A stretch of DNA of 64,000 nt. It comes from Burkholderiales bacterium RIFCSPHIGHO2_01_FULL_63_240 (GTDB taxonomy: Bacteria > Pseudomonadota > Gammaproteobacteria > Burkholderiales > Burkholderiaceae_C). The notes beneath the pieces are model-generated. The model did no database searches. It was not told the DNA's origin and worked only from the letters and a program-made list of their open reading frames with translations. Positions 1 to 64,000 of the stretch are shown here, piece by piece (the first letter of the stretch is position 1; the number at the start of each line of letters is the position of its first letter). The DNA lies in NCBI GenBank assembly GCA_001770725.1, contig MERU01000002.1, positions 620,001-684,000 of the forward strand, in the 5' to 3' direction. The translations under genes were made by a program, and so were the position numbers.

Positions 1-1490
1 ACGCCACCGGTGACCACCACCATGAACGAGTCCACGATGTAGTTCTGGCCGAGGTCGGGGCCGACGTTGCCGATTTGCGAGAGCGCGCAACCGGCCAGAC
101 CGGCGATGCCCGCGCCCAGGGAGAAGGCCATGGTGTCGACGCGGGCGGTGTTCACGCCCATGCAGGATGCCATCGGGCGGTTCTGCGTCACGCTGCGCAC
201 GAACAGGCCCATGCGCGTCTTGTTGATCAGCAGGGTCATGCCGATGAGCACCGCTGCCGCAAAAGCGATGATGACCAGGCGGTTGTAGGGCAGCGTCAGG
301 TTGCTGAGCACGTCGAAGCCACCGGACATCCAGCTCGGGTTCTCGACCTGCACGTTCTGCGCGCCGAAGACGCTGCGCACGGCCTGCATCAGGATCAGGC
401 TCAGGCCCCAGGACGCCAGCAGGGTCTCGAGCGGGCGGCCGTACAGGAAGCGGAACACGCTGCGCTCGAGCACCGCGCCCACCAGGGCGGCGGCCAGGAA
501 CGAAGCAGGCACAGCCAGCAAGATGTACCAGTCAAACGCGCCAGGGAAGTAGGCGCGGAAGACGTTCTGCACCGCGAAGGTGGCGTAGGCCCCGATCATC
601 ATCAGCTCGCCGTGCGCCATGTTGATGACACCCATCAGGCCGTAGGTGATGGCCAGACCCAGCGCGGCCAGCAGCAGGATGGAGCCCAGGCTGATGCCGG
701 TGAACAGCACGCCCGCGTGCTCGCCCCAGGCCAGCTTGCGGTTGACGGCATCGACGGCCGCCTGCAAGGCCCCCTTGACCATGGCGTCGGTTTCGGCGCC
801 ATCGTTCATGCGCTCCATCAGCAGCGCGCGGGACTCGGGCGACGCATCGGCCCCCAGGGCCTTGACGGCTTCAAGGCGCCGACCTGGCTCCTGAGAGTTC
901 AACAGCGCCTTGGAACGAACGGTCTTGAGCTGCTTGAGCAGTTGCGGGTCGGACTCGGCCGCCAGGGCCTTGTCGATGGTGGCCAGTTGCGACTCGTCGG
1001 CCGCACTGGACAGCGCCTCGATGGCCGCGGCGCGCTCGGTGCGGTCGGTGGAGGTGAGCTTGCCGATGGCCAGGGCGGCCTCGATCTCGCTGCTCATGCG
1101 GTTGTTGTTGACGACGTCTTCGGCGCCTTCGGGCAGTTTGGCCGGCTCGCCCGTGACGGCGTCCTTCACGTCATCGCCGTACACGATGTAGGCGCGGTTG
1201 CCCGCCACCTTGACGGTGTCATCGGCCAGGGCCTGCAGGAAGGCTGGGAGCGCGGGGTCGCCCTTGGCGACCACGGCACGCAGGGCCGCCACGCGGTCGT
1301 CACCGTCGCCTGCCGAGATGGCGTAGGCCTCTTCGGCCGTCAGGGCCCAGGCCGGCTGGGCAACGAGGCCACTCAGGCCGAAGAGGCTTGCGCCGAGCCC
1401 GAGGCTCAGGACCAGTTGCACAACGCGTCGGCGCCAGGCACCGACAGGAGGATGGGGGTGGGTTCGATCGATGTCGCTGATCACAGGCAT
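1..1490 (-). CDS. urtB: UrtB, urea ABC transporter permease (3' end cut by window edge)
   Basis: This is an inner-membrane permease subunit of the UrtABCDE high-affinity urea importer (branched-chain amino acid permease family). I translated 496 codons on the minus strand from the ATG at 1490. The reading frame runs off the left edge without a stop, so roughly 30-40 C-terminal residues are missing if the length is typical. A hydrophobic segment at residues 23-50 looks like a signal anchor. A long soluble region of about 200 residues follows, which is the UrtB-specific N-terminal extension. The permease core begins near residue 240, with the family motif GVINMAHGELMMIGAY near residue 285 and several later membrane segments. 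It lies 138 bp downstream of urtA on the same strand, with a terminator-like hairpin in between. urtCDE would be expected beyond the left edge. Confidence 0.93.
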   Translation of the reverse strand, partial: MPVISDIDRTHPHPPVGAWRRRVVQLVLSLGLGASLFGLSGLVAQPAWALTAEEAYAISAGDGDDRVAALRAVVAKGDPALPAFLQALADDTVKVAGNRAYIVYGDDVKDAVTGEPAKLPEGAEDVVNNNRMSSEIEAALAIGKLTSTDRTERAAAIEALSSAADESQLATIDKALAAESDPQLLKQLKTVRSKALLNSQEPGRRLEAVKALGADASPESRALLMERMNDGAETDAMVKGALQAAVDAVNRKLAWGEHAGVLFTGISLGSILLLAALGLAITYGLMGVINMAHGELMMIGAYATFAVQNVFRAYFPGAFDWYILLAVPASFLAAALVGAVLERSVFRFLYGRPLETLLASWGLSLILMQAVRSVFGAQNVQVENPSWMSGGFDVLSNLTLPYNRLVIIAFAAAVLIGMTLLINKTRMGLFVRSVTQNRPMASCMGVNTARVDTMAFSLGAGIAGLAGCALSQIGNVGPDLGQNYIVDSFMVVVTGG

Positions 1491-1496
1491 CACCAG

Positions 1497-1532
1497 AAAA
1501 AAGACGCCCCCTGGGGAGACCCCAGCGGGGCG
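1497..1532 (-). terminator. Terminator or attenuator between urtA and urtB
   Basis: On the minus strand a GC-rich stem (GCCCCGCTGGGG, loop TCT, CCCCAGGGGGC, slightly imperfect) is followed directly by TTTTTT. It sits about 100 bp after the urtA stop and just before the urtB start. A leaky terminator here would give more binding protein than permease, as is common in ABC transporter operons. That role is inference. Confidence 0.7.
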
Positions 1533-1628
1533 AACCGCTCTTTGCACTCGGAGTTTCAACATGCGGACGGAAAGCGACTCCCGTCCGCAGTGACCAGCAC
1601 GAGGCGGGTCACAGGATCGGCCAGGCGA

Positions 1629-2906
1629 TCACTTGACTTCGGGCTCGTCCTTCTTCTTGTCGTTGCCTTCGATGAAGGGGCTCCAGGGCTGAGCCTTGAC
1701 GGGGCCAGGGGTCTTCCAGACCACCTTGAACTGGCCGTCGGACTTGATCTCGCCGATGAAGACCGGCTTGTGCAGGTGGTGGTTCTTCTCGTCCATCTTG
1801 GACATGAAACCACCCGGGGCCTTGAAGGTCTGGCCGGCCATCGCGGCGATCACCTTGTCGGTGTCGGTGGACTTGGCCTTGGTCACGGCCTGGGCCCACA
1901 TGTTGATGCCGATGTAAGTGGCTTCCATCGGGTCGTTGGTCAGGGGCTTGTCCTTGTGACCGGCGATGTTCTTGGCCTTGGCATAGGCCGACCACTTCTT
2001 GATGAACTCGTCGTTGGTCGGGTTCTTGACGGACATGAAGTAGTTCCAGGCAGCCAGGTGGCCGACCAGGGGCTTGGTGTCCACGCCACGCAGCTCTTCT
2101 TCACCCACCGAGAAGGCCACCACCGGCACGTCCTTGGCCTTCAGACCCTGGTTGCCCAGTTCCTTGTAGAAGGGCACGTTGGAGTCGCCGTTGATGGTCG
2201 AGATGACGGCGGTCTTCTTGCCTTCGGACGAGAACTTCTTGATCTTGGCGATGATGGTCTGGTAGTCGGAGTGACCGAAGGGGGTGTACTCCTCGATGAT
2301 GTCGGCTTCGGCAACGCCCTTGGACTTCAGGAAGGCGCGCAGGATCTTGTTGGTGGTGCGGGGGTAGACGTAGTCGGTGCCCAGCAGCACGAAGCGCTTG
2401 GCCGAGCCGCCGTCCTTGCTCATCAGGTATTCAACAGCGGGGATGGCTTGCTGGTTGGGAGCGGCGCCCGTGTAGAACACGTTCTTCTCGAGCTCTTCAC
2501 CTTCGTATTGCACGGGGTAGAACAGCAGGCCGTTGTTTTCCTTGAAGACCGGCAGCACCGACTTGCGCGACACCGAGGTCCAGCAGCCGAAAACGACCGA
2601 GACCTTGTCCTGGGTCAGCAGCTGCTTGGCCTTTTCGGCGAACAGGGGCCAGTTGGAAGCGGGGTCGACCACCACGGGCTCGAGCTTCTTGCCCAGCAGG
2701 CCGCCCTTGGCGTTGATCTCGTCGATGGCCATCAGGACGGTGTCCTTGAGAACCGTTTCGGAGATGGCCATGGTGCCGGACAGCGAGTGCAGCACGCCGA
2801 CCTTGATGGTGTCGGCGGCCTGGGCCATGGTGCTGAAGGCCAGGCCAGCGACGCCGAGGGCGACGGCGGACAGGGACTGGACGGCGCTGCGACGGGACAT
2901 GTTCAT
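1629..2906 (-). CDS. urtA: UrtA, urea ABC transporter substrate-binding protein
   Basis: This is the periplasmic urea-binding protein that delivers urea to UrtBC. It has 425 residues, a normal length. The start at 2906 is chosen because AGGAG lies about eight bases upstream and the protein then begins with an export signal (MNMSRRSAVQSL..., cleavage expected after MAQA). The twin arginines in SRRSAVQ leave open a Tat route. The mature protein starts ADTIKVGVLHSLSGTMA, a hallmark of the UrtA/AmiC-like periplasmic type 1 family. The middle contains VFGCWTSVSRKSVLPV and NGLLFYPVQYEG, typical of UrtA rather than of amino-acid binding proteins. An in-frame GTG-type extension to 2990 has no ribosome site and is not used. 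It is the first gene of the urt operon, with an 18-bp palindrome upstream. Confidence 0.96.
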   Translation of the reverse strand: MNMSRRSAVQSLSAVALGVAGLAFSTMAQAADTIKVGVLHSLSGTMAISETVLKDTVLMAIDEINAKGGLLGKKLEPVVVDPASNWPLFAEKAKQLLTQDKVSVVFGCWTSVSRKSVLPVFKENNGLLFYPVQYEGEELEKNVFYTGAAPNQQAIPAVEYLMSKDGGSAKRFVLLGTDYVYPRTTNKILRAFLKSKGVAEADIIEEYTPFGHSDYQTIIAKIKKFSSEGKKTAVISTINGDSNVPFYKELGNQGLKAKDVPVVAFSVGEEELRGVDTKPLVGHLAAWNYFMSVKNPTNDEFIKKWSAYAKAKNIAGHKDKPLTNDPMEATYIGINMWAQAVTKAKSTDTDKVIAAMAGQTFKAPGGFMSKMDEKNHHLHKPVFIGEIKSDGQFKVVWKTPGPVKAQPWSPFIEGNDKKKDEPEVK

Positions 2907-2979
2907 GTGAGCTTGCTCCTGTGGGGCTGGGTTGGTTGAATCGATGGATTCAGTGTGCCCAGCCAGGGCAAGCTGTTGA

Positions 2980-2997
2980 ATACGCCACATGGCGTAT
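2980..2997. promoter_or_regulatory. 18-bp palindrome upstream of urtA, candidate operator
   Basis: ATACGCCA, two bases, TGGCGTAT is a perfect inverted repeat with 8-bp arms. It lies about 73 bp upstream of the urtA start codon, where an activator or repressor would bind. Its dyad form suits a dimeric regulator such as a LuxR-type response regulator or a GntR protein, both encoded nearby. No protein can be assigned from sequence alone. Confidence 0.5.
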
Positions 2998-3054
2998 CGG
3001 GTGGCTTGCGAGGCACACCCTTTGTTCCCATGGGCCCGTCAGGCCCCTGCCCTG

Positions 3055-3783
3055 TCAGCGTTTGATCCCCAGGTCGGCGGTGTGATCGCTGCGTGCCACG
3101 TCGCGAGCATCGGGCGCGGTGCCCAGCACCCGGTCGCCCAGGCCGCGCGAGACGCCCCACCACAGCCGCTCGTTGCGGAAGTGGTGCCAGCGGTGCTCCA
3201 GCACCCGGCGCTCGTAGTAGGCCATGCGCGGACGCCAGCTGATGTGCGCCAGGTAATGCACCCACTCGTAATGCAGGCCTTGCAACAGGAAGGCCAGGCT
3301 GGCGGTCAGCACCAGCGCCCGCCAGGGGCCAGCAGCCCACAACAGCACGGCCAGGGACACCAGCACCCAAGCGTGCACATGGCGAGGCACGAAGGTCCAG
3401 TGCAGGCTCCAGGGCTCGGCGTGGTGGCGGCGATGGGTCTTGGGCAGGTAGAAGTCCAGGGTGAAGCGCCCCAGCCTGATGGGCTTGAAGTGCAGCACGT
3501 GCACGTGGATCAACCACTCGATGAACGGGAACGCCAGCCACAGGGCGAAGGCGACGGCTGCATCCACCCAGGACCAGCCACCCAGTTGCCAGCGCCAGGC
3601 ACCGCCCACCCCGAGGACCGCCAGCAGGATCAGCGGGCTGGGGTGCGAGAGAAACACACGCCACGCATCCTTTGCCGTGCGCGGCGAGTCGGCCGGGGGG
3701 CGCATGGGGTTGGCCTGCACCGTGTCCTGTGCGGTGGGCATGGCCTGGTCGGTGGCGCGCTGCGTGTTCATGGGGTCTTTCAT
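3055..3783 (-). CDS. Membrane fatty acid hydroxylase/sterol desaturase superfamily protein
   Basis: This is a predicted integral-membrane di-iron oxygenase of 242 residues. The histidine clusters typical of the fatty acid hydroxylase superfamily are visible: HVHVLH at 93-98, HRRHH at 117-121, HYEWVHYLAH near 172-181 and HRWHH near 198-202. Hydrophobic segments lie at about 50-62, 74-92 and 138-168. The substrate is unknown; lipid or carotenoid hydroxylation are both known for the superfamily. The start overlaps the stop of the upstream GntR gene as ATGA (start 3783, GntR stop at 3780), which indicates translational coupling. The GntR protein is therefore likely to control it. A second start at MNTQRA five codons downstream is possible. 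Confidence 0.85.
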   Translation of the reverse strand: MKDPMNTQRATDQAMPTAQDTVQANPMRPPADSPRTAKDAWRVFLSHPSPLILLAVLGVGGAWRWQLGGWSWVDAAVAFALWLAFPFIEWLIHVHVLHFKPIRLGRFTLDFYLPKTHRRHHAEPWSLHWTFVPRHVHAWVLVSLAVLLWAAGPWRALVLTASLAFLLQGLHYEWVHYLAHISWRPRMAYYERRVLEHRWHHFRNERLWWGVSRGLGDRVLGTAPDARDVARSDHTADLGIKR

Positions 3784-4502
3784 GCGGCCTCACCAAAGAT
3801 TTGCCGGATGGCGGCTTCGCCCCGGCCCACGTGCAGCTTTGCTGCATTGAACGCAGCCTGCGCATCGCGGCGCGAGACCGCCTCGGCGATGGCCTGCAGG
3901 TGTTCGATGTCCCGGAACTCGCCCGCCATGGGCAGGGTCAGGGCATCCCAGGCCTGCAGGTAGCTCTTGCGCATGGCGTTGAACGAAAGCCTGAAAGCCA
4001 CGTTGTCGCACCCCACCACCAACGCCTGCCAGAACGCCAGGGCCAGGTGCTGCAGGGCCGGCAGGTCGGCTCGCTGTGCGCGCATGTCGTCGCACAGGCC
4101 TTGCAAGGTGGCATGCAGGGCGGACGTGCCCCGGCTCGCCGCGGCCGCCGCGATCTCGGGCGCCAGCACCGAGCGCATGGCCATCAGGTCGCACACCACC
4201 TTGGGGTTGAAGCCCTCGCCGCCGATCAGCAGCGAGGGGAGCAACTCCGGCCCGGCCTCCTGCAGGAAATCGAGCACCTCGTGGTTGCCGCCCTGGCGCA
4301 CCGCGATCAGGCCGGCCTGCTGCAGGCGCTTGACCGCCTCGCGCACGGCGCCGCGGTTGATGCCCGAGGCTTCGCTGAGCACGCGCTCGGAAGGCAGGCG
4401 CTCGCCCGGTTTGAAGTCGCCCGAGAGGATGCGGCCCTTGAGCTGCCGGAACAGCGCCTCGGACAGCGACTGGCGCAAGATGGGTTCAACGATGGCATTC
4501 AT
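3780..4502 (-). CDS. GntR family transcriptional regulator, FadR/FCD subfamily
   Basis: This is a DNA-binding regulator of about 240 residues. The N-terminal winged helix-turn-helix shows the GntR signature (LPSERVLSEASGINRGAVRE). The remaining two thirds is an all-helical FCD-like ligand domain with scattered metal-ligand-type residues (D, H near FRDIEHLQAIAEAV). I prefer the ATG at 4502 (MNAIVEP) to the longer reading frame beginning at 4553, because a 21-bp palindrome abuts this ATG and would otherwise lie in coding sequence. It is co-transcribed with the membrane hydroxylase through an ATGA overlap. The ligand is unknown; an organic acid or fatty acid derivative would fit the family. Confidence 0.88.
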   Translation of the reverse strand: MNAIVEPILRQSLSEALFRQLKGRILSGDFKPGERLPSERVLSEASGINRGAVREAVKRLQQAGLIAVRQGGNHEVLDFLQEAGPELLPSLLIGGEGFNPKVVCDLMAMRSVLAPEIAAAAASRGTSALHATLQGLCDDMRAQRADLPALQHLALAFWQALVVGCDNVAFRLSFNAMRKSYLQAWDALTLPMAGEFRDIEHLQAIAEAVSRRDAQAAFNAAKLHVGRGEAAIRQIFGEAA

Positions 4503-4503
4503 G

Positions 4504-4524
4504 CTGGTCAGCTTATCTGACCAG
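4504..4524. promoter_or_regulatory. Palindromic operator at the GntR start codon
   Basis: CTGGTCAG, five bases (CTTAT), CTGACCAG is a perfect 8-bp inverted repeat immediately upstream of the GntR start codon. Its TGGT...ACCA edges resemble known FadR-type operators. Autorepression of the GntR-hydroxylase pair is the simplest reading. It could also affect the divergent gene at 4612. Confidence 0.6.
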
Positions 4525-4611
4525 TTGAGGCGAATCATGACCGATCGCGTCACCCCGGCACCCGGCGAATCAGGGATTCCACCCGGTGGCGCTTAGACTC
4601 GGCGCCAGCCC

Positions 4612-5349
4612 ATGACCGACGCCGTCCACGTTCACACCAACCGCCAGACCCGCTCGCTGAGCCTGTCGACCACCCTCATCCAGAGCTGCATGAGCCTGGC
4701 CGACCCCGACGAGCTCGTGCTGGACTACACCCGCACGATGATGGGCGCCCTGCTGCTCAACCCGCGCCCCCGCCATGTGCTGATGATCGGCCTGGGCGGC
4801 GGCTCGATGCTCAAGTACCTGCACCGCCACGTGCCAGAGGCCGAGCTCACCGCCGTCGAGATCAGCCAGGAGGTCATCGACCTGCGCGACGACTTCTGCC
4901 TGCCGCCCGACAGCGAGCGGCTGCGCATCGTCTGCGCCGACGGCGCGGAGTTCCTGCGCAAGCCGCCGCGCAGCTACGACCTCATCCTGGTCGATGGCTT
5001 CACGGGCGAAGGCATCGCCGAGGCGCTTTGTTCGCGCAGCTTTTACCTGCACTGCCGCAAGGCGCTGAGCTCCGAAGGGCTGCTGGTGGCCAATGTGCAG
5101 GCCGACACCGCCCAGACCCGCGAGATCGGCAAACGACTGTTCAAGGCGTTCGAGGGCGCGATGATCTCGGTGCTGTCCGACGAGGGCGGCAACGACATCG
5201 TCACCGCGGGGCCGCGCCACCTGTTCGAGCAGTGCGTGGCCGATTTCGAGTCACACTGGCAGGCCATTGGCGCGGCCCACCAGGCCACGCTGGCCGTGGC
5301 CTCGCAACGCATCCAGCGGGCGCTGATGCGCGGCTTTCCGGTGGGGTGA
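4612..5349 (+). CDS. Spermidine synthase-like SAM-binding protein
   Basis: This is a 245-residue Rossmann-fold protein of the spermidine synthase/polyamine aminopropyltransferase-like group. The nucleotide-binding motif MIGLGGGSMLKYLHR sits at about residues 57-71. The acidic residue that binds the ribose is in LTAVEISQEVIDL, and the DGAEFL and YDLILVDGF motifs follow. It lacks the complete N-terminal beta-domain of true SpeE, and no speD decarboxylase lies nearby. A stand-alone methyltransferase or orphan synthase-like role is therefore as likely as spermidine synthesis. It is divergent from the GntR gene and 34 bp ahead of the NUDIX gene. Confidence 0.8.
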   Translation: MTDAVHVHTNRQTRSLSLSTTLIQSCMSLADPDELVLDYTRTMMGALLLNPRPRHVLMIGLGGGSMLKYLHRHVPEAELTAVEISQEVIDLRDDFCLPPDSERLRIVCADGAEFLRKPPRSYDLILVDGFTGEGIAEALCSRSFYLHCRKALSSEGLLVANVQADTAQTREIGKRLFKAFEGAMISVLSDEGGNDIVTAGPRHLFEQCVADFESHWQAIGAAHQATLAVASQRIQRALMRGFPVG

Positions 5350-5383
5350 ACCGAACGAAGAACGTGCCGAGGACGATCGAGAC

Positions 5384-5917
5384 ATGAGCTACCGCCACTG
5401 CCCTCTTTGCGCCAGCCCCCTGAGCCTGCGCGCCCACGCCGGCTCGCTCGACGTCCAGCGCCCGAGCTGCCCCGACGAGGCCTGTGGCTTCATCCATTGG
5501 GACAACCCGGTCCCGGTGGTGGCGGCCGTCGTCGAGCACGAGGGCGAGCTCATCCTGGCGCGCAACAAGGCCTGGGCCGCGCCGTTCTACGCGCTCATCA
5601 CCGGCTTTCTGGAAAAGACCGACCCCAGCCCCGACGAAGCCGTCGCCCGCGAGGTCAAGGAAGAGCTGGACCTGGACGCCACGGGCGTGCACTTCATCGG
5701 CCACTACCGCTTCGAGCGCCAGAACCAGATCATCCTGGCCTACCACGTGCCCGCCACGGGCGTGATCACGCTGGGCGAAGAGCTCAGCGACTACAAGCGC
5801 ATCGCACCCGAGAAGGCGCGCTACTGGCCAGTGGCCACGGGGCTGGCGCTGCGCGACTGGTTGCGCTCGCGCGGGCTCGATCCGCAAGCGATGGAACTGC
5901 CTGCCAAGCCGAACTGA
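5384..5917 (+). CDS. NUDIX hydrolase with N-terminal zinc ribbon
   Basis: This 177-residue protein is predicted to hydrolyse a nucleoside diphosphate derivative. The first 40 residues carry a four-cysteine zinc ribbon (CPLC at 6-9, then CPDEAC). The Nudix box is complete: GFLEKTDPSPDEAVAREVKE followed by ELDL, matching GX5EX7REUXEEXGU. A zinc ribbon plus Nudix layout resembles NudC-like NADH pyrophosphatases, but the protein is shorter and lacks the NudC N-terminal domain. The substrate is open. It follows the spermidine-synthase-like gene on the same strand and is probably co-transcribed with it. Confidence 0.87.
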   Translation: MSYRHCPLCASPLSLRAHAGSLDVQRPSCPDEACGFIHWDNPVPVVAAVVEHEGELILARNKAWAAPFYALITGFLEKTDPSPDEAVAREVKEELDLDATGVHFIGHYRFERQNQIILAYHVPATGVITLGEELSDYKRIAPEKARYWPVATGLALRDWLRSRGLDPQAMELPAKPN

Positions 5918-5936
5918 GCCGCCGGCTCAACGCGCA

Positions 5937-6896
5937 TCAACGCGCCTTGAGCTGCCCCACCCGGCTCATCGCCAGCCCGGCCGCCGCCGTGCGCGTCTCC
6001 ACGCCCAGCTTGGCAAAGATGTGTTCCAGCTGCTTCTTGACCGTGGCCGGGCTGCTGCCCAGGATGTCACCGATGTCGCGGTTGGTCTTGCCCTTGACCA
6101 CCCAGTAAAGCACCTCGCCCTCGCGGGTGGTGAGCTTGAACTCCTGGCTGAGTGCGTCCATGGCGGCCTGGTCCGAGCTCTCCTGCATCACCAGCAGCCA
6201 CTCGTCCTCGCCCGTGGGCTGGTGCAGCGTGAAGCTCAGGCGCCGCCCACCCTGGTTGACCGCCCAGACAGGCACCGTGCCCGATGGCAGCCCTTGCGCG
6301 ATCTCGGCAGACAGCTTGGGCGCCGTCTGCTGCAGCCACTCGGCCAGCTCCACCGGCGCCACGGCTTCAGGCGCATCGAAGTGCGACTGCAGCAGCTTGC
6401 GCGCCAGCGGCGTCTGCCAGAGGATGCGCCCGTCGCTGATGCGCACCGTGATCGAGGCATGGCCGAAGGCATCGAGCGCGTTGCGCGCCTGCCGGGCCTG
6501 GCGCGCACCCTGGATGTGGCTGGCGATGCGGGCCAGCACCTCGCGTGGGCGGATGGGCTTGACCACGTAGTCCACGCCACCGGCATCAAAGGCGGCCACG
6601 ACGTGTTCGGTCTCGCTCAACCCGGTCATGAAGATCACCGGGATGTGGGCGGTTTCCTGCTGGGCCTTCAGGCGCCTGGCGACCTCGAATCCGTCCATGC
6701 CCGGCATGATGGCGTCGAGCAGGATGACGTCCGGCACGGCCTGCAGCGCGCGCTGCAGCGCCGCTTCGCCGTTCGTGGCCACCAGCACGGTGTAGCCGGC
6801 GTCGTCCAGGGCATCGTGCAGCAGCGACAGGTTGTCGGGCACATCGTCAACGATGAGCACGACGTCGGTGCGGCTGCGGTCGAGGCGGTCGAACAT
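5937..6896 (-). CDS. Response regulator: receiver, central domain, LuxR-type HTH
   Basis: This is the output half of a two-component system (319 residues). The receiver domain at about residues 12-130 shows the acidic pair (VDD), the phospho-acceptor Asp in LLDAIMPGMDG, the conserved Thr in FMTG and the Lys in VVKPIRP. A central region of about 100 residues (ASITVRISDGRILWQTPLA) looks PAS-like. The C-terminal LuxR/FixJ helix-turn-helix reads LTTREGEVLYWVVKGKTNRD, then IGDILGSSPATVKKQLEHIF. It begins 45 bp after the end of the transporter-kinase gene and is probably co-transcribed with it. Its location between urt and ure makes it the prime candidate regulator of urea genes. Confidence 0.92.
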   Translation of the reverse strand: MFDRLDRSRTDVVLIVDDVPDNLSLLHDALDDAGYTVLVATNGEAALQRALQAVPDVILLDAIMPGMDGFEVARRLKAQQETAHIPVIFMTGLSETEHVVAAFDAGGVDYVVKPIRPREVLARIASHIQGARQARQARNALDAFGHASITVRISDGRILWQTPLARKLLQSHFDAPEAVAPVELAEWLQQTAPKLSAEIAQGLPSGTVPVWAVNQGGRRLSFTLHQPTGEDEWLLVMQESSDQAAMDALSQEFKLTTREGEVLYWVVKGKTNRDIGDILGSSPATVKKQLEHIFAKLGVETRTAAAGLAMSRVGQLKAR

Positions 6897-6941
6897 CTGG
6901 GCGGGTGTGGTCGGTCAAACAGGATGAGTGCGGTGCGGGCC

Positions 6942-9900
6942 TCAGGTGCCAGCGGTCTCCAGCGCTTCGTCGACCTGCCTGGCCAGCGCATCGAGCTGGA
7001 ACTGGCGGGCCAGGCCACGCAGGCGGCTCACGAAGGCCTCGCACTCGGGCTGGGCCGCGGCGATCTGGTCGAGCACCTTGTGCACGCCGCGAATGTAACC
7101 CGCGTGCACCTGTTCTTCGAGTTGGCGCAGGGCTTCGAGCTTGGGCAGGGCCTCCCCTTGCGACGGCGCGGCCACGGCCGCCCCTGAGATGGGCGGAGGC
7201 AGGCTGCGCTCGGCTTCGATCCACTGCAGGCCCAGGCGGCGCCCCAGCCAGTCGAGCAACTCGCTCACGCGCACGGGCTTGACGATGAAGTCCTCCGGCC
7301 GGATGCCGACGTCGTTGTCCAGCGCCTTGTCAAAGGCATTGGCCGACACGATCGCCGCAGGCGCATCGCTCAGGCCCTCGGCCTGGACGGCGCGCAAGGT
7401 GGCCCACCCATCGAGGCCAGGCATGGCCAGGTCCATGAAGATGGCGTGTGGGCGCTCGGTCGGTGGCGCGGCGCGCAACTGCGCCAGGCAGGCCAGGCCG
7501 CTGGGCAGCGGTACCACGTCAAAGCCCAGTGGCTCGAGGATGCGCACCAGCAGGCCGCGGTCGGCCTCTTCGTTGTCCACCACCCAGATGCGGCGGCGCT
7601 CGCCGACGTAACCGATGCGCTGGCCGCGCGGGCGCAACAGGCGATCGACCTCTGCCGCGCGCACCTGTGGCAGGAACAATCGGATCTGGAAGGTCGTGCC
7701 CTTGCCCAGCTCGCTGCTCACGCGCATTTCGCCGCCCATGAGGTCGGTCAGCATCTTGCTGATGGTCAGGCCCAGGCCGGTGCCCCCCGCCATGGCACCC
7801 GCCGCCGACGAGCCCCGCTCGAAAGGCTCGAAGATGCGTTCCAGCTCGTGCGGTGCAATGCCTGGCCCCGTGTCGGTGATGTCGATGTGGGCGATCTCTC
7901 GGGCATAGCGCACCCGAAAGCGCACTTCGCCCTGGGTGGTGAACTTCACCGCGTTGCCCAGGATGTTGAGCAGGATCTGGCGCACGCGCTTTTCATCGGC
8001 GCGCACGGCCTCGGGCAGGTTGGCGTCGAGCTCGGCCACGAAGCTCAGGCGCCGCGCATGCGCCTCGTTTTCGATCAGGCCGGTGATCTGCTGGAGCAGC
8101 TCGGCGAAGCGCACGGGCTTGACGTCCAGCGTGAGCTTGCCGCCTTCGATCCGGGCGATGTCCAGCGTGCCTTCGATGAGCGACAGCAGGTGATCGCCAC
8201 CGCGCTTGATGACGCCCACCGCGTGCTTGGCGTGCCCCGGCAGCTTCGCGTCCTCGTCGAGGAGCTGTGCATAGCCCAGGATGCCATTGAGCGGCGTGCG
8301 CAGCTCGTGGCTGATGGTCGAGATGTAGCGGCTCTTGGCCTGGTTGGCCTGCTCGGCCGTCTCGCGGGCACGCTGCAGCTTGTCGTCGGTGATGCGGTGC
8401 AGCTCGATCTCCCGCAGCAGCAGGTGGGTCTGGCGGTTCGATTCTTCCTGCGCCACCAGCCGGCTCTTGTGCGTGAGCACCACCCACCAGCCCACCACCC
8501 CGACGATCAGCAGCAGGGCCACGAACACCTTGAGCAGGGCTTCGCCCATCATGTCGGCGGCCACCGGCAGGCTGCCCAGGTGCAGCGAGCTGATCTCCTG
8601 CAGTTGCTGGCGGTAGACCAGGCCGAACAGCCCCGCCAGCAGCGGCGCCAGCACCGCCATGATCAGCAGGAATTGCCCCAGCTCGGTGTCGAGCCGTCGC
8701 CACAAGGCCAGTGGCACCACCCGCTGCCCCAAAGCACGCCACTGCACGGCCCAGCGCGCATCGGGCTTGCACAGGTCCTGGCAGCGCGCATCCAGCGCGC
8801 AGCACAGCGAGCAGATGAAGCCCTGGTAGGCCGGGCAGGTGGCCACGTCTTCGGCCTCGTACTCGCGCTCGCACACGGTGCAGCGGTGCAGCGCCTTGAG
8901 CCGGATGACGCGCGACAGCGGCTGACCCGCCTCGGGCTCATCGACCTGAGGCAACTCGGAACTGCGCGCCAGGTAATAACGGCCCTTCGTGGCCCAGGCG
9001 ATCACCGGCGAGGTCACGAACGCCACCAGCATCGCGATCACGGCCGAGAAAGCCTGCGCCAGCTCGCCCATCCAGCCCACGTAGGCCACGATCGACACCA
9101 GCGAGGCCAGCACCATCGCGCCCACCCCCACCGGGTTGATGTCGTACAGGTGCGCCCGCTTGAACTCGATGCCCTTGGGCGACCAGCCCATCGGCTTGTT
9201 GATGACCAGGTCGGCCACCACCGCCATGATCCAGGCGATCGCCACATTGGCGTACAGCCCCAGCACCTTGCCCAGCGCCTGGAACAGGTTGAGCTCCATG
9301 AGCATCAGCGCGATCAGCGCGTTGAAGCCCACCCACACCACGCGCCCGGGGTGGCTGTGCGTGACCCGCGCAAAGAAGTTCGACCAGGCCAGCGAGCCCG
9401 CGTAGGCGTTGGTCACGTTGATCTTGAGCTGCGAGATGACCACGAACAGCGCCACCGCCGCAATCGCCCAGCCCTGGTTGGAGAACACCTTCTCCCAGGC
9501 AACGAGGTACATCTGGTTCGGGTCCAGCGCCTGCTCGACCGGCACCGAGTACCCGATGGCCAGGAAGGCCAGCAGCGCCCCGCCAAGCATCTTCAGCACC
9601 CCGGGGATCACCCAGCCCGGCCCGCCGATGAACACCGCCAACCGCCAGCTGGCTTTGTCGGCCTTGTCGTTCGGACGCGGCTCGGGCATGAAGCGCAGGT
9701 AGTCGGCCTGCTCGCCCATCTGCGTGATCAGCGCGATGCCCACCGTCAGCGCCGTGCCGAAGCCGATCAGGTCGAAGCCCGCATGGCGGCCATCCTGCCC
9801 GGCGTACCCGGCCAGGTCGTTGAGGATGCCCGGGTGCTCACGGAACACGTAGACAAATGGCACCACCAGCATCAGCAGCCAGATGGGCTGGGTGATGAGC

Positions 9901-10481
9901 TGCAAGCGGCTGATGGTCGTGACTCCGTGGGTGACCAGCGGCACCACCACCCCGGCCGAGATCAGGTAGCCCCAGGCCGGCGGGATGTCGAAGGCCAGCT
10001 CCAGCGCGTAGGCCATGACCGCCGCCTCGAGCGCGAAGAACACGAAGGTGAAGCAGGCGTAGATGAGCGAGGTGATGGTCGAGCCGATGTAGCCAAAGCC
10101 TGCGCCGCGCGTGAGCAGGTCCATGTCGACGCCATGGCGCGCCGCGTAGACGCTGATGGGCCAGCCGGCCAGCAAGATGATCAGCCCCGTGGTCAGGATG
10201 GCCCAGAAGGCGTTGACGAAGCCGTGGTCGACCAGCAGCGTGGCGCCCACGGCCTCCAGCACCAGGAAGGAGGCCACGCCGAAGGCCATGTTGGCCACGC
10301 CGGCCTTGCGCCAGCGACGGGCCGAACGCGGCGTGAAGCGCAGCGCGTAGTCCTCCAGGGTCTCGGTGGCCACCCAGCTGTTGTAGTCGCGCCGCACCTT
10401 GATGACCCGCTGGCGGGCCTCCGGCGTGGTGCCGGCTTCCGTGGCGTCCTGGGCTTGACGGGCGTGGTCTGTCTCTTGCAT
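6942..10481 (-). CDS. NCS1 transporter-domain hybrid histidine kinase
   Basis: This is a 1179-residue fusion. Residues 25-510 form a complete NCS1-type (purine/cytosine/allantoin permease family) membrane domain with about 12 segments; the family's N-terminal RVIKVRRDYNSWVATETLED region and the GFGYIGSTITSLIYA segment are present. A cysteine-rich stretch at about 534-573 (CTVC, C, CSLCC, C, C) could bind metal or act as a redox switch. Two more membrane segments, a coiled coil and a HisKA domain follow, with phospho-acceptor His725 in ISHELRTPLNG. HATPase motifs (NILGNAV, DTGPGI, GGTGLGLTIS) and a receiver domain with Asp1017 (MDLAMPG) come next, then a C-terminal helical domain. The ATG at 10481 is used; the frame extends open to 10886 but antisense to ureA. 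The transporter domain likely senses urea or a nucleobase, which is inference. Confidence 0.9.
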   Translation of the reverse strand: MQETDHARQAQDATEAGTTPEARQRVIKVRRDYNSWVATETLEDYALRFTPRSARRWRKAGVANMAFGVASFLVLEAVGATLLVDHGFVNAFWAILTTGLIILLAGWPISVYAARHGVDMDLLTRGAGFGYIGSTITSLIYACFTFVFFALEAAVMAYALELAFDIPPAWGYLISAGVVVPLVTHGVTTISRLQLITQPIWLLMLVVPFVYVFREHPGILNDLAGYAGQDGRHAGFDLIGFGTALTVGIALITQMGEQADYLRFMPEPRPNDKADKASWRLAVFIGGPGWVIPGVLKMLGGALLAFLAIGYSVPVEQALDPNQMYLVAWEKVFSNQGWAIAAVALFVVISQLKINVTNAYAGSLAWSNFFARVTHSHPGRVVWVGFNALIALMLMELNLFQALGKVLGLYANVAIAWIMAVVADLVINKPMGWSPKGIEFKRAHLYDINPVGVGAMVLASLVSIVAYVGWMGELAQAFSAVIAMLVAFVTSPVIAWATKGRYYLARSSELPQVDEPEAGQPLSRVIRLKALHRCTVCEREYEAEDVATCPAYQGFICSLCCALDARCQDLCKPDARWAVQWRALGQRVVPLALWRRLDTELGQFLLIMAVLAPLLAGLFGLVYRQQLQEISSLHLGSLPVAADMMGEALLKVFVALLLIVGVVGWWVVLTHKSRLVAQEESNRQTHLLLREIELHRITDDKLQRARETAEQANQAKSRYISTISHELRTPLNGILGYAQLLDEDAKLPGHAKHAVGVIKRGGDHLLSLIEGTLDIARIEGGKLTLDVKPVRFAELLQQITGLIENEAHARRLSFVAELDANLPEAVRADEKRVRQILLNILGNAVKFTTQGEVRFRVRYAREIAHIDITDTGPGIAPHELERIFEPFERGSSAAGAMAGGTGLGLTISKMLTDLMGGEMRVSSELGKGTTFQIRLFLPQVRAAEVDRLLRPRGQRIGYVGERRRIWVVDNEEADRGLLVRILEPLGFDVVPLPSGLACLAQLRAAPPTERPHAIFMDLAMPGLDGWATLRAVQAEGLSDAPAAIVSANAFDKALDNDVGIRPEDFIVKPVRVSELLDWLGRRLGLQWIEAERSLPPPISGAAVAAPSQGEALPKLEALRQLEEQVHAGYIRGVHKVLDQIAAAQPECEAFVSRLRGLARQFQLDALARQVDEALETAGT

Positions 10482-10554
10482 GGTGCGGGTCTGAATCCCT
10501 CTGACAAGGCAAGTTCGGTGCCGCGCGCATCGCCTTGCCGGCACACCCCGGAAC

Positions 10555-10857
10555 ATGGAACTCACCCCCCGCGAGAAAGACAAGCTGCTGATCTTCACCG
10601 CCGCCTTGCTGGCCGAGCGGCGCAAGGCCCGTGGTTTGAAGCTCAACCACCCTGAAGCCGTGGCCCTGATCACCGCCGCCATCATGGAAGGCGCCCGCGA
10701 CGGCAAGACCGTGGCCGCCCTGATGAGCGAAGGCAAGACCGTGCTCAGCCGGGCCGACGTCATGGAGGGCGTGGCCGACCTGATCCCGGAGATCCAGGTG
10801 GAGGCCACCTTCCCAGACGGCACCAAGTTGGTGACCGTGCACCAACCCATTGCATGA
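10555..10857 (+). CDS. ureA: Urease gamma subunit
   Basis: This is the smallest structural subunit of nickel urease, which hydrolyses urea to ammonia and carbamate. The 100-residue protein matches the family from end to end: [37 protein letters not shown], a VMEGV segment and the ending VTVHQPIA. It is the first gene of the ureA-x-B-C-E-F-G operon. The 73-bp gap to the divergent transporter-kinase gene must contain both promoters. That gap holds related inverted segments GGCAAG and CTTGCC (10508-10539) but no clear sigma-54 element. Confidence 0.97.
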
Positions 10858-10950
10858 CCAAGGCTTGGGCTCATTCGCTGCACCAATTAAGTGCAGAAGA
10901 ATGATCTTCAGACCACCGAACAGATCACATCGATCGAACGCAGCACCACC

Positions 10951-11130
10951 ATGAAGCAACTTCGCCCCCTGTCTCTGCTCCTGGCTTCCACGACCGCCGC
11001 CCTGCCCGCCTGGGCCCACGAAGGCCACGGCATGCCCGGCTTTGCCCATTGGCACGCCTCCGATGTGCTGGGCTTCGTGGCCGTGGCGGCCGTGGTCGCC
11101 GCCGTCATCTGGTTCAAGGGCGGCAAGTGA
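10951..11130 (+). CDS. Small His-rich single-pass membrane protein between ureA and ureB
   Basis: This 59-residue protein has a signal-like N-terminus ([20 protein letters not shown], cleavage likely after AWA). A histidine-rich segment [13 protein letters not shown] and a membrane helix ending in WFKGGK follow. Its stop TGA overlaps the ureB ATG by one base, so it is part of the operon and translationally coupled to ureB. A longer frame from 10891 begins with GTG and lacks a signal sequence, so the ATG at 10951 is preferred. In some betaproteobacteria this slot holds ureJ (HupE/UreJ nickel permease). The HxGHG...GF...H pattern resembles the start of that family, but the protein is far too short. 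A nickel-handling role is a hypothesis. Confidence 0.75.
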
Positions 11131-11435
11131 TGACGCCCGGCGAACTGCTCACCGACGGGCCGGACATCGTCCTCAACCCCGGCCGACGCACGGTCACGCT
11201 GGTGGTGGAAAACAGCGGTGACCGCCCCATCCAGGTCGGCTCGCACTACCACTTCGCCGAAACCAACGCCGCGCTCAGCTTCGACCGCACGGCCGCCCAG
11301 GGCATGCGACTGAACATCGCCTCCGGCACGGCGGTGCGCTTCGAGCCCGGTCAGCAGCGCACCGTGGAGCTGGTGGACTATGCCGGCGACCGCATCGTTT
11401 TCGGCTTTCGCGGCCTGACGCAAGGCCCGCTCTGA
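11130..11435 (+). CDS. ureB: Urease beta subunit
   Basis: This is the structural beta subunit of urease, with 101 residues. It begins [19 protein letters not shown], and the family block [19 protein letters not shown] is intact, followed by [17 protein letters not shown] and the ending GLTQGPL. The start ATG at 11130 overlaps the stop of the preceding small gene (TGATG). It assembles with UreA and UreC into the trimer of trimers. It is followed by ureC after 58 bp. Confidence 0.97.
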
Positions 11436-11493
11436 CGCCCAGCCGCCTGCTTCCCCGCAGCGCTCACCCGAGGCAAACAAGGAATCCTCCAAG

Positions 11494-13221
<1,728 letters not shown>

Positions 13222-13236
13222 GCCACACTGGCGGCC

Positions 13237-14004
13237 ATGCTGATCGTCAACAAACTCCTCCCCCAAGGCCAGGGCTTGGCCCCCGTGTTGCTCAAGCGCG
13301 CCTCGCAGGTCGAACTCGACTGGGACGTGCGCCAGAAGAGCCGCTTTGACGCCACCGACAGCCAGGGCCGCACCCTGGGCGTTTTCCTGCCTCGTGGCAC
13401 CCTGGTGCGCGGTGGCGACGTGCTGGTGGCCGAAGACGGCTCGATGGTCCGCGTGGTGGCCGCACCTCAGCCGGTGCTGGTGATCACGCCCTGCGCCGAG
13501 CACGGCACGCCATTCGACCTGGTGCGCGCGGCCTACCACCTGGGCAACCGCCACGTGCAGATCGAGCTGCAGCCCGACCACCTCAAGATCGAACCCGACC
13601 ACGTGCTGGCCGACATGCTGCGCGCCATGCACCTGACGGTGCGCGATGCGGCCGTGGCGTTCGAGCCCGAAGGTGGCGCGTATGCGGCGGGTGGGCACGC
13701 CGCACACGGGCACCACGGCCATGGGCACGGTCACGGTCACGGTCACGGCGATGACCATGCCCATGGCGATCCAACGCACAACCATGTCCCGGCAGCCAAC
13801 CCGCCCCACGGCGCACCCGGCCATGTGCACGGCCCGGGCTGCAGCCACGGGCACGGGCACGCGCACGACCATGGCCATGCCGCCGCCCCCGTGACCCGAG
13901 GCAAGCCCATCGGCATCGCCGTCAAGCCAGCCGAAGCCGCACCCCATGTCCATGGGCCCGGTTGCGGTCATGGTCACGACCATGGCCACGGGCACGACCA
14001 CTGA
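13237..14004 (+). CDS. ureE: Urease accessory protein UreE with extended His-rich tail
   Basis: This is the nickel metallochaperone that hands Ni to UreG during urease maturation. Residues 1-140 form the two UreE domains, including [15 protein letters not shown] and the conserved metal-site block [18 protein letters not shown]. The remaining 115 residues are an unusually long low-complexity tail of [11 protein letters not shown] and two HVHGPGC repeats. The two cysteines sit in [10 protein letters not shown] and [10 protein letters not shown]. Many UreE proteins have a His tail of 10-20 residues, so at 255 residues in total this one is much longer. A nickel storage or buffering function is likely. 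It lies 15 bp after ureC. Confidence 0.96.
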
Positions 14005-14031
14005 GCCCCTGAAGCAGGCCCGTCGCCAACC

Positions 14032-14790
14032 ATGCCCCGCATCGCCCCTCGCCCCACGCCGCTGAGCGCCGGGGCCCGCCTGCAGCTGATGTGGCTGGCC
14101 TCGCCCGCCCTGCCCGTCGGCGGCTTCAGCTACTCGGAAGGGCTGGAGGCCGCCATCGACGCCGGCATCGTCACCACCGAAGCCCATGTCGCCAGCTGGC
14201 TGCGTGACCAATTGCACCTTGCCGTGGCCCGCAGCGACCTGGCCATCGTGGCCCGCGCCGTGCCCGCCTGGCAACGAACTGACCTTGCCCGCGTGCGCGA
14301 GCTCAACGACTGGGTCGTGCAGACCCGCGAAACCGCCGAGCTGCGCCTGCAGACCGAGCAGATGGGCCGCTCACTCGTCGAGTGGCTGCGCAACCGCAGC
14401 GGCGGCGCCCAGTCGGACAACGCCGACCCACGCCTGCAGCATTGCGCCACCCTGCCTCCCGCCCCCACCTGGCCGGTGGCCTTCGCATTGGCCGTGGCCC
14501 AGTGCCTGCCCGCATCCAGCGGCCACGCGGACGGTGAAGCCGCCCTGCGCGAAGCCCTGCTGAGCTTCACCTTTGGTTGGGCCGAGAACATGGTGCAGGC
14601 CGCCATCAAGGCCGTGCCCCTGGGCCAAAGTGCAGGCCAGCGCATCCTGCAATCCCTGATCGACGCCATCCCCGGCGCCATCGACCACGCCTTGTCGCTG
14701 CCCGACTCGCAGCGCCAGGCCTTCACGCCCATGCTGGCCATCCTGAGCAGCCAGCACGAAACCCAGTACTCACGCCTGTTCCGATCATGA
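14032..14790 (+). CDS. ureF: Urease accessory protein UreF
   Basis: UreF is the helical GTPase-gating partner of the UreDFG chaperone complex. The 252-residue protein shows the family N-terminal block [21 protein letters not shown] followed by AAIDAGIV. The C-terminal segment [20 protein letters not shown] is also present. A central insert of about 25 residues ([22 protein letters not shown]) is less conserved. The stop overlaps the ureG start (ATGA). The complex partner UreD is not encoded in this window. Confidence 0.95.
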
Positions 14791-15434
14791 GCAACCTGCA
14801 CAACATCCCCGGCCGCACCAAGAAGCTCCCGCCACTGCGCGTGGGCGTCGGCGGCCCCGTCGGCTCCGGCAAGACCACCCTGCTGGAGATGCTCTGCAAG
14901 ACCATGCGCGAGCACCACGACCTCGTCGTCATCACCAACGACATCTACACCAAGGAAGACCAGCGCCTGCTGACCGTGGCCGGCGCGCTGGACCCGGACC
15001 GCATCATGGGCGTGGAGACCGGTGGCTGCCCCCACACCGCCATCCGCGAAGACGCCTCCATCAACCTCGAGGCCGTCGACCGCATGCTGGCCAAGTACCC
15101 CAACGCCGACATCGTCTTCATCGAGTCGGGCGGCGACAACCTGGCGGCCACCTTCAGCCCCGAGCTCTCCGACCTGACCATCTATGTCATCGACGTGGCC
15201 GCCGGGGAAAAGATCCCGCGCAAGGGCGGCCCAGGCATCACCAAAAGCGACCTGTTCGTCATCAACAAGACCGACCTGGCGCCACACGTAGGCGCCAACC
15301 TCGAGGTCATGGCGTCCGACACCCAGCGCATGCGGCCCACGCGCCCCTTCGTGATGACCAACCTCAAGACCAAGGCCGGCCTGGATCAGGTGATCGACTT
15401 CATCGAGACCAAAGGCCTGCTGCGCGCGGCCTGA
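14787..15434 (+). CDS. ureG: Urease accessory GTPase UreG
   Basis: UreG is the SIMIBI-class GTPase that powers nickel delivery to apo-urease. It has 215 residues. The P-loop is [15 protein letters not shown] (about residues 20-34). The dimer metal-binding Cys-Pro-His motif is in [15 protein letters not shown]. The switch region is [15 protein letters not shown], and the guanine-specificity motif NKTDL follows. It starts at an ATG that overlaps the ureF stop. It is the last gene of the urease operon in this window; no clear intrinsic terminator was seen after it. Confidence 0.97.
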
Positions 15435-15569
15435 CGCACAGGCACCCCTGCCCATGTTGCGCGCGGGCCTTGCGGGCGCCAGCCGGCATCCCTAGGTCCG
15501 CCGTGAGCCATTGCGTCGGCACCTTCGCTTTGCCATGATCGCCCGGTCTGATCGACTGGAGCGTCGGCG

Positions 15570-18500
15570 ATGAACAAACAGGGTGACGCCACCGGTGAAG
15601 ACGCCGGTGGCCATGGCGCGTGGTCCGCGCAACTGAAAGACGAACTGAAGGCCATCGCCCGACGGCGCCGCCGCGTGGCCCCGTCGCTGGACGAAGCCCA
15701 AGCCGATCCGGCCCGTCACGACCGCAGCATCCCTCTCGCAGGATTGGCCCTCTCCGGCGGCGGTGTGCGCAGCGCCACCTTCTCGCTCGGCCTGCTTCGA
15801 GGTCTGGCCAAAGGCGGCCGCACCACCACCCCGAGCGCGACCGCCAACGGCGCTCGCGAGCAGCCCGACGTGGGTCCGGGGGCATCGCCCTCCACACCCG
15901 CCAAGCCCTCCAACGGACACGCCGAGCACCCCGCAGAACAACTCAGCCGCCAAGGCCTGCTCGGCCGCTTCGACTACCTCTCGTCCGTCTCAGGTGGCGG
16001 CTACGTGGCCGCCATGCTGGGGCGCCTGGCGGCCAAGGCCGAATGCGAGCCCACCCCCTCGGGCGACTGCGGCATGGTCGAAGCCGAACGCACCCTGGCC
16101 AGCCACGACGGCAACGTGCTGAGCTGGCTGCGCCGCAATGGCCGCTACCTCAGCCCCGGCGGCTCGCGCGACATCGGCATCGTCGTGGTCACCTATGTGC
16201 GCGCGCTGCTGGCCATCCACCTGGAGTTCATGGTTTTTTGCCTGATGTGGGGGCTGCTGGTGATCACCCCGCACCTGTGGCAATACAGCACCCAGGTGCT
16301 CTCCAGCGCCTGGAAGGGCTGGTACTCGCCCTGGGTGGCGCTGTCCGCCGGCCTGCTCATGGCCGTTGGCCCCGGCCTGATCGCGGGCTATTGGTTCACG
16401 CGCGACACCCCCCGGCCCGACGCGCACACCTGGCGGGCACGCGTCGCGCAAGCCGTGCAGTGGCTGATGGCCGTGGCCCTCGTCGCCTTGGTGCTCTGGA
16501 TGCGGCGTGACGCCAGCGCACCGGCGATCGACAGCCTCTACGCCAGCGGCCCAAGCGCCTACGCCGTCATCTCGTTGATGATCGGCTCGGTGTTGCTCGG
16601 GCAGGCCTTGTGCTGGCTGGCGCTCGTGCACCCACGCATGCGGCGAAGCGGCAACGCCCTGGCCGCCGCCCGGCTGCGCAACTGGCTGACCCGGGCCCTG
16701 CATGGCACCGGCGTGGCCGCGGTGCTGTTGCTGGCCCTGGGCGTGCTCGACGCCGCCAGCTGGTGGCTGCTGCAGGAGTTGATGACCGGCAGCAATGCCT
16801 GGTGGGGCGGCATCGGTGCCGGTGGGGTCGGCATCTTGTTGCTGCGCTCGTTCGCCCAGCCCTTGCAACAGCTGGCCGCCGACACCGAAGGCCACGCCCG
16901 CGAATGGCTGCCCAAGCTGCTGGGCGTGCTCAGCGCCATCGGCCTGCTCTGCCTGGTGATGGCCTGGCTCGTGACCTTGCAATGGCTGGTCTTCGCGCCC
17001 GACAGCATCGAGGCGATCAGCAGCGCCCCGCCACTGCTTCGCGCGGTCTTCGTGCTGCTGGCCTGCCTGGCCTGGATCGCCCTGACCTCGACCAACACCC
17101 ACATGCCCAACAGCACCTCGCTGCACGCCTTCTACCGTGCGCGGCTGACACGCGCCTACCTGGCCGTGGGCAACCCGACCCGCCTGCCCTGGCGGGGCCT
17201 GGGGCGCGAGCGCAGCGTGCGCAACGTGGTCGAAGGCGACGACGGCCTGCTGGCCCACTACCGCCCCGAAGACCAGGGCGGCCCCATCCACCTCATCAAC
17301 GCCTGCCTGAACGAAACCCGCGACAGCGACAGCAACCTCTACAACGCCGACCGCAAGGGCGCGCTGCTGACCGTGAGCTGGCGGGGCATGGAGGTCGGCC
17401 CGAGCGAGGTGCACCGCCACGCCTCGCCCGAGCAGGCCGGCACGGTCGGGCAATGGGTGGCGGTCTCGGGCGCGGCCGCTTCGCCCGGCGCCGGGGCCTA
17501 CACCTCGCGAGGCCTGGCCCTGCTGCTGTACTTCCTGGGCATCCGGCTGGGTTTCTGGATCGCCAGCCCGATCCGCACCCCCGGCTTGCGCTGGCTCAGC
17601 CAGCTCGGCTGGGACTGGTTCCCCAAGCCGCTCATGCTGACCTGCGAGGCCACCGCCACCTTCATGGGCCAGGAACGCCCCTGGTGGTACGTCTCCGATG
17701 GCGGGCACTTCGACAACACCGGCGTCTACCCGCTGATCAAACGCGAGCTGGACTTCATCATGCTGTCCGACGCCAGCTCCGACCGCCACTTCCAGTTCAA
17801 CGACCTTGAAAACCTGGTGCGCAAGGCGCGCATCGATTTTGGCGCCGAGATCGACTTCTACACCCGCGAGGAAGCCTCTCGGCTCTTCACCCTGTGCGGC
17901 ACCGACCTGACCGTGCTCTCGCCAGAAGACCTCCGCGACAACACCTCGCGCCGCGGCCTGCTGCTGGCGCGCATCCGCTACCGCGAGCGCCCCGACCCGA
18001 GCCGCCCCGGTCAGACCAGCCGACCCGAAGGCACGCTGGTCGTCATCAAGCCCAACCTGCACAACGCGCTGGATGTGGACGTGCTGTCCTATGCCGAGCG
18101 CAACCCGACCTTCCCCCACGAGGCCACATCCGACCAGTTCTTCGACGAAGCGCAGTGGGAGAGCTACCACCGCCTGGGCGAAGACATCGGGCAGGCGCTG
18201 ACCGAGACCTGGCTGGCCCAGTTGCCCGGCTGGCGGCACCGCGCGCGGCACGCCGTGCGGGTCTCGGCGCGACTCAACCCCGCCGTCGCGGCCCAGCAAG
18301 CCTCGCCCGAGCCCCTTTGGCGACGGGGCCCGCGTGGCGCGGCCCTCAAGACCACGCTGGGGCTGGGCGCCTCGGGCACGCTGCTGCTGTCGGGCTGGCA
18401 GATCGTCGAGAGCATGAACGTGCAGCAAAAGGAAGCCCGCGCCCAGGCCCGCGAGTTGTTCGTCAAGGTATCGACCGAGCTGCAGGGCTTCGACCGGCAG

Positions 18501-19385
18501 TGCAAGGCCATCCCCGAACACGTCATCAACCAGGCCGAGAGCCTGATGCTGGACGTGGTTCGCAGCGACACGCTCAGCTCGCTCGACCGGGGCAGCGTGC
18601 ACCGCATGAGCGCGCGCATCCGCGAAAGCTGCCAGCCAGGCGCCGAGGCCTGGCAGGGCTGCACCCCGCAGGCCAGTCAGGACCGGCAGGTGTTCTGTGC
18701 CGCCATGCAGCGCCCGCCCGCCACCGCCACCGCGATGAACTACTGGGTCGCACCTCAACGCCCGGAGGAACAATACGCTGCGGCACTGGCCCTGCTCAAT
18801 CGGTGGACCCGCGACGAGCCCTCGGACACAGCGTTTGCGCAAGCCCCCCCGCCTGCAGCGACCAACAACGCCCCCGTGCTCGCATCGACGGAGGGCCTGC
18901 CTGACGAGATCGTTCCGGCCGCCGGCCCCACCCCAGGCGATCACCTGGCGCAAGCCTGCCCGACCCGCGCTCCCGCAGCCCTGCTGTACGTGCAGATCTA
19001 CGACGAAGCCGCCCGCAACATCGCCGAAGACCTGCGCCGCAAGCTCAACGCCCAGTCGGCCAGCCCGTGGATGGTGCCGCCGGTTGACAACGTCGTGCAG
19101 CGCTCGAGCCTGCAGGGCCAGCGCGGGCCGGTGCCCTGGCCCCGCCCGACCATCGTGGTGCACCGCGAAAGCGACATGGCCTGCGCCGAGGGCTTGCGGG
19201 AATGGCTGAGGCCTCACCTGGCTTCGCGCAGCCCGGGCAGCACCACCGATGCCGCCCCGGCCGAGATCTGGATCCGGCGCCTGCCACCCACCGTCAAGGG
19301 GCGCGATGGCGTCTTCGAACTCTGGCTGCCGGCGCCTCAGTCGGCCGCAATCGGCAGGCAGGCCAGCGTCAATCCACTACACTAG
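15570..19385 (+). CDS. Very large multi-pass membrane patatin-like phospholipase
   Basis: This 1271-residue protein combines a patatin lipase with a membrane domain. The oxyanion-hole motif LSGGGVRSATFSLG lies at about residues 61-74. The nucleophile elbow GxSxG is in SSVSGGGYVAA near 140. The catalytic Asp of the Ser-Asp dyad is in VSDGGHFDNTGVYPL near 710. The catalytic elements are therefore separated by more than 550 residues, including about eight predicted membrane helices between roughly 205 and 520. Another hydrophobic segment near 925 (TTLGLGASGTLLLSGWQIVE) precedes a C-terminal soluble region of about 330 residues with no recognised fold. It is a single gene between ureG and a tRNA. 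The lipid substrate and location face are unknown. Confidence 0.85.
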   Translation: MNKQGDATGEDAGGHGAWSAQLKDELKAIARRRRRVAPSLDEAQADPARHDRSIPLAGLALSGGGVRSATFSLGLLRGLAKGGRTTTPSATANGAREQPDVGPGASPSTPAKPSNGHAEHPAEQLSRQGLLGRFDYLSSVSGGGYVAAMLGRLAAKAECEPTPSGDCGMVEAERTLASHDGNVLSWLRRNGRYLSPGGSRDIGIVVVTYVRALLAIHLEFMVFCLMWGLLVITPHLWQYSTQVLSSAWKGWYSPWVALSAGLLMAVGPGLIAGYWFTRDTPRPDAHTWRARVAQAVQWLMAVALVALVLWMRRDASAPAIDSLYASGPSAYAVISLMIGSVLLGQALCWLALVHPRMRRSGNALAAARLRNWLTRALHGTGVAAVLLLALGVLDAASWWLLQELMTGSNAWWGGIGAGGVGILLLRSFAQPLQQLAADTEGHAREWLPKLLGVLSAIGLLCLVMAWLVTLQWLVFAPDSIEAISSAPPLLRAVFVLLACLAWIALTSTNTHMPNSTSLHAFYRARLTRAYLAVGNPTRLPWRGLGRERSVRNVVEGDDGLLAHYRPEDQGGPIHLINACLNETRDSDSNLYNADRKGALLTVSWRGMEVGPSEVHRHASPEQAGTVGQWVAVSGAAASPGAGAYTSRGLALLLYFLGIRLGFWIASPIRTPGLRWLSQLGWDWFPKPLMLTCEATATFMGQERPWWYVSDGGHFDNTGVYPLIKRELDFIMLSDASSDRHFQFNDLENLVRKARIDFGAEIDFYTREEASRLFTLCGTDLTVLSPEDLRDNTSRRGLLLARIRYRERPDPSRPGQTSRPEGTLVVIKPNLHNALDVDVLSYAERNPTFPHEATSDQFFDEAQWESYHRLGEDIGQALTETWLAQLPGWRHRARHAVRVSARLNPAVAAQQASPEPLWRRGPRGAALKTTLGLGASGTLLLSGWQIVESMNVQQKEARAQARELFVKVSTELQGFDRQCKAIPEHVINQAESLMLDVVRSDTLSSLDRGSVHRMSARIRESCQPGAEAWQGCTPQASQDRQVFCAAMQRPPATATAMNYWVAPQRPEEQYAAALALLNRWTRDEPSDTAFAQAPPPAATNNAPVLASTEGLPDEIVPAAGPTPGDHLAQACPTRAPAALLYVQIYDEAARNIAEDLRRKLNAQSASPWMVPPVDNVVQRSSLQGQRGPVPWPRPTIVVHRESDMACAEGLREWLRPHLASRSPGSTTDAAPAEIWIRRLPPTVKGRDGVFELWLPAPQSAAIGRQASVNPLH

Positions 19386-19417
19386 CGCCCGCGGCTGGCC
19401 ACCAGGCCGACCGCCGG

Positions 19418-19492
19418 CTCTCCGTAGTTCAATGGATAGAACGGCCGCCTCCTAAGCGGCAAATACAGGTTCGATTCCTGTCGGAGGGACCA
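19418..19492 (+). tRNA. tRNA-Arg (anticodon CCT)
   Basis: A complete cloverleaf can be folded. The acceptor stem is CTCTCCG/CGGAGGG with one T-G pair. The D stem is GTTC/GAAC. The anticodon stem is GCCGC/GCGGC with loop CTCCTAA, anticodon CCT at 19451-19453. A 4-base variable loop and T arm ACAGG TTCGATT CCTGT follow. Discriminator A and an encoded CCA end at 19492. It reads the rare AGG codon and sits 32 bp after the patatin gene. Confidence 0.95.
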
Positions 19493-19494
19493 GT

Positions 19495-19779
19495 TCAGGC
19501 CGAGGTGGCCGGGTCGTCGGAAACAGACAACCGCAGCTCTTCCACCGTGTAGCCCTCGCGCGTGAGCGCCACCTTCAGCCATTCCGGCTGGCTGCCCTCG
19601 CCCTGCCAGGTTTCACCCGAGATCGGATGGCGATAGCTGGGCCGCGCAGCTTCAACCACGGTTGGCAATGGCGTCGCCACCGGCGGCACGATGCCGCCCA
19701 ACTCGTGGGCCTCGATTTGCCAGAAATCAACCAGCTTGCGCACGGAGCGCAGCACCGCTTCCTGCTCGGCTGTCCTCAT
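19495..19779 (-). CDS. H-NS family nucleoid protein, short
   Basis: This 94-residue protein has the C-terminal H-NS DNA-binding motif YRHPISGETWQGEGSQPEWL, equivalent to the YRHP-TGE-W-G-G--P-WL block of betaproteobacterial H-NS/MvaT-like proteins. The N-terminal half (EQEAVLRSVRKLVDFWQIEA) can form the oligomerisation helix. The start at 19779 has AAGG upstream, and the longer frame to 20142 lacks support. It lies tail-to-tail against the tRNA, with only two bases between its stop and the tRNA CCA end. It likely binds curved AT-rich DNA. Confidence 0.85.
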   Translation of the reverse strand: MRTAEQEAVLRSVRKLVDFWQIEAHELGGIVPPVATPLPTVVEAARPSYRHPISGETWQGEGSQPEWLKVALTREGYTVEELRLSVSDDPATSA

Positions 19780-19790
19780 GGGGTGAACCT

Positions 19791-19810
19791 TTTGCGTCCA
19801 TTTGCGTGCC
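19791..19810 (-). promoter_or_regulatory. Tandem TTTGCGT repeat upstream of the H-NS-like gene
   Basis: TTTGCGTCCA followed by TTTGCGTGCC places two copies of TTTGCGT exactly 10 bp apart, one helical turn, immediately upstream of the H-NS-like gene's ribosome site. It could be a regulator half-site pair. No regulator is assigned. Confidence 0.3.
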
Positions 19811-19989
19811 GCCAGGGGCACATGTGAAGAAGATGGTAACAAATCCCAGGGGTGAGGCCGGCTCGCAACAGCAGCAACACACCCTGGGCCACCGCGAGAA
19901 GTAGCGCACGGAACACCGCTCTTTTCCACGGCCTCCCGCTTCATGTTGGGTGCACCATCCCGAAATGCATTGCATGACGTGGACCGCAT

Positions 19990-20017
19990 TAAAAATGGGC
20001 GGTCACTCGCCCCGACA
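19990..20017 (+). promoter_or_regulatory. Weak FliA (sigma-28)-like promoter before the chemoreceptor gene
   Basis: TAAA at 19990-19993 is followed after 15 bases by GCCCCGAC, a partial match to the flagellar sigma-28 consensus TAAA-N15-GCCGATAA. Only the first three bases of the -10 block match. Chemoreceptor genes are often FliA-dependent. The rest of the 292-bp gap 19780-20071 shows no gene. Confidence 0.3.
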
Positions 20018-20071
20018 GGATGGCGTTCAAACCCTGTCGACTCGCAATCCCCGAGACGAACGAGGTTTGAC

Positions 20072-21739
20072 ATGAGACTCAATCTGCCTGTGACCGAGCA
20101 GGAATTCGCCTTTCCAAAGGGCGACACGCTGGTTTCGACCACCGACCTGAAAGGTCGCCTGACCTATTGCAACCCGGCGTTCATCCACGTCAGCGGCTAC
20201 ACCCGCGAGGAGCTGCTGGGCCAGCCCCACAACATGATCCGCCACCCCGACATGCCGGAAGAAGCCTTCCGCGACATGTGGGAGACGATCGCCTCCGGCC
20301 GCCCCTGGACAGCGCTGGTGAAAAACCGCCGCAAGGACGGATCCTTCTACTGGGTGCAGGCCAACGTGACACCGCTGATGGAGGACGGCAAGCCTGTGGG
20401 CTACATGTCCGTTCGCACCGAGCCCAGCCGCGAAGCCGTGGCCCAATCGGCCCAGTTGTACCGGACCATGCAGCAAGAAAAAGAAGCAGGCCAACTGGTG
20501 CACGTGCTGCGCAATGGCAGGCTGATGAAAAACACCCTCTCCTGGCGCATCGCCGAGTTCCTTCGGCCGGGCCTGAGCGAGCGCCTGGCGATGATCGCCG
20601 GCAGCGTGGCCCTGCTGGGCTTCGGCATGGGCATGTGGGCCGGCAGCCATGGCCAGGGCTGGCTGTCGCTGGTCGGCCTGGGCAGCCTGCTGGTGCTGGG
20701 CGTGCTGATTGCCGCAGCAAGCCTGCAGATCCGCCGCATGACCATGGGCCCCATCAAGGTCCTGATGGACACCGCCAACCGCATGGCCGCCGGCGACCTC
20801 ACCGAGGTCATCCACTCCGATCGCCACGACCTGATCGGCCAGTTCACCCGCTCGCTCAACCAGTTGAACGTGAACCTGCGCTCCATCGTGCGGGACGCGC
20901 GCATGCAGGTCGACGAGATGCTGGTGGCCACCCGCGAAATCGCCGCCGGCAACCAGGACCTGTCCAGCCGAACCGAATCGCAGGCCAGCAGCCTGCAGCA
21001 GACGGCCGCCTCGATGGAAGAGATCACCGGCACCGTCAAGCACAGCTCCGACACCGCGGGGCAGGCCGCCGACCTGGCGACACAGACCACGGCCATCACG
21101 CAGCGCAGCAGCGAGGTCGTCAGCAACGTGACCCACACGATGCACGAGATCGAAGACTCGTCCAAGCGCATCAGCGAAATCATCCAGGTGATCGACAGCA
21201 TCGCCTTCCAGACCAACATCCTGGCGCTCAATGCCGCCGTGGAAGCAGCCCGCGCAGGCGAACAGGGCCGTGGCTTCGCGGTCGTGGCCTCCGAGGTGCG
21301 CGCCCTGGCCGGCCGCACCGCGACCGCCGCCCGCGAGGTCAAGCAGCTCATCACCGACTCGGCCGATAAGGTGCGCGCCGGCAGCGAACTCACCCAGGCA
21401 GCACAGACCACCATGCAGGAAGCCGTTCAGTCGGTCGAGCACGTCACCAGCCTGGTCACCCAGATCAGCGGTGGTGCGCGCGAGCAGCTCAGCGGCATTT
21501 CGCAGATCAACTCGGCGGTGGCCCAGCTCGATGGCATCACGCAGCAAAACGCCGCCGCCGTCGAACAGATCGCCGCCGCGTCGATGAGCCTGGCCCAACG
21601 CGCCAAGTCCGTCGCCGAAGCCGTGCAGGTGTTCCGCACCGATGTGGGGGGCAGCTCGGCCTACTCCCAGGACGCGGTGGCCCTGCGCAAGGAAATGAAG
21701 GCCCAGGCGAGCCGTCAAGCCCTGTCTGCCCCAGCTTGA
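20072..21739 (+). CDS. Methyl-accepting chemotaxis protein with N-terminal PAS domain (Aer-like)
   Basis: This 555-residue chemoreceptor has the layout of Aer-type energy sensors. An N-terminal PAS domain (about residues 8-125: [20 protein letters not shown] and [17 protein letters not shown]) lies in the cytoplasm. A hydrophobic hairpin at about 172-215 follows with no large periplasmic loop. A HAMP segment and a long signalling coil come next, with the hairpin tip [19 protein letters not shown]. No C-terminal CheR-binding pentapeptide is visible. The start at 20072 has GAGG about seven bases upstream. It may sense redox or oxygen through an FAD-bound PAS domain, as in the family. Confidence 0.93.
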
Positions 21740-21744
21740 TGGCG

Positions 21745-21784
21745 ACAGCGGGCAGGCTCTAACATGAGCCGTTGTGCCCGCTGT
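21745..21784 (+). promoter_or_regulatory. Two-tier 40-base hairpin ahead of the metallophosphoesterase gene
   Basis: ACAGCGGGCA pairs with TGCCCGCTGT (10 bp), and inside them GGCTC pairs with GAGCC around a TAACAT loop. The structure starts five bases after the chemoreceptor stop and ends 11 bases before the next ATG. There is no T run, so it is not a standard intrinsic terminator. It may be an RNA element or a Rho-type end. Confidence 0.5.
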
Positions 21785-21795
21785 GAACCGTTGTC

Positions 21796-22539
21796 ATGAA
21801 ACTCGCCATCCTCTCGGACCTGCACGCCAACCGGCAGGCCGTCGAATCCGTCTGGGCGCACGCGCTCGATGAGGACTGTGAGCAAACCGTCCTGCTGGGC
21901 GATTTCGTGGACTACGGGGCCGATCCGGCCTGGGTCATGGACTTTGTCATGGCCCGCCACCAGGCTGGCGCCATCGTCGTCAAAGGCAACCACGACGACG
22001 CCCTGCGCCACGAGGACCAGCACCACCTGGGCAGCCACGTGCTCGCATCGCTGGCCTGGACCCGCGAGCAGCTCAGCGCCGCGCACATCGCCTTCATCGA
22101 GTCCCTGCCGCTGACCGCCGTGCTGGGTGACTGCCTGTTCGCCCACGCCAATGTGCACGACCCGGCCCACTGGGGCTATGTGCAAGGCCGCATGGAGGCC
22201 ACGCGCAGCCTGTTTGCGTCGCAACAGCCCCATGTGTTTTGCGGTCACATGCACGACCCCTGCCTGTACCACCTGTCGTCCACTGGCAAGTCGGGCGAGT
22301 TCCACCCGGTCGATGCCACCCCCATCCAGCTCTCGCCCATGCGGCGCTGGCTGACCATCCCGGGCTCGGTGGGTCAGCCACGCGATGGCAACCCGGCCGC
22401 CTGCTACGCCACCTTCGACACCGACTCGGCCACCCTCGCCTTCCACCGCGTGCCCTATGACCACGATGCGGCGGCCCAGCGGGTGCTCGATGCCGGCCTG
22501 CCTGAATCGCTCGCCCAGCGCCTGCGCGACGGGCGCTGA
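21796..22539 (+). CDS. Calcineurin-like metallophosphoesterase
   Basis: This is a 247-residue phosphoesterase with all the metal-binding motifs: DLH in ILSDLHANRQA (about residues 7-9), GDFVDYG, GNHDD and the late GHMH. The block WLTIPGSVGQPRDGNPAACY is typical of the YfcE/MJ0936-like subgroup that includes small-molecule diesterases and some protein phosphatases. The substrate is not known. It is followed after 34 bp by a Ser/Thr kinase gene in the same direction, so the pair may form a phosphorylation/dephosphorylation module. Confidence 0.88.
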   Translation: MKLAILSDLHANRQAVESVWAHALDEDCEQTVLLGDFVDYGADPAWVMDFVMARHQAGAIVVKGNHDDALRHEDQHHLGSHVLASLAWTREQLSAAHIAFIESLPLTAVLGDCLFAHANVHDPAHWGYVQGRMEATRSLFASQQPHVFCGHMHDPCLYHLSSTGKSGEFHPVDATPIQLSPMRRWLTIPGSVGQPRDGNPAACYATFDTDSATLAFHRVPYDHDAAAQRVLDAGLPESLAQRLRDGR

Positions 22540-22573
22540 CCCCCACCCTCACAGCCGACAGGAGCCCGTCACG

Positions 22574-24007
22574 ATGCCCATGTCTTTCGGCAAGCTGCAG
22601 GCGGGTGAACGCATCGACGGCTTCGTGCTCAAGGAGAAGCTGCACCAGGGTGGCATGGCCACGCTGTGGTCGGTCGAGCGCATCGACGAGCAAGGGCGCG
22701 CCGTGCACCCACCTGGCGAGCCCAACCTGATCATGAAGGTGCCGCGCATCAAGGGCGGCGAGGACCCGGCCACCATCGTCGGCTTCGAGGTCGAGCAGAT
22801 GGTCATGCCACTGCTCAAGGGGCCGCATGTGCCCCGCTTCGTCGGCAAGGGCGACTTCACCCGCCTGCCCTACATCGTGATGGAGCACATCGCCGGCGAG
22901 ACGCTGCGCCCCCGGCTGGACCAGGCCCCCTTGCCGCTCGAAGAAGTCGCCGACATCGGCCAGCGCGTGGCCCTGGCCCTGCACGACCTGCACAAGCAGC
23001 ACCTGGTGCACCTGGACGTCAAGCCCAGCAACATCATGTTCCGCGCCACGGGCGAGGCCGTGATGGTGGACTTCGGTCTCAGCCGCCACGACAAGCTGCC
23101 CGACCTGCTCGAAGAAGAGTTCTCGCTGCCCATGGGCACCGGCCCCTACATCTCGCCGGAGCAGGTGCAGTTCGTGCGCAACGACCCGCGCAGCGACTTG
23201 TTCGCCCTCGGCGTGATGCTCTACCACCTGACCACGGGCGAGCGCCCCTTCGGCAACCCCAGCAGCGTGCCAGGCCTGCGCAAACGGCTCTACACCGACC
23301 CGGTGCCCCCGCGCGACATCCGCGCCGACACCCCCGCGTGGCTGCAGGAGGTGATCCTGCGCTGCCTGGAGATCGACCCGCAGCTGCGCTACCAGACGGG
23401 CGCGCAGCTCGCGCTGGACCTGCAGCACCCCGAACAGATCCCGCTGACCCAGCGCGCCGAACGCACCGGCACGCGCGGCACGCTCAGCACCATGAAGCGC
23501 TGGTTCAAGGCCATGGGCCACGAGCCCCGCTCCGACGTGCCCAGCGGCCAGCACGTCGAGCGCAGCCCCATCCTGATGGTGGCCATCGGCATCAAGAACA
23601 GCACCCCCGAGCTCGACAAGAAGCTGCTGGCCACCGTGCGCCGCATCATGCAGATGGAGCCCGGCGCCCGCCTGGCCTGCGTCAGCGTCATGAAGACCCA
23701 CCGCATCGGCATGGACACCCTGGTCGACGAAGCCGGCAACAGCCTGCACGTGCAGCAACTGGTGGCCATCAAGCACTGGGCCCGCCCCCTGCAACAGCAG
23801 TTGCAGATGGACGAACACCGCCTGACCTTCCACGTGCTCGAATCACCCGACACGGCCAGCGCCATCGTCGAGTTCGCCACGCGCAACCAGGTCGACCACA
23901 TCGTGATGGGCGCTCGCGGCAACTCGTCGCTGCGCCGCTACCTGGGCAGCGTCAGCGCGCAGGTCGTTGCCGAGGCCGAGTGCTCGGTGACGGTGGTGCG
24001 GGTGTGA
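22574..24007 (+). CDS. Ser/Thr protein kinase fused to a universal stress protein domain
   Basis: This 477-residue protein has a eukaryotic-type kinase domain at about residues 14-295. Visible elements are a glycine loop (LHQGGMATLW), a catalytic-lysine strand (LIMKVPR), a catalytic loop HLDVKPSNIMF (HLD in place of HRD, Asp and Asn kept), DFG in VDFGLS and SPEQ. There is an insertion of about 10 residues before the catalytic-lysine strand. Residues 330-477 form a UspA-type domain ending with the ATP-binding signature GARGNSSLRRYLGSVS and ECSVTVVRV. AGGAG lies nine bases before the ATG at 22574. The start is clear, and no membrane segment is seen. Its last 56 bases overlap the convergent LysR gene. 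Confidence 0.92.
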   Translation: MPMSFGKLQAGERIDGFVLKEKLHQGGMATLWSVERIDEQGRAVHPPGEPNLIMKVPRIKGGEDPATIVGFEVEQMVMPLLKGPHVPRFVGKGDFTRLPYIVMEHIAGETLRPRLDQAPLPLEEVADIGQRVALALHDLHKQHLVHLDVKPSNIMFRATGEAVMVDFGLSRHDKLPDLLEEEFSLPMGTGPYISPEQVQFVRNDPRSDLFALGVMLYHLTTGERPFGNPSSVPGLRKRLYTDPVPPRDIRADTPAWLQEVILRCLEIDPQLRYQTGAQLALDLQHPEQIPLTQRAERTGTRGTLSTMKRWFKAMGHEPRSDVPSGQHVERSPILMVAIGIKNSTPELDKKLLATVRRIMQMEPGARLACVSVMKTHRIGMDTLVDEAGNSLHVQQLVAIKHWARPLQQQLQMDEHRLTFHVLESPDTASAIVEFATRNQVDHIVMGARGNSSLRRYLGSVSAQVVAEAECSVTVVRV

Positions 24008-24923
24008 CCGCGTTGACGGGCGCGCCTGCCTGAGCGCTGTTGAGCGTCTCGCGCAGGAACTCGAGGAAGGCCCGTGCCACCGGCGTGGGCTGCCGCTCCT
24101 GCCGTCGCACCAGGTACCAGCGCGAGGCGATCGGGAAACCCTGCACGTCCAGCAAGGCCAGGCCTTCGTGAGCCGGGTCGCGGTCGAGCGCATGGCGTGA
24201 CAGCACCGCCAGGCCGTAGCCCCCCGCCACCGCCTGCTTGATGGCCTCGTTGCTGCCCAGGGACATCTGCACGCGCGGGCTGAAGCCCCACTTCGCGAAC
24301 TGCCGTTCGCAGCTGATGCGCGTGCCCGAACCCGGCTCGCGCAGGATGAAGCGCTCGCCTGCCAAGGCCTTGAGCTTGAGCCCCTCGCGCGAGGCGAGCG
24401 GGTGATCGCTCGCCGCGATCAGCACCAGCGGGTTGTCGAGCAGGAACTCGGCCTCGACCGCAACATGGTCAGGTGGCGTGGTCATGATCACCAGGTCATC
24501 GAGCGACTGCTCCAGCCGACGCACGATGCTGTCTCGGTTGGCCACCTCCAGGTGCACGTCGATGTCGGGGTAACGCTGCGAAAACGGGCCCAGCAGCCGC
24601 GGGATGAAGGACTTCGCGGTGCTCACCACGGCCACGTCGAGGCGGCCTCGCTTGAGGCCCTGCAGGTCCGCCAGTTCCATCTCGAACTCGGCCCATCGGT
24701 GCAACACGTCGTGGCAGGCCCTGGCCAGGCGCTGGCCTGCGTCCGTCAGGCGGATGCCACGGCCCAGTGGCTCGTACAGGGGCACGCCGGCCGCGTCAGA
24801 GAGCTGTCGCAGCTGCATCGACACCGTCGGCTGGGTGACGTGTTCGGCCTCGGCCGCACCGGTGACCGAGCCGGTTTCGGCCAGGGCCTGAAAGAGCCGC
24901 AGCTGACGCCAGGTGACATGCAT
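23952..24923 (-). CDS. LysR-type regulator, CbbR-like
   Basis: This is a 323-residue LysR family regulator. The N-terminal helix-turn-helix (LRLFQALAETGSVTGAAEAE, then HVTQPTVSMQLRQLSDAAGV) and a periplasmic-binding-like effector domain are complete. The FILREPGSGTR segment and GSNEAIKQAVAGGYGLAVLS recall the CbbR/CysB-type group that includes carbon-fixation regulators. The C-terminal tail is rich in Pro and Arg and overlaps the kinase gene by 56 bases on the opposite strand. It is divergent from an SbtA-like transporter and is presumably its regulator. The effector is unknown. Confidence 0.9.
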   Translation of the reverse strand: MHVTWRQLRLFQALAETGSVTGAAEAEHVTQPTVSMQLRQLSDAAGVPLYEPLGRGIRLTDAGQRLARACHDVLHRWAEFEMELADLQGLKRGRLDVAVVSTAKSFIPRLLGPFSQRYPDIDVHLEVANRDSIVRRLEQSLDDLVIMTTPPDHVAVEAEFLLDNPLVLIAASDHPLASREGLKLKALAGERFILREPGSGTRISCERQFAKWGFSPRVQMSLGSNEAIKQAVAGGYGLAVLSRHALDRDPAHEGLALLDVQGFPIASRWYLVRRQERQPTPVARAFLEFLRETLNSAQAGAPVNAVTPAPPSPSTRPRQRPAR

Positions 24924-24959
24924 AGATTTTTATAGATCCACCAGATCAAAAGATTTGAT
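24922..24959. promoter_or_regulatory. LysR/SbtA divergent operator region
   Basis: The 73-bp gap between the divergent starts contains a perfect inverted repeat ATCAAA-N3-TTTGAT at 24945-24959. A direct repeat ATAGAT...ATAGAT at 24922-24937 has a period of 10 bp. Both are AT-rich in a GC-rich setting. They are good candidate LysR binding sites, since LysR proteins usually bind such divergent intergenic regions. Confidence 0.5.
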
Positions 24960-24996
24960 TTTTCATGATACCGGCAAAACCCTAGGATTGCCCCCC

Positions 24997-25989
24997 ATGA
25001 ATCCCCTCCAGAACCTGCTCGACCCCGCCATCCTTTTCTTCGTCTTCGGCGTCATCGCCGGCCTGCTGCGCTCCAACCTGGAAGTGCCACCACAGATCGC
25101 GCGATTCCTGTCGCTCTACCTGCTGATGTCGGTGGGCCTCAAGGGTGGTTTCTCGCTGGCCCACAGCGGGCTGGGAGCCGACGTGCTGGGCAGCCTGGGT
25201 GCGGCGCTGTTGCTGGCCCTGCTGGTGCCAGCGATCGGCTACGTGCTGCTGCGCAAGTGGTTGTCGCGCTTCGACGCGGCCGCGGTGGCGGCCACCTATG
25301 GCTCGGTCAGCGCCACCACCTTCATCGCGGCGAGTCAGTACCTGACGCAGCAGCAGGTGGCTTACGGCGGGCACATGGCGGTGGCCCTGGTGCTGATGGA
25401 GTCGCCCGCCATCCTGATGGCAATGGGGCTGGCGGCCTGGGCGCGTCGGCAAGAGGCCAATGCCCCCGGTGCTCAGGCCGGCTCGGCCAGCGCCGCCTCA
25501 TCGCCCTGGCACGTGGTGCGCGAGGCCTTCACCGACGGCGCCAACCTGCTGCTGCTGGGCAGCCTGCTGATCGGCTGGGTCACGGGTGACCAGGGCAAGT
25601 TGATGATGGAGCCCTTCTCGGGCGCCCTGTTCAAGGGGATGCTGGCGCTGTTCCTGCTCGATCTGGGCCTGCTGGTGGCACGTCAGTTGCCGGCCCTGCG
25701 GCAGGTGCACCCGGCCCTGATCGGCTACGGCATCGTGGGCCCTCTCGTGCATGGCGCGATCGCCATGGGGCTGGCCGCGCTGCTGGGTTTGCCCGCAGGC
25801 GACACCATCTTGCTGGTGGTGCTGGCAGCCAGTTCGTCCTACATCGTGGTGCCGGCCGTGTTGCGCCACGCTGTGCCCGAGGCAAAGCCTGGGCTCTACC
25901 TCGGGCTGTCGCTGGGGGTCACGTTCGTCTTCAACATCCTGATCGGCATCCCGCTGTACACCGCGGTGGTGCAGCGGGTGTGGGGCTGA
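24997..25989 (+). CDS. SbtA-like sodium-dependent bicarbonate transporter family protein
   Basis: This is a 330-residue membrane protein with about ten hydrophobic segments. It matches the SbtA family (DUF897) in several places: the start (LLDPAILFFVFGVIAGLLRS), the conserved LYLLMSVGLKGG segment, YGSVSATTFIAASQYL, and the late ASSSYIVVPAVLRHAVPEA and GVTFVFNILIGIPLY. In cyanobacteria SbtA imports bicarbonate with sodium. The cytoplasmic loop here is short, and no SbtB-type PII partner lies next to it. The divergent CbbR-like regulator supports an inorganic-carbon role, but no carboxysome or Rubisco gene is in view. Confidence 0.88.
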   Translation: MNPLQNLLDPAILFFVFGVIAGLLRSNLEVPPQIARFLSLYLLMSVGLKGGFSLAHSGLGADVLGSLGAALLLALLVPAIGYVLLRKWLSRFDAAAVAATYGSVSATTFIAASQYLTQQQVAYGGHMAVALVLMESPAILMAMGLAAWARRQEANAPGAQAGSASAASSPWHVVREAFTDGANLLLLGSLLIGWVTGDQGKLMMEPFSGALFKGMLALFLLDLGLLVARQLPALRQVHPALIGYGIVGPLVHGAIAMGLAALLGLPAGDTILLVVLAASSSYIVVPAVLRHAVPEAKPGLYLGLSLGVTFVFNILIGIPLYTAVVQRVWG

Positions 25990-26004
25990 TGCCCCGGTGC
26001 CGAC

Positions 26005-27006
26005 TCAGGCCTGGCCGCGTCGGCGAGCCAGGAACAGGCCGCCCAGACCTGCCAGCATCAAGGCCAGGGTTTCAGGCTCGGGCACGGCTGGTGCCAGGCC
26101 TTCGTAGCGGAAGCCTGAACCCGAGGTGAAGCTGTAGCCGTCTGCCAGCTCCAGGCCGATGTGGTCGGAGAACATGGCGTTGACGCCCACATCGCAATTG
26201 GAGAGGTGGAAGCAGCGCGCATTCTGGTGCACGGTGTAGTTCAGCGTCAGGTCCACGCCGGTGGGCACGACCAGGCTCAGCAGCACCTCGCCGGTGTAGC
26301 GGCCGTTGTTGACCTCGCCGTTGCCGTAGACGCCATTGGGGCCGCCCAACGCCCATTCACGGAACAGCTCCTTGCTCTCGCTCTCGGAGGTGGTGAAGTA
26401 CTCGATGGTCTCCACGCCGCACTCGGTCAACTCACCTTCACCAGTGCACGTGGCCTCGGGGTCGTAAGCAGGGTTGGGCGTGCGGTAGCTCAGGCTGGCG
26501 TAGCGCGACGAGTCGGCCTGCAGGAAGTGCGAGATCTGGTTGACCCGCTCGAAAGGCGAGAGCGCCAGGCCGCTGAACTGGCTGTCATAGCTCATGCGGA
26601 AGGTGACGGTGGTCGTGGCGGTGGGGCCGCTGATGCGCACGGTGTCGGTCAGGTCGAGGCGGGCGTAGGACTGGGCGATGCTGGTGGGCCGACCTGCGTT
26701 GCCGGTGGTCGCGGTGGTCTGGGCCTTGAAGGTGCCACTGTAAGGATCAACCCAGGCGTTGACGCTGGCCAAGACCGATCCGGCGGTCGCGCTGCGCAGC
26801 CCGCCCGTGGTCAGCGGCGATGCTTCGTCGCCGGGGTAGACGTACTGGAACGAGCCCGTTTCGATTTCTTCGGCATCCAGGCCCCAGGCGAACGTGACCG
26901 AGCCGCCCGGCGTTTCCACGGTGCCAGCATGGGCCGAGGCCGCCAGCGTGCCCAGGATGGCCGCGAAGCAGACGGATGGGGAAGGATGCAACAGCGAACG
27001 GGACAT
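26005..27006 (-). CDS. PEP-CTERM sorted secreted protein
   Basis: This is a 333-residue exported protein. A signal peptide (MSRSLLHPSPSVCFAAILGT, cleavage near ASAHA) starts at 27006, preceded by AAGGAGAG. The C-terminus carries the exosortase sorting signal: VPEPETLALMLAGLGGLFLA followed by RRRGQA. The body is a beta-rich, Ser/Thr-rich domain with no recognised enzyme motif. It contains cysteines in CTGEGELTEC and CFHLSNC. Such proteins are processed by EpsH-type exosortases and are linked to exopolysaccharide and surface structures. It is convergent with sbtA, 15 bp apart. Confidence 0.88.
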   Translation of the reverse strand: MSRSLLHPSPSVCFAAILGTLAASAHAGTVETPGGSVTFAWGLDAEEIETGSFQYVYPGDEASPLTTGGLRSATAGSVLASVNAWVDPYSGTFKAQTTATTGNAGRPTSIAQSYARLDLTDTVRISGPTATTTVTFRMSYDSQFSGLALSPFERVNQISHFLQADSSRYASLSYRTPNPAYDPEATCTGEGELTECGVETIEYFTTSESESKELFREWALGGPNGVYGNGEVNNGRYTGEVLLSLVVPTGVDLTLNYTVHQNARCFHLSNCDVGVNAMFSDHIGLELADGYSFTSGSGFRYEGLAPAVPEPETLALMLAGLGGLFLARRRGQA

Positions 27007-27049
27007 GGCTCTCTCCTTGGATGAATGATTCGGGGGCGAGCGTACCCGA

Positions 27050-27073
27050 GGACGGCCCGGCAGCCGGCCGTCC
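27050..27073 (-). terminator. Hairpin downstream of parC, weak terminator
   Basis: GGACGGCC and GGCCGTCC form 8-bp arms around an 8-base loop, 35 bp beyond the parC stop. There is no T run, so factor-independent termination is doubtful. Confidence 0.35.
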
Positions 27074-27107
27074 GGGCGGCACAAACACCCAAATCAAGGG
27101 TGATGCA

Positions 27108-29435
27108 TCAGGACAAGGCTTGCAGCCTTTGCACCTTCTGGAAGGCCTCCACCGGCTTGCCCTTGCGGGCGCGTTTGCCGACGTGCGCGGCGTAGGCCGA
27201 GTTGCGCACGTCCTCTTCCTTCGGTTTCGCGCCACGGGTGGTGCCGATCACGCGCACGCCGTTGTGCACCGAGGCCACCGAGGCCAACGGGGCCTTCTTG
27301 GCGTCGACCTCCATCAGCGTCAGCCCCCGGCCGCCGTTGGACTGCAGCTTGAGCTCGTCCAGGCCGAACACCAGCATGCGGCCGTCCGCGCACAGGCAAG
27401 CCACTTGCGTGTGCGCCGGCTGCACCAGCACCGGTGGCAACACCGTGTCACCCTCGTCCAGGGTCAGGAAGGACTTGCCGCCCTTTTGACGCGTGATGAG
27501 GTCCCCCAGCTTGGCCAGCAGGCCGAAACCACCGCTGTTGGCCAGCAGGATGGTCTGCTCGACGTTGCCGGCGAGGTAATGCGCTGGCTGCGTGCCCGAC
27601 TCCAGCTCGATCAGCGTGGTGATGGGCTGGCCATCGCCGCGCGCGCCCGGCAAGGCGCTGACCGGCACGCTGTAGACGCGCCCGTTGCTGCCCAGCACGA
27701 TGAGCGGGTCGACCGTGCGGCACTCGAAGGTGCCATACAGGCCATCGCCCGCCTTGAAGGCGAAGCCCGCGGGGTCGTGGCCGTGGCCGGTGCGCGCGCG
27801 CACCCAGCCCTTTTCGCTGATGACCACCGTCACCGGCTCGTCGATGACCTTGACTTCGGCAACGGCGCGCTTTTCGGCCTGGATCAGGGTGCGGCGCTCG
27901 TCGCCAAACTGCTTGGCATCGGCTTCGATTTCCTTGACCACGGTGCGGCGCAGCACGCCCGGGTTGCCCAGGATCTCCTCGAGCTTCGATTGCTCGGCGC
28001 GCAGCTCGGAGAGCTCCTGCTCGATCTTGATGGCTTCGAGCCGCGCCAGTTGGCGCAGGCGGATGTCGAGGATGTCGTCGGCTTGCCGCTCGGACAGCTT
28101 GAAGGCCTCGATCAGCGCTGGCTTGGGCTCGTCGCTCTCGCGGATGATGCGGATCACCTCGTCGATGTTGAGCAGCACGAGCTGCCGCCCCTCGAGGATG
28201 TGGATGCGGTCTTTCACCTTGCCCAGGCGGTGCTGGGTGCGGCGGGTCACCGTCTCCAGGCGAAAGCCGATCCACTCGGTCAGGATCTGGCGCAGGCCCT
28301 TGAGCATGGGGCGGCCATCGGCGCCGACCATCGTCAGGTTGACCGAGACCGAGGTCTCCAGGCTGGTGTGCGCCAGCAGCGTGGTGATGAGTTCCTGCTG
28401 AGAGATGGTGCGCGTCTTGGGCTCGAAGACCAGGCGCACGGCGGCGTCCTTGCTGGACTCGTCGCGCACGGTGTCGAGCACCGACAGCAGCGCGGCCTTG
28501 AGCTGCGTCTGGTCGGCGGTCAGCGCCTTCTTGCCCGCCTTGACCTTGGGGTTGCTGAGCTCTTCGATCTCTTCGAGCACCTTCTGCGCGCTGGTGCCGT
28601 GCGGCAGCTCGGTGACCACCAGTTGCCACTGGCCGCGCGCCAGGTCTTCAATGACCCAGCGGGCGCGCACCTTCAGGCTGCCCCGGCCACTGCGGTAGGC
28701 GTCCTGGATGTCGGAGGCCGCTGAAATCAGCTGGCCGCCACCCGGGAAATCCGGGCCCGGCACCAGGGCGAACAGCTCCTCGTCGGACAGCTTGTCGTTC
28801 TTGATCAGGGCCACGCTGGCCGCGGCCACCTCGCGCAGGTTGTGGCTGGGGATCTCGGTGGCCAGGCCCACGGCGATGCCGCTGGCGCCGTTGAGCAGCA
28901 CGAAGGGCATGCGCGCCGGCAACTGGCGGGGCTCTTCGGTCGAGCCGTCGTAGTTGGGCACGAAGTCCACCGTGCCCATGTCGATCTCGTCGAGCAGCAG
29001 GCGCGCGATCGGCGACAGGCGGGCCTCGGTGTAGCGCATCGCGGCGGCGCCGTCGCCATCGCGTGAGCCGAAGTTGCCCTGACCGTCGATCAGCGGGTAG
29101 CGCAGGGCGAAGTCCTGCGCCATGCGCACCATGGCGTCATAGGCGGCCGTGTCGCCGTGCGGGTGGTAGCGGCCCAGCACGTCGCCCACCACGCGGGCGC
29201 TCTTGACGGGCTTGGCACCGCTGTTGCCGCTGAAGGCCAGGCCCATGCGCTCCATCGCGTAAAGGATGCGGCGCTGCACGGGCTTCTGGCCGTCGCACAC
29301 GTCGGGCAGGGCCCGGCCCTTGACCACGCTCAGGGCGTATTCGAGGTAGGCGCGCTCGGCGTAATGGGCCAGGGTCAGGGAGTCACCGCCATCGGCGGGC
29401 GGCGGCGGGCTGAAATCGATGGTCTGTTGGGTCAT
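27108..29435 (-). CDS. parC: DNA topoisomerase IV subunit A
   Basis: ParC is the DNA-cleaving subunit of topoisomerase IV, which decatenates chromosomes after replication. The 775-residue protein has the catalytic tyrosine in AMRYTEARL, the breakage-reunion core starting [20 protein letters not shown] and the helix-turn-helix block [21 protein letters not shown] reduced set of C-terminal blades follows ([18 protein letters not shown]). The start at 29435 (MTQQTIDF) is chosen over the frame opening at 29510. No strong ribosome site is seen. Its partner parE lies 6.5 kb upstream on the same strand, with the photolyase operon between them. Confidence 0.95.
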
Positions 29436-29618
29436 CGGGTCGGTCGGTGTCGGGGGCGCGAGGGGCAGCCGGGACAGGCTGTGGGCCTTGCGCCGGGAGT
29501 TTAGCGGCAAGGAACGAGCCCCCAGGGCCAGCAGCGCAGCCTGGCCTGACCCCAGGATGACGCCGTTTGCACGCCCTCAACCGGCGTCGAACTGGCGTCG
29601 CCTGCCCATACTCTGCGC

Positions 29619-31235
29619 ATGACCGCCCCCCTTGTCTGGTTCAAGCGCGACCTGCGTGTGCACGACCACGCCGCCGTCCACGCGGCGCTGCAGCGCTCAC
29701 CCGAGCGGCCCTGGCAAGGGGTGTACATCCTGGAGCCCTCGGTGTGGGCCCAACCCGACGCCTCGGCCCGCCAGCTCGGTTTCATCCTGGAGTGCCTGGC
29801 AGACCTGCGCGAACAGGTCCACGCCTGCGGGGGGCGCCTGTGGGTGTTGCGCGGCGAGGCCTGCGAGGCGCTGGAGCGCCTGCACGCCCACGCGCCCTTT
29901 GGCGCGCTGCTGGCCCATGAAGAGACCGGCAACGGCCTGACCTACCAACGGGACCTGGCGGTGGCGTCCTGGTGCCGCTCGCGCCACATCGCCTTCGAAG
30001 AGTGGCCTCAGAACGGCGTCGTCAGGCGCCTGGGCAGCCGAGATGGCTGGCACCTGAACTGGGATGCGTTCATGCAGAGGCCCCGCTGGCCCTCACCGCC
30101 TGAAGGGCCCTGGTCAGCGCACCCCATGCCCGCCTTGCCCACCCTCGAGGCCCTGATGCCCAACGGCGTCGACGCCCCGCGAAGGCAGCGTGGGGGGCGC
30201 CAACGCGCGCTGCAGGTGCTGGAGGACATCCTGCTGGAGCGATGCGGTGGCTACCGCGGGGGCATTTCGTCCCCGCTTTCGGCACCCAGCGCCTGCTCTC
30301 GGCTGTCGCCTCACCTGGCGCAAGGGTGCATCAGCCTGCGTGAAGTGGTTAAGGCCACCCAGCAGCGCCTGGGCGAGATGGCCATCGCGGCCATGGCCGC
30401 ACCGCCACCGGAGCAGGCGCGCATCGCTCGGCAGCAAGCGGGCCTGAAAGCCTTCCTCAGCCGCTTGCACTGGCACTGCCACTTCATCCAGAAGCTCGAG
30501 AGCGAACCCGAAATCGAGTGGCGCAACGTGCACCGCGGCTACGACGGCCTGCGCGAAGGCGAGTTCAGCGCCGAGCGATTCGAGGCGCTGCAAGCGGGGC
30601 GAACGGGCTGGCCCCTGGTGGACGCCTGCGTGGCCATGCTCAAGGAAACCGGCTGGATCAATTTCCGCATGCGCGCCATGCTGGTGTCGGTGGCCAGTTA
30701 CCCCCTGTGGCTGCACTGGCGCCCCGTCGGGGAGTGGCTGGCCCGCCAGTTCGTCGACTACGAGCCGGGCATCCACTGGAGCCAGATGCAGATGCAGGCG
30801 GGCACCACGGGCATCAACACCACGCGGGTCTACAACCCCATCAAGCAAGCCAGGGACCACGACCCGAAGGGCGTGTTCGTGCGCCGCTGGCTGCCCGCCA
30901 TGCGACGCGTGCCCGACACCTGGTTGTTCGAGCCCTGGCGCATGCCGGCTCACCTGCAGGCCCGTTGTGGCGTTCGCGTCGGCGACGACGCCGAGGCAGA
31001 CATCCCGCTGCCGCTGGTGGAGCTCGAGACAGCGTTGCGCGAGGCCAAGGCCAGGTTGCACACGCGCCGGGCCGAACCCGAGGTGCGCGAGGGCAAACAT
31101 GCCGTCGTGCAGCGGCACGGCTCGCGTGCCCACCGCAGCCGCCAGGCACCCGGCACCTCGCCGCCGCCCCGCTCAGGCCGCCGAAGCCGAAACAGCGCCC
31201 CCCCACCCGACGAACAGCTCTGCCTGGGGTTCTGA
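29619..31235 (+). CDS. Deoxyribodipyrimidine photolyase/cryptochrome family protein, class uncertain
   Basis: This is a 538-residue flavoprotein predicted to repair UV lesions with blue light, or to act as a light sensor. The N-terminal antenna domain begins LVWFKRDLRVHDHAAV. The FAD-binding helical domain includes SRLSPHLAQGCISLREVV, RTGWPLVDACVAMLKETGWI and the region NFRMRAMLVS. QMQAGTTGINTTRVYNPIKQ follows. A tail of about 60 residues rich in Arg, Pro and Ser (residues 480-538) is predicted to be disordered. It is the first gene of a tight four-gene operon; the next gene starts on the base after its stop. The lesion type cannot be decided from sequence reading alone. Confidence 0.88.
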   Translation: MTAPLVWFKRDLRVHDHAAVHAALQRSPERPWQGVYILEPSVWAQPDASARQLGFILECLADLREQVHACGGRLWVLRGEACEALERLHAHAPFGALLAHEETGNGLTYQRDLAVASWCRSRHIAFEEWPQNGVVRRLGSRDGWHLNWDAFMQRPRWPSPPEGPWSAHPMPALPTLEALMPNGVDAPRRQRGGRQRALQVLEDILLERCGGYRGGISSPLSAPSACSRLSPHLAQGCISLREVVKATQQRLGEMAIAAMAAPPPEQARIARQQAGLKAFLSRLHWHCHFIQKLESEPEIEWRNVHRGYDGLREGEFSAERFEALQAGRTGWPLVDACVAMLKETGWINFRMRAMLVSVASYPLWLHWRPVGEWLARQFVDYEPGIHWSQMQMQAGTTGINTTRVYNPIKQARDHDPKGVFVRRWLPAMRRVPDTWLFEPWRMPAHLQARCGVRVGDDAEADIPLPLVELETALREAKARLHTRRAEPEVREGKHAVVQRHGSRAHRSRQAPGTSPPPRSGRRSRNSAPPPDEQLCLGF

Positions 31236-31409
31236 ATGCCACGCATGAGAAAAAAATCCGAGCTGCCCACCAAGCTTTGTGCCTGCTGCCAGCGCCCCTT
31301 TGCCTGGCGCAAGAAATGGGCGCGCGACTGGGACGAGGTGCGCTACTGCTCGGACCGTTGCCGGGGACAGGGCACGCGCGCGGCGGCCGGCACACCGGAG
31401 GCTCGATGA
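31236..31409 (+). CDS. DUF2256 small zinc-finger-like protein
   Basis: This 57-residue basic protein has the full DUF2256 signature: [20 protein letters not shown] and then VRYCSDRCR. Five cysteines (CACC, YC, RC) could bind zinc. It begins on the base after the photolyase stop and ends with ATGA shared with the cryptochrome-DASH gene, so all three are translationally coupled. DUF2256 genes are repeatedly found beside cryptochrome/photolyase genes, but their function is unknown. Confidence 0.88.
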
Positions 31410-32752
31410 GCCCCGTGATCCATTGGTTTCGGCAGGACCTGCGCCTGAGCGATCACCCGGCGCTTCGGGCCTCGTGTGCCTCCGCGCTTTCGCGGGGGCT
31501 GCCCTGGTTGCCGGTGTTTGTGTGGGACCCCACACAGGCACAGGCCACACGCTGGGTCGATGCGCGCATGGGGCCGCACAGGCGCCTGGCGCTCCATCAA
31601 GCCCTCACCCACCTCGATCGGTCCTTGCGCGCGCACGGGCACCGCTTGCTGGTGCTGCAAGGCGAACCCGCCCAGGCCATCGGACAGATCGTTTCGGACA
31701 CCGGCGCGGCCGAGGTCTGGACCGAGCACCTGCCAGCGCCGCAAGAAGAAGCCGCTGACCGCGCGTTATCAAGCGCCGCCAGTCTCGGCGGCTGGCGATG
31801 GGAGCGCCTGGAGCAAGGCGGCCTGTTCGCCTGGGACGACCTGCCCTTCGATGTGCAGGACACGCCCGATGTCTTCACCTCGTTCCGGCAGGCCATCCAG
31901 CGCGCAGGCTTGCTCGCTCGCGAACCGGTGGCGCCGCCTCCCGTGTGGCCGCCTCCCATGTGGCCGCGCCCGCTTGACGCGTCCGTTTGCGCACTTGGGG
32001 TGGATCGCTGGCCTGAGGCCTTGTCCTTGGCGAGCGAGGTCGTTAACGCGGAGCCCCGGGCGTCCTTTCCGATCACCGAAAGCGAGTGGCACATCGGTGA
32101 GTCCATCGCGCAGGCGCACTGGTCGCGCTACCTGTCCAACGCTCTGCCGCACCGCTACAAATCGACCCGCAACGGGCTGCAAGGCCATGATTTTTCGACC
32201 AAGCTGTCGCCCTGGCTCGCCTGGGGGGCCATGTCGGCTCGCCAGGCGCAGCACGCGCTGCAACGCTGGGAAACCGAACACGGCGCCAGCGAAAGCAGCG
32301 GCTGGATCACCTTCGAGTTGCTATGGCGCGAGCACTTCCGCCTGCTCCACGCCAAGCACGGCCGGCGCCTCTACCAACCCTCGGGGCTCAGCGACCTGCC
32401 CCACCCCACCCACGATGCAGGCGCATTCATGCGCTGGTGCGCCGGCCGCACCGGTCATGCGTTGGTCGATGCCGGCATGAGAGAGCTTGAGTCGACAGGC
32501 TGGCTCTCCAACCGCATGCGACAGATCGTTGCCAGCTACCTCATCCACGACCTGGGCGGCGACTGGCGCGCCGGGGCCGCCTGGTTCGAGTCGCGCTTGA
32601 TCGACTTCGATGTGTTCAGCAACCAGGGCAATTGGGCTTACATCGCCGGGCGCGGCACCGACCCGCGGGGTGGTCGCCGCTTCGACCCCGACAAGCAAGC
32701 CCGCGAACACGACCCCGATGGCCGCTACCGTCGGATGTGGGGCGATTCATGA
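31406..32752 (+). CDS. Cryptochrome DASH-type photolyase
   Basis: This 448-residue protein belongs to the cryptochrome-DASH branch of the photolyase family, whose members repair cyclobutane dimers in single-stranded DNA and bind FAD plus a folate antenna. The antenna domain begins [22 protein letters not shown]-type features include [20 protein letters not shown] followed by [44 protein letters not shown] and [20 protein letters not shown]. It starts within the DUF2256 stop and ends within the start of the next gene, ATGA in both cases. Confidence 0.92.
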
Positions 32753-34287
32753 CCACGCTGCGCCTGATCCTGGGTGATCAACTCAACCCCTCTCACAGCT
32801 GGTTTGAGCAGGTCGACCCGGACGTCGTTCACGTGCTCATGGAGGTCAAGCAGGAAACCTCGTACGTGCTTCACCACGCCCAGAAGGTGCTTGCCATCTT
32901 CGCGGCGATGCGGGCCTTCGCGGCTCACCTGCGCGCCCAGGGCCACCGCGTGCGCCACATCGCCATCGACCACCCCAGCAACCGCCAGGGCATCACGGCC
33001 AACCTCGACGCCCTGATCGACCACCATCAGGCCGACGCCGTGGTCTATCAGCGCCCGGATGAATGGCGCCTGGACGAGGCCTTGAAACGGTGGGCGCAAG
33101 ACCGACGGGCCCAGGGACTGCGCGTGCAGGAGGTCGACACCGAGCACTTCTTCACCCAGCGCGACGAAGCGGCTCGGCTCTTCACAGGCCGCAAGCAATG
33201 GTTGATGGAGCACTTCTATCGGCACATGCGCCGCCAGCATGGCGTGCTGATGACCGCCGACGGCCAGCCCGAGGGTGGCAAGTGGAACTTCGACGCCGAC
33301 AACCGCAAGGCCTGGTCCGGCCAGCCGCCAGAGCCCGCGGACTGGCGTTCTGCGCACGACCACCGCGAACTCTGGCAGGCCATCGTGGACGCCGGCGTCA
33401 CCACGTTCGGCAACCCGAAGGCCGATGGCCTGCCCTGGCCATTGAACGCCGACGAGGCCCGCGCGCACCTGGCGGCCTTCGTCGAACACGCCCTGCCTCA
33501 TTTCGGCGACTTCCAGGACGCCCTGAGCCAGCGCGCCAGCCGGCTCTTTCACTCGCTGCTGTCCTTCGCCCTGAACGTGAAGATGCTGCACCCGCGCGAG
33601 GTCATCGACGCGGCGGAACAAGCTTGGCGTGAAGGCCATGTGCCCCTGGCCGCCGCGGAGGGCTTCATCCGCCAGATCCTGGGCTGGCGCGAATACGTGC
33701 GCGGGGTCTACTGGGCGCACATGCCCGGCTATAACGAGCGCAATCACTTCCGGCACGAGCTGCCCCTTCCGGAGTGGTTCTGGACCGGTCGCACCCGCAT
33801 GGCCTGCCTGTCGCGCGCCATCGGCCAGTCGCTCGAGGACGCCCACGCCCACCACATCCAGCGCCTGATGGTCATCGGCAACTTCTCGCTGATGGTCGGG
33901 CTGGATCCGCAAGCCCTGCACCGCTGGTACCTCGGCGTCTACATCGACGCCTTCGAGTGGGTCGAGCTGCCCAACACCCTGGGCATGAGCCAGTTTGCCG
34001 ACGGCGGTCTGCTGGCCACCAAGCCCTATGTCTCGAGCGCGGTCTACCTGGACCGCATGGGCGACCACTGTCGGCATTGCCCCCACCAGCGCAAGGAGCG
34101 ACTGGGCCCGCAAGCCTGCCCGTTCAACGCCCTCTACTGGGACTTTCACCTGCGCCACGAGGCCTTGCTGCGGCGCAACCCACGCATCGGGATGGTCTAC
34201 CGACAGATCGACCGCATGACGCCACAGGAGCGGCAGGCCATCGCCGAGCAGGCGTCCTGGGTTCGTGCAAACCTCGAACGGCTTTGA
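32749..34287 (+). CDS. Iron-sulfur bacterial photolyase (PhrB/CryB, FeS-BCP family)
   Basis: This 512-residue flavoprotein belongs to the FeS-BCP/CryPro family, which includes the Agrobacterium (6-4) photolyase PhrB and Rhodobacter CryB. The four [4Fe-4S] cysteines are present at positions I calculate as 353, 441, 444 and 457 (MACLSR, DHCRHC, QACPF). Their spacing (88, 3, 13) equals that of PhrB (350, 438, 441, 454). The antenna domain begins LRLILGDQLNPSHSWF. FAD-site blocks ILGWREYVRGVYWAHMPGY and NFSLMVGLDPQALHRWY are conserved. Repair of (6-4) photoproducts is inferred from the family. Its ATG overlaps the DASH gene stop. Confidence 0.94.
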   Translation: MTTLRLILGDQLNPSHSWFEQVDPDVVHVLMEVKQETSYVLHHAQKVLAIFAAMRAFAAHLRAQGHRVRHIAIDHPSNRQGITANLDALIDHHQADAVVYQRPDEWRLDEALKRWAQDRRAQGLRVQEVDTEHFFTQRDEAARLFTGRKQWLMEHFYRHMRRQHGVLMTADGQPEGGKWNFDADNRKAWSGQPPEPADWRSAHDHRELWQAIVDAGVTTFGNPKADGLPWPLNADEARAHLAAFVEHALPHFGDFQDALSQRASRLFHSLLSFALNVKMLHPREVIDAAEQAWREGHVPLAAAEGFIRQILGWREYVRGVYWAHMPGYNERNHFRHELPLPEWFWTGRTRMACLSRAIGQSLEDAHAHHIQRLMVIGNFSLMVGLDPQALHRWYLGVYIDAFEWVELPNTLGMSQFADGGLLATKPYVSSAVYLDRMGDHCRHCPHQRKERLGPQACPFNALYWDFHLRHEALLRRNPRIGMVYRQIDRMTPQERQAIAEQASWVRANLERL

Positions 34288-34371
34288 GCCGAGCCCGCGG
34301 CGCCGAGGAGCCAAGGCAGCGGTGGGGGCCGGGTGGCAGAATCGAGCGACACAAGCTCACACAGGCAACCC

Positions 34372-34995
34372 ATGAGCGGCCCCACCCAGGCGTTCTGGCA
34401 AGAACGTTTCGAGAAGCAAGAGACCCGCTGGGATCGCGGCGGCCCCAGCCCGGGCCTGCTCGCCTGGCTCGACAGCGGCGCGCTCCAGCCCTGCCGCATC
34501 GCGGTGCCGGGGTGCGGTGGGGGCTGGGAAGTCGCCGAGCTCGCCCGGCGCGGCTTCGACGTGGTCGGCCTGGACTACACGGAAGCGGCCGTCTCTCGCA
34601 CCCGGGCCCTGCTTCGCAAGCAGGAGCTGCAGGCCGAGGTGACCCAGGCCGACGTGCTGCAGCACCAACCCGATCGTCCCTTCGACGCCATCTACGAGCA
34701 GACCTGCCTGTGCGCCATCCACCCTGATCACTGGACCAGCTACGCCCAGCAACTGCACCGTTGGCTCAAACCCGATGGCATCCTGTGGGCGATGTTCATG
34801 CAAAAGCCCCGTCCCGAAGCCGTGGAGCAAGGCCTGATCGAAGGCCCGCCCTACCACTGCGACATCAACGCCATGCGCGCGCTGTTTCCATCCACCCTGT
34901 GGTCCTGGCCCAAACCGCCCTACCCGCAGGTCAACCACCCCAGCCTGATGCACGAGCTGGCGGTGCCACTGGTGCGACAGCCCAGGGCCGCCTGA
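34372..34995 (+). CDS. TPMT-like SAM-dependent methyltransferase
   Basis: This 207-residue class I methyltransferase resembles the thiopurine methyltransferase family. The start region WQERFEKQETRWDRGGPSP matches the family's W..R..... W..G pattern. The SAM motif is VPGCGGGWEVAELARRGFDV, and the acidic residue is in VVGLDYTEAAV. It follows the photolyase operon by 84 bp on the same strand, and co-transcription is possible. The ATG at 34372 is preferred to a GTG at 34333. The acceptor is unknown; halide, thiol or metalloid methylation occur in the family. Confidence 0.85.
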   Translation: MSGPTQAFWQERFEKQETRWDRGGPSPGLLAWLDSGALQPCRIAVPGCGGGWEVAELARRGFDVVGLDYTEAAVSRTRALLRKQELQAEVTQADVLQHQPDRPFDAIYEQTCLCAIHPDHWTSYAQQLHRWLKPDGILWAMFMQKPRPEAVEQGLIEGPPYHCDINAMRALFPSTLWSWPKPPYPQVNHPSLMHELAVPLVRQPRAA

Positions 34996-35096
34996 AGCCC
35001 CGCCAACACCCCTTTTTCCGGGCTTTGGCCGCGGCCTGCTTGCCCTACCTTGTCGGGACGTGAACCACTCGCCGCCCGCCACGGTGCTGCAATGCC

Positions 35097-35888
35097 ATGT
35101 CCCGCCTGTCACGACACCTGACTGCTGGCCTGCTGTGCTCCCTGCTGAGCGCGGCTGGCGGCAGCGTCCAAGCCCGCGACCTGGGAAGCCAGGAACCCTT
35201 GCGGATCACCCTCGTGAGCCTGGCTCGCCAAGCGGCGCATCCCGGTTCGGATTCGGCCCTGAAGCTGTCTGTCAGGCGCGCCTGGGCCAGCGACTCCCAG
35301 GCCCAGCTTTGCGCGCTCACGCTCGACGCCTCGGGTGCGCCCGTCCTCGAAGGCGGGCGCTTTCAGATGCGCCGCATCCAGTTCCTGCGCCAGCAGGGCC
35401 AATGGCGCGTGCAGCACAGCGAAACCCGCTGGTTGCCGGCCGGCGGCTCATTGGATGCGATCTGTCCCAAGTCGGGCACATCGGCGAGCCCGCCCACGCA
35501 ACTGGCCAAATCTGGCTCCGGCGACATCAACGTGGCCCTGGCTGAAATGGAGCGCCGCCCGCCCACCGCCGGCCTGCCCGGCTCTTTGAGGGACCTGCGC
35601 GCCGAAGCCACCTGCCCCATCAAACCCGAGGCCCCCACCAACGTGGCTGACTGGAAGCCCGGCCGCATCGAGGCGCAGGGGCGCACCCACCTTTTCGATG
35701 CCCCCGACCGCGCCTGCCCGATGGGCAAACACCTCGTGCAGCACGACAAAGTGCGCATCGGCCCCACACAAGGGAGCTGGGTGCAGGTTCAATACACCCA
35801 CCCGATCACGCAAGTCGTCACGGTCGGCTGGCTCCCCGGCCAAAAAGCGATCGCAGTGGACACGCACCTGGCCAGCCAGGCGCGCTGA
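35097..35888 (+). CDS. Secreted protein of unknown function
   Basis: I do not recognise this 263-residue protein. It has a signal peptide (MSRLSRHLTAGLLCSLLSAA, cleavage likely near VQA). The mature part has four cysteines (in QLCALTLD, DAICPKSG, EATCPIKP, DRACPMGK), which may form two disulfides in the periplasm. The C-terminal 60 residues (RTHLFDAPDRACPMGKHLV, GSWVQVQYTHP, GWLPGQ) read like an SH3-type beta barrel. It lies between the methyltransferase and the convergent parE gene. Confidence 0.7.
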   Translation: MSRLSRHLTAGLLCSLLSAAGGSVQARDLGSQEPLRITLVSLARQAAHPGSDSALKLSVRRAWASDSQAQLCALTLDASGAPVLEGGRFQMRRIQFLRQQGQWRVQHSETRWLPAGGSLDAICPKSGTSASPPTQLAKSGSGDINVALAEMERRPPTAGLPGSLRDLRAEATCPIKPEAPTNVADWKPGRIEAQGRTHLFDAPDRACPMGKHLVQHDKVRIGPTQGSWVQVQYTHPITQVVTVGWLPGQKAIAVDTHLASQAR

Positions 35889-35944
35889 GCACGTCAGCGT
35901 CGAGGAAGCTCATCCGCATCGACGCCCAGCCCGTGCGTCGGTCC

Positions 35945-37966
35945 TCAGACGTCGATCTCGATGGCGTCGCCGTGCAGCTCCATGAGTTCGCGCCGCGACG
36001 CCGCTTCGCCTTTGCCCATCAGCTTGTTGAAGGCCACCTCGGTGTCGCCAAAACCCGGCTCGCCATAGGCCACCGGCAGCAGTCGGCGCGTGTCCGGGTT
36101 GAGCGTGGTGTCCCACAGCTGCTCGGCGCTCATCTCGCCCAGCCCCTTGAAGCGGCTGATGCTCCAGGCGCCCTCTCGGCAGCCTTCCTTGCGCAGCTTG
36201 TCGAGGATGGCGGTCAGCTCGCCTTCGTCCAGCGCATACAGCTTGGCCGCCGGCTTCTTGCCGCGCGCGGGCGCATCGACGCGAAACAGCGGCGGGCGCG
36301 CCACGTGCACGTGACCGGCCTCGATCAGCTTGGGGAAGTGGCGAAAGAACAGCGTCAGCAGCAGCACCTGGATGTGCGAGCCGTCGACGTCGGCGTCCGA
36401 CAGGATGCAGACCTTGCCGTAGCGCAGGCCGCTCAAGTCGGGTGAGTCGTTCGGGCCGTGCGGGTCGACGCCGATGGCCACCGAGATGTCGTGGATCTCG
36501 TTGTTCTTGAACAGCAGGTCGCGCTCGACCTCCCAGGCGTTGAGCACCTTGCCGCGCAGGGGCAGGATGGCCTGGGTTTCCTTGTTGCGGCCCATCTTGG
36601 CGCTGCCACCGGCCGAGTCACCCTCGACCAAGAAGACCTCGTTGAAGGCCAGGTCGCGGCTTTCGCAATCGGTCAGCTTGCCGGGCAGCACGGCCACGCC
36701 GGAGCCCTTCTTCTTCTCGACCTTCTGGCCGGCGCGCTGGCGGGCCTGGGCCTGCTTGATGACCAGCTCGGCCAGCTTCTTGCCGTGGTCGACGTGCTGG
36801 TTGAGCCACAGCTCCATCGCCGGCTTGACGTAGGTGCTGACCAGGCGCAGGGCGTCACGGCTGTTCAGTCGCTCCTTGGTCTGGCCCTGGAACTGCGGGT
36901 CCAGCACCTTGGCGCTCAGCACGAAGCTGGCGCGGCCGAAGACGTCGTCGGGCATGAGCTTGACGCCCTTGGGCAGCAGGGCGTGCATCTCGATGAAACC
37001 CTTGACCGCCTGGAACAGGCCGTCTTTGAGGCCCGCCTCGTGTGTGCCGCCGGCCACGGTGGGGATCAGGTTGACGTAGCTCTCGCGCATGGGCGAGCCA
37101 TCTTCGGTGAAGGCCACGCACCAGGCCGCGCCCTCGCCTTCGGCGAAGTTCTCGCTCTCGTTGCCGCCGGCGTACTGCTCGCCCTCGAACAGCGGGATGA
37201 CCGGGTCGGCCGTGAGCGTCTGGCTCAGGTAGTCGCGCAGGCCACCCTTGTAGAGCCAGGTTTGCACCTCGGGCTCCTTGCCTGCCTTCTCGATGGTCAG
37301 CGTGATGGTCACGCCGGGCATCAGCACGGCCTTGCTGCGCAGCATGTGCACCAGCTCGCCCCGGGGCAGCTCGGCGCTTTCGAAGTACTTGGCGTCGGGC
37401 CAGGCGCGCACGGTCGTGCCGTTCTTGCGGTCACCCGATGCCGCGGGCCGCACGGCCACCGGCTCGATCACGTCGCCACCACCGAAGGCCAGCGTCGCCA
37501 CCTGCTTGTCGCGGCAGACGGTGACTTGCAGGCGGGTGGACAGCGCGTTGGTCACGCTCACGCCCACGCCGTGCAGGCCGCCCGAGAAGCTGTAGGCGCC
37601 GCCCGAGCCCTTGTCGAACTTGCCGCCCGCGTGCAGGCGGGTGAAGACGATCTCGACCACGCTCACGCCTTCTTCGGGGTGCAGGCCAAAGGGGATGCCC
37701 CGGCCGTCGTCCTCGACGCTGATGGAGCCGTCGGTGTGAAGGGTGACGGCGATGCGCTTGCCGAAACCCGCCAGGGCCTCGTCGGCGGCGTTGTCGATCA
37801 CCTCCTGGATGATGTGCAGGGGGTTGTCGGTCCGGGTGTACATGCCCGGGCGCTGCTTGACGGGCTCCAGGCCCTTGAGGACGCGGATGGAGCCTTCGCC
37901 ATAGCCGCCAGCGGGGGCGGATGGTTGGGCGGACTTGGGCGCGGGAGGGATCGGCTTGGCAGACAT
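35945..37966 (-). CDS. parE: DNA topoisomerase IV subunit B
   Basis: ParE is the ATPase subunit of topoisomerase IV. The 673-residue protein has the GHKL ATP-binding motifs (IQEVIDNAADEALAG, DDGRGIPFGLH, GGLHGVGVSVTNAL), the TOPRIM motifs EGDSAGGSAKMGRN and SDADVDGSHI, and a C-terminal block (RFKGLGEMSAEQLWDTTLNP). The start at 37966 (MSAKPIPP) is favoured, giving a short Pro/Ala-rich leader; the open frame reaches 38041. It is on the same strand as parC but separated from it by the photolyase operon. Confidence 0.95.
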   Translation of the reverse strand: MSAKPIPPAPKSAQPSAPAGGYGEGSIRVLKGLEPVKQRPGMYTRTDNPLHIIQEVIDNAADEALAGFGKRIAVTLHTDGSISVEDDGRGIPFGLHPEEGVSVVEIVFTRLHAGGKFDKGSGGAYSFSGGLHGVGVSVTNALSTRLQVTVCRDKQVATLAFGGGDVIEPVAVRPAASGDRKNGTTVRAWPDAKYFESAELPRGELVHMLRSKAVLMPGVTITLTIEKAGKEPEVQTWLYKGGLRDYLSQTLTADPVIPLFEGEQYAGGNESENFAEGEGAAWCVAFTEDGSPMRESYVNLIPTVAGGTHEAGLKDGLFQAVKGFIEMHALLPKGVKLMPDDVFGRASFVLSAKVLDPQFQGQTKERLNSRDALRLVSTYVKPAMELWLNQHVDHGKKLAELVIKQAQARQRAGQKVEKKKGSGVAVLPGKLTDCESRDLAFNEVFLVEGDSAGGSAKMGRNKETQAILPLRGKVLNAWEVERDLLFKNNEIHDISVAIGVDPHGPNDSPDLSGLRYGKVCILSDADVDGSHIQVLLLTLFFRHFPKLIEAGHVHVARPPLFRVDAPARGKKPAAKLYALDEGELTAILDKLRKEGCREGAWSISRFKGLGEMSAEQLWDTTLNPDTRRLLPVAYGEPGFGDTEVAFNKLMGKGEAASRRELMELHGDAIEIDV

Positions 37967-38019
37967 GGGGTGGCATTCTAAAGAGAACCCCCCCTGCTCC
38001 CGGGCCTGCCTTTTCTCAC

Positions 38020-38039
38020 GGGCGATGAGAGAATCGCCC
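38020..38039. promoter_or_regulatory. Inverted repeat in the parE/PEP-CTERM divergent gap
   Basis: GGGCGAT, six bases (GAGAGA), ATCGCCC forms a perfect 7-bp inverted repeat, 24 bp upstream of the PEP-CTERM start and 53 bp upstream of parE. It may be an operator for either gene. Confidence 0.35.
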
Positions 38040-38063
38040 AATTGTCAGGATTGTTTCCAAATC

Positions 38064-38657
38064 ATGGAATTGCGCATCGCCTCTGGACTCGCCGCATTCG
38101 CCTTGTGCGGTGCCTTGTCTCCCGCCTGGGCCAGCCAGAGTTACCAGCTCGACGTGCCGACCGCCCTGCCTTACACGAGGGTTGAACACCACGTTGCTGC
38201 TGGCAGTTTCGCCGATCAGTTCCAGTTCACGCTGAATGAGACCAACAACGGCTACGTCTGGCTGTTTGCCCGTCAAGACGCCTGGTTTGGCTACAACCTG
38301 ATCGAAAACACCAAAGCGGTGTCGCTGACCCTGCGCAACAACAGCACGCAAGAGACCTGGCAAGGCGTGCTCTACCCCAGTGTCGAAGGTCAGGTCTCCT
38401 GGCTGAACTCGGGCGTGATGCCCATGGTGACCGTGGGGTTCGATCCGAACAAGTCCCTGTACATCAGCGGAGCGTTTGACGCCGGGAACTACACAGCCAC
38501 CGTCTCCGGCATCGCCACCGGCTTGCAGGGCTCCAGCTACATCGCGAAGTTCAGCTTCGCGCCAGCGGTGCCAGAACCCGGCTCCTTCGCCCTCGGCATC
38601 CTGGGTCTGGCTGGCCTGGCCACTGCCGTTTCCCGTCGCAAGCAGACCAAAGGTTGA
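38064..38657 (+). CDS. Small PEP-CTERM sorted secreted protein
   Basis: This 197-residue exported protein has a signal peptide (MELRIASGLAAFALCGALSP, cleavage near AWA). Its C-terminal sorting signal is VPEPGSFALGILGLAGLATA with the basic tail SRRKQTKG. The middle is a beta-rich domain without enzyme motifs (FQFTLNETNNGYVWLF, AGNYTATVSGIATG), of the FxDxA/PEP-CTERM pattern seen in many betaproteobacteria. It is the second such protein in the window, unrelated in sequence to the first apart from the tail. It is divergent from parE. Confidence 0.88.
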   Translation: MELRIASGLAAFALCGALSPAWASQSYQLDVPTALPYTRVEHHVAAGSFADQFQFTLNETNNGYVWLFARQDAWFGYNLIENTKAVSLTLRNNSTQETWQGVLYPSVEGQVSWLNSGVMPMVTVGFDPNKSLYISGAFDAGNYTATVSGIATGLQGSSYIAKFSFAPAVPEPGSFALGILGLAGLATAVSRRKQTKG

Positions 38658-38669
38658 CTGCTTGCGGTG

Positions 38670-38688
38670 TCGGCCCAATTCGGGCCGA
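38670..38688. terminator. Hairpin between PEP-CTERM gene and fliR
   Basis: TCGGCCC, AATTC loop, GGGCCGA forms a 7-bp stem in the 37-bp gap between two convergent genes. No T run follows on either side, so it is a weak bidirectional terminator candidate. Confidence 0.45.
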
Positions 38689-38694
38689 AACGCG

Positions 38695-39456
38695 TCACAT
38701 GAAGAGCGCCAGCATGCGCTCAATCGCCATCGTGAACGGCACCTGCATCATCGGCAGGGTCAGCCACAGCCCGGTCAGGCCCACGCCGATCGTGATCGGA
38801 AAGCCGATCGAGAAGATGTTCATCTGAGGCGCCACGCGCGCCACCAGGCCCATCACCAGGTTGGTCAAAGCCAGCATGGCCACCACGGGCAATGACACCC
38901 ACAAGCCCAGCTTGAAGACCTCGGCGCCCCACACCTGGGGCTGCACCACCTTCAGGAACTCCAGTGGCTGCGCCGACACCGGGAAGGCCTGAAAGCTCTG
39001 GATGAGCGCCGCCGTGAGCATCAGGTGCCCATTCATGACGATGAACAGCCACGACGCCACCGTGCCATAGAGCCGGCTGACGGCGGTGATCTGCCCACCG
39101 CTGAGCGGATCGAAGAAGGACGCGAAGTTCAGGCCCATCTGCAGCCCGATGAGTTCACCCGCGAACTCGATGGCCGCGAACACCACCCGGGCCGCAAAAC
39201 CCATGGTCAGCCCGATGAGCACCTGCTGGATGATCACCATCAGGGCTTCGGGCGAATTCAGCGCGATGGGCGGCGGGGCGGGCAGGCTGGGCTCGGCGGC
39301 GATGACCACCAGCGCGGCCAGGCCGATGCGCACGCGGCGCGGCACCACGCGCATGGACAGCACCGGCGCGGTGGTGAACAGGCCCAGGATGCGAAAGAAG
39401 GGCCAGATCCAGGCGCTGACCCAGGCCAGGATCTGGGCTTCGGTGAAAGAGACCAT
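38695..39456 (-). CDS. fliR: Flagellar export apparatus protein FliR
   Basis: FliR is a membrane core component of the flagellar type III export gate, assembling with FliP and FliQ. The 253-residue protein has about six hydrophobic segments and family blocks such as RVVPRRVRIGLAALVV, GFAARVVFAAIEFAGELIG, MNGHLMLTAALIQSF and APQMNIFSIGFPI. The ATG at 39456 (MVSFTEAQ) is used. It is the last gene of the fliLMNOPQR unit; fliQ lies 25 bp upstream. Confidence 0.95.
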   Translation of the reverse strand: MVSFTEAQILAWVSAWIWPFFRILGLFTTAPVLSMRVVPRRVRIGLAALVVIAAEPSLPAPPPIALNSPEALMVIIQQVLIGLTMGFAARVVFAAIEFAGELIGLQMGLNFASFFDPLSGGQITAVSRLYGTVASWLFIVMNGHLMLTAALIQSFQAFPVSAQPLEFLKVVQPQVWGAEVFKLGLWVSLPVVAMLALTNLVMGLVARVAPQMNIFSIGFPITIGVGLTGLWLTLPMMQVPFTMAIERMLALFM

Positions 39457-39481
39457 GGGTGCTGCCGCGCGAGCCGAGGGT

Positions 39482-39751
39482 TCAGCCCACCACCGACGGG
39501 ATGGACTGCAGCACCTGCTGGATGTACTCGACCAGGGTGTTGAGCATCCAGGGGCCGGCCACGCCAAGGGTGGCGAAGGCCGCCAGCAGCTTGGGCACGA
39601 AGGACAGCGTCTGCTCGTGGATCTGCGTGGCCGCCTGGAAGATGCTCACGACCAGGCCCACCGCCAGCACCACCAGCATCACTGGCGCGACCACGGTGAT
39701 CAGGGTCATCAGCCCGTCGCGGCTGATGGTCAGAACCTGTTGGGGATCCAT
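39482..39751 (-). CDS. fliQ: Flagellar export apparatus protein FliQ
   Basis: This is an 89-residue export gate subunit with two membrane helices. It begins MDPQQVLTISRDGLMTLITV, and the conserved GLVVSIFQAATQIHEQTLSF segment is intact. It lies between fliP and fliR with short gaps, on the same strand. Confidence 0.95.
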   Translation of the reverse strand: MDPQQVLTISRDGLMTLITVVAPVMLVVLAVGLVVSIFQAATQIHEQTLSFVPKLLAAFATLGVAGPWMLNTLVEYIQQVLQSIPSVVG

Positions 39752-39776
39752 GTCGGGGCTCCGGTGTGGCGCGATG

Positions 39777-40538
39777 TCACTGCGCGAAGCTGGCGGCCAG
39801 CGAGCCGAGCAGCAGGTTCCAGCCATCGGCCAGCACGAACAGCATGAGCTTGAACGGCAGGGCCACCATCACGGGCGAGAGCATCATCATGCCCAGGCTC
39901 ATCAGCACGCTGGCCACGATCATGTCGATGACCAGGAAGGGAATGAAGATCAGAAAGCCGATCTGGAAGGCCGACTTCAGCTCGCTGGTGACGAAGGCCG
40001 GCACCAACACGCGAAACGGTACCTGCTCGGGCTTGAGACCCGGCTCGATCTTGGCCATGCGGCTGAACAGCGCCAGGTCGGACTGGCGGGTCTGCTTGAG
40101 CATGAAGCCGCGCATGGGAACCTGGCCCTTTTCCAGCGCCTCGGTGAAGGTGATCTGGTTGGCTGCGAAGGGCTCGTAGGCGTCCTTGTAGACCTTGTCC
40201 AGCGTCGGGCCCATGACGAACAGCGTCAGGAACAGCGACAGCCCGACGATGACCTGGTTGGGCGGTGCGGCCTGCGTGCCCAGCGCCTGACGCATCAGGC
40301 TGAGCACGATGACGATGCGGGTGAAGCCCGTCATCATCAGCAGCACGGCCGGCAGGAAACTCAGGGCGGTGAAGAACAGCAGGGTCTGGATCGGCACCGA
40401 GTAGCTGGTGCCGCCACCGCCCTGCCCGACCAGCAAGGGCAGCGTGGCCTGACCGCCGGGAGCCGCCTGGGCCCAGGCCAGCGGGGCCAGCAGGCTGAGG
40501 GCGGATGCCAGCAGGGCGCGGGTCATCGGTCGCATCAT
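39777..40538 (-). CDS. fliP: Flagellar export apparatus protein FliP
   Basis: This is a 253-residue export gate protein with a cleavable signal peptide ([20 protein letters not shown], cleavage near AWA), as is usual for FliP. The conserved blocks are [58 protein letters not shown] and [16 protein letters not shown]. Its start overlaps the end of fliO by four bases (ATGA). Confidence 0.95.
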
Positions 40539-40900
40539 TGGCCTTCCTGACGGGTGCGACGCAGCAGCGTGGCAAAGGCCGGGTGCACGGCGGGCGCGCC
40601 AGCGGCGGCTTCGGCCGGGGCTTGCGGCTTCATGGTGTGAAGGGTCTGGATGTTCTGGCCGGTCACGCCCAGCACGAGCCAGGTGCGCTCATCGCCCTGC
40701 CCCACCTCGACGGTCAACAGGCGCTGACCCGGGCCGAGGCTGAGCTGGCCGACGGTTTTCATGGGGGCGGCGGCACCCGTGCCACCCAGGCCGTTGGCCA
40801 GGCCATGGGCCAGCCCCGATCGCTTGAGCAGCCAAAGGCTGGCCGGGATCAGGGCGATGATGAAGATGAACCACAGGAAGGATGCGCCGCTGGCTGCCAT
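40535..40900 (-). CDS. fliO: Flagellar biosynthesis protein FliO
   Basis: FliO is a 121-residue single-pass membrane protein that helps assemble the FliP ring. One N-terminal helix ([18 protein letters not shown]) is followed by a small cytoplasmic beta domain ([39 protein letters not shown]). The tail is Ala/Pro-rich. Its length and place between fliN and fliP support the call. Confidence 0.92.
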
Positions 40901-40915
40901 CGGATTGCTCCTGAC

Positions 40916-41422
40916 TCAGCCGCCGCGGCTCAGGCGCCGCATGCGTTCGGACGGCGTGACGATGTCGGTCAGGCGGATGCCGAACTTGTCGTTGACCACC
41001 ACCACTTCGCCCTGGGCGATCAGGAAGCCGTTGACCAGCACGTCCATCGGCTCACCGGCCATGGCGTCGAGTTCCACCACCGAGCCCTGCGCCAGCTGCA
41101 GGATGTTCTTGATGGGGATGCGCGTGCGCCCCAGTTCCACCGTGAGCTGCACGGGGATGTCCAGGATCATGTTGATGTCGTTGCCGGCCCCGGCTGCGGC
41201 CGAGGCCGCGGCGCCGAAGTTGGCAAAGGCCGCGGGCGTCATCTGCGCGGCGGGGTTGGCCACCTCGCTGGCCGTGCCGGCCGAGGCGCCATCGAACATG
41301 GCATCGGCCGAAGCACCACCAGAGCTGGTTTGCTGCGCCAGCGCGGCCTCCCATTCCGCGGCCATCGCGTCCTGTTCGGCGTTGCCACCTTCGGGCGGGA
41401 ACTCTGCTGCGGATTCAGACAT
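40916..41422 (-). CDS. fliN: Flagellar motor switch protein FliN
   Basis: This is a C-ring component of 168 residues. The C-terminal 80 residues are the SpoA domain (ILDIPVQLTVELGRTRIPIK, EPMDVLVNGFLIAQGEVVVV, NDKFGIRLTDIVTPSERMRR). The N-terminal half is an Ala-rich, low-complexity extension longer than in E. coli FliN. The ATG at 41422 has GGAG six bases upstream and overlaps the end of fliM by eight bases. Confidence 0.95.
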   Translation of the reverse strand: MSESAAEFPPEGGNAEQDAMAAEWEAALAQQTSSGGASADAMFDGASAGTASEVANPAAQMTPAAFANFGAAASAAAGAGNDINMILDIPVQLTVELGRTRIPIKNILQLAQGSVVELDAMAGEPMDVLVNGFLIAQGEVVVVNDKFGIRLTDIVTPSERMRRLSRGG

Positions 41423-42416
41423 GTTGATCTCCAAGCCAGCCGGCGCCGCCGGTGGTCAATAGCTTCTCGACGCGAAGCGCGTATCTGTTGTCGGAGGTGC
41501 CGTAATAGGCCTCGAAGACGGGCACGCCGTCGATCTTGGCCTGGATGATCTTGGCCAGGTCCAGCTCGATGAAGTCACCGGGCTTGAGCGCCAGCAGCTG
41601 CTCCACGGTGGCGGGTGCGTGGCCCAGCTCGGCCACCAGATCGACCTCGGCCGACTGGATCTGCTGCGTCAGCAACTTGACCCAGCGGCGATCGGGCTCG
41701 GCCGAGTCGCCCTGGATCGAGCTGAACAGCACATCGCGGATGGGCTCGAGCGTGGCGTAGGGGATGCAGAAGTGGATGGTGCCGCTGGTGTCGCCGATCT
41801 CCAGCGTGAAGGAGCAGCACACCACGATCTCGCTGGGCGTGGCCACGTTGGCGAACTGGGGCTGCATCTCCGAGCGCTGGTAGTCCAGCTCGACCGGGTA
41901 GATGCCCTGCCAGGAGCGCTTGTACTCCTCGGTGATGACCTCGACCAGGCGGCGGATGATGCGCTGCTCGGTGGCCGAGAAGTCACGGCCTTCGATGCGG
42001 GTGTGGAACTTGCCGGCGCCACCGAACAAAGCGTCGATGACAGCGAACACCAGGGTCGGGTCGCAAACGATCAGGCCCGAGCCACGCAGGGGGCGCACGG
42101 CCATGATGTTGAAGTTCGTGGGCACCACGATCTCGCGCAGGAAGGCGCTGTATTTCTGCACCTTGATGCCGCCCACCGACACCTCGGGCGACTTGCGGAT
42201 GAAGTTGAACAGCCCCACCCGGATGTTGCGGGCGAAGCGCTCGTTGATGATCTCCATCGTGGGCATGCGCCCACGGACGATGCGCTCCTGCTGCGCCAGG
42301 TTGTAGTCGCGGATGCCTTCCTTGGGCGCGTCGTCCTGCTCGAGCTTCTGGCTTTCGCCAGTGATGCCCTGAAGCAGTGCGTCGACTTCGTCTTGCGAGA
42401 GGATCTGCTGGTTCAT
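41415..42416 (-). CDS. fliM: Flagellar motor switch protein FliM
   Basis: FliM is the C-ring protein that binds phosphorylated CheY and sets rotation direction. The 333-residue protein begins with the CheY-binding peptide MNQQILSQDEVDALLQG. The middle domain (RGRMPTMEIINERFARNIRV, MAVRPLRGSGLIVCDPTLVF) and C-terminal SpoA domain (LKPGDFIELDLAKIIQAKID) follow. It lies 42 bp after fliL. Confidence 0.96.
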   Translation of the reverse strand: MNQQILSQDEVDALLQGITGESQKLEQDDAPKEGIRDYNLAQQERIVRGRMPTMEIINERFARNIRVGLFNFIRKSPEVSVGGIKVQKYSAFLREIVVPTNFNIMAVRPLRGSGLIVCDPTLVFAVIDALFGGAGKFHTRIEGRDFSATEQRIIRRLVEVITEEYKRSWQGIYPVELDYQRSEMQPQFANVATPSEIVVCCSFTLEIGDTSGTIHFCIPYATLEPIRDVLFSSIQGDSAEPDRRWVKLLTQQIQSAEVDLVAELGHAPATVEQLLALKPGDFIELDLAKIIQAKIDGVPVFEAYYGTSDNRYALRVEKLLTTGGAGWLGDQHV

Positions 42417-42458
42417 GGTGGACTTCTCAGACCGGGGGCAGGCGGAGGCAATCGTGCG

Positions 42459-43088
42459 TCACTGGATGATGAAGTTCGAGTAATGCACGCGGACGATCGG
42501 GTTGTAGGGCTCGACCTTCTTCTTTTTCTTCTTCTTTTTCTTGGGCGCGTCCTCGTCTTCCGGCTCTTCCGCATCCGGGTCTTCGATCTCGTAGCCCATG
42601 GCGCGGGCGGCCTCGCGGCGGATCTCTTCTGCGAGCTTTTGCTTGCCCTCGGTGCTCAGGATGTCCTCGGCACTCTTGTGTGCCAGGATCATGAGCACGG
42701 CATTGCGGATGGCAGGCATGTAGCCCTTCATCTCCTCGGCGACCTTGGGGTCATCGACCTGCAGGTTGATGCCCACCTGGGCGTAGCGCTCGACGTCCTT
42801 GTCGGCCAGGTTCACCACGAAGGGGTCCAGCGGCACAAAGGTGGGCGGACCTGAATGATCTTCCTTCTTGGCCTCGGGCTTCTTGGCCTTCTTGGCTGGC
42901 TCGGCGTGTTCGGTGTCATCGCCTTCCTCGGCGGCATCCGCATCCGCGTGGCTCTTCATCATGAAGAAGGCCGCGGCACCACCGCCGAGCACCAGCACGA
43001 GCAGTGCGGCCACGATGATGATGATCAGTTTTTTCTTGCCCTGGGGGGCGGCTGCGCCTTCGGCCGGGGCGGCGGCGGGTGCTGACAT
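42459..43088 (-). CDS. fliL: Flagellar basal body-associated protein FliL
   Basis: FliL is a 209-residue single-pass inner-membrane protein that associates with stators. After a short cytoplasmic leader come the helix LIIIIVAALLVLVLGGGAAA, an acidic/Lys-rich linker and the periplasmic domain (FVPLDPFVVNLADKDVERYA, EEIRREAARAMGYE). An unusual run of nine lysines lies near residue 192, between the acidic stretch and VEPYNPIVRVHYSNFIIQ. It resembles an insertion in the C-terminal region. AGGAG precedes the ATG at 43088. It opens the fliLMNOPQR unit. Confidence 0.93.
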   Translation of the reverse strand: MSAPAAAPAEGAAAPQGKKKLIIIIVAALLVLVLGGGAAAFFMMKSHADADAAEEGDDTEHAEPAKKAKKPEAKKEDHSGPPTFVPLDPFVVNLADKDVERYAQVGINLQVDDPKVAEEMKGYMPAIRNAVLMILAHKSAEDILSTEGKQKLAEEIRREAARAMGYEIEDPDAEEPEDEDAPKKKKKKKKKVEPYNPIVRVHYSNFIIQ

Positions 43089-43106
43089 GCGATTTCTCCT
43101 GCGGTG

Positions 43107-43140
43107 CATGCCCCCGGGTCATGAAAAGCTCGGGGGCATG
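43107..43140. promoter_or_regulatory. Perfect 10-bp inverted repeat just upstream of fliL
   Basis: CATGCCCCCG, 14 bases, CGGGGGCATG lies about 19 bp upstream of the fliL start codon and next to its ribosome site. In RNA it would form a strong hairpin adjacent to the ribosome site. It could alternatively be a DNA operator. No known flagellar regulator site is matched. Confidence 0.5.
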
Positions 43141-43190
43141 GGGGGATTATTCGAAGCCAGCCGGAAACCGAAGAGGCGATAAGCGATGTG

Positions 43191-43213
43191 AAAAACCGGC
43201 GATTCCCGCCGGT
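43191..43213 (-). terminator. Intrinsic terminator after fliK
   Basis: On the minus strand ACCGGCG, loop GGAAT, CGCCGGT is followed by TTTT. It lies 28 bp downstream of the fliK stop and upstream of fliL, splitting the cluster into fliFGHIJK and fliLMNOPQR units. Confidence 0.8.
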
Positions 43214-43241
43214 CTGCTGTTGTCAGGATGCAAAAAGGGAC

Positions 43242-44681
43242 TCAGGCGTACAGGTCCAGTCCACCCAGGCGGCTGGTCCTGGGGGCGCTGACCTGACGCA
43301 AGCCGCCAGCTTCGACAGCGTCGCCGTCGTCATCCTGGCCGACGCCGCCATCCGAGCCGCGACCACTTCGGCCATCCTGGCCCGGGTTGCCGCCCTGCGC
43401 AAGGGTCTGCTGAGGCGTCTGGGACGACACGCCACCGCCCGACAGGCTCAGGCCCGCATCGCTCAGGGCGCTCGAGAGCATCGACAGGCTGGCTTCGATG
43501 GCCTGGCGGGTTTCCTGCGCGGCGGCGGCAAAATCAACCTGCGCGGCCGTGCCGTCCAAGGAGATCTTCACGTTGATGGGGCCCATCTCGGCCGGGTTCA
43601 GGTGCAACTCGGCTGTCATCGGACCGTCCTGCTTGACCTGACCCACCCACAGGCTGACCTGGTCGGCCAGCTTCTGGGAAAAGTCGGGGGCGTCCAGCGG
43701 CACAGGGATCGAGGCTTGCTCGTGACGTGGGGCGGTGGCCTGAGACAGGGTCTGGCCAAAGGAAGCGCGCGCGCCGTCGGCCGACATCATCGCGGCCAGC
43801 GGGTCACCTTCCTGGCCGGCCGAGGCGGTACGGCCCAGCATCGCGTCAACCTGCAAAGCGGCGGCCGACGATGAGGCGGCGGCGCGGGTGTCCAGACCCA
43901 GGTCGCGTTGACCCAGGCTCCAGCCCAGCGCCAGGCCGCGACCGCGGCCCTTGTCGCCCTTGTCGGTGTCTTGCACCAGGGTCAGGCCCGCATCGCCCTC
44001 CAGGTCCACGCCCTCACCCGAGGCATCGCCATCGACAGAGCCCTCCGCAGGCAGCGTCGGTGCGCCGCCCTGCTGGGTGAGGCTGACGAGCCAGGCCATC
44101 ATGCTGGCCGAATCGTTGGGCTGCACATTGGTGGGAGGCGTGAGTTCACGCACCTCGGCCGAGCCTTCGCCCAAGGCGGTGGTGAAACGGGTGGCCTCCT
44201 CGGCCTTGCCGTCGGTCAGGTCGGCGCGGGTCGTGGCGTCACTGCGCTGGGCGTCCTGGGCCTCGTCGGCGGGTTTGGCCTGGTTCGACGAAGGCTGGCG
44301 GCTGGCCTGCTTGGGTGCCGGCTCGTTGCGGGGCTTGACCGAACGGGCTTCCTGGCGTGCGCCCTGGGCCGAGGGAGCCCGCTCAGGCTCCTGCGCGGCC
44401 GACGGCGTGCTGGCGCGGGTGGCCTGCATGCGTGCGCCACCGAAGGTGGGCATGGCGTTGGCGGCCGCGGGGCGAACCGATGTGGTCAGCGGAGTGGGAC
44501 GGGTGGCCTGCGCGGCGGCGAGGCTGCCCGGCTGGGCGCCCTGCTGCTGGCTCATCAGGCGAGCAAAGCTGTCCGATCCTGACTCATTGCCTTGCTTGCC
44601 CGAGGCCATGCGCGAGAGCATGTCGGAGAGCTGGTTGGCGTTGCTGGCCTGGTTGCCGGTGTTGTTGATCGCATTGCCCAT
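43242..44681 (-). CDS. fliK: Flagellar hook-length control protein FliK
   Basis: FliK is an exported molecular ruler that switches the export apparatus from hook to filament substrates. It has 479 residues. The N-terminal two thirds is low-complexity and Ala/Ser/Gln-rich, as in the family. The C-terminal domain has the conserved block KQDGPMTAELHLNPAEMGPI, then NVKISLDGTAAQVDFAA and ALSDAGLSLSGGGV. The ATG at 44681 with AAGGGG upstream is preferred over a GTG at 44690. It is followed by an intrinsic terminator. Confidence 0.92.
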   Translation of the reverse strand: MGNAINNTGNQASNANQLSDMLSRMASGKQGNESGSDSFARLMSQQQGAQPGSLAAAQATRPTPLTTSVRPAAANAMPTFGGARMQATRASTPSAAQEPERAPSAQGARQEARSVKPRNEPAPKQASRQPSSNQAKPADEAQDAQRSDATTRADLTDGKAEEATRFTTALGEGSAEVRELTPPTNVQPNDSASMMAWLVSLTQQGGAPTLPAEGSVDGDASGEGVDLEGDAGLTLVQDTDKGDKGRGRGLALGWSLGQRDLGLDTRAAASSSAAALQVDAMLGRTASAGQEGDPLAAMMSADGARASFGQTLSQATAPRHEQASIPVPLDAPDFSQKLADQVSLWVGQVKQDGPMTAELHLNPAEMGPINVKISLDGTAAQVDFAAAAQETRQAIEASLSMLSSALSDAGLSLSGGGVSSQTPQQTLAQGGNPGQDGRSGRGSDGGVGQDDDGDAVEAGGLRQVSAPRTSRLGGLDLYA

Positions 44682-44694
44682 GTGTTTCACCCCT

Positions 44695-45177
44695 TCAGAT
44701 GGCGCCGGTCGACAGCCCGGTGGCCGAGGCCCCCAGGGACTGCTGCAGGCGCACGCTGCGTGCTGCCATTTCGTCGGTGGCCTTTTGGTCCTGGCGGGCC
44801 TGCTTGTGCATGGCCTCTGCCTGGCGACGATCGATCAGTTGCGAGACCGCCGCCACCCGGCGCTCCCGCTCGATGAGCAAGGCCCGCGCGCGGGCCACCT
44901 GCTGCTCGGCATTGCCAACGCGGCGGTCCTGCTCGGACACCGCGTCACCCAGCCTTTGCATGAAATCCTGGTAACAGCGCACGATCTCGACGCCGCCCGA
45001 TTGCTGGAACTGCGCCTGCCAGCGTTTTTGGTAGTCATGTCGCCAGTCGTTGAGCGACTGCGCCTGCTGGCGGGCCGACTCATGGGACTTGCGGGCCGCC
45101 TCGTGGGCCGACAAGGCCGCATCGCGCTCTTTTTGCGCCGCTTCCAGCACCAACAGCAGGGACTGAATGCCACTCAT
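44695..45177 (-). CDS. fliJ: Flagellar export chaperone/stalk protein FliJ
   Basis: This 160-residue protein is predicted to be almost entirely coiled coil, as expected for FliJ, which inserts into the FliI hexamer. Heptad-like stretches include LLLVLEAAQKERDAALSAHE and AEQQVARARALLIERERRVA. The position between fliI and fliK supports the call. A Gln/Arg-rich C-terminal region follows the coil. Confidence 0.9.
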   Translation of the reverse strand: MSGIQSLLLVLEAAQKERDAALSAHEAARKSHESARQQAQSLNDWRHDYQKRWQAQFQQSGGVEIVRCYQDFMQRLGDAVSEQDRRVGNAEQQVARARALLIERERRVAAVSQLIDRRQAEAMHKQARQDQKATDEMAARSVRLQQSLGASATGLSTGAI

Positions 45178-45201
45178 GGATCAACTCCGATTCAACAACC
45201 A

Positions 45202-46632
45202 TCAGGCCGACACGATCCGGTGCAGCTCGCCGACCGCATCGCCCAGCCAGGCCGGGTCGTGCATGTCCTGCTGCAGCAGACGCACCATGTGCGGGTGCAC
45301 GCGCACCGCCTGGTCCAGGTCCATGTCACCGCCGGGCACGTAGGCACCGAGCTGGATCAGGTCCTTCGCCTTGCTGTACTTGGACCACAGCTGGCGAAAG
45401 CGTCGCGCGTCCTCGATATGTTGCCCGTCGGCGACGTTGTGCATCACCCGAGAAGCACTGCGTTCGATGTCTATTGCGGGGAAATGGCCGGATTCGGCCA
45501 GCTCGCGCGAGAGCACGATGTGGCCGTCCAGGATGGCGCGGGCCGCGTCGGCGATCGGGTCCTGCTGATCATCCCCCTCCGAGAGCACGGTGTAAAACGC
45601 CGTGATGGAGCCATGGCCATTGAGGCCATTGCCGCTGCGCTCGACCAGCTGCGGCAGTTTGGCGAAGCACGAGGGCGGGTAGCCCTTGGTGGCGGGCGGC
45701 TCGCCGATGGCCAGCGCGATTTCACGCTGTGCCATGGCATATCGGGTCAGCGAATCCATCAGCAGCAGCACGTGCAGGCCCTGGTCACGGAAGTGCTCGG
45801 CCACGGCCGTGGCGTAGGCGGCGCCCTGCATGCGGGTCAGCGGCGGCGCGTCGGCCGGCGCGGCCACCACCACCGAGCGGGCCAGGCCCTCTTCGCCCAG
45901 GATGTCTTCGATGAACTCCTTGACTTCGCGGCCCCGCTCGCCGATCAGGCCCACGACGATGACGTCGGCCTGGGTGTAGCGGGCCATCATGCCCAGCAGC
46001 ACCGATTTGCCGACGCCCGAGCCGGCGAACAGGCCGATGCGCTGGCCACGGCCGACGGTGAGCATGGAGTTGATGGCGCGCACGCCGGTGTCCAGGGGCA
46101 GGCGCACCGGGTCGCGCTCCATGGCGTTGATGGCGCGGCGGGCCAGGGGTTCGCTGCGGATGTGCTGCAGCGGGCCCTTGCGGTCCAGCGGCACGCCCTG
46201 GGCATCGACGACACGGCCCAGCAGGCCGGCGCCCACGGGCAGGTGCCGGGTGCGGTCCTCGCTGCGGCGCCAGGGGTGGTTGGGGCGACCCAGCACCGGG
46301 GTGTTCATCGGGATCGGGCAAGGGATGACGCGCGCACCGCTGGCCAGGCCATGCACCTCCGCGGTCGGCATCAGGTAGGCGCGGTCACCCGTGAAGCCCA
46401 CCACCTCGGCCAACACCGGGGTCGATTCCAGGCGGGTTTCGGAGTGGATCTCGCAGACGGCTCCCACCGGCAGGCGCAGGCCCGTGGCTTCGAGCACCAG
46501 GCCCGACAGGCGCACCAGCTTGCCCTGGTTCTCCAGCGGCATGCGGCTCGTGGCGCAGGCATCGAGGTCGTCGAGGAAACGGTTCCAGCGGTCCATCGCC
46601 ACATCGGTGCGGGCGCTCATGGGCATGTTCAT
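45202..46632 (-). CDS. fliI: Flagellum-specific ATPase FliI
   Basis: FliI is the export ATPase related to F1 beta. The 476-residue protein has the Walker A motif [15 protein letters not shown] (near residue 205), Walker [12 protein letters not shown] and the export-ATPase signature [16 protein letters not shown]. The N-terminal beta domain is complete. The ATG at 46632 overlaps the fliH stop (ATGA). The frame stays open upstream to 46839, but that part is within fliH. Confidence 0.96.
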
Positions 46633-47690
46633 GCCGGGTCCTCCTCGTTGGGCGCGCGGCTGGTCTCGGGCCAGGCGTCGGCGTCGTCTTCGTCGTTGTG
46701 GATGGGGTGGGCGTCGGCCAGGCTGTGCGCTTCGCGGCCATCGTGCCAGGGGGCTTCGTAGCCCATGGCGGCGGCGGCGCGGTCCCAGCGGACCTCGATG
46801 GCAGCGTCGATCACGGCGATGTCGGACTCGACCACGCACCCGCCGCGGTTGAGCGTCACGTCGGGTACCATGCGGGCGCCGCGGGCATTGAGCATCTCGC
46901 TGAGGTGGGGCAAGGCCATGGCGTGGTCTTCGGGGTGCAGGCGCACGATCACCTGGCGGGCCGAGGCGAGCAGGGCACCCAGGGCCTGCTCTGCGACGTC
47001 CACCACCAGCTCGGGGTGGATCTTGAGTTCCGTGCGAACCACCTGGCGGGCCAGCTCCAGCGCCACGCCGGCGATGCGGCCGGCCAGTTGCTGCTCCAGC
47101 GACTCCAGGCGCTGGTGGAAGTCGGACGCCAGCGCGCCGACCTGGTCGCTCATGTGGGCGGCCATCTGCGCGGCCTGGGTCTGCTTGTAGCTCTCCAGGG
47201 CGGCCAGGCCGTTGCGGTAGCCGTCCTGGTAGCCCTCCTGGCGGGCCTTGTCCACCAGCTCGTCCACATTGGGCGCGGGCGGCGGCGGCGGGGCCTCGGC
47301 CTCGCGCTGCTGGGCTTCGGCCTGGCCGGGCATGCCACCCACCACGGGGCGGCGCACGGCCGGCTTGGGCGCGGCGCCACCAGGCGCGGCGGCCTTGGGC
47401 GGGATGGCCTGGCCGGTGGCCTGGGGCGCGTGGTGGGCCTGCTGGGGCTTCATGCCCGGGCGCATCTCGGCGGCGGCACGTTCGGCCAGCGTGGGCTTGC
47501 GCACGCCGGTCTCGACCGGTGGTGCGGGCGGGCGCTCGAAGGTCTGCGGGGACCAGGCGGCCACGTTGCCACCCAGCTCCTCGCGCGGGATGAAACGGGC
47601 GTAGGCGTTGGGCGCGGGCGTGCTCGGCGGCGTGACCGACTGTGCGAGCGGGTTGCCAGGCGCCTTGGAGCCTGGCTTAGACGTACTCAT
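46629..47690 (-). CDS. fliH: Flagellar export stator FliH
   Basis: FliH regulates FliI and tethers it to the C-ring. It is longer than usual (353 residues), because of a Pro/Ala/Gln-rich N-terminal region of about 145 residues ([34 protein letters not shown]). The helical and C-terminal part is typical: [20 protein letters not shown], then [20 protein letters not shown] and [20 protein letters not shown]. An acidic tail ends the protein. Its start lies 14 bases inside the fliG end. Confidence 0.93.
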
Positions 47691-48672
47691 CGTCGCCTCC
47701 GCTGCTCAGCATGATCTGGCCCTCGTCGGCGAGGCGGCGCACGATCTTGAGCATTTCCTTTTGCTCCGCTTCCACATCGGAGAGCTTGACCGGACCGCGC
47801 GCTTCGAGGTCTTCGCGCAGCGTCTCGGCCGCGCGGCTGGACATGTTCTTGAACACCTTCTCGCGGATCTCGGGGCTGGCACCCTTGAGCGAGATGATGA
47901 GCGACTCGGTCTGCACTTCCTTGAGCAGGGACTGGAAGCCCTTGTCGTCGAGCTTGGCCAGGTCGTCGAAGGTGAACATGTTGTCCTGGATCTTCTGGGC
48001 CAGGTCGGTGTCGGCCTCGCGGATGTAATCGAGGATGGAGGTCTCCAGGCTCGAACCCATGAGGTTGATGATCTCGGCCGCGGGCTTGACGCCACCCAGC
48101 GACGATTTACGGATCTGCGAGCCACCCGAGAGCACACGCGAGAGCACCTCGTTGAGGTCCTTCAGCGCCGAAGGCTGGATGCCGTCGAGCGTGGCGATGC
48201 GCACCATCACCTCGTTGCGGTGCCGCTCGGTGAAGGCCTTGAGCACGGACGAGGCCTGGTCTGGATCCAGGTGGACCAGGATGGCCGCCACGATCTGCGG
48301 GTGCTCGTTGCGCAGCAGCTCGGACACCGAGACGGCGTCCATCCACTTCAGGCTCTCGATGCCCGTGACGTCGCTGCCCTGGATGATGCGGTCGATCAGC
48401 AGGTTGGCCTTGTCGTCGCCCAGCGCCTTGCGCAGCACGGACTTGATGTACTCGTCGGTGTCGGCCACCAGTGTGCCCACTTCCGTGGCCTCGGCCGAGA
48501 AGCGGTCCAGCACGTTGTTGATGCGCTCCCTGGAGATGGTCTTGAGCTTGGCGATGGTTTCGCCGAGGTGCTGGACCTCCTTGGGCTCGAGGTGCTTGAA
48601 GACCTCGGCGGCCTCCTCCTCACCCAGCGACATCAGCAGGATGGCTGCGTCTTCCAGACCTTGTTCATCCAT
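47677..48672 (-). CDS. fliG: Flagellar motor switch protein FliG
   Basis: FliG is the torque-generating C-ring protein that interacts with MotA. It has 331 residues. The N-terminal domain begins with ILLMSLGEEEAAEVFKHLEP. The middle EHPQ motif is present (LRNEHPQIVAAILVHLDPDQ). The C-terminal charged helix includes MFTFDDLAKLDDKGFQSLLK and NMSSRAAETLREDLEARGPV. It overlaps fliH by 14 bases and follows fliF by 15 bases. Confidence 0.96.
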   Translation of the reverse strand: MDEQGLEDAAILLMSLGEEEAAEVFKHLEPKEVQHLGETIAKLKTISRERINNVLDRFSAEATEVGTLVADTDEYIKSVLRKALGDDKANLLIDRIIQGSDVTGIESLKWMDAVSVSELLRNEHPQIVAAILVHLDPDQASSVLKAFTERHRNEVMVRIATLDGIQPSALKDLNEVLSRVLSGGSQIRKSSLGGVKPAAEIINLMGSSLETSILDYIREADTDLAQKIQDNMFTFDDLAKLDDKGFQSLLKEVQTESLIISLKGASPEIREKVFKNMSSRAAETLREDLEARGPVKLSDVEAEQKEMLKIVRRLADEGQIMLSSGGDDEYV

Positions 48673-48687
48673 GGCTGCTAACCTCGA

Positions 48688-50412
48688 TCAATTGTTCATC
48701 CAGCCACGGACCACGGAGGCCATGGCCAGCGGGTTTTCCTTGGCCAGCTTGCGGGCGTGCTCCAGGCGCAGGTCCGGTCCGCCTGGGCCTTCCAGCGCCG
48801 GCACGCCATCTGCCCCGGCCACGACCGGGCCATTGCCCCCCGCGATGGCGGGCAGCTCTTGCGGGTCGTCCACGACCGCGTTGAGTCGGTTGGCTTCGGC
48901 CTCGGATGCGGCGGGCTTGGCCGCCTGGATGGCCGGGCGGATCGCACCGAACACGACGATCAGGGCGGCCAGGGTCAGCGCACCCGGCACGGCCAGCGTG
49001 CGGATCAGGTCCACCGTCTCGGGCTTCTTCCACAGCGGGGTGTCGTCGACCTCTTCCTTCGGAACCTGGAAGGGGGCCGACACGACCTTGATCGAGTCGC
49101 CGCGCTTGTCGTCGGCGCCGATGGACTCGCGCACAAGAGAAGTCAGCTTGTCGAGCTCTTCCTGCGGCAGCGGCTCGGTGGTGGTCTTGCCCTTGGCGTC
49201 GGTCACCGTGCGGTGGTTGACCACCACGGCCGCGGTCAGGCGGCGGATGTTGCCGGTCGAGCTGCGCACCACGCGCACCGTGCGATCGACCTCGTAGTTG
49301 GTGACGGCGTCGCGGCGGCTGTTGCCACCCGCGCCCTGCGTGCCGGCGGCCTGCAGCGGGGCCGATGCGCCGTTGATCGGGGCAGTGGCCGGCACGGGGG
49401 GCTGGTTGCTGGCCGCGCCGGGCACGCCCGAAGGCGTGGCGCTGCCCTGCCCCGAGCTCTCGCTGGTCTGCTGGCTGCGCACCGTGGAGGCTGCGTTCGG
49501 GCCCTGGTTGGGCTTGAACTCCTCGGCGGTCTGCTCGACCTGCGAGAAGTCCACGTCGGCGGTGACCTGGGCGCGCAGGTTGTCGGAGCCCAGCACCGGC
49601 TCCAGGATGTCGCGCACACGCTGGGTGTAGCTGCTCTCGATCTGGCGCACGTACTGCAGTTGCTGCGCGTCCAGGCCGGCCTGATCGGTCGAGCTGTCCT
49701 GCTGGCCAGCCAGCAGCGTGCCACTCTGGTCAACGATGCTGACGGCCTTGGTCGACATCTCCGGCACGCTGGACGACACCAGGTGCACGATGCCGGCGAG
49801 CTGACCGCGGTCGAGGGTGCGGCCGGGGTAGAGGGTCAGCACCACCGATGCGGAGGCCTTCTGCTGCTCGCGGAAAAAGCCATTTTGGTTGGGCAGGGCC
49901 AGGTGCACGCGGGCGCTCTGCACACTGGAGATGGCCTGGATCGAGCGGGTCAGCTCGCCTTCCAGGCCACGCTGGAAGTTCAGGCGCTCCTGGAACTGGG
50001 TGGTGCCGAACTTCTGGTTTTCCATCAGCTCGAAGCCCACCACCGAGCCTTTGGGCAGGCCGGCCGAGGCCAGTTTCAGGCGCACGTCGTGCACCTTGTC
50101 GGCCGGCACCAGGATGGCGGCGCCGCCGTCGGCGTGCTTGTAGGGCACCTGCATCTGCTGCAGCTGGGCCAGGATCGCGCCGCCATCCTTGTCAGACAGG
50201 TTGGCGTAGAGCACGCGGTAGTCGCCCTCGCGACCCCACAGCGCCATGGCCACCAGGATGGCGATCAGCACGGCGATGCCGCCGCCCAGCATGATCTTGC
50301 GCTGGGCAGGCAGCGCCATCACGCGCTGGGCGAAGCCGGGTGTGCCGCTCTCCACCACTTCGGCGGGGGCTGCAACGGCAACGTTCTGAGGTTGGGCGAC
50401 GGTGACTTCCAT
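48688..50412 (-). CDS. fliF: Flagellar MS-ring protein FliF
   Basis: FliF forms the MS ring in the inner membrane. It has 574 residues. The first membrane helix (IMLGGGIAVLIAILVAMALW) is followed by the ring-building motifs DYRVLYANLSDKDGGAI, NFQRGLEGELTRSIQAISSV and ARVHLALPNQNGFF. A Gln/Ser/Pro-rich linker, the second membrane helix (LAVPGALTLAALIVVFGAIR) and a C-terminal FliG-binding tail ending AMASVVRGWMNN complete it. The ATG at 50412 is used; 50439 is a possible alternative. It starts the fliFGHIJK unit. Confidence 0.95.
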   Translation of the reverse strand: MEVTVAQPQNVAVAAPAEVVESGTPGFAQRVMALPAQRKIMLGGGIAVLIAILVAMALWGREGDYRVLYANLSDKDGGAILAQLQQMQVPYKHADGGAAILVPADKVHDVRLKLASAGLPKGSVVGFELMENQKFGTTQFQERLNFQRGLEGELTRSIQAISSVQSARVHLALPNQNGFFREQQKASASVVLTLYPGRTLDRGQLAGIVHLVSSSVPEMSTKAVSIVDQSGTLLAGQQDSSTDQAGLDAQQLQYVRQIESSYTQRVRDILEPVLGSDNLRAQVTADVDFSQVEQTAEEFKPNQGPNAASTVRSQQTSESSGQGSATPSGVPGAASNQPPVPATAPINGASAPLQAAGTQGAGGNSRRDAVTNYEVDRTVRVVRSSTGNIRRLTAAVVVNHRTVTDAKGKTTTEPLPQEELDKLTSLVRESIGADDKRGDSIKVVSAPFQVPKEEVDDTPLWKKPETVDLIRTLAVPGALTLAALIVVFGAIRPAIQAAKPAASEAEANRLNAVVDDPQELPAIAGGNGPVVAGADGVPALEGPGGPDLRLEHARKLAKENPLAMASVVRGWMNN

Positions 50413-50620
50413 TTGGGCTGTGAGGCGATGGCCGCGCATCGTGAATGTGACGATGCCGCAATCCGGCCATGACGGGCCCATTATTCGGAGTCAGAGCAGG
50501 CAAAAGTGCCGGGAACAGCCGGCCATTTGCCGACCTCTTCCCAGCTTAGAACTCGGGCCGGTCCAACCAAAATGGTGACCGTGATGAGTTGCATCACGCC
50601 CTGATGACCACATCGGCACC

Positions 50621-50974
50621 ATGGACCTGAAACTGAAGCCCTTTGATTTCGCCCAAGCCGCCGCCCGCGCCGGCATGGCCGACGTCGCCCGCCGGGTGGA
50701 AGCCAAGACACGGGCCGAGGGCGCTGCCGAAGCCGGCGGGGCGGTTGAAAAACCATCATTCCAGTCGGCCTTTTCCGGCGCCCTGAAATCCATCAGCTCG
50801 GCCCAGAACACCGCCAGCGCCATGCAGCGCGAGGTGCAATTCGACAATCCCACGGTCAGCCTCGAAGAAACCATGATCGCCATGCAGAAGGCGCAACTGG
50901 GCTTCCAGTCGGCCGTGCAGGTGCGCAACAAGCTGGTTCAGGCGTATACCGATATCATGAACATGCAGGTGTGA
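50621..50974 (+). CDS. fliE: Flagellar hook-basal body complex protein FliE
   Basis: FliE is a rod/MS-ring junction protein and export substrate. The 117-residue protein has the conserved C-terminal half: NPTVSLEETMIAMQKAQLGF followed by QSAVQVRNKLVQAYTDIMNM and QV. It is divergent from fliF. The 208-bp gap 50413-50620 must hold both promoters, but I found no clear sigma-28 or sigma-54 match there. Confidence 0.95.
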   Translation: MDLKLKPFDFAQAAARAGMADVARRVEAKTRAEGAAEAGGAVEKPSFQSAFSGALKSISSAQNTASAMQREVQFDNPTVSLEETMIAMQKAQLGFQSAVQVRNKLVQAYTDIMNMQV

Positions 50975-51076
50975 TGGCGCCCGCCGGGTGCGTTGCGTCC
51001 TGAACGCCGCCCCGGTCCGCCACCGCTGTCCGGTCAACCAAGCCGAACACCCGTCTGCTCCCGGCAGGCCGCATCC

Positions 51077-52312
51077 ATGACAACGACCCACCGTCCCCTG
51101 CCACTGGGGCAGATGCTGCTTTGCGGCGCCCTCGTCGTCACCCTGTCGATGGGCATCCGGCACAGTTTCGGGCTCTGGCTCCAACCCATCACGACCGCCC
51201 ACGGCTGGACACGAGAAGACTATTCGCTGGCCATGGCCGTGCAGAACCTCGTGTGGGGGGCGGCCGGGCCCATTGTCGGCTGGTGGGCCGACCGCAGTGG
51301 GGCCTACCGGGTGCTCTGGCTCGGCGCCCTGCTCTACGCCCTGGGGCTGGCCGGCATGGCCACCATCGACCAGCGCCTGGGTTTCGTGCTCACGGCTGGC
51401 GTCACCATCGGCCTGGCCCAGGCCTGCAGCACCTACGCCGTGGTCTACGGCGTCGTCGGCCGCAACATCGACCCGGCCAAACGCTCCTGGGCCATGGGCA
51501 TCACGGCGGCCGCCGGCTCGTTCGGCCAGTTCCTGATGGTGCCGCTGTCCAGCCACCTCATCCATAACCTGCAATGGTCACCCGCCCTGCTGACGCTGGC
51601 GGCCACGGCCCTGCTGATCGCACCGCTGGCGTTCGGCCTGCGTGAAGCGCCGCGCGACGCCTCATCAGGTGGTGCAGGCCCGCTCAACGACGGCGCCCCG
51701 GTGAGCGCGGGGGCCGCCCTGCGCGAGGCCCTCGCCCACCGCGACTACCTGCTGCTGACCGCCGGCTACTTCGTGTGCGGCTTTCAGCTGGCCTTCATCG
51801 GCGTGCACCTGCCCAGCTACCTCAAAGACCACCAGCTCGACCCGCAGGTCGCCACCACCGCCCTGGCGCTGATCGGCCTGTTCAACGTCTTCGGCACCTA
51901 CGCGGCCGGCTCGCTGGGCCAGCGCCTGCGCAAGACCTGGATCCTGTCCTTCATCTACGCCATGCGCGGTGTGACCATGCTGGCCTTCGTGCTGCTGCCG
52001 CTCACGCCGCTGTCCGTGGCGATCTTCGCCGCCGCCATGGGTGCGCTGTGGCTGTCCACGGTGCCACCGACCAATGCGGTCGTGGCTCAGATGCTGGGCG
52101 TGCGACACCTCTCGATGCTGGGCGGGCTGGTGTTCTTCTCGCACCAGATCGGATCTTTCATGGGCGTCTGGCTGGCCGGCCGGCTCTACGACGCCACGGG
52201 CGACTACCAGCTCGTTTGGTGGCTGGCCATCGGCCTGGCCTTCGCGGCTGCAGCGCTGAACCTGCCCATCCGCGAGCACCTGCAGCCGGCACGGCGGCTC
52301 GTCACGGCCTGA
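51077..52312 (+). CDS. MFS transporter, monocarboxylate/oxalate-formate-like
   Basis: This 411-residue major facilitator has 12 predicted membrane segments. The start region TLSMGIRHSFGLWLQPIT and GWTREDYSLAMAVQNLVWGA resembles bacterial monocarboxylate and oxalate:formate antiporter-like MFS proteins. The loop motif GWWADRSGAYRVLWLG and its second-half counterpart AAGSLGQRLRKTWILS are present. The substrate is unknown, but an organic acid is likely. The ATG at 51077 is preferred to the longer frame from 50993. Confidence 0.88.
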   Translation: MTTTHRPLPLGQMLLCGALVVTLSMGIRHSFGLWLQPITTAHGWTREDYSLAMAVQNLVWGAAGPIVGWWADRSGAYRVLWLGALLYALGLAGMATIDQRLGFVLTAGVTIGLAQACSTYAVVYGVVGRNIDPAKRSWAMGITAAAGSFGQFLMVPLSSHLIHNLQWSPALLTLAATALLIAPLAFGLREAPRDASSGGAGPLNDGAPVSAGAALREALAHRDYLLLTAGYFVCGFQLAFIGVHLPSYLKDHQLDPQVATTALALIGLFNVFGTYAAGSLGQRLRKTWILSFIYAMRGVTMLAFVLLPLTPLSVAIFAAAMGALWLSTVPPTNAVVAQMLGVRHLSMLGGLVFFSHQIGSFMGVWLAGRLYDATGDYQLVWWLAIGLAFAAAALNLPIREHLQPARRLVTA

Positions 52313-52359
52313 GGCGCTCACTCGCCCTTGCCTTCCCCCACCCGAGCACTTCTCGCCCC

Positions 52360-52524
52360 ATGCCAGCGCCAACCGCCCCCCGCCCCAGCCTGCCTGCCAG
52401 GTCCAAGGCCTGGCCCTGGCTGCTTTGGGGCCTGGCCGCGGTGGCGCTCGCGCTGGTGTTCACCTGGTACCTCAGCCCCCATTTCGTCGTCGACATGGCA
52501 GCTCGCTTTTGGAGTTGCATCTGA
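52360..52524 (+). CDS. Small single-pass membrane protein
   Basis: This 54-residue protein has a Pro-rich leader (MPAPTAPRPSLPARSK), one membrane helix (AWPWLLWGLAAVALALVFTW) and the short tail YLSPHFVVDMAARFWSCI. It sits 47 bp downstream of the MFS gene. The tail pattern (P-F-V--A---W-C) is familiar from small hypothetical proteins of Burkholderiales, which supports a real gene. The function is unknown. Confidence 0.6.
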   Translation: MPAPTAPRPSLPARSKAWPWLLWGLAAVALALVFTWYLSPHFVVDMAARFWSCI

Positions 52525-52593
52525 GACGCCTGGCGGCACTGAAATCTTCCCTGAGCCACCCGTTTGCCCCATGGGCGCCACGACTCAGCCCGG

Positions 52594-52599
52594 TAGAAT
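52594..52599 (+). promoter_or_regulatory. Candidate -10 element of dapA
   Basis: TAGAAT lies 22 bp upstream of the dapA start within CGGTAGAATCGC, a common sigma-70 -10 context in betaproteobacteria. No good -35 box is at the proper distance, so this is tentative. Confidence 0.35.
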
Positions 52600-52620
52600 C
52601 GCTGGACTGAAGGAATCACC

Positions 52621-53499
52621 ATGAACATTTCTGGCAGCATCGTCGCCCTGGTCACGCCTCTGCACGAAGACGGCAGCGTCGATTACCCTACCCTGCGCAC
52701 CCTGATCGACTGGCACATCGCCGAAGGCACCCATTGCATCGGCGTCGTCGGCACCACGGGCGAGTCGCCCACCGTCTCGGTCGAAGAGCACTGCGAAATC
52801 ATCCGCGTGGCGGTCGAGCAGGCCGCTGGCCGCGTGCCCATCATGGCTGGCGCCGGCGCCAACTCCACGCGCGAGGCCATCGAGCTGTCGGAGTTCGCCA
52901 AAAAGGTCGGCGCCGACTGCACCCTGCAGGTCGTGCCCTACTACAACAAGCCCACGCAAGAAGGCATCTACCAGCACTTCAAGGCCATTGCCGAAGCCGT
53001 CGACATCCCCGTGGTGCTCTACAACGTGCCCGGCCGCACCGTGGCCGACATGAGCGTCGAGACCACGCTGAAGCTGGCCCAGGTGCCCGGCGTCATCGGG
53101 GTCAAGGAAGCCACTGGCAACCTCGAACGCGCCGCCTGGCTGATCAAGCAGGCTCCCAAGGGCTTTTCCATCTACTCCGGTGACGACCCCACCGCCGTCG
53201 CCCTGATGCTGCTGGGTGGCCACGGCAACGTCAGCGTCACGGCCAACGTCGCGCCGCGCGGCATGTCACAGCTGTGTGAAGCCGCGATGGCACGCGACGC
53301 CGCCCGTGCCATCGAGTTGCACATGCAACTGCTGCCGCTGCACAAGCACCTGTTCGTCGAGCCCAACCCGATCCCGGTGAAGTGGGCCCTCGCAAAGATG
53401 GGCAAATGTGGTGGTACGCTGCGCCTGCCCCTGACACCATTGTCGGACGGCGCGCAGTCCACCGTCGAAGCGGCCCTGCGCGAAGCCGGCGTGCTCTGA
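52621..53499 (+). CDS. dapA: 4-hydroxy-tetrahydrodipicolinate synthase
   Basis: DapA condenses pyruvate with aspartate semialdehyde in lysine and diaminopimelate synthesis. The 292-residue TIM-barrel protein shows [18 protein letters not shown], the catalytic Tyr in LYNVPGRT and the Schiff-base Lys in GVKEATGN. The [20 protein letters not shown] start is typical. A GC-rich hairpin follows the stop, ahead of bamC. Confidence 0.97.
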
Positions 53500-53517
53500 C
53501 AAGCAGTTCTTTCAACG

Positions 53518-53541
53518 GGGCCCGATGACGTCGGGCCCTTT
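53518..53541 (+). terminator. Terminator or attenuator between dapA and bamC
   Basis: GGGCCCGA, loop TGACG, TCGGGCCC is a perfect 8-bp stem followed by TTTC. It lies 18 bp after dapA. The ATG at 53525 falls inside the hairpin, an argument against using it as the bamC start. Confidence 0.6.
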
Positions 53542-53554
53542 CACTTTGCGTTCC

Positions 53555-54700
53555 ATGCCGATCACCTCCCGTCAACAGACCGCCATTGCCCTGGGCTGCG
53601 CACTGTCCGTGACCCTGCTGGGCAGCGGCTGCTCCTCCCTCTCGAACGCCCTCTCGGGCGACAAGATCGACTACCGCAGCAGCGGCTCGCAAAGCGTGCG
53701 CCTCGATGTGCCGCCGGACCTGAGCCAGCTCTCCGGCCAGTCGCGCTTCACCCAGGTCTCGCCCTCCATCGTCACCGCTTCCAGCATGGGCCAGCAGGCC
53801 CCGGGCGCAGCCAGCGCTGGCAACCAGGTGGCCCCGAGGGCCGTGGGCGACATCCGCCTGGAGCGCCAAGGCCAGACCCGCTGGCTGGTGGTCAACCAGC
53901 CGCCCGAGCAGGTCTACGAGAAGGTTCGCGCCTTCTGGTCCAGCGTCGGCTTCGAGCTCGTCGTTGACCAGCCCGCCGCGGGCCTGATGGAAACCAACTG
54001 GAACGAGAACCGCGCCAAGCTGGGCGAGGGGGGCGTTCGCGGCCTGCTGGGCTCGGTGCTCGACCGCCTCTACGACACCGGCGAGCGCGACCAGTTCCGC
54101 ACCCGCCTGGAGCGCACCTCACAAGGCACCGAGGTCTACGTCACGCACCGCGGCCTGGAAGAAGTCTACGAAGGCGACCGCAAGGACCGCACCACCTGGC
54201 GCGGCCGCCCGAGCGATGCCAACCTCGAAGCCGAGATGCTCGCACGCATGATGGTTGCCCTGGGCGCCACCAAGGAACAAGCCGATCAGACCCGGGAAGA
54301 AGCCGCCAAACAGCAGGCTGCGACCCCGACCACCGCCGGCACCCTGGCAACGCTCAACGCAGACGCCACCAGCGTCACGCTGCGGGGCGAGCCCGACCTG
54401 GCCTGGCGTCGCGTGGGCCTGGCCCTGGACCGCAGCGGCTTCACGGTCGAAGGCCGCGACCGAGCCAGCGGCACTTACGAGGTTCGCCTGTCCGTGAACG
54501 ACCCTGCCGCCGCCAAGCCCGGCTTTTTCAGCCGCCTGTTCGGGCGCGGCAACCAGGAAGAGAAGTTGGCCCGTTACCGCGTCAAGCTCCAGCCCCAGGG
54601 CCGCGAAACCCTGGTGTCGGTGCTCAGTGAAGCGAGCCAGCCCGCGAACAACGACACAGCCCGCCTGATCGCCAAGCGCTTGGTCGAAGAACTCAACTGA
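53555..54700 (+). CDS. bamC: Outer membrane assembly lipoprotein BamC
   Basis: BamC is a lipoprotein of the BAM complex that inserts outer membrane beta-barrels. It has 381 residues. A lipoprotein signal ends at LLGSGC. The unstructured N-terminal BamD-binding segment (IDYRSSGSQSVRLDVPPDLS) is typical. Two helix-grip domains follow (WLVVNQPPEQVYEKVRAFWS, and DLAWRRVGLALDRSGFTVEG). The start at 53555 gives a standard signal peptide; the longer start at 53525 lies in a terminator hairpin. The position after dapA is the usual betaproteobacterial order. Confidence 0.93.
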   Translation: MPITSRQQTAIALGCALSVTLLGSGCSSLSNALSGDKIDYRSSGSQSVRLDVPPDLSQLSGQSRFTQVSPSIVTASSMGQQAPGAASAGNQVAPRAVGDIRLERQGQTRWLVVNQPPEQVYEKVRAFWSSVGFELVVDQPAAGLMETNWNENRAKLGEGGVRGLLGSVLDRLYDTGERDQFRTRLERTSQGTEVYVTHRGLEEVYEGDRKDRTTWRGRPSDANLEAEMLARMMVALGATKEQADQTREEAAKQQAATPTTAGTLATLNADATSVTLRGEPDLAWRRVGLALDRSGFTVEGRDRASGTYEVRLSVNDPAAAKPGFFSRLFGRGNQEEKLARYRVKLQPQGRETLVSVLSEASQPANNDTARLIAKRLVEELN

Positions 54701-54725
54701 GCGCCGCTCTGCTCAAACTCAAATG

Positions 54726-54751
54726 AAAACCGCCCCGAGGGGCGGTTTTTC
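54726..54751 (+). terminator. Intrinsic terminator after bamC
   Basis: AAAACCGCCCC and GGGGCGGTTTT pair around a two-base loop, followed by T and C. It lies 26 bp after the bamC stop and has A/T tracts on both sides. Confidence 0.85.
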
Positions 54752-54814
54752 TTTGCCCGTCGCACAGGCGATCAAGCCAAGCCCGACGGCAGGACTTAAC
54801 GTGAATCGGGCATG

Positions 54815-54843
54815 AAAAAAGCCGCTCCGAAGAGCGGCTTTTT
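54815..54843. terminator. Bidirectional terminator between bamC and the Ala-rich lipoprotein
   Basis: AAAAAAGCCGCTC, loop CGAA, GAGCGGCTTTTTT has T runs in both directions. It lies 18 bp beyond the stop of the minus-strand lipoprotein gene, which it most likely terminates, and it backs up the bamC terminator. Confidence 0.88.
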
Positions 54844-54860
54844 CGATACGCTGGAAGCGA

Positions 54861-55076
54861 TCAGTTCGAAGCGGCCGAAGCGGCTTCGGAAGCAGCGGGA
54901 GCAGCGTCGGAAGCAGCAGCGGAGGCGGCTTCGACAACAGCGGAGGCGGCTTCAACAGCGGCGGAAGCGACTTCGGAAGCGGCGGAAGCGGCTTCAACAG
55001 CAGCTTCTTCCTTCTTACCGCAAGCGGCCAGGGCCATGGCAGCGATCAGCGAAGCCAGCAGGAGCGACTTTTTCAT
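54861..55076 (-). CDS. Small alanine-rich lipoprotein with EAASA repeats
   Basis: This is a 71-residue protein. The lipoprotein signal MKKSLLLASLIAAMALAAC has its lipobox at LAAC, followed by GKKEEAAVEAASA. The rest is built from imperfect five- to eight-residue units (EAASA, EVASA, AAPAASEAASAASN) and is predicted to be helical. The DNA shows matching repeats of GCGGAAGCGGCTTC type. Short Ala-rich lipoproteins of this kind are common in Burkholderiales; the function is unknown. It has its own terminator and, from the spacing, its own promoter in the 154-bp gap upstream, where no clear -35/-10 pair was found. Confidence 0.8.
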   Translation of the reverse strand: MKKSLLLASLIAAMALAACGKKEEAAVEAASAASEVASAAVEAASAVVEAASAAASDAAPAASEAASAASN

Positions 55077-55230
55077 GCTTGTGTCCTCAAAAGGGGTGTC
55101 AAAAAATCGGTGGTCTTGGAACTGTATTCAAAGCCCGAGACCCGATTGACGGGCACAAGGGCAGAGGATGCATCGCAACTGGCGTTGCTCCACATTCAGC
55201 CATCGATTATACGATGCATCGGGCTATTCC

Positions 55231-55752
55231 CTATAGGCCCAAGGTGGTGCACGGCATCCCCTCGCTTGAGCGTTGTAAATAGGCATCAAAATCAGCCCGC
55301 CAGAGGCTCAGAACGGCCGGGTCCGTGGTCCATTGCCCCACCGCTGTCACGGAATCAATCATCCGGATGCCGGCCCGATCTCCCTGGCCGTCACGCCAGA
55401 TGAACATGGGCCGCAAGTCGGCCACGATCTCGTCCGAGGCCAGCCAGCAACTGACCCGATGCGACCAGGTCTGGCGCCAGCTCAGCCAGCGCGGGTGCGC
55501 CCGCTGCAGCGCGTCGTACTGGCCAGCCAGCACGGTCACGCTTGCGCCGCCATGCTGGCGCATCCACTGCTGCAACAGATCCGTGACAGCGCGCTCGCCC
55601 AGTGGCCAATGCGCAAAATCGGCATCGACCCAAAGGCATTCACCCGGCGAAGTCGAGGCCATGGCCAGCGTCGCGCGAAAACGGTCTTGGAACTCCCGCC
55701 AGCCGTCGATGCGGCCGGAGGCGGGAGGCGTCGATTCAGGGTGGGGTTCCAT
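55231..55752 (-). CDS. Hypothetical cytoplasmic protein
   Basis: I do not recognise this 173-residue protein. The ATG at 55752 has GGAGG seven bases upstream. It is Trp-rich (12 Trp, e.g. HPRWLSWRQTWSHRVSCW), has no signal or membrane segment and contains a conserved-looking block ECLWVDADFAHWPLGERAVT. It follows the cupin gene by 75 bp on the same strand and may be co-transcribed. The name should stay hypothetical. Confidence 0.7.
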   Translation of the reverse strand: MEPHPESTPPASGRIDGWREFQDRFRATLAMASTSPGECLWVDADFAHWPLGERAVTDLLQQWMRQHGGASVTVLAGQYDALQRAHPRWLSWRQTWSHRVSCWLASDEIVADLRPMFIWRDGQGDRAGIRMIDSVTAVGQWTTDPAVLSLWRADFDAYLQRSSEGMPCTTLGL

Positions 55753-55827
55753 GGGCAAGCCTCCGGTGGTTGAGAGGGATGCAGCCAGGCGCAGTGCAGG
55801 CCGTCTCCGCGCCTGGCCCGGACCGCG

Positions 55828-57033
55828 TCAGCTCAGCGGGTGCAACCAGCCGTCTTCGGCCCACTGGTCGAGCAGCTCGCGCAGCGCGGCGCTGGCCTTC
55901 GACACCGTGGCGGCATCCAGCCAGCGTTGATCGGCCAGGTTGCGCAGGTGGCGGGCATCGCGCCCCGCGGTGCGCCACGACTCGCCGTTGGCGAACACCC
56001 GCTGACCATCGTAGACCATGCGCGTGCGCGGGTCGAGTTGCACGCCCACGCCGTCGGGCAAGGGCTCGCCAGCCTCGAACCACACGCGGGGCTTGGGCTC
56101 GGTGAGGATCTCGCCGAGCGCCGAGCGCAAGCCCTCAGGGTCCTTGAGCAAGCGCTCGATGGCCTGCGAGGCGAAGGCCTCCAGGCCCTCGGGGACCAGG
56201 CCCGGGGTGGCCGTGGCCTGCTGACCCGGGTCCTTGTAGAGGCGGCGCGGGCCATCAGCGTCGAGCTCTTCGGCGAAGCGGATGAGCACCTCGCGGGCCA
56301 GCTCGGTGGCTTCGGGCACGCGAAAACCAATCGAGCAGGTCATGCATTCGCCTTCGGCCACGCCATCGTGGGCCCACATGGGCGGCAGGTAGAGCATGTC
56401 GCCCGGCTCCAGCACCCATTCTTCCTCGGGCTCGAAGTGACTGAGGATCTTCAAAGGCACGTCGGGTTGCAGGCGGTCGTCGCGCAAGCGCCCGATGCGC
56501 CAGCGCCTGCGCCCCTGCACCTGCAGCAGGAAGACGTCGTAGGAGTCGTAATGCGGGCCCACGCCGCCCTGGTCCGATGCCCACGAAATCATGAGGTCGT
56601 CCAGCCGCGCATCGGGCACGAAGCGAAAACGTTGCAGCAACTCGGTGGCGGCTGGCACGTGCAGGTCGAGCCCCTGCACCAGCAAGGTCCAGCCGGGCTG
56701 CTTGAGCGCAGGCAAGCTGCGGCGCGCCAGGGGGCCATGCTGAAGGGACCAGCCGGCCTCGCCCTGGCTGCGCTTGCGGGCCCCGGGCTGGCCCGCTGCC
56801 GGCGCCTGCACGATCAAGCGGGATTCCACGTCTTCCTGCTCTGCCAGGGCGAACAGCTCGGCCCGCTCGATGGGCGAGCGCACGCCAGGAACGGCCTGGC
56901 GGATCAGCAAGGGCTTTTTTTGCCAGTGCCGGCGCATGAAGGCCTGGGGCGAGAGGCCGCCCAGCAGGGGCGTGGGTTCGTCGATGGCCGGCGGGGCCAC
57001 GGGCTTGGGAGGCAGGTTCGTCATGCGCGCCAT
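55828..57033 (-). CDS. Cupin/JmjC-fold ribosomal oxygenase-like protein
   Basis: This 401-residue protein is related to E. coli RoxA (YcfD), a 2-oxoglutarate/iron oxygenase that hydroxylates ribosomal protein L16. The N-terminal block LSPQAFMRRHWQKKPLLIRQ is characteristic. The iron ligands are HYDSYD (His and Asp) in GGVGPHYDSYDVFLLQVQG and a later His in MWAHDGVAEGECM. The C-terminal region is winged-helix-like. AAGG precedes the ATG at 57033 (MARMTNLPP); 57024 is an alternative. It is divergent from the SlyD-like gene. Confidence 0.87.
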   Translation of the reverse strand: MARMTNLPPKPVAPPAIDEPTPLLGGLSPQAFMRRHWQKKPLLIRQAVPGVRSPIERAELFALAEQEDVESRLIVQAPAAGQPGARKRSQGEAGWSLQHGPLARRSLPALKQPGWTLLVQGLDLHVPAATELLQRFRFVPDARLDDLMISWASDQGGVGPHYDSYDVFLLQVQGRRRWRIGRLRDDRLQPDVPLKILSHFEPEEEWVLEPGDMLYLPPMWAHDGVAEGECMTCSIGFRVPEATELAREVLIRFAEELDADGPRRLYKDPGQQATATPGLVPEGLEAFASQAIERLLKDPEGLRSALGEILTEPKPRVWFEAGEPLPDGVGVQLDPRTRMVYDGQRVFANGESWRTAGRDARHLRNLADQRWLDAATVSKASAALRELLDQWAEDGWLHPLS

Positions 57034-57099
57034 TGTGCAGCCCTTGTCGCCGCCCCGGCTGAGCGGCATCAAGCCCCCCGGCCATGAGATGATTCGGGG

Positions 57100-57630
57100 A
57101 TGATCATCACTTCTCCCTGTGTCGTGAGCCTGACTTGGCGCCTGGAAGACACCCAGGGCCAGCTCATCGACGAGCTGAGCGAGCCGATGGAGTTCCTGCT
57201 TGGTGGCGACGACCTGCTCGCCAAGGTCGAGCAGGCCCTCATCGGCCAGACCACGGGCTTCGAAGCCCAGTTGCACCTGGAGCCCGAGCAGGCCTTCGGC
57301 GACTACCGCGCCGAGCTGGTTTTCTTCGAGGCCCGCGACATCTTCCCGGAGTCCGTCACGGAAGGCATGCAGTTCGAAGGCCCGCCTGAAGGCAGCGCCA
57401 CGCCTGACATGCCCAAGGACGCCCTCTACACCGTCACCGAGGTGTACGACACCCATGTTGTGCTCGATGGCAACCACCCGCTGGCGGGCATCGGCCTGAA
57501 CCTGACGCTCAAGGTGTGCGATGTGCGCTCTGCCACGCAAGAAGAAACCGAGCAGGGCTCGGTGGCGCTCTCACCGCTGAGCCTGGGCCCCGGGGCCGAG
57601 GACATGCCGGACGGCACGACGCTGCACTGA
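57100..57630 (+). CDS. FKBP-type peptidyl-prolyl isomerase, SlyD-like
   Basis: This 176-residue folding helper has an FKBP core with an insert-in-flap chaperone domain, the SlyD layout. FEAQLHLEPEQAFGDYRAEL and DGNHPLAGIGLNLTLKV are the conserved FKBP/SlyD blocks. It lacks the Cys/His metal-binding tail of E. coli SlyD, so a nickel role in urease maturation is not indicated. It is convergent with dut. Confidence 0.9.
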   Translation: MIITSPCVVSLTWRLEDTQGQLIDELSEPMEFLLGGDDLLAKVEQALIGQTTGFEAQLHLEPEQAFGDYRAELVFFEARDIFPESVTEGMQFEGPPEGSATPDMPKDALYTVTEVYDTHVVLDGNHPLAGIGLNLTLKVCDVRSATQEETEQGSVALSPLSLGPGAEDMPDGTTLH

Positions 57631-57636
57631 GGGCGT

Positions 57637-57654
57637 GAGGGCTTGAAGGCCCTC
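57637..57654. terminator. Small hairpin between convergent FKBP and dut genes
   Basis: GAGGGC, loop TTGAAG, GCCCTC lies in the 24-bp gap between two convergent stops. There is no T run, so it is a weak terminator candidate. Confidence 0.35.
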
Positions 57655-58104
57655 TCAGCCCCTGCCTGTCGAGCCGAAACCGCCCTCGCCTCGCTGCGAG
57701 GCCTCGAAGCTGTCGACCAGCCGGAAGCTGGCCTGCACCACCGGCACGATCACCAGTTGCGCGATGCGTTCCATGGGTTGGATGGTGAAGGCTTGCGAGC
57801 CCCGGTTCCAGCAGCTGACCATGAGCGGCCCCTGGTAATCGGAGTCGATCAGGCCCACCAGGTTGCCCAGCACGATGCCGTGTTTGTGCCCCAGGCCCGA
57901 GCGCGGCAGGATCATGGCCGCCAGCCCCGGATCACCCAGGTGCATGGACAGCCCGGTGGGGATCAACTCGGCCTGCCCGGGTTGCAGCACCAGCGGCTGG
58001 TCAAGCGCGGCGCGCAGGTCAAGGCCGGCGCTGCCCGGCGTGGCATAGGCCGGCATGGCTTCGGCCATGCGCGGATCGAGGATGCGGACGTCAACGGTGG
58101 TCAT
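57655..58104 (-). CDS. dut: dUTP diphosphatase
   Basis: Dut hydrolyses dUTP to dUMP, keeping uracil out of DNA. The 149-residue trimeric-type enzyme shows the conserved motifs [41 protein letters not shown] and the C-terminal [11 protein letters not shown]. It lies 53 bp downstream of coaBC on the same strand, the usual bacterial pairing. Confidence 0.96.
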
Positions 58105-58157
58105 GCGGGTTCGGCGCCTGCCAGGCGCCGCCTGTGTCGAAAAAACGCAAGGGGTGC

Positions 58158-59387
58158 TCAGGACCGCACCGACAGGCGATGGGCCAGCTCCGCCATCAGC
58201 TCACGCGCCAGCGTGAGCTTGTCGGTCGGCGTGCCATCGACCGGCAGCGGGCGGGCGTGTTCGGCGTCAACCAGCAGCAAGGCGTTGTCGTCCTTGCCGA
58301 AGGTGGCGGGGCCGAGGTTGCCGACGATCAGCGGCACGCGCTTGCGCTGCAGCTTGGCGCGGGCGTGTTCGAGCAGGTGCTCGCTCTCGGCGGCAAACCC
58401 CACGCAGTAAGGCGGGCGCGCCAGCGAGGCCACGGCCGCCAGGATGTCGGGGTTCTCGGTGAGCTCGAAGCTGGGCGCCAGCTTCTTGCCCTCTTTCTTG
58501 ATCTTGTGCTCGGCCAGGGTGGCGGGCCGCCAGTCGGCGACCGCCGCCGTGGCGACGAACACATCGTGCTGGGCGGCCAACGGCAGCACCGTGTCGAACA
58601 TCTGCTGCGCCGTCATCACGTTGATGCGCTGCACGCCACGCGGCGTGGGCAGGTGCACGGGCCCGGCCACCAGGGTGACCTGGGCACCCCGCTCGGCGGC
58701 AGCGCGCGCGATGGCGAAACCCATCTTGCCGCTGGAGTGGTTCGTGATGCCGCGCACCGGGTCGATGGGCTCGAAGGTCGGGCCGGCGGTGATCAGCAGG
58801 CGCTTACCCTTCAGCTGCTTGGGCTGAAAGAACGCGATCAGGTCGGCCAGGATTTCTTCGGGCTCGAGCATGCGGCCGTCGCCGACCTCGCCGCAGGCCT
58901 GGTCACCGTTGCCTGGGCCGAACACCACGGCGCCATCGGCCACGAGCTGCGCGACGTTGCGCTGCGTGGCCGGGTGCGACCACATCTCGCGGTTCATGGC
59001 GGGCACCACGACAAGCGGGCAGCTTTCGCGCGGGCGAGCCAGGCACATCAGGCTGAGCAGCTCGTCCGCCCTGCCCTGCGCCAGCTTGGCGATGAAGTCC
59101 GCGCTGGCGGGTGCCACGACGATGGCATCGGCCTCGCGCCCCAGGTTGATGTGAGGCATGTTGTTGGCCTCGCGCGCGTCCCACTGGCTGGTGTAGACGC
59201 TGCGGCCAGACAAGGCCTGCATCGTGACGGGGGTGATGAAGGCCTCGGCGGCCTCGGTCATCGCGACCTGCACCGTGGCACCGGCCTTGGTGAGCAGGCG
59301 GACCAGCTCGGCCGATTTGTAGCAGGCGATGCCGCCCGTGAGACCCAGCACGATGTGCCGGCCCTGGAGATCTGCGCGTTCTGACAT
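58158..59387 (-). CDS. coaBC: Bifunctional phosphopantothenoylcysteine decarboxylase/synthetase
   Basis: CoaBC performs two steps of coenzyme A synthesis: it ligates cysteine to phosphopantothenate (CoaB) and decarboxylates the product (CoaC). The 409-residue protein has the CoaC flavin domain at 8-185, with the active His in NNMPHINLG, the substrate motif PAMNREMW and the catalytic Cys in [13 protein letters not shown]. The CoaB domain starts at about 190 ([20 protein letters not shown]) and has the KKEGKK motif near residue 288. It is upstream of dut. Confidence 0.96.
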
Positions 59388-59447
59388 GGGCCGGACTCTA
59401 GCAGGCTCTGGCCCGCCTCATGGCACCGGGCGCATGGCCCGGCCGCT

Positions 59448-60473
59448 TCAGTTGCAGACCTGGGTGCGGTAGAGGCTGGGCGACATGCCCATCCAGCGCT
59501 TGAAGGCGAAGGTGAAAGCACGGCGGTCCGAGAAACCGAGTTCTTCGCTGATCGACTCCATGCTGATGGCGCGGCGACGCAGCATGATCTGGGCGCGGTG
59601 GCACTTGGCCTTGGACTGGATGTCGACGTACTTGACGCCTTCGGCTTGAAGCCGGCGCTGCAGGGTGCGCGGGTGCAGCCCCAGCGCGGCGGCGGTGGAC
59701 TCCAGGCCTTCGCGCAGCAATTCGGGGCGGCGCTCCAGGGCCCAGCGGACTTCGTCGACGATGTTGCGCTCGGCGCCTTCCTGGCTCAGGCGGCGCTCGA
59801 CGCGAAGGCGGGCCTCGTTCTGGGCGTGCTGCAGGGGGGCGTTGAGCGGCTGGTCGAGCCAGCGGCGGTCCATCACCAACGCGTCGGCATCTTCGTTGAA
59901 GGTGACCGGCACGCCGAAATGATCGCTGTACTTCTGCGGCTCGGCGGGGGGCGGGCCGGCCATGCGCACCGACAGCAGCACGTGGGCGTTGCGGGTGGCG
60001 CGGCGCAGCACCTGGTAGATCGCGGCCATCACCACCTCGCGCACGTGGCGCAACTCGGCCGGGTCCTGGCCCGGCACGCTCACGACGACGCGCAGGTGGG
60101 CTTCGGCACCGAACTCATCGAGGCGCAACGACATCCAGGGCGCGATGACCTCGCGGGCCCAGCCTGCGAGCTCGAGGATCTCGCGCAGCGACGCACAGGA
60201 ATCGACGAAGGTGTCGAACTCGGTGAAATGCTCGAAGACGAAGTTCTCGCCGAGTGCGAAGGGAAAGTGGTGCGTGCGCGCTCGCTCGACGCACATCGAG
60301 AAGGCCCGAAAGAGGTTCGCGGGAGCGACCCGTACCGGCGTTTGTGCGTCGTGGGGGTTGATGCCCACTTCGCGCAAGACCGGATCGATGGTGAACCCGC
60401 AGGCCGAGGCGGCCTGACGCCAGCTGCCCAGAGCGGGAACTGGCACGGAAGACGAAAGCGACCGAGTTTGCAT
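59448..60473 (-). CDS. AraC family regulator, arabinose-binding-domain type (paralog 1)
   Basis: This 341-residue regulator has an N-terminal effector domain of the OruR/PF12625 type (about residues 15-200) and a C-terminal AraC HTH (LESTAAALGLHPRTLQRRLQ, ISEELGFSDRRAFTFAFKRW). It resembles the next AraC gene in layout and in its HTH, suggesting tandem duplication. The ATG at 60473 is chosen. The 173-bp upstream gap holds GGTGAG-G-CTCACC (60534-60546) and CGCCAA-N10-TTGGCG (60568-60589), both candidate operators. The effector is unknown. Confidence 0.87.
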   Translation of the reverse strand: MQTRSLSSSVPVPALGSWRQAASACGFTIDPVLREVGINPHDAQTPVRVAPANLFRAFSMCVERARTHHFPFALGENFVFEHFTEFDTFVDSCASLREILELAGWAREVIAPWMSLRLDEFGAEAHLRVVVSVPGQDPAELRHVREVVMAAIYQVLRRATRNAHVLLSVRMAGPPPAEPQKYSDHFGVPVTFNEDADALVMDRRWLDQPLNAPLQHAQNEARLRVERRLSQEGAERNIVDEVRWALERRPELLREGLESTAAALGLHPRTLQRRLQAEGVKYVDIQSKAKCHRAQIMLRRRAISMESISEELGFSDRRAFTFAFKRWMGMSPSLYRTQVCN

Positions 60474-60533
60474 AGCAGACGACAAGCCAAATGCGATTAA
60501 CGACAGACCGACAGCCGGCCTGTGACGAATCTA

Positions 60534-60546
60534 GGTGAGGCTCACC
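60534..60546. promoter_or_regulatory. Short palindrome upstream of AraC paralog 1
   Basis: GGTGAG, one base, CTCACC is a perfect 6-bp inverted repeat, 60 bp upstream of the start at 60473. A second dyad, CGCCAA-N10-TTGGCG, lies further upstream at 60568-60589. Confidence 0.35.
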
Positions 60547-60646
60547 CCTGCCGCAAGAAAGGTTTCCCGCCAACCAGGGTCAATTGGCGACAAGTCCACC
60601 CAAATGATGTGCTCGTTGCTACCGATGCCGTGCAGGAAACAGACGC

Positions 60647-61711
60647 TCAGTTCTGCTGTTCGCGCCAAGCGCTGGGCGTGGCGCCTTCCCAGCGCTTGAA
60701 CGCCGCGGTGAAAGCGCGCCGGTCGGAAAAGCCCAGTCGGGCGCTGATGTCGTCGATGGAGATGTCGCCCTGCTTGAGCCACTGGCAGGCCAGGCGATGG
60801 CGCATGCGGGCCTGCACGTGCAGGTAGCTGTCACCCTCGTCCTTGAGGCGCCGCTGCAGCGTGCGTGGGTGCAGGTTCAGCCGATCGGCCATGTCTTCCA
60901 CCCCGAGGGCCAGCAGGTTGGGCTCACGGGTGATGAGCTCTTCGATCTCGGCAGCGACGCCCTGGCGGCGGGCCTCCTTGCCCAGGCGCTGCTCGGCCAG
61001 GAACTGCGCCTGCTCGTGCAAGGCCGGGAAGGCGCCTTCGAGCGGCAGGTCCAGGATGCGGCGCTCGAACACCAGGGCATCGACCCCGGCGTTGAAGGTG
61101 ACGGGCTGGGTGAAAAAGGGCTGGAACTTGCTGGCGTAAGAAGGCGGCGGGCCTTTGATCGAGACGCCCACGAAACCGTCCTCAGAGCCTTGCAGGGTGC
61201 GGCCGAACTTGCGGATGCAGGCCAGGATGGCTTCGCTGACGAGGTTCAGAGGCAGGCCATAGGCGTCCAGGTTGGGCACCGGCACGTCGAAGCCGACTTC
61301 GACCCGGGCCAGGTCGCCTTCTTCCTTGACCTCCAGCTTGAGCCAGGGCAGCACCATGCGGCGGGCCAGGTCGGCCACGCGCAGGGCTTCACGCAAGGTG
61401 GGGCTGGTGGCCAGCAGGGTCTCGAACTCGGGCAGGGACTCGAAGGCAAAGGTGTCGCCCAGCACGAATGGAAAGTGCTTCTCGGGTGACAGGGCAACAC
61501 ACTGCTCCAGCAGGGACACCAGCTGCAGGGGCGACACGCGGGCGTCTTCCAGGCGGATCAGGTCGATCGTGATCCCGGCTTCTTTGAACAGGGGCTGGAC
61601 GTTGAAGCCGCACTTGGCGCCCGCCTTGATCCAGGCCGAAAGCATGAACAGCGGGATGGGCTTGATGCCCAGGGCCTCAAGCACGGCTGCAGGGGGAAGA
61701 GGAATGCGCAT
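60647..61711 (-). CDS. AraC family regulator, arabinose-binding-domain type (paralog 2)
   Basis: This 354-residue paralog of the gene at 59448 has the same effector-domain pattern (HFPFVLGDTFAFESLPEFET matches HFPFALGENFVFEHFTEFDT) and an AraC HTH (VEDMADRLNLHPRTLQRRLK, ISARLGFSDRRAFTAAFKRW). The ATG at 61711 is preferred over a GTG at 61726; a hairpin lies immediately upstream. It is downstream of the PF10118-type genes and may control them, since AraC proteins of this type often sit beside lipid or aromatic catabolism genes. Confidence 0.88.
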   Translation of the reverse strand: MRIPLPPAAVLEALGIKPIPLFMLSAWIKAGAKCGFNVQPLFKEAGITIDLIRLEDARVSPLQLVSLLEQCVALSPEKHFPFVLGDTFAFESLPEFETLLATSPTLREALRVADLARRMVLPWLKLEVKEEGDLARVEVGFDVPVPNLDAYGLPLNLVSEAILACIRKFGRTLQGSEDGFVGVSIKGPPPSYASKFQPFFTQPVTFNAGVDALVFERRILDLPLEGAFPALHEQAQFLAEQRLGKEARRQGVAAEIEELITREPNLLALGVEDMADRLNLHPRTLQRRLKDEGDSYLHVQARMRHRLACQWLKQGDISIDDISARLGFSDRRAFTAAFKRWEGATPSAWREQQN

Positions 61712-61720
61712 AAAGGAAAT

Positions 61721-61745
61721 CGGCACACCCGGAACAGGTGTGCCG
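61721..61745. promoter_or_regulatory. Strong hairpin upstream of AraC paralog 2
   Basis: CGGCACACC, seven bases, GGTGTGCCG is a perfect 9-bp inverted repeat, 10 bp upstream of the AraC start and 51 bp beyond the stop of the preceding gene. On the minus strand it is followed by ATTTCCTTT. It may end the hydrolase transcript or shield the AraC ribosome site. Confidence 0.5.
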
Positions 61746-61796
61746 AAGTCTAACCAACTACGGGGATGTCACGCAGGGAAAAATGCGCGACTGAAC

Positions 61797-62690
61797 TCAC
61801 CGGGCGGCGGCCAGATCGGCACGCATGAGTTCGCTGGCTTCCACCGGGTCCTGATGCTTGGCGAAGCCGCGCAGCCACTCTTCGTAGCCGGGTTGCTCGG
61901 TTTCCTGCCAGGGGTGGTAGCCGGGCTTGTAGTACTGCACGTAGTGCTTGTGCAGCGGGGCCACGAAGCCGCCCGGCTTGAGCAGCCACCAGATGCCCTT
62001 GGCAAAGAGCTTGGCGCGCTGGAGCAGACCAAAGCCGTCGGCCTTGAGCATGGCGTTGGTGAACATCAGGATCACGTAGGGGAACATGAAGGTGGCGTGG
62101 ATCAGGGCGCCGATGCGCTTGAAGTAGCCGACCTTGGCGTAGTCGATCATGACGTCGTAGGCCACGCCCTTGTGCTCGACCTCCTCGATGGCGTGCCAGG
62201 CGTACATGGCGCGCACCTTCGGGTGGGCCGAGCCCATGATGTCGCGCTCGTCGAACATGGCGTGGGCGCCCAGGGCGGTGAAGTGCTCCAGCGCGCCGGT
62301 GATGGCCAGGGTGTACTCGCGGCTGTGGCGGCTGCGGTACTTGTCGAACAGCAGCTTGTCGAGCCAGCCGATCAGCTTTTCAACCGGCATGCCTTGCTTG
62401 CGCAGCACGTCGTTGTACTGGTTGTGCACGAGGCTGTGCTGGGCTTCCTGGCGGTTGAAGTCCTTGATGTCCTGCAGCAGCTTGGGGTCGGTGATGCGGT
62501 CGCGGAAGTCGCGCACCGTGACCATGAAGAACTTTTCACCCGGCGGGAAGATCAGCGACATGGCGTCGAAGAAGCGGGTCTTGAACGCGTCGCCACCGAA
62601 CCAGTACTTGGGGATGCTGGGATCGTCCAGGCCGAAATCCAGCTTCTCGCGCGGCACGATGGGGTGCTGCTGGTCTGCTTGGTGAGTCAT
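61797..62690 (-). CDS. Metal-dependent hydrolase-like protein, PF10118 type (copy A)
   Basis: This 297-residue protein belongs to the family annotated as predicted metal-dependent hydrolase. Possible metal ligands are the Glu/His motifs EAQHS (in FNRQEAQHSLVH), LEHF and EEVEH (in WHAIEEVEHKGVAYDVMIDY). This spacing looks like a ferritin-type di-iron helical bundle. The C-terminal block HKHYVQYYKPGYHPWQETEQ is shared with its neighbour. The start at 62690 has AAGGA upstream. It is followed by AraC paralog 2. The substrate is unknown. Confidence 0.85.
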   Translation of the reverse strand: MTHQADQQHPIVPREKLDFGLDDPSIPKYWFGGDAFKTRFFDAMSLIFPPGEKFFMVTVRDFRDRITDPKLLQDIKDFNRQEAQHSLVHNQYNDVLRKQGMPVEKLIGWLDKLLFDKYRSRHSREYTLAITGALEHFTALGAHAMFDERDIMGSAHPKVRAMYAWHAIEEVEHKGVAYDVMIDYAKVGYFKRIGALIHATFMFPYVILMFTNAMLKADGFGLLQRAKLFAKGIWWLLKPGGFVAPLHKHYVQYYKPGYHPWQETEQPGYEEWLRGFAKHQDPVEASELMRADLAAAR

Positions 62691-62715
62691 GTTGTGGTCC
62701 TTCTTGGTTTGTCTC

Positions 62716-62771
62716 CAGGATGGCTCCATCCTAGGGATCCAAGCCGCGCCACAACAGGATGACGCATGACA
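62716..62771 (-). promoter_or_regulatory. Promoter region of copy A with CAGGATG repeats
   Basis: It contains CAGGATG at 62716-62722 and 62755-62761, and the motif ACAGGATG-N2-GCATGACA at 62754-62771, which recurs upstream of copy B. A perfect palindrome AGGATGG-N2-CCATCCT spans 62717-62732. Repeated sites fit an AraC-type activator. Confidence 0.55.
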
Positions 62772-62828
62772 GGAGGGCTTCGGCTGCGACATCACCCTCT
62801 CGGGTTGCGCCAGGTCAAAAGCCCTCCT
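62771..62828. repeat. 10-bp inverted repeat between the two PF10118 paralogs
   Basis: AGGAGGGCTT (62771-62780) and AAGCCCTCCT (62819-62828) are perfect complements, separated by 38 bases. They start 13 bases after the copy B stop. This could be an RNA stem that ends or protects the copy B transcript; no T run is present. Confidence 0.5.
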
Positions 62829-62841
62829 CCGGGCACCCGCC

Positions 62842-63729
62842 TCAGGCCAGCGACAGGTCGCGGCGCATCTGTTCGGTGGCCTTCACCGGGTCGCGGTCGA
62901 ACTGGTCGAACGCGCTCATCCACTCCTTGTAGCCAGGCTGCTCGGTTTCCTGCCAGGGGTGGTAGCCAGGCTTGTAATAGGTGATGTAGTGCTTGTGCAT
63001 GGGCGCGAGCAGGCCACCCGGCTTGAGCAGCCACCACACGCCACCAGCGGCCATCTTCAGGCGCTGGCCCAGGGTGAAACCATCGTGGATCATCAACTGG
63101 CGCTGGATGCGGAAGATGGTCATGGGGAACATGACGGTCGCGTGCATCAGGGCGCCCACGCGCTTGAAGTAGCCCACCTTGGCGTAATCGACCATGACGT
63201 CATAGGCCACGCCCTTGTGCTCGACTTCCTCGATGGCGTGCCAGGCGTACATGGCCCGCACGCGGTGATCGGCGGCCTTCATCACGTCACGCTTGTCGAA
63301 CAGGCTGTGGGCGATGATGGACGTGAAGTGCTCCAGCGCGGAGGTCACGGCGATGTTGTAGCCCTGGCTGTAGGTGCTGCGATATCGCCCGTTGAGCAGG
63401 GTGTCGACGTAGTCGGTGAGCTTGTCCACATCCACGCCCTGCTTGCGCAGGCGGTCGTTGTCCTGGCGGTGGACCATGCTGTGCTGGGCTTCCTGGCGGT
63501 TGAAGTCCTTGATGTCCTGCAACAGCTTGGGGTCGCTGACCTGGTCGCGCCAGTCGCGCACGCAGTTCATGAAGTACTTCTCACCCGGCGGGAAGATCAG
63601 GGAGAGTGCGTCCCAGAAGCGGGTCTTGAACGGGTCGCCTTCAAACCAGTACTTGGGGATGTCGCCGTCCAGGCCGAAGTTCAGCTTCTCCCGGGGGACG
63701 ATGGGGTGCTGGGCAACGGGATGGGTCAT
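62842..63729 (-). CDS. Metal-dependent hydrolase-like protein, PF10118 type (copy B)
   Basis: This 295-residue paralog of the gene at 61797 has the same order of motifs: FPPGEKYFMNCVRDWRDQVS, EAQHSMVH, LEHFTSIIAH, WHAIEEVEHKGVAYDVMVDY and HKHYITYYKPGYHPWQETEQ. All presumed metal ligands are kept in both copies. A strong ribosome site (AAGGAG) precedes the ATG. The pair is a clear tandem duplication with diverged middle parts (for example FDKYRSRHSREYT against LNGRYRSTYSQGYN). The function is unknown. Confidence 0.86.
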   Translation of the reverse strand: MTHPVAQHPIVPREKLNFGLDGDIPKYWFEGDPFKTRFWDALSLIFPPGEKYFMNCVRDWRDQVSDPKLLQDIKDFNRQEAQHSMVHRQDNDRLRKQGVDVDKLTDYVDTLLNGRYRSTYSQGYNIAVTSALEHFTSIIAHSLFDKRDVMKAADHRVRAMYAWHAIEEVEHKGVAYDVMVDYAKVGYFKRVGALMHATVMFPMTIFRIQRQLMIHDGFTLGQRLKMAAGGVWWLLKPGGLLAPMHKHYITYYKPGYHPWQETEQPGYKEWMSAFDQFDRDPVKATEQMRRDLSLA

Positions 63730-63790
63730 GGGGTCTCCTTATCTGATCGGGTGCGACCGGACAACATCGGTCCGTGAACCAATGTCTGCC

Positions 63791-63824
63791 CAGGATGCAC
63801 CTTCACACAGGATGCTGCATGACA
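63791..63824 (-). promoter_or_regulatory. Promoter region of copy B with CAGGATG repeats
   Basis: CAGGATG occurs at 63791-63797 and 63808-63814, 17 bp apart. The motif ACAGGATG-N2-GCATGACA is at 63807-63824, 78 bp upstream of the copy B start. It matches the copy A motif at 16 of 18 positions. Confidence 0.55.
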
Positions 63825-63945
63825 CAGGGGAATCGGCGCCGACACCCCTGGGCCTGGAAGCGAGAAAGTGTCGCCCCGGGTGAATTCGGTCACGCTCGAC
63901 GTCGCCTTGCCCAAGGGCCCACGCTCTTGTCGGATTTGTTGAAGT

Positions 63946-63961
63946 TTCAGTATTTACTGAA
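63946..63961. promoter_or_regulatory. AT-rich palindrome near the right edge
   Basis: TTCAGTA, two bases (TT), TACTGAA is a perfect 7-bp inverted repeat, followed by a partial copy TTTCAG at 63963-63968. It stands in an AT-rich patch upstream of copy B, or of a gene beyond the right edge. It resembles a TetR- or MarR-type operator. No gene is seen in 63730-64000. Confidence 0.45.
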
Positions 63962-64000
63962 CTTTCAGCAGTACATTGACGGTCGTCAAACTTCCCTCGA

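Follow-up and report, generated by a model that had tools for sequence, protein, structure and literature searches.

A transporter-domain histidine kinase of NCS1 type, linked to urea and amide genes, and its predicted operator

Sensor kinases whose membrane domain resembles a transporter are known, as the first-pass annotation of this DNA had noted for CbrA. The nearest published kind to the protein described here is CbrA and CrbS/R: CbrA and CrbS/MxtR are SLC5/STAC sensor kinases, CrbR is a LuxR activator (PMC9100948) that needs an imperfect inverted repeat at its target promoters (PMC5715377), and CbrA binds histidine, with histidine transport also spoken of (PMC13022988). RpuS/R combines a transporter-domain kinase with a response regulator to control a cognate pyruvate uptake system (PMC9100948). 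For Dechloromonas aromatica, a published table has a histidine kinase of 1131 residues and a CheY-like receiver of 308 residues, both adjacent to UrtA (PMC2907700, Table 4); this pair is presumably the same system as ours. Among the matches listed in a search of the open-licence literature, which leaves subscription papers mostly uncovered, there was no NCS1-type kinase and no transporter-domain kinase for urea.

The kinase of our window (the whole 64,000-nucleotide stretch analysed) is like CbrA and CrbS/MxtR in joining a transporter-like membrane domain to a histidine kinase, and like RpuS/R the system would set a transporter-domain kinase and a regulator over cognate uptake. Its membrane domain is, however, of NCS1 type and not SLC5 (SSF), Pfam calls no STAC or PAS domain in the protein (zero hits between transporter and HisKA), and structure prediction puts a Cys module and a helical hairpin where the CbrA/CrbS type has STAC. 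RpuS/R differs in its SLC5 domain, in pyruvate and in a direct-repeat site. The targets predicted here are urea and amide genes, namely UrtABCDE and Fmd-type urea/amide ABC transporters, which are themselves transporters and not sensors, and the palindrome described below is unlike the ACTU motif sequences given for the CrbS/CbrA type. Compared with Mhp1 and CodB, to which the membrane domain is ~15% identical, the window protein adds a Cys tail, a kinase and a urea/amide gene context. Its parts are as follows.

6942..10481, minus strand: NCS1-type transporter-domain hybrid histidine kinase, 1179 residues (open reading frame translation, HMMER)
8964..10376, minus strand: NCS1-type membrane domain, residues about 36–506 (AlphaFold2, PDB matches, profile match)
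8769..8882, minus strand: Cys module, residues 534–571, predicted β-hairpin and helices (motif, model)
8340..8684, minus strand: predicted helical hairpin and long helix into HisKA, residues 600–714 (structure model)
8139..8339, minus strand: HisKA with SHELRTP motif, candidate phospho-His725 (HMMER, motif reading)
7671..7997, minus strand: HATPase_c (HMMER)
7251..7589, minus strand: receiver domain of the kinase, candidate phospho-Asp1017 (HMMER, motif reading)

The reading frame has zero internal stops, and HMMER places HisKA at residues 715–781, HATPase at 829–937 and the receiver at 965–1077, all three above gathering scores; SHELRTP, N-box, G-box and receiver Asp motifs can all be found. 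The single hybrid kinase described in the first-pass annotation is thereby borne out. Its architecture is no chance reading, because residues 20–700 have matches at E ≤ 0.001 in at least 7,999 candidates (7,999 of the 7,999 scored). The NCS1 assignment of the membrane domain also stands, by a less direct route. PF02133 fails to match this domain even at E ≤ 1 and has zero matches in the whole source genome, so the label required other tests: the nearest solved structures to an AlphaFold2 model (pLDDT 84.3) are CodB and Mhp1, and hhalign against an AllW/CodB/L138 profile gave probability 99.3 (E 2.9e-20, 412 columns). Against CodB alone hhalign was weak (probability 13.2), an hmmsearch of PDB sequences with our family profile A3 found no NCS1 chain, and PF02133 matches 3 of 18 kinase-free relatives, at least two of those three near-identical.

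Invariant residues of the membrane domain include E152, E257, Q258, D260 and N355. The comparison of substrate-site residues with Mhp1 that had been proposed came out in part: the NCS1 Gln at Mhp1 position 121 aligns with invariant E152, and that motif's Trp in CodB and Mhp1 falls opposite F148 in the ungapped alignment (the hhalign profile alignment has a one-column gap there), but the TM6/TM8 site residues lack a confident register. We also listed the alignment columns that divide urea-linked from amide-linked kinases, of which position 320 is suggestive only. Of the 154 loci that gave a single match to each part, every one shows higher conservation in the membrane domain than in the kinase part (mean identity to the window's protein 65.2% versus 48.7%). 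The Cys-rich segment spotted earlier is likewise real, with cysteines C534, C537, C549, C557, C560, C561, C567 and C571; its Cx2C...CSLC(C) pattern recurs in 166 of 168 related reading frames (the misses are L098, on a truncated contig, and the non-member L138) and in 119 of 120 listed kinase-free homologues. With the motif common to kinase-free permeases, we regard the segment as part of the transporter module, carried into the fusion. A model of residues 1–715 (pLDDT 80.5) has a β-hairpin with helices at the Cys module, which may be zinc-ribbon-like, followed by a helical hairpin and then a long helix toward HisKA.

Kinase-free relatives, named allantoin or cytosine permease in databases, keep telling company. 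One (L034) follows ureG in a ureD-A-B-C-E-F-G cluster with an adjoining nickel transporter, and another (L023) lies with formamidase and amidase, divergent from a kinase. Seven of the first 18 plasmid-collection matches were opened, and six of these seven places adjoin urease genes, formamidase or aliphatic amidase: beside urease genes and before ureEFG in Acinetobacter ursingii; after ureG in Klebsiella pneumoniae, whose urease cluster contains an IS element and has no ureC listed; beside formamidase in Moraxella osloensis, in Tsukamurella and, with a kinase and amidase, in Methylovirgula; and beside aliphatic amidase in Arthrobacter. The place in Streptomyces angustmyceticus had no relevant neighbour gene, giving a urea or amide context in 8 of the 9 kinase-free places opened overall. 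These contexts are our main reason for proposing that the domain's ligands are urea and short-chain amides; from them and the stronger conservation of the membrane domain, we infer that the kinase binds urea and does so in that domain.

The neighbouring genes in the window point the same way.

5937..6896, minus strand: probable cognate response regulator, receiver and LuxR-type HTH, candidate phospho-Asp61 (HMMER, same-strand neighbour)
1629..2906, minus strand: urtA, encoding the substrate-binding protein of the urea ABC transporter (above the TIGR03407 cut-off)
3..1562, minus strand: urtB, cut by the window edge and followed in locus L019 by urtC, urtD and urtE (position and homology)
2981..2996, strand not assigned: predicted operator TACGCCACATGGCGTA, palindrome 74 bp from the urtA ATG at 2906
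10555..10857, plus strand: ureA, divergent from the kinase and 73 bp upstream of it (domain and family profiles)
11130..11435, plus strand: ureB (profile match on the reading frame from 11049, start placed at 11130)
11494..13221, plus strand: ureC (NCBIfam profile)
13237..15434, plus strand: ureE, ureF and ureG (ureE by Pfam; ureF, which has no NCBIfam hit, and ureG by position and homology in related loci)

The 319-residue regulator lies downstream of the kinase on the same strand, across a 45 bp gap, and is of the LuxR family by its receiver and GerE/LuxR HTH. UrtA scores 591.8 bits against TIGR03407 (cut-off 492.75; run on the longer reading frame 1629–2990), and we prefer the start at 2906 because the in-frame ATG at 2990 falls inside the palindrome. 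The kinase is indeed divergent from ureA, as first described, and this arrangement recurs: of the 80 closest loci from named species, 57 have a divergent ureA as the nearest of the probed genes, within 415 bp in 52 of them. The enrichment beside ure/urt genes on which the earlier reading had been staked exists for urea, with ureABC in 58 of the 80, urtABC in 32, either in 65 and the regulator in 74; the 15 loci with neither ureABC nor urtABC in reach include several cut by contig ends.

Wider samples extend this linkage to amides. At class level the domain occurs at 18 places in 14 of 276 genomes, and of 15 regions opened 8 adjoin urea or amide genes; among the other 7, L022 and L030 lie on short or cut contigs. 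It was found in 65 of 397 genomes of the phylum sample and 35 of 200 of the order sample, searches that scored at most four or seven first-look candidates per genome. From these two samples we opened 70 of 98 distinct places, about one per genus and chosen before their neighbours were seen: 36 have amide genes (fmdD-type ABC, fmdA formamidase or aliphatic amidase), 21 urea genes, 3 both and 10 neither, so that 60 of 70 are linked, with L138, a different NCS1-like protein lacking the Cys motif, scored as a miss. The wider theme is urea and short-chain amides, comprising formamidase, aliphatic amidase and an amide ABC transporter. The source genome itself has a paralogue of the kinase on another contig (C9), adjoining a formamidase gene and the ABC genes that go with it, and four further genomes (G465, G585, G451 and G410) each have one urea-linked and one amide-linked kinase. 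In a tree made with FastTree only, amide-linked kinases spread over the base and urea-linked ones occupy several distinct parts, three at the least and probably four, the fork dividing two urea-linked clades being weak. Every FmdD genome (E ≤ 1e-110) of the phylum sample has a family kinase (42 of 42, versus 23 of 355 other genomes); for the class sample the figure is only 4 of 13.

The palindrome was spotted by eye in three fmdD regions. In its first form, TACGTN6ACGTA, it is exact in 22 of 37 fmdD–kinase intergenic regions and in none of the shuffles. In the wider form TACGYN6RCGTA it is exact upstream of urtA (30 of 48), fmdD (30 of 38), FmdA (6 of 41) and the kinase (35 of 162), the urtA and fmdD counts being no independent test because the pattern was widened to Y/R after the urtA regions had been seen. 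That urtA count scores the window as a miss, since the longer urtA start was used; the window copy at 2981–2996 is exact by the wider form. No exact copy precedes UrtB (0/33), UrtC (0/28), UrtE (0/23), UreG (0/54), FmdE1 (0/39), FmdF (0/42) or the response regulator (0/117), together 0/336, nor UreC (0/71), UreA (0/78) or AmiE (0/18). Allowing two mismatches, a scan of the window is uninformative (3 matches, 3.1 expected). In the source genome the core TACGYCANNTGRCGTA with at most one mismatch occurs at two places and its reversed control at none; both places belong to kinase-linked operons, the urtA copy (exact) and the fmdD–kinase gap on C9 (one mismatch). Across ten genomes, the same search finds 23 places and its reversed control 38; outside the source genome the count alone is thus not above chance, and the evidence lies in position rather than number. 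Of the 20 core places in the nine kinase-bearing genomes, 12 precede urtA, fmdD or an amidase gene and 8 do not, as against 0 of 3 in the kinase-free genome (G123). The sole core place in G091 and one of two in G585 precede urtA ~100 and ~245 kb from the kinase, one in G410 precedes urtA, and one in G465 precedes a separate aliphatic amidase gene.

Presence of the site follows presence of the kinase. UrtA was found in 56 of the 200 order genomes and its upstream DNA read for 55 (G757 was dropped, its gene starting at a contig edge). Among genomes with a urea-clade kinase, 9 of 10 have the exact site before urtA, against 0 of 9 whose only kinase is of the amide clade and 0 of 36 without a kinase (9/10 versus 0/45, Fisher p 1.6e-9, a value that ignores shared ancestry), and one kinase-free region (G654) has a one-mismatch copy. 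Upstream of fmdD it is exact in 30 of 33 regions with a kinase versus 0 of 9 without (p 4.9e-7, which again ignores shared ancestry), reading all 13 class-sample places and the best 30 of 45 phylum-sample places (42 distinct). Of the ten urea-clade urtA sites, six were not new to this comparison, nor were most fmdD regions with a kinase; the control genomes were new, as were G451, G741 and G817, which have the urtA site, and G685, which has a urea-clade kinase yet no palindrome there. The urea-clade label of G685, G741 and G817 comes from tree position, as their kinase loci showed no urea gene, and G670 and G748 were labelled amide-type by a same-genus relative. Among plasmid regions, exact copies of the palindrome occur between urtA and the kinase on a pKPN3-type Klebsiella plasmid, upstream of formamidase and amidase in Methylovirgula, and in Sinorhizobium at a place that lacks annotation; the kinase regions of Mitsuaria and Sphingobium have no exact copy, though that of Sphingobium has a urea-binding-protein gene, and neither do six plasmid regions with the kinase-free permease only. 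Because the palindrome stands before urtA and is absent between kinase and ureA, the likely target in the window is the urea ABC transporter operon rather than ureA.

Architecture, linkage and a kinase-associated palindrome together make control of the urea ABC operon by this system likely, and of the amide operon by its paralogue. We consider it probable, from sequence comparison, that a urea-sensing transceptor kinase acts through the LuxR-type regulator and the urtA palindrome to raise the urea ABC transporter, the paralogue doing likewise for amides. The divergent NCS1-fold domain would descend from a urea/short-chain-amide permease that already had the Cys module. Urea bound by the membrane domain would set a conformational state that the Cys module, helical hairpin and long helix relay to HisKA; phosphoryl transfer to the neighbouring regulator (5937–6896) would be direct or through the kinase's own receiver. 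This regulator would then bind TACGYN6RCGTA upstream of urtA and, with activation as the presumed sign, increase expression of the transporter, and the C9 paralogue would play the same role for the amide ABC transporter–formamidase operon. If so, a sensor class of 65 in 397 sampled phylum genomes gains ligand, regulon and operator at once, and the predicted operator makes the proposal directly testable with a single promoter.

Purines, allantoin or hydantoin, sensed as upstream urea sources, are a highly improbable alternative ligand. The NCS1 fold and the database names of the relatives would suit them, but it is urea and amide genes that lie nearby, E152 aligns with the NCS1 Gln, and F148 pairs with the CodB/Mhp1 Trp in the ungapped alignment. 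With 17 E. coli purine, pyrimidine and allantoin proteins as probes, we obtained weak hits in 4 of 166 loci (L112, L091, L080 and L185), judged these unrelated and rejected a purine linkage; this negative is good but not absolute because the probes are distant, and distant purine-gene relatives could escape them. Of the earlier suggestion that the kinase senses urea or its purine precursors, the urea half is thus strongly supported and the purine half is not.

Some signal other than urea could instead govern the urea genes and so account for the linkage. A membrane domain serving as mere anchor, with the Cys module sensing nickel, zinc or redox and the nickel need of urease explaining the urea genes, would fit the invariant Cys residues and the nickel transporter in the L034 cluster; we think it improbable, given a Cys motif shared with nearly all listed kinase-free permeases, a membrane domain conserved better than the kinase part, a palindrome at urtA and not ureA, and amide-linked kinases at formamidase and amidase operons, enzymes that to our knowledge do not use nickel. 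Sensor kinases can read partner ABC transporters, and most kinases opened adjoin an ABC system or permease, so the fusion might regulate urea and amide genes by reading transport flux or nitrogen status. That is unlikely in our view: in some genomes the kinase lies apart from its target operon, and the domain retains a transporter core with all five invariant residues listed above.

A new NCS1-fold family of urea/short-chain-amide carriers with a C-terminal zinc-ribbon-like Cys tail, free or kinase-fused, in which the tail couples occupancy to phosphorylation and the kinase form still transports, is a tentative reading that we hold to be possible but somewhat doubtful. Were the proposed mechanism true, the family would also supply candidate urea/amide permeases that databases misname, and would offer a further transporter–kinase fusion, from another transporter family than CbrA's, for the study of carrier-to-receptor evolution. 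The kinase form also occurs on a pKPN3-type Klebsiella plasmid, divergent from annotated urtABCDE and formamidase, and at least one of the two forms is found in 523 plasmid records, including 340 from Klebsiella.

Comparison of alignment columns places Asp (or Asn) at membrane-domain position 320 in the urea-linked clades of the kinase. Of 42 amide-linked kinases, 31 have Glu at this position, as do all 15 aligned kinase-free relatives. Judged from these sequences, position 320 is a possible marker of specificity. The kinase also carries a conserved C-terminal extension beyond its receiver (residues ~1100–1179, window ~6942–7184; GYxRG...LDxI...FQL), for which Pfam returned no match.

Family matches occur in 340 Klebsiella plasmid records, with the kinase region inspected in one of them. 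On a pKPN3-type Klebsiella plasmid (L193, NZ_KY271405.1), the kinase is divergent from annotated urtABCDE and formamidase genes, and the palindrome (TACGYN6RCGTA, a predicted operator) lies between them at 8822. Kinase-free permeases of the family sit beside urease genes, after ureG in a Klebsiella pneumoniae record (L188) and before ureEFG on an Acinetobacter ursingii plasmid (L186); databases name these proteins cytosine or allantoin permeases, and they are perhaps misnamed urea carriers.

Two further ORFs lie in and around the urease cluster of the window:

10891–11130, small ORF in the ureA–ureB gap, whose start resembles a signal peptide
15570–19385, 1271-residue protein 3′ of ureG

The small ORF gave no Pfam matches; in the corresponding Mitsuaria region, its position between ureA and ureB is occupied by HupE/UreJ. 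The 1271-residue protein had no Pfam match at E ≤ 0.01; on visual inspection its motif appears patatin-like. No ureD was seen within the ureABCEFG cluster of the window; the sole UreD match in the same genome lies ~600 kb away (contig C2, 17145–17765; locus L312).
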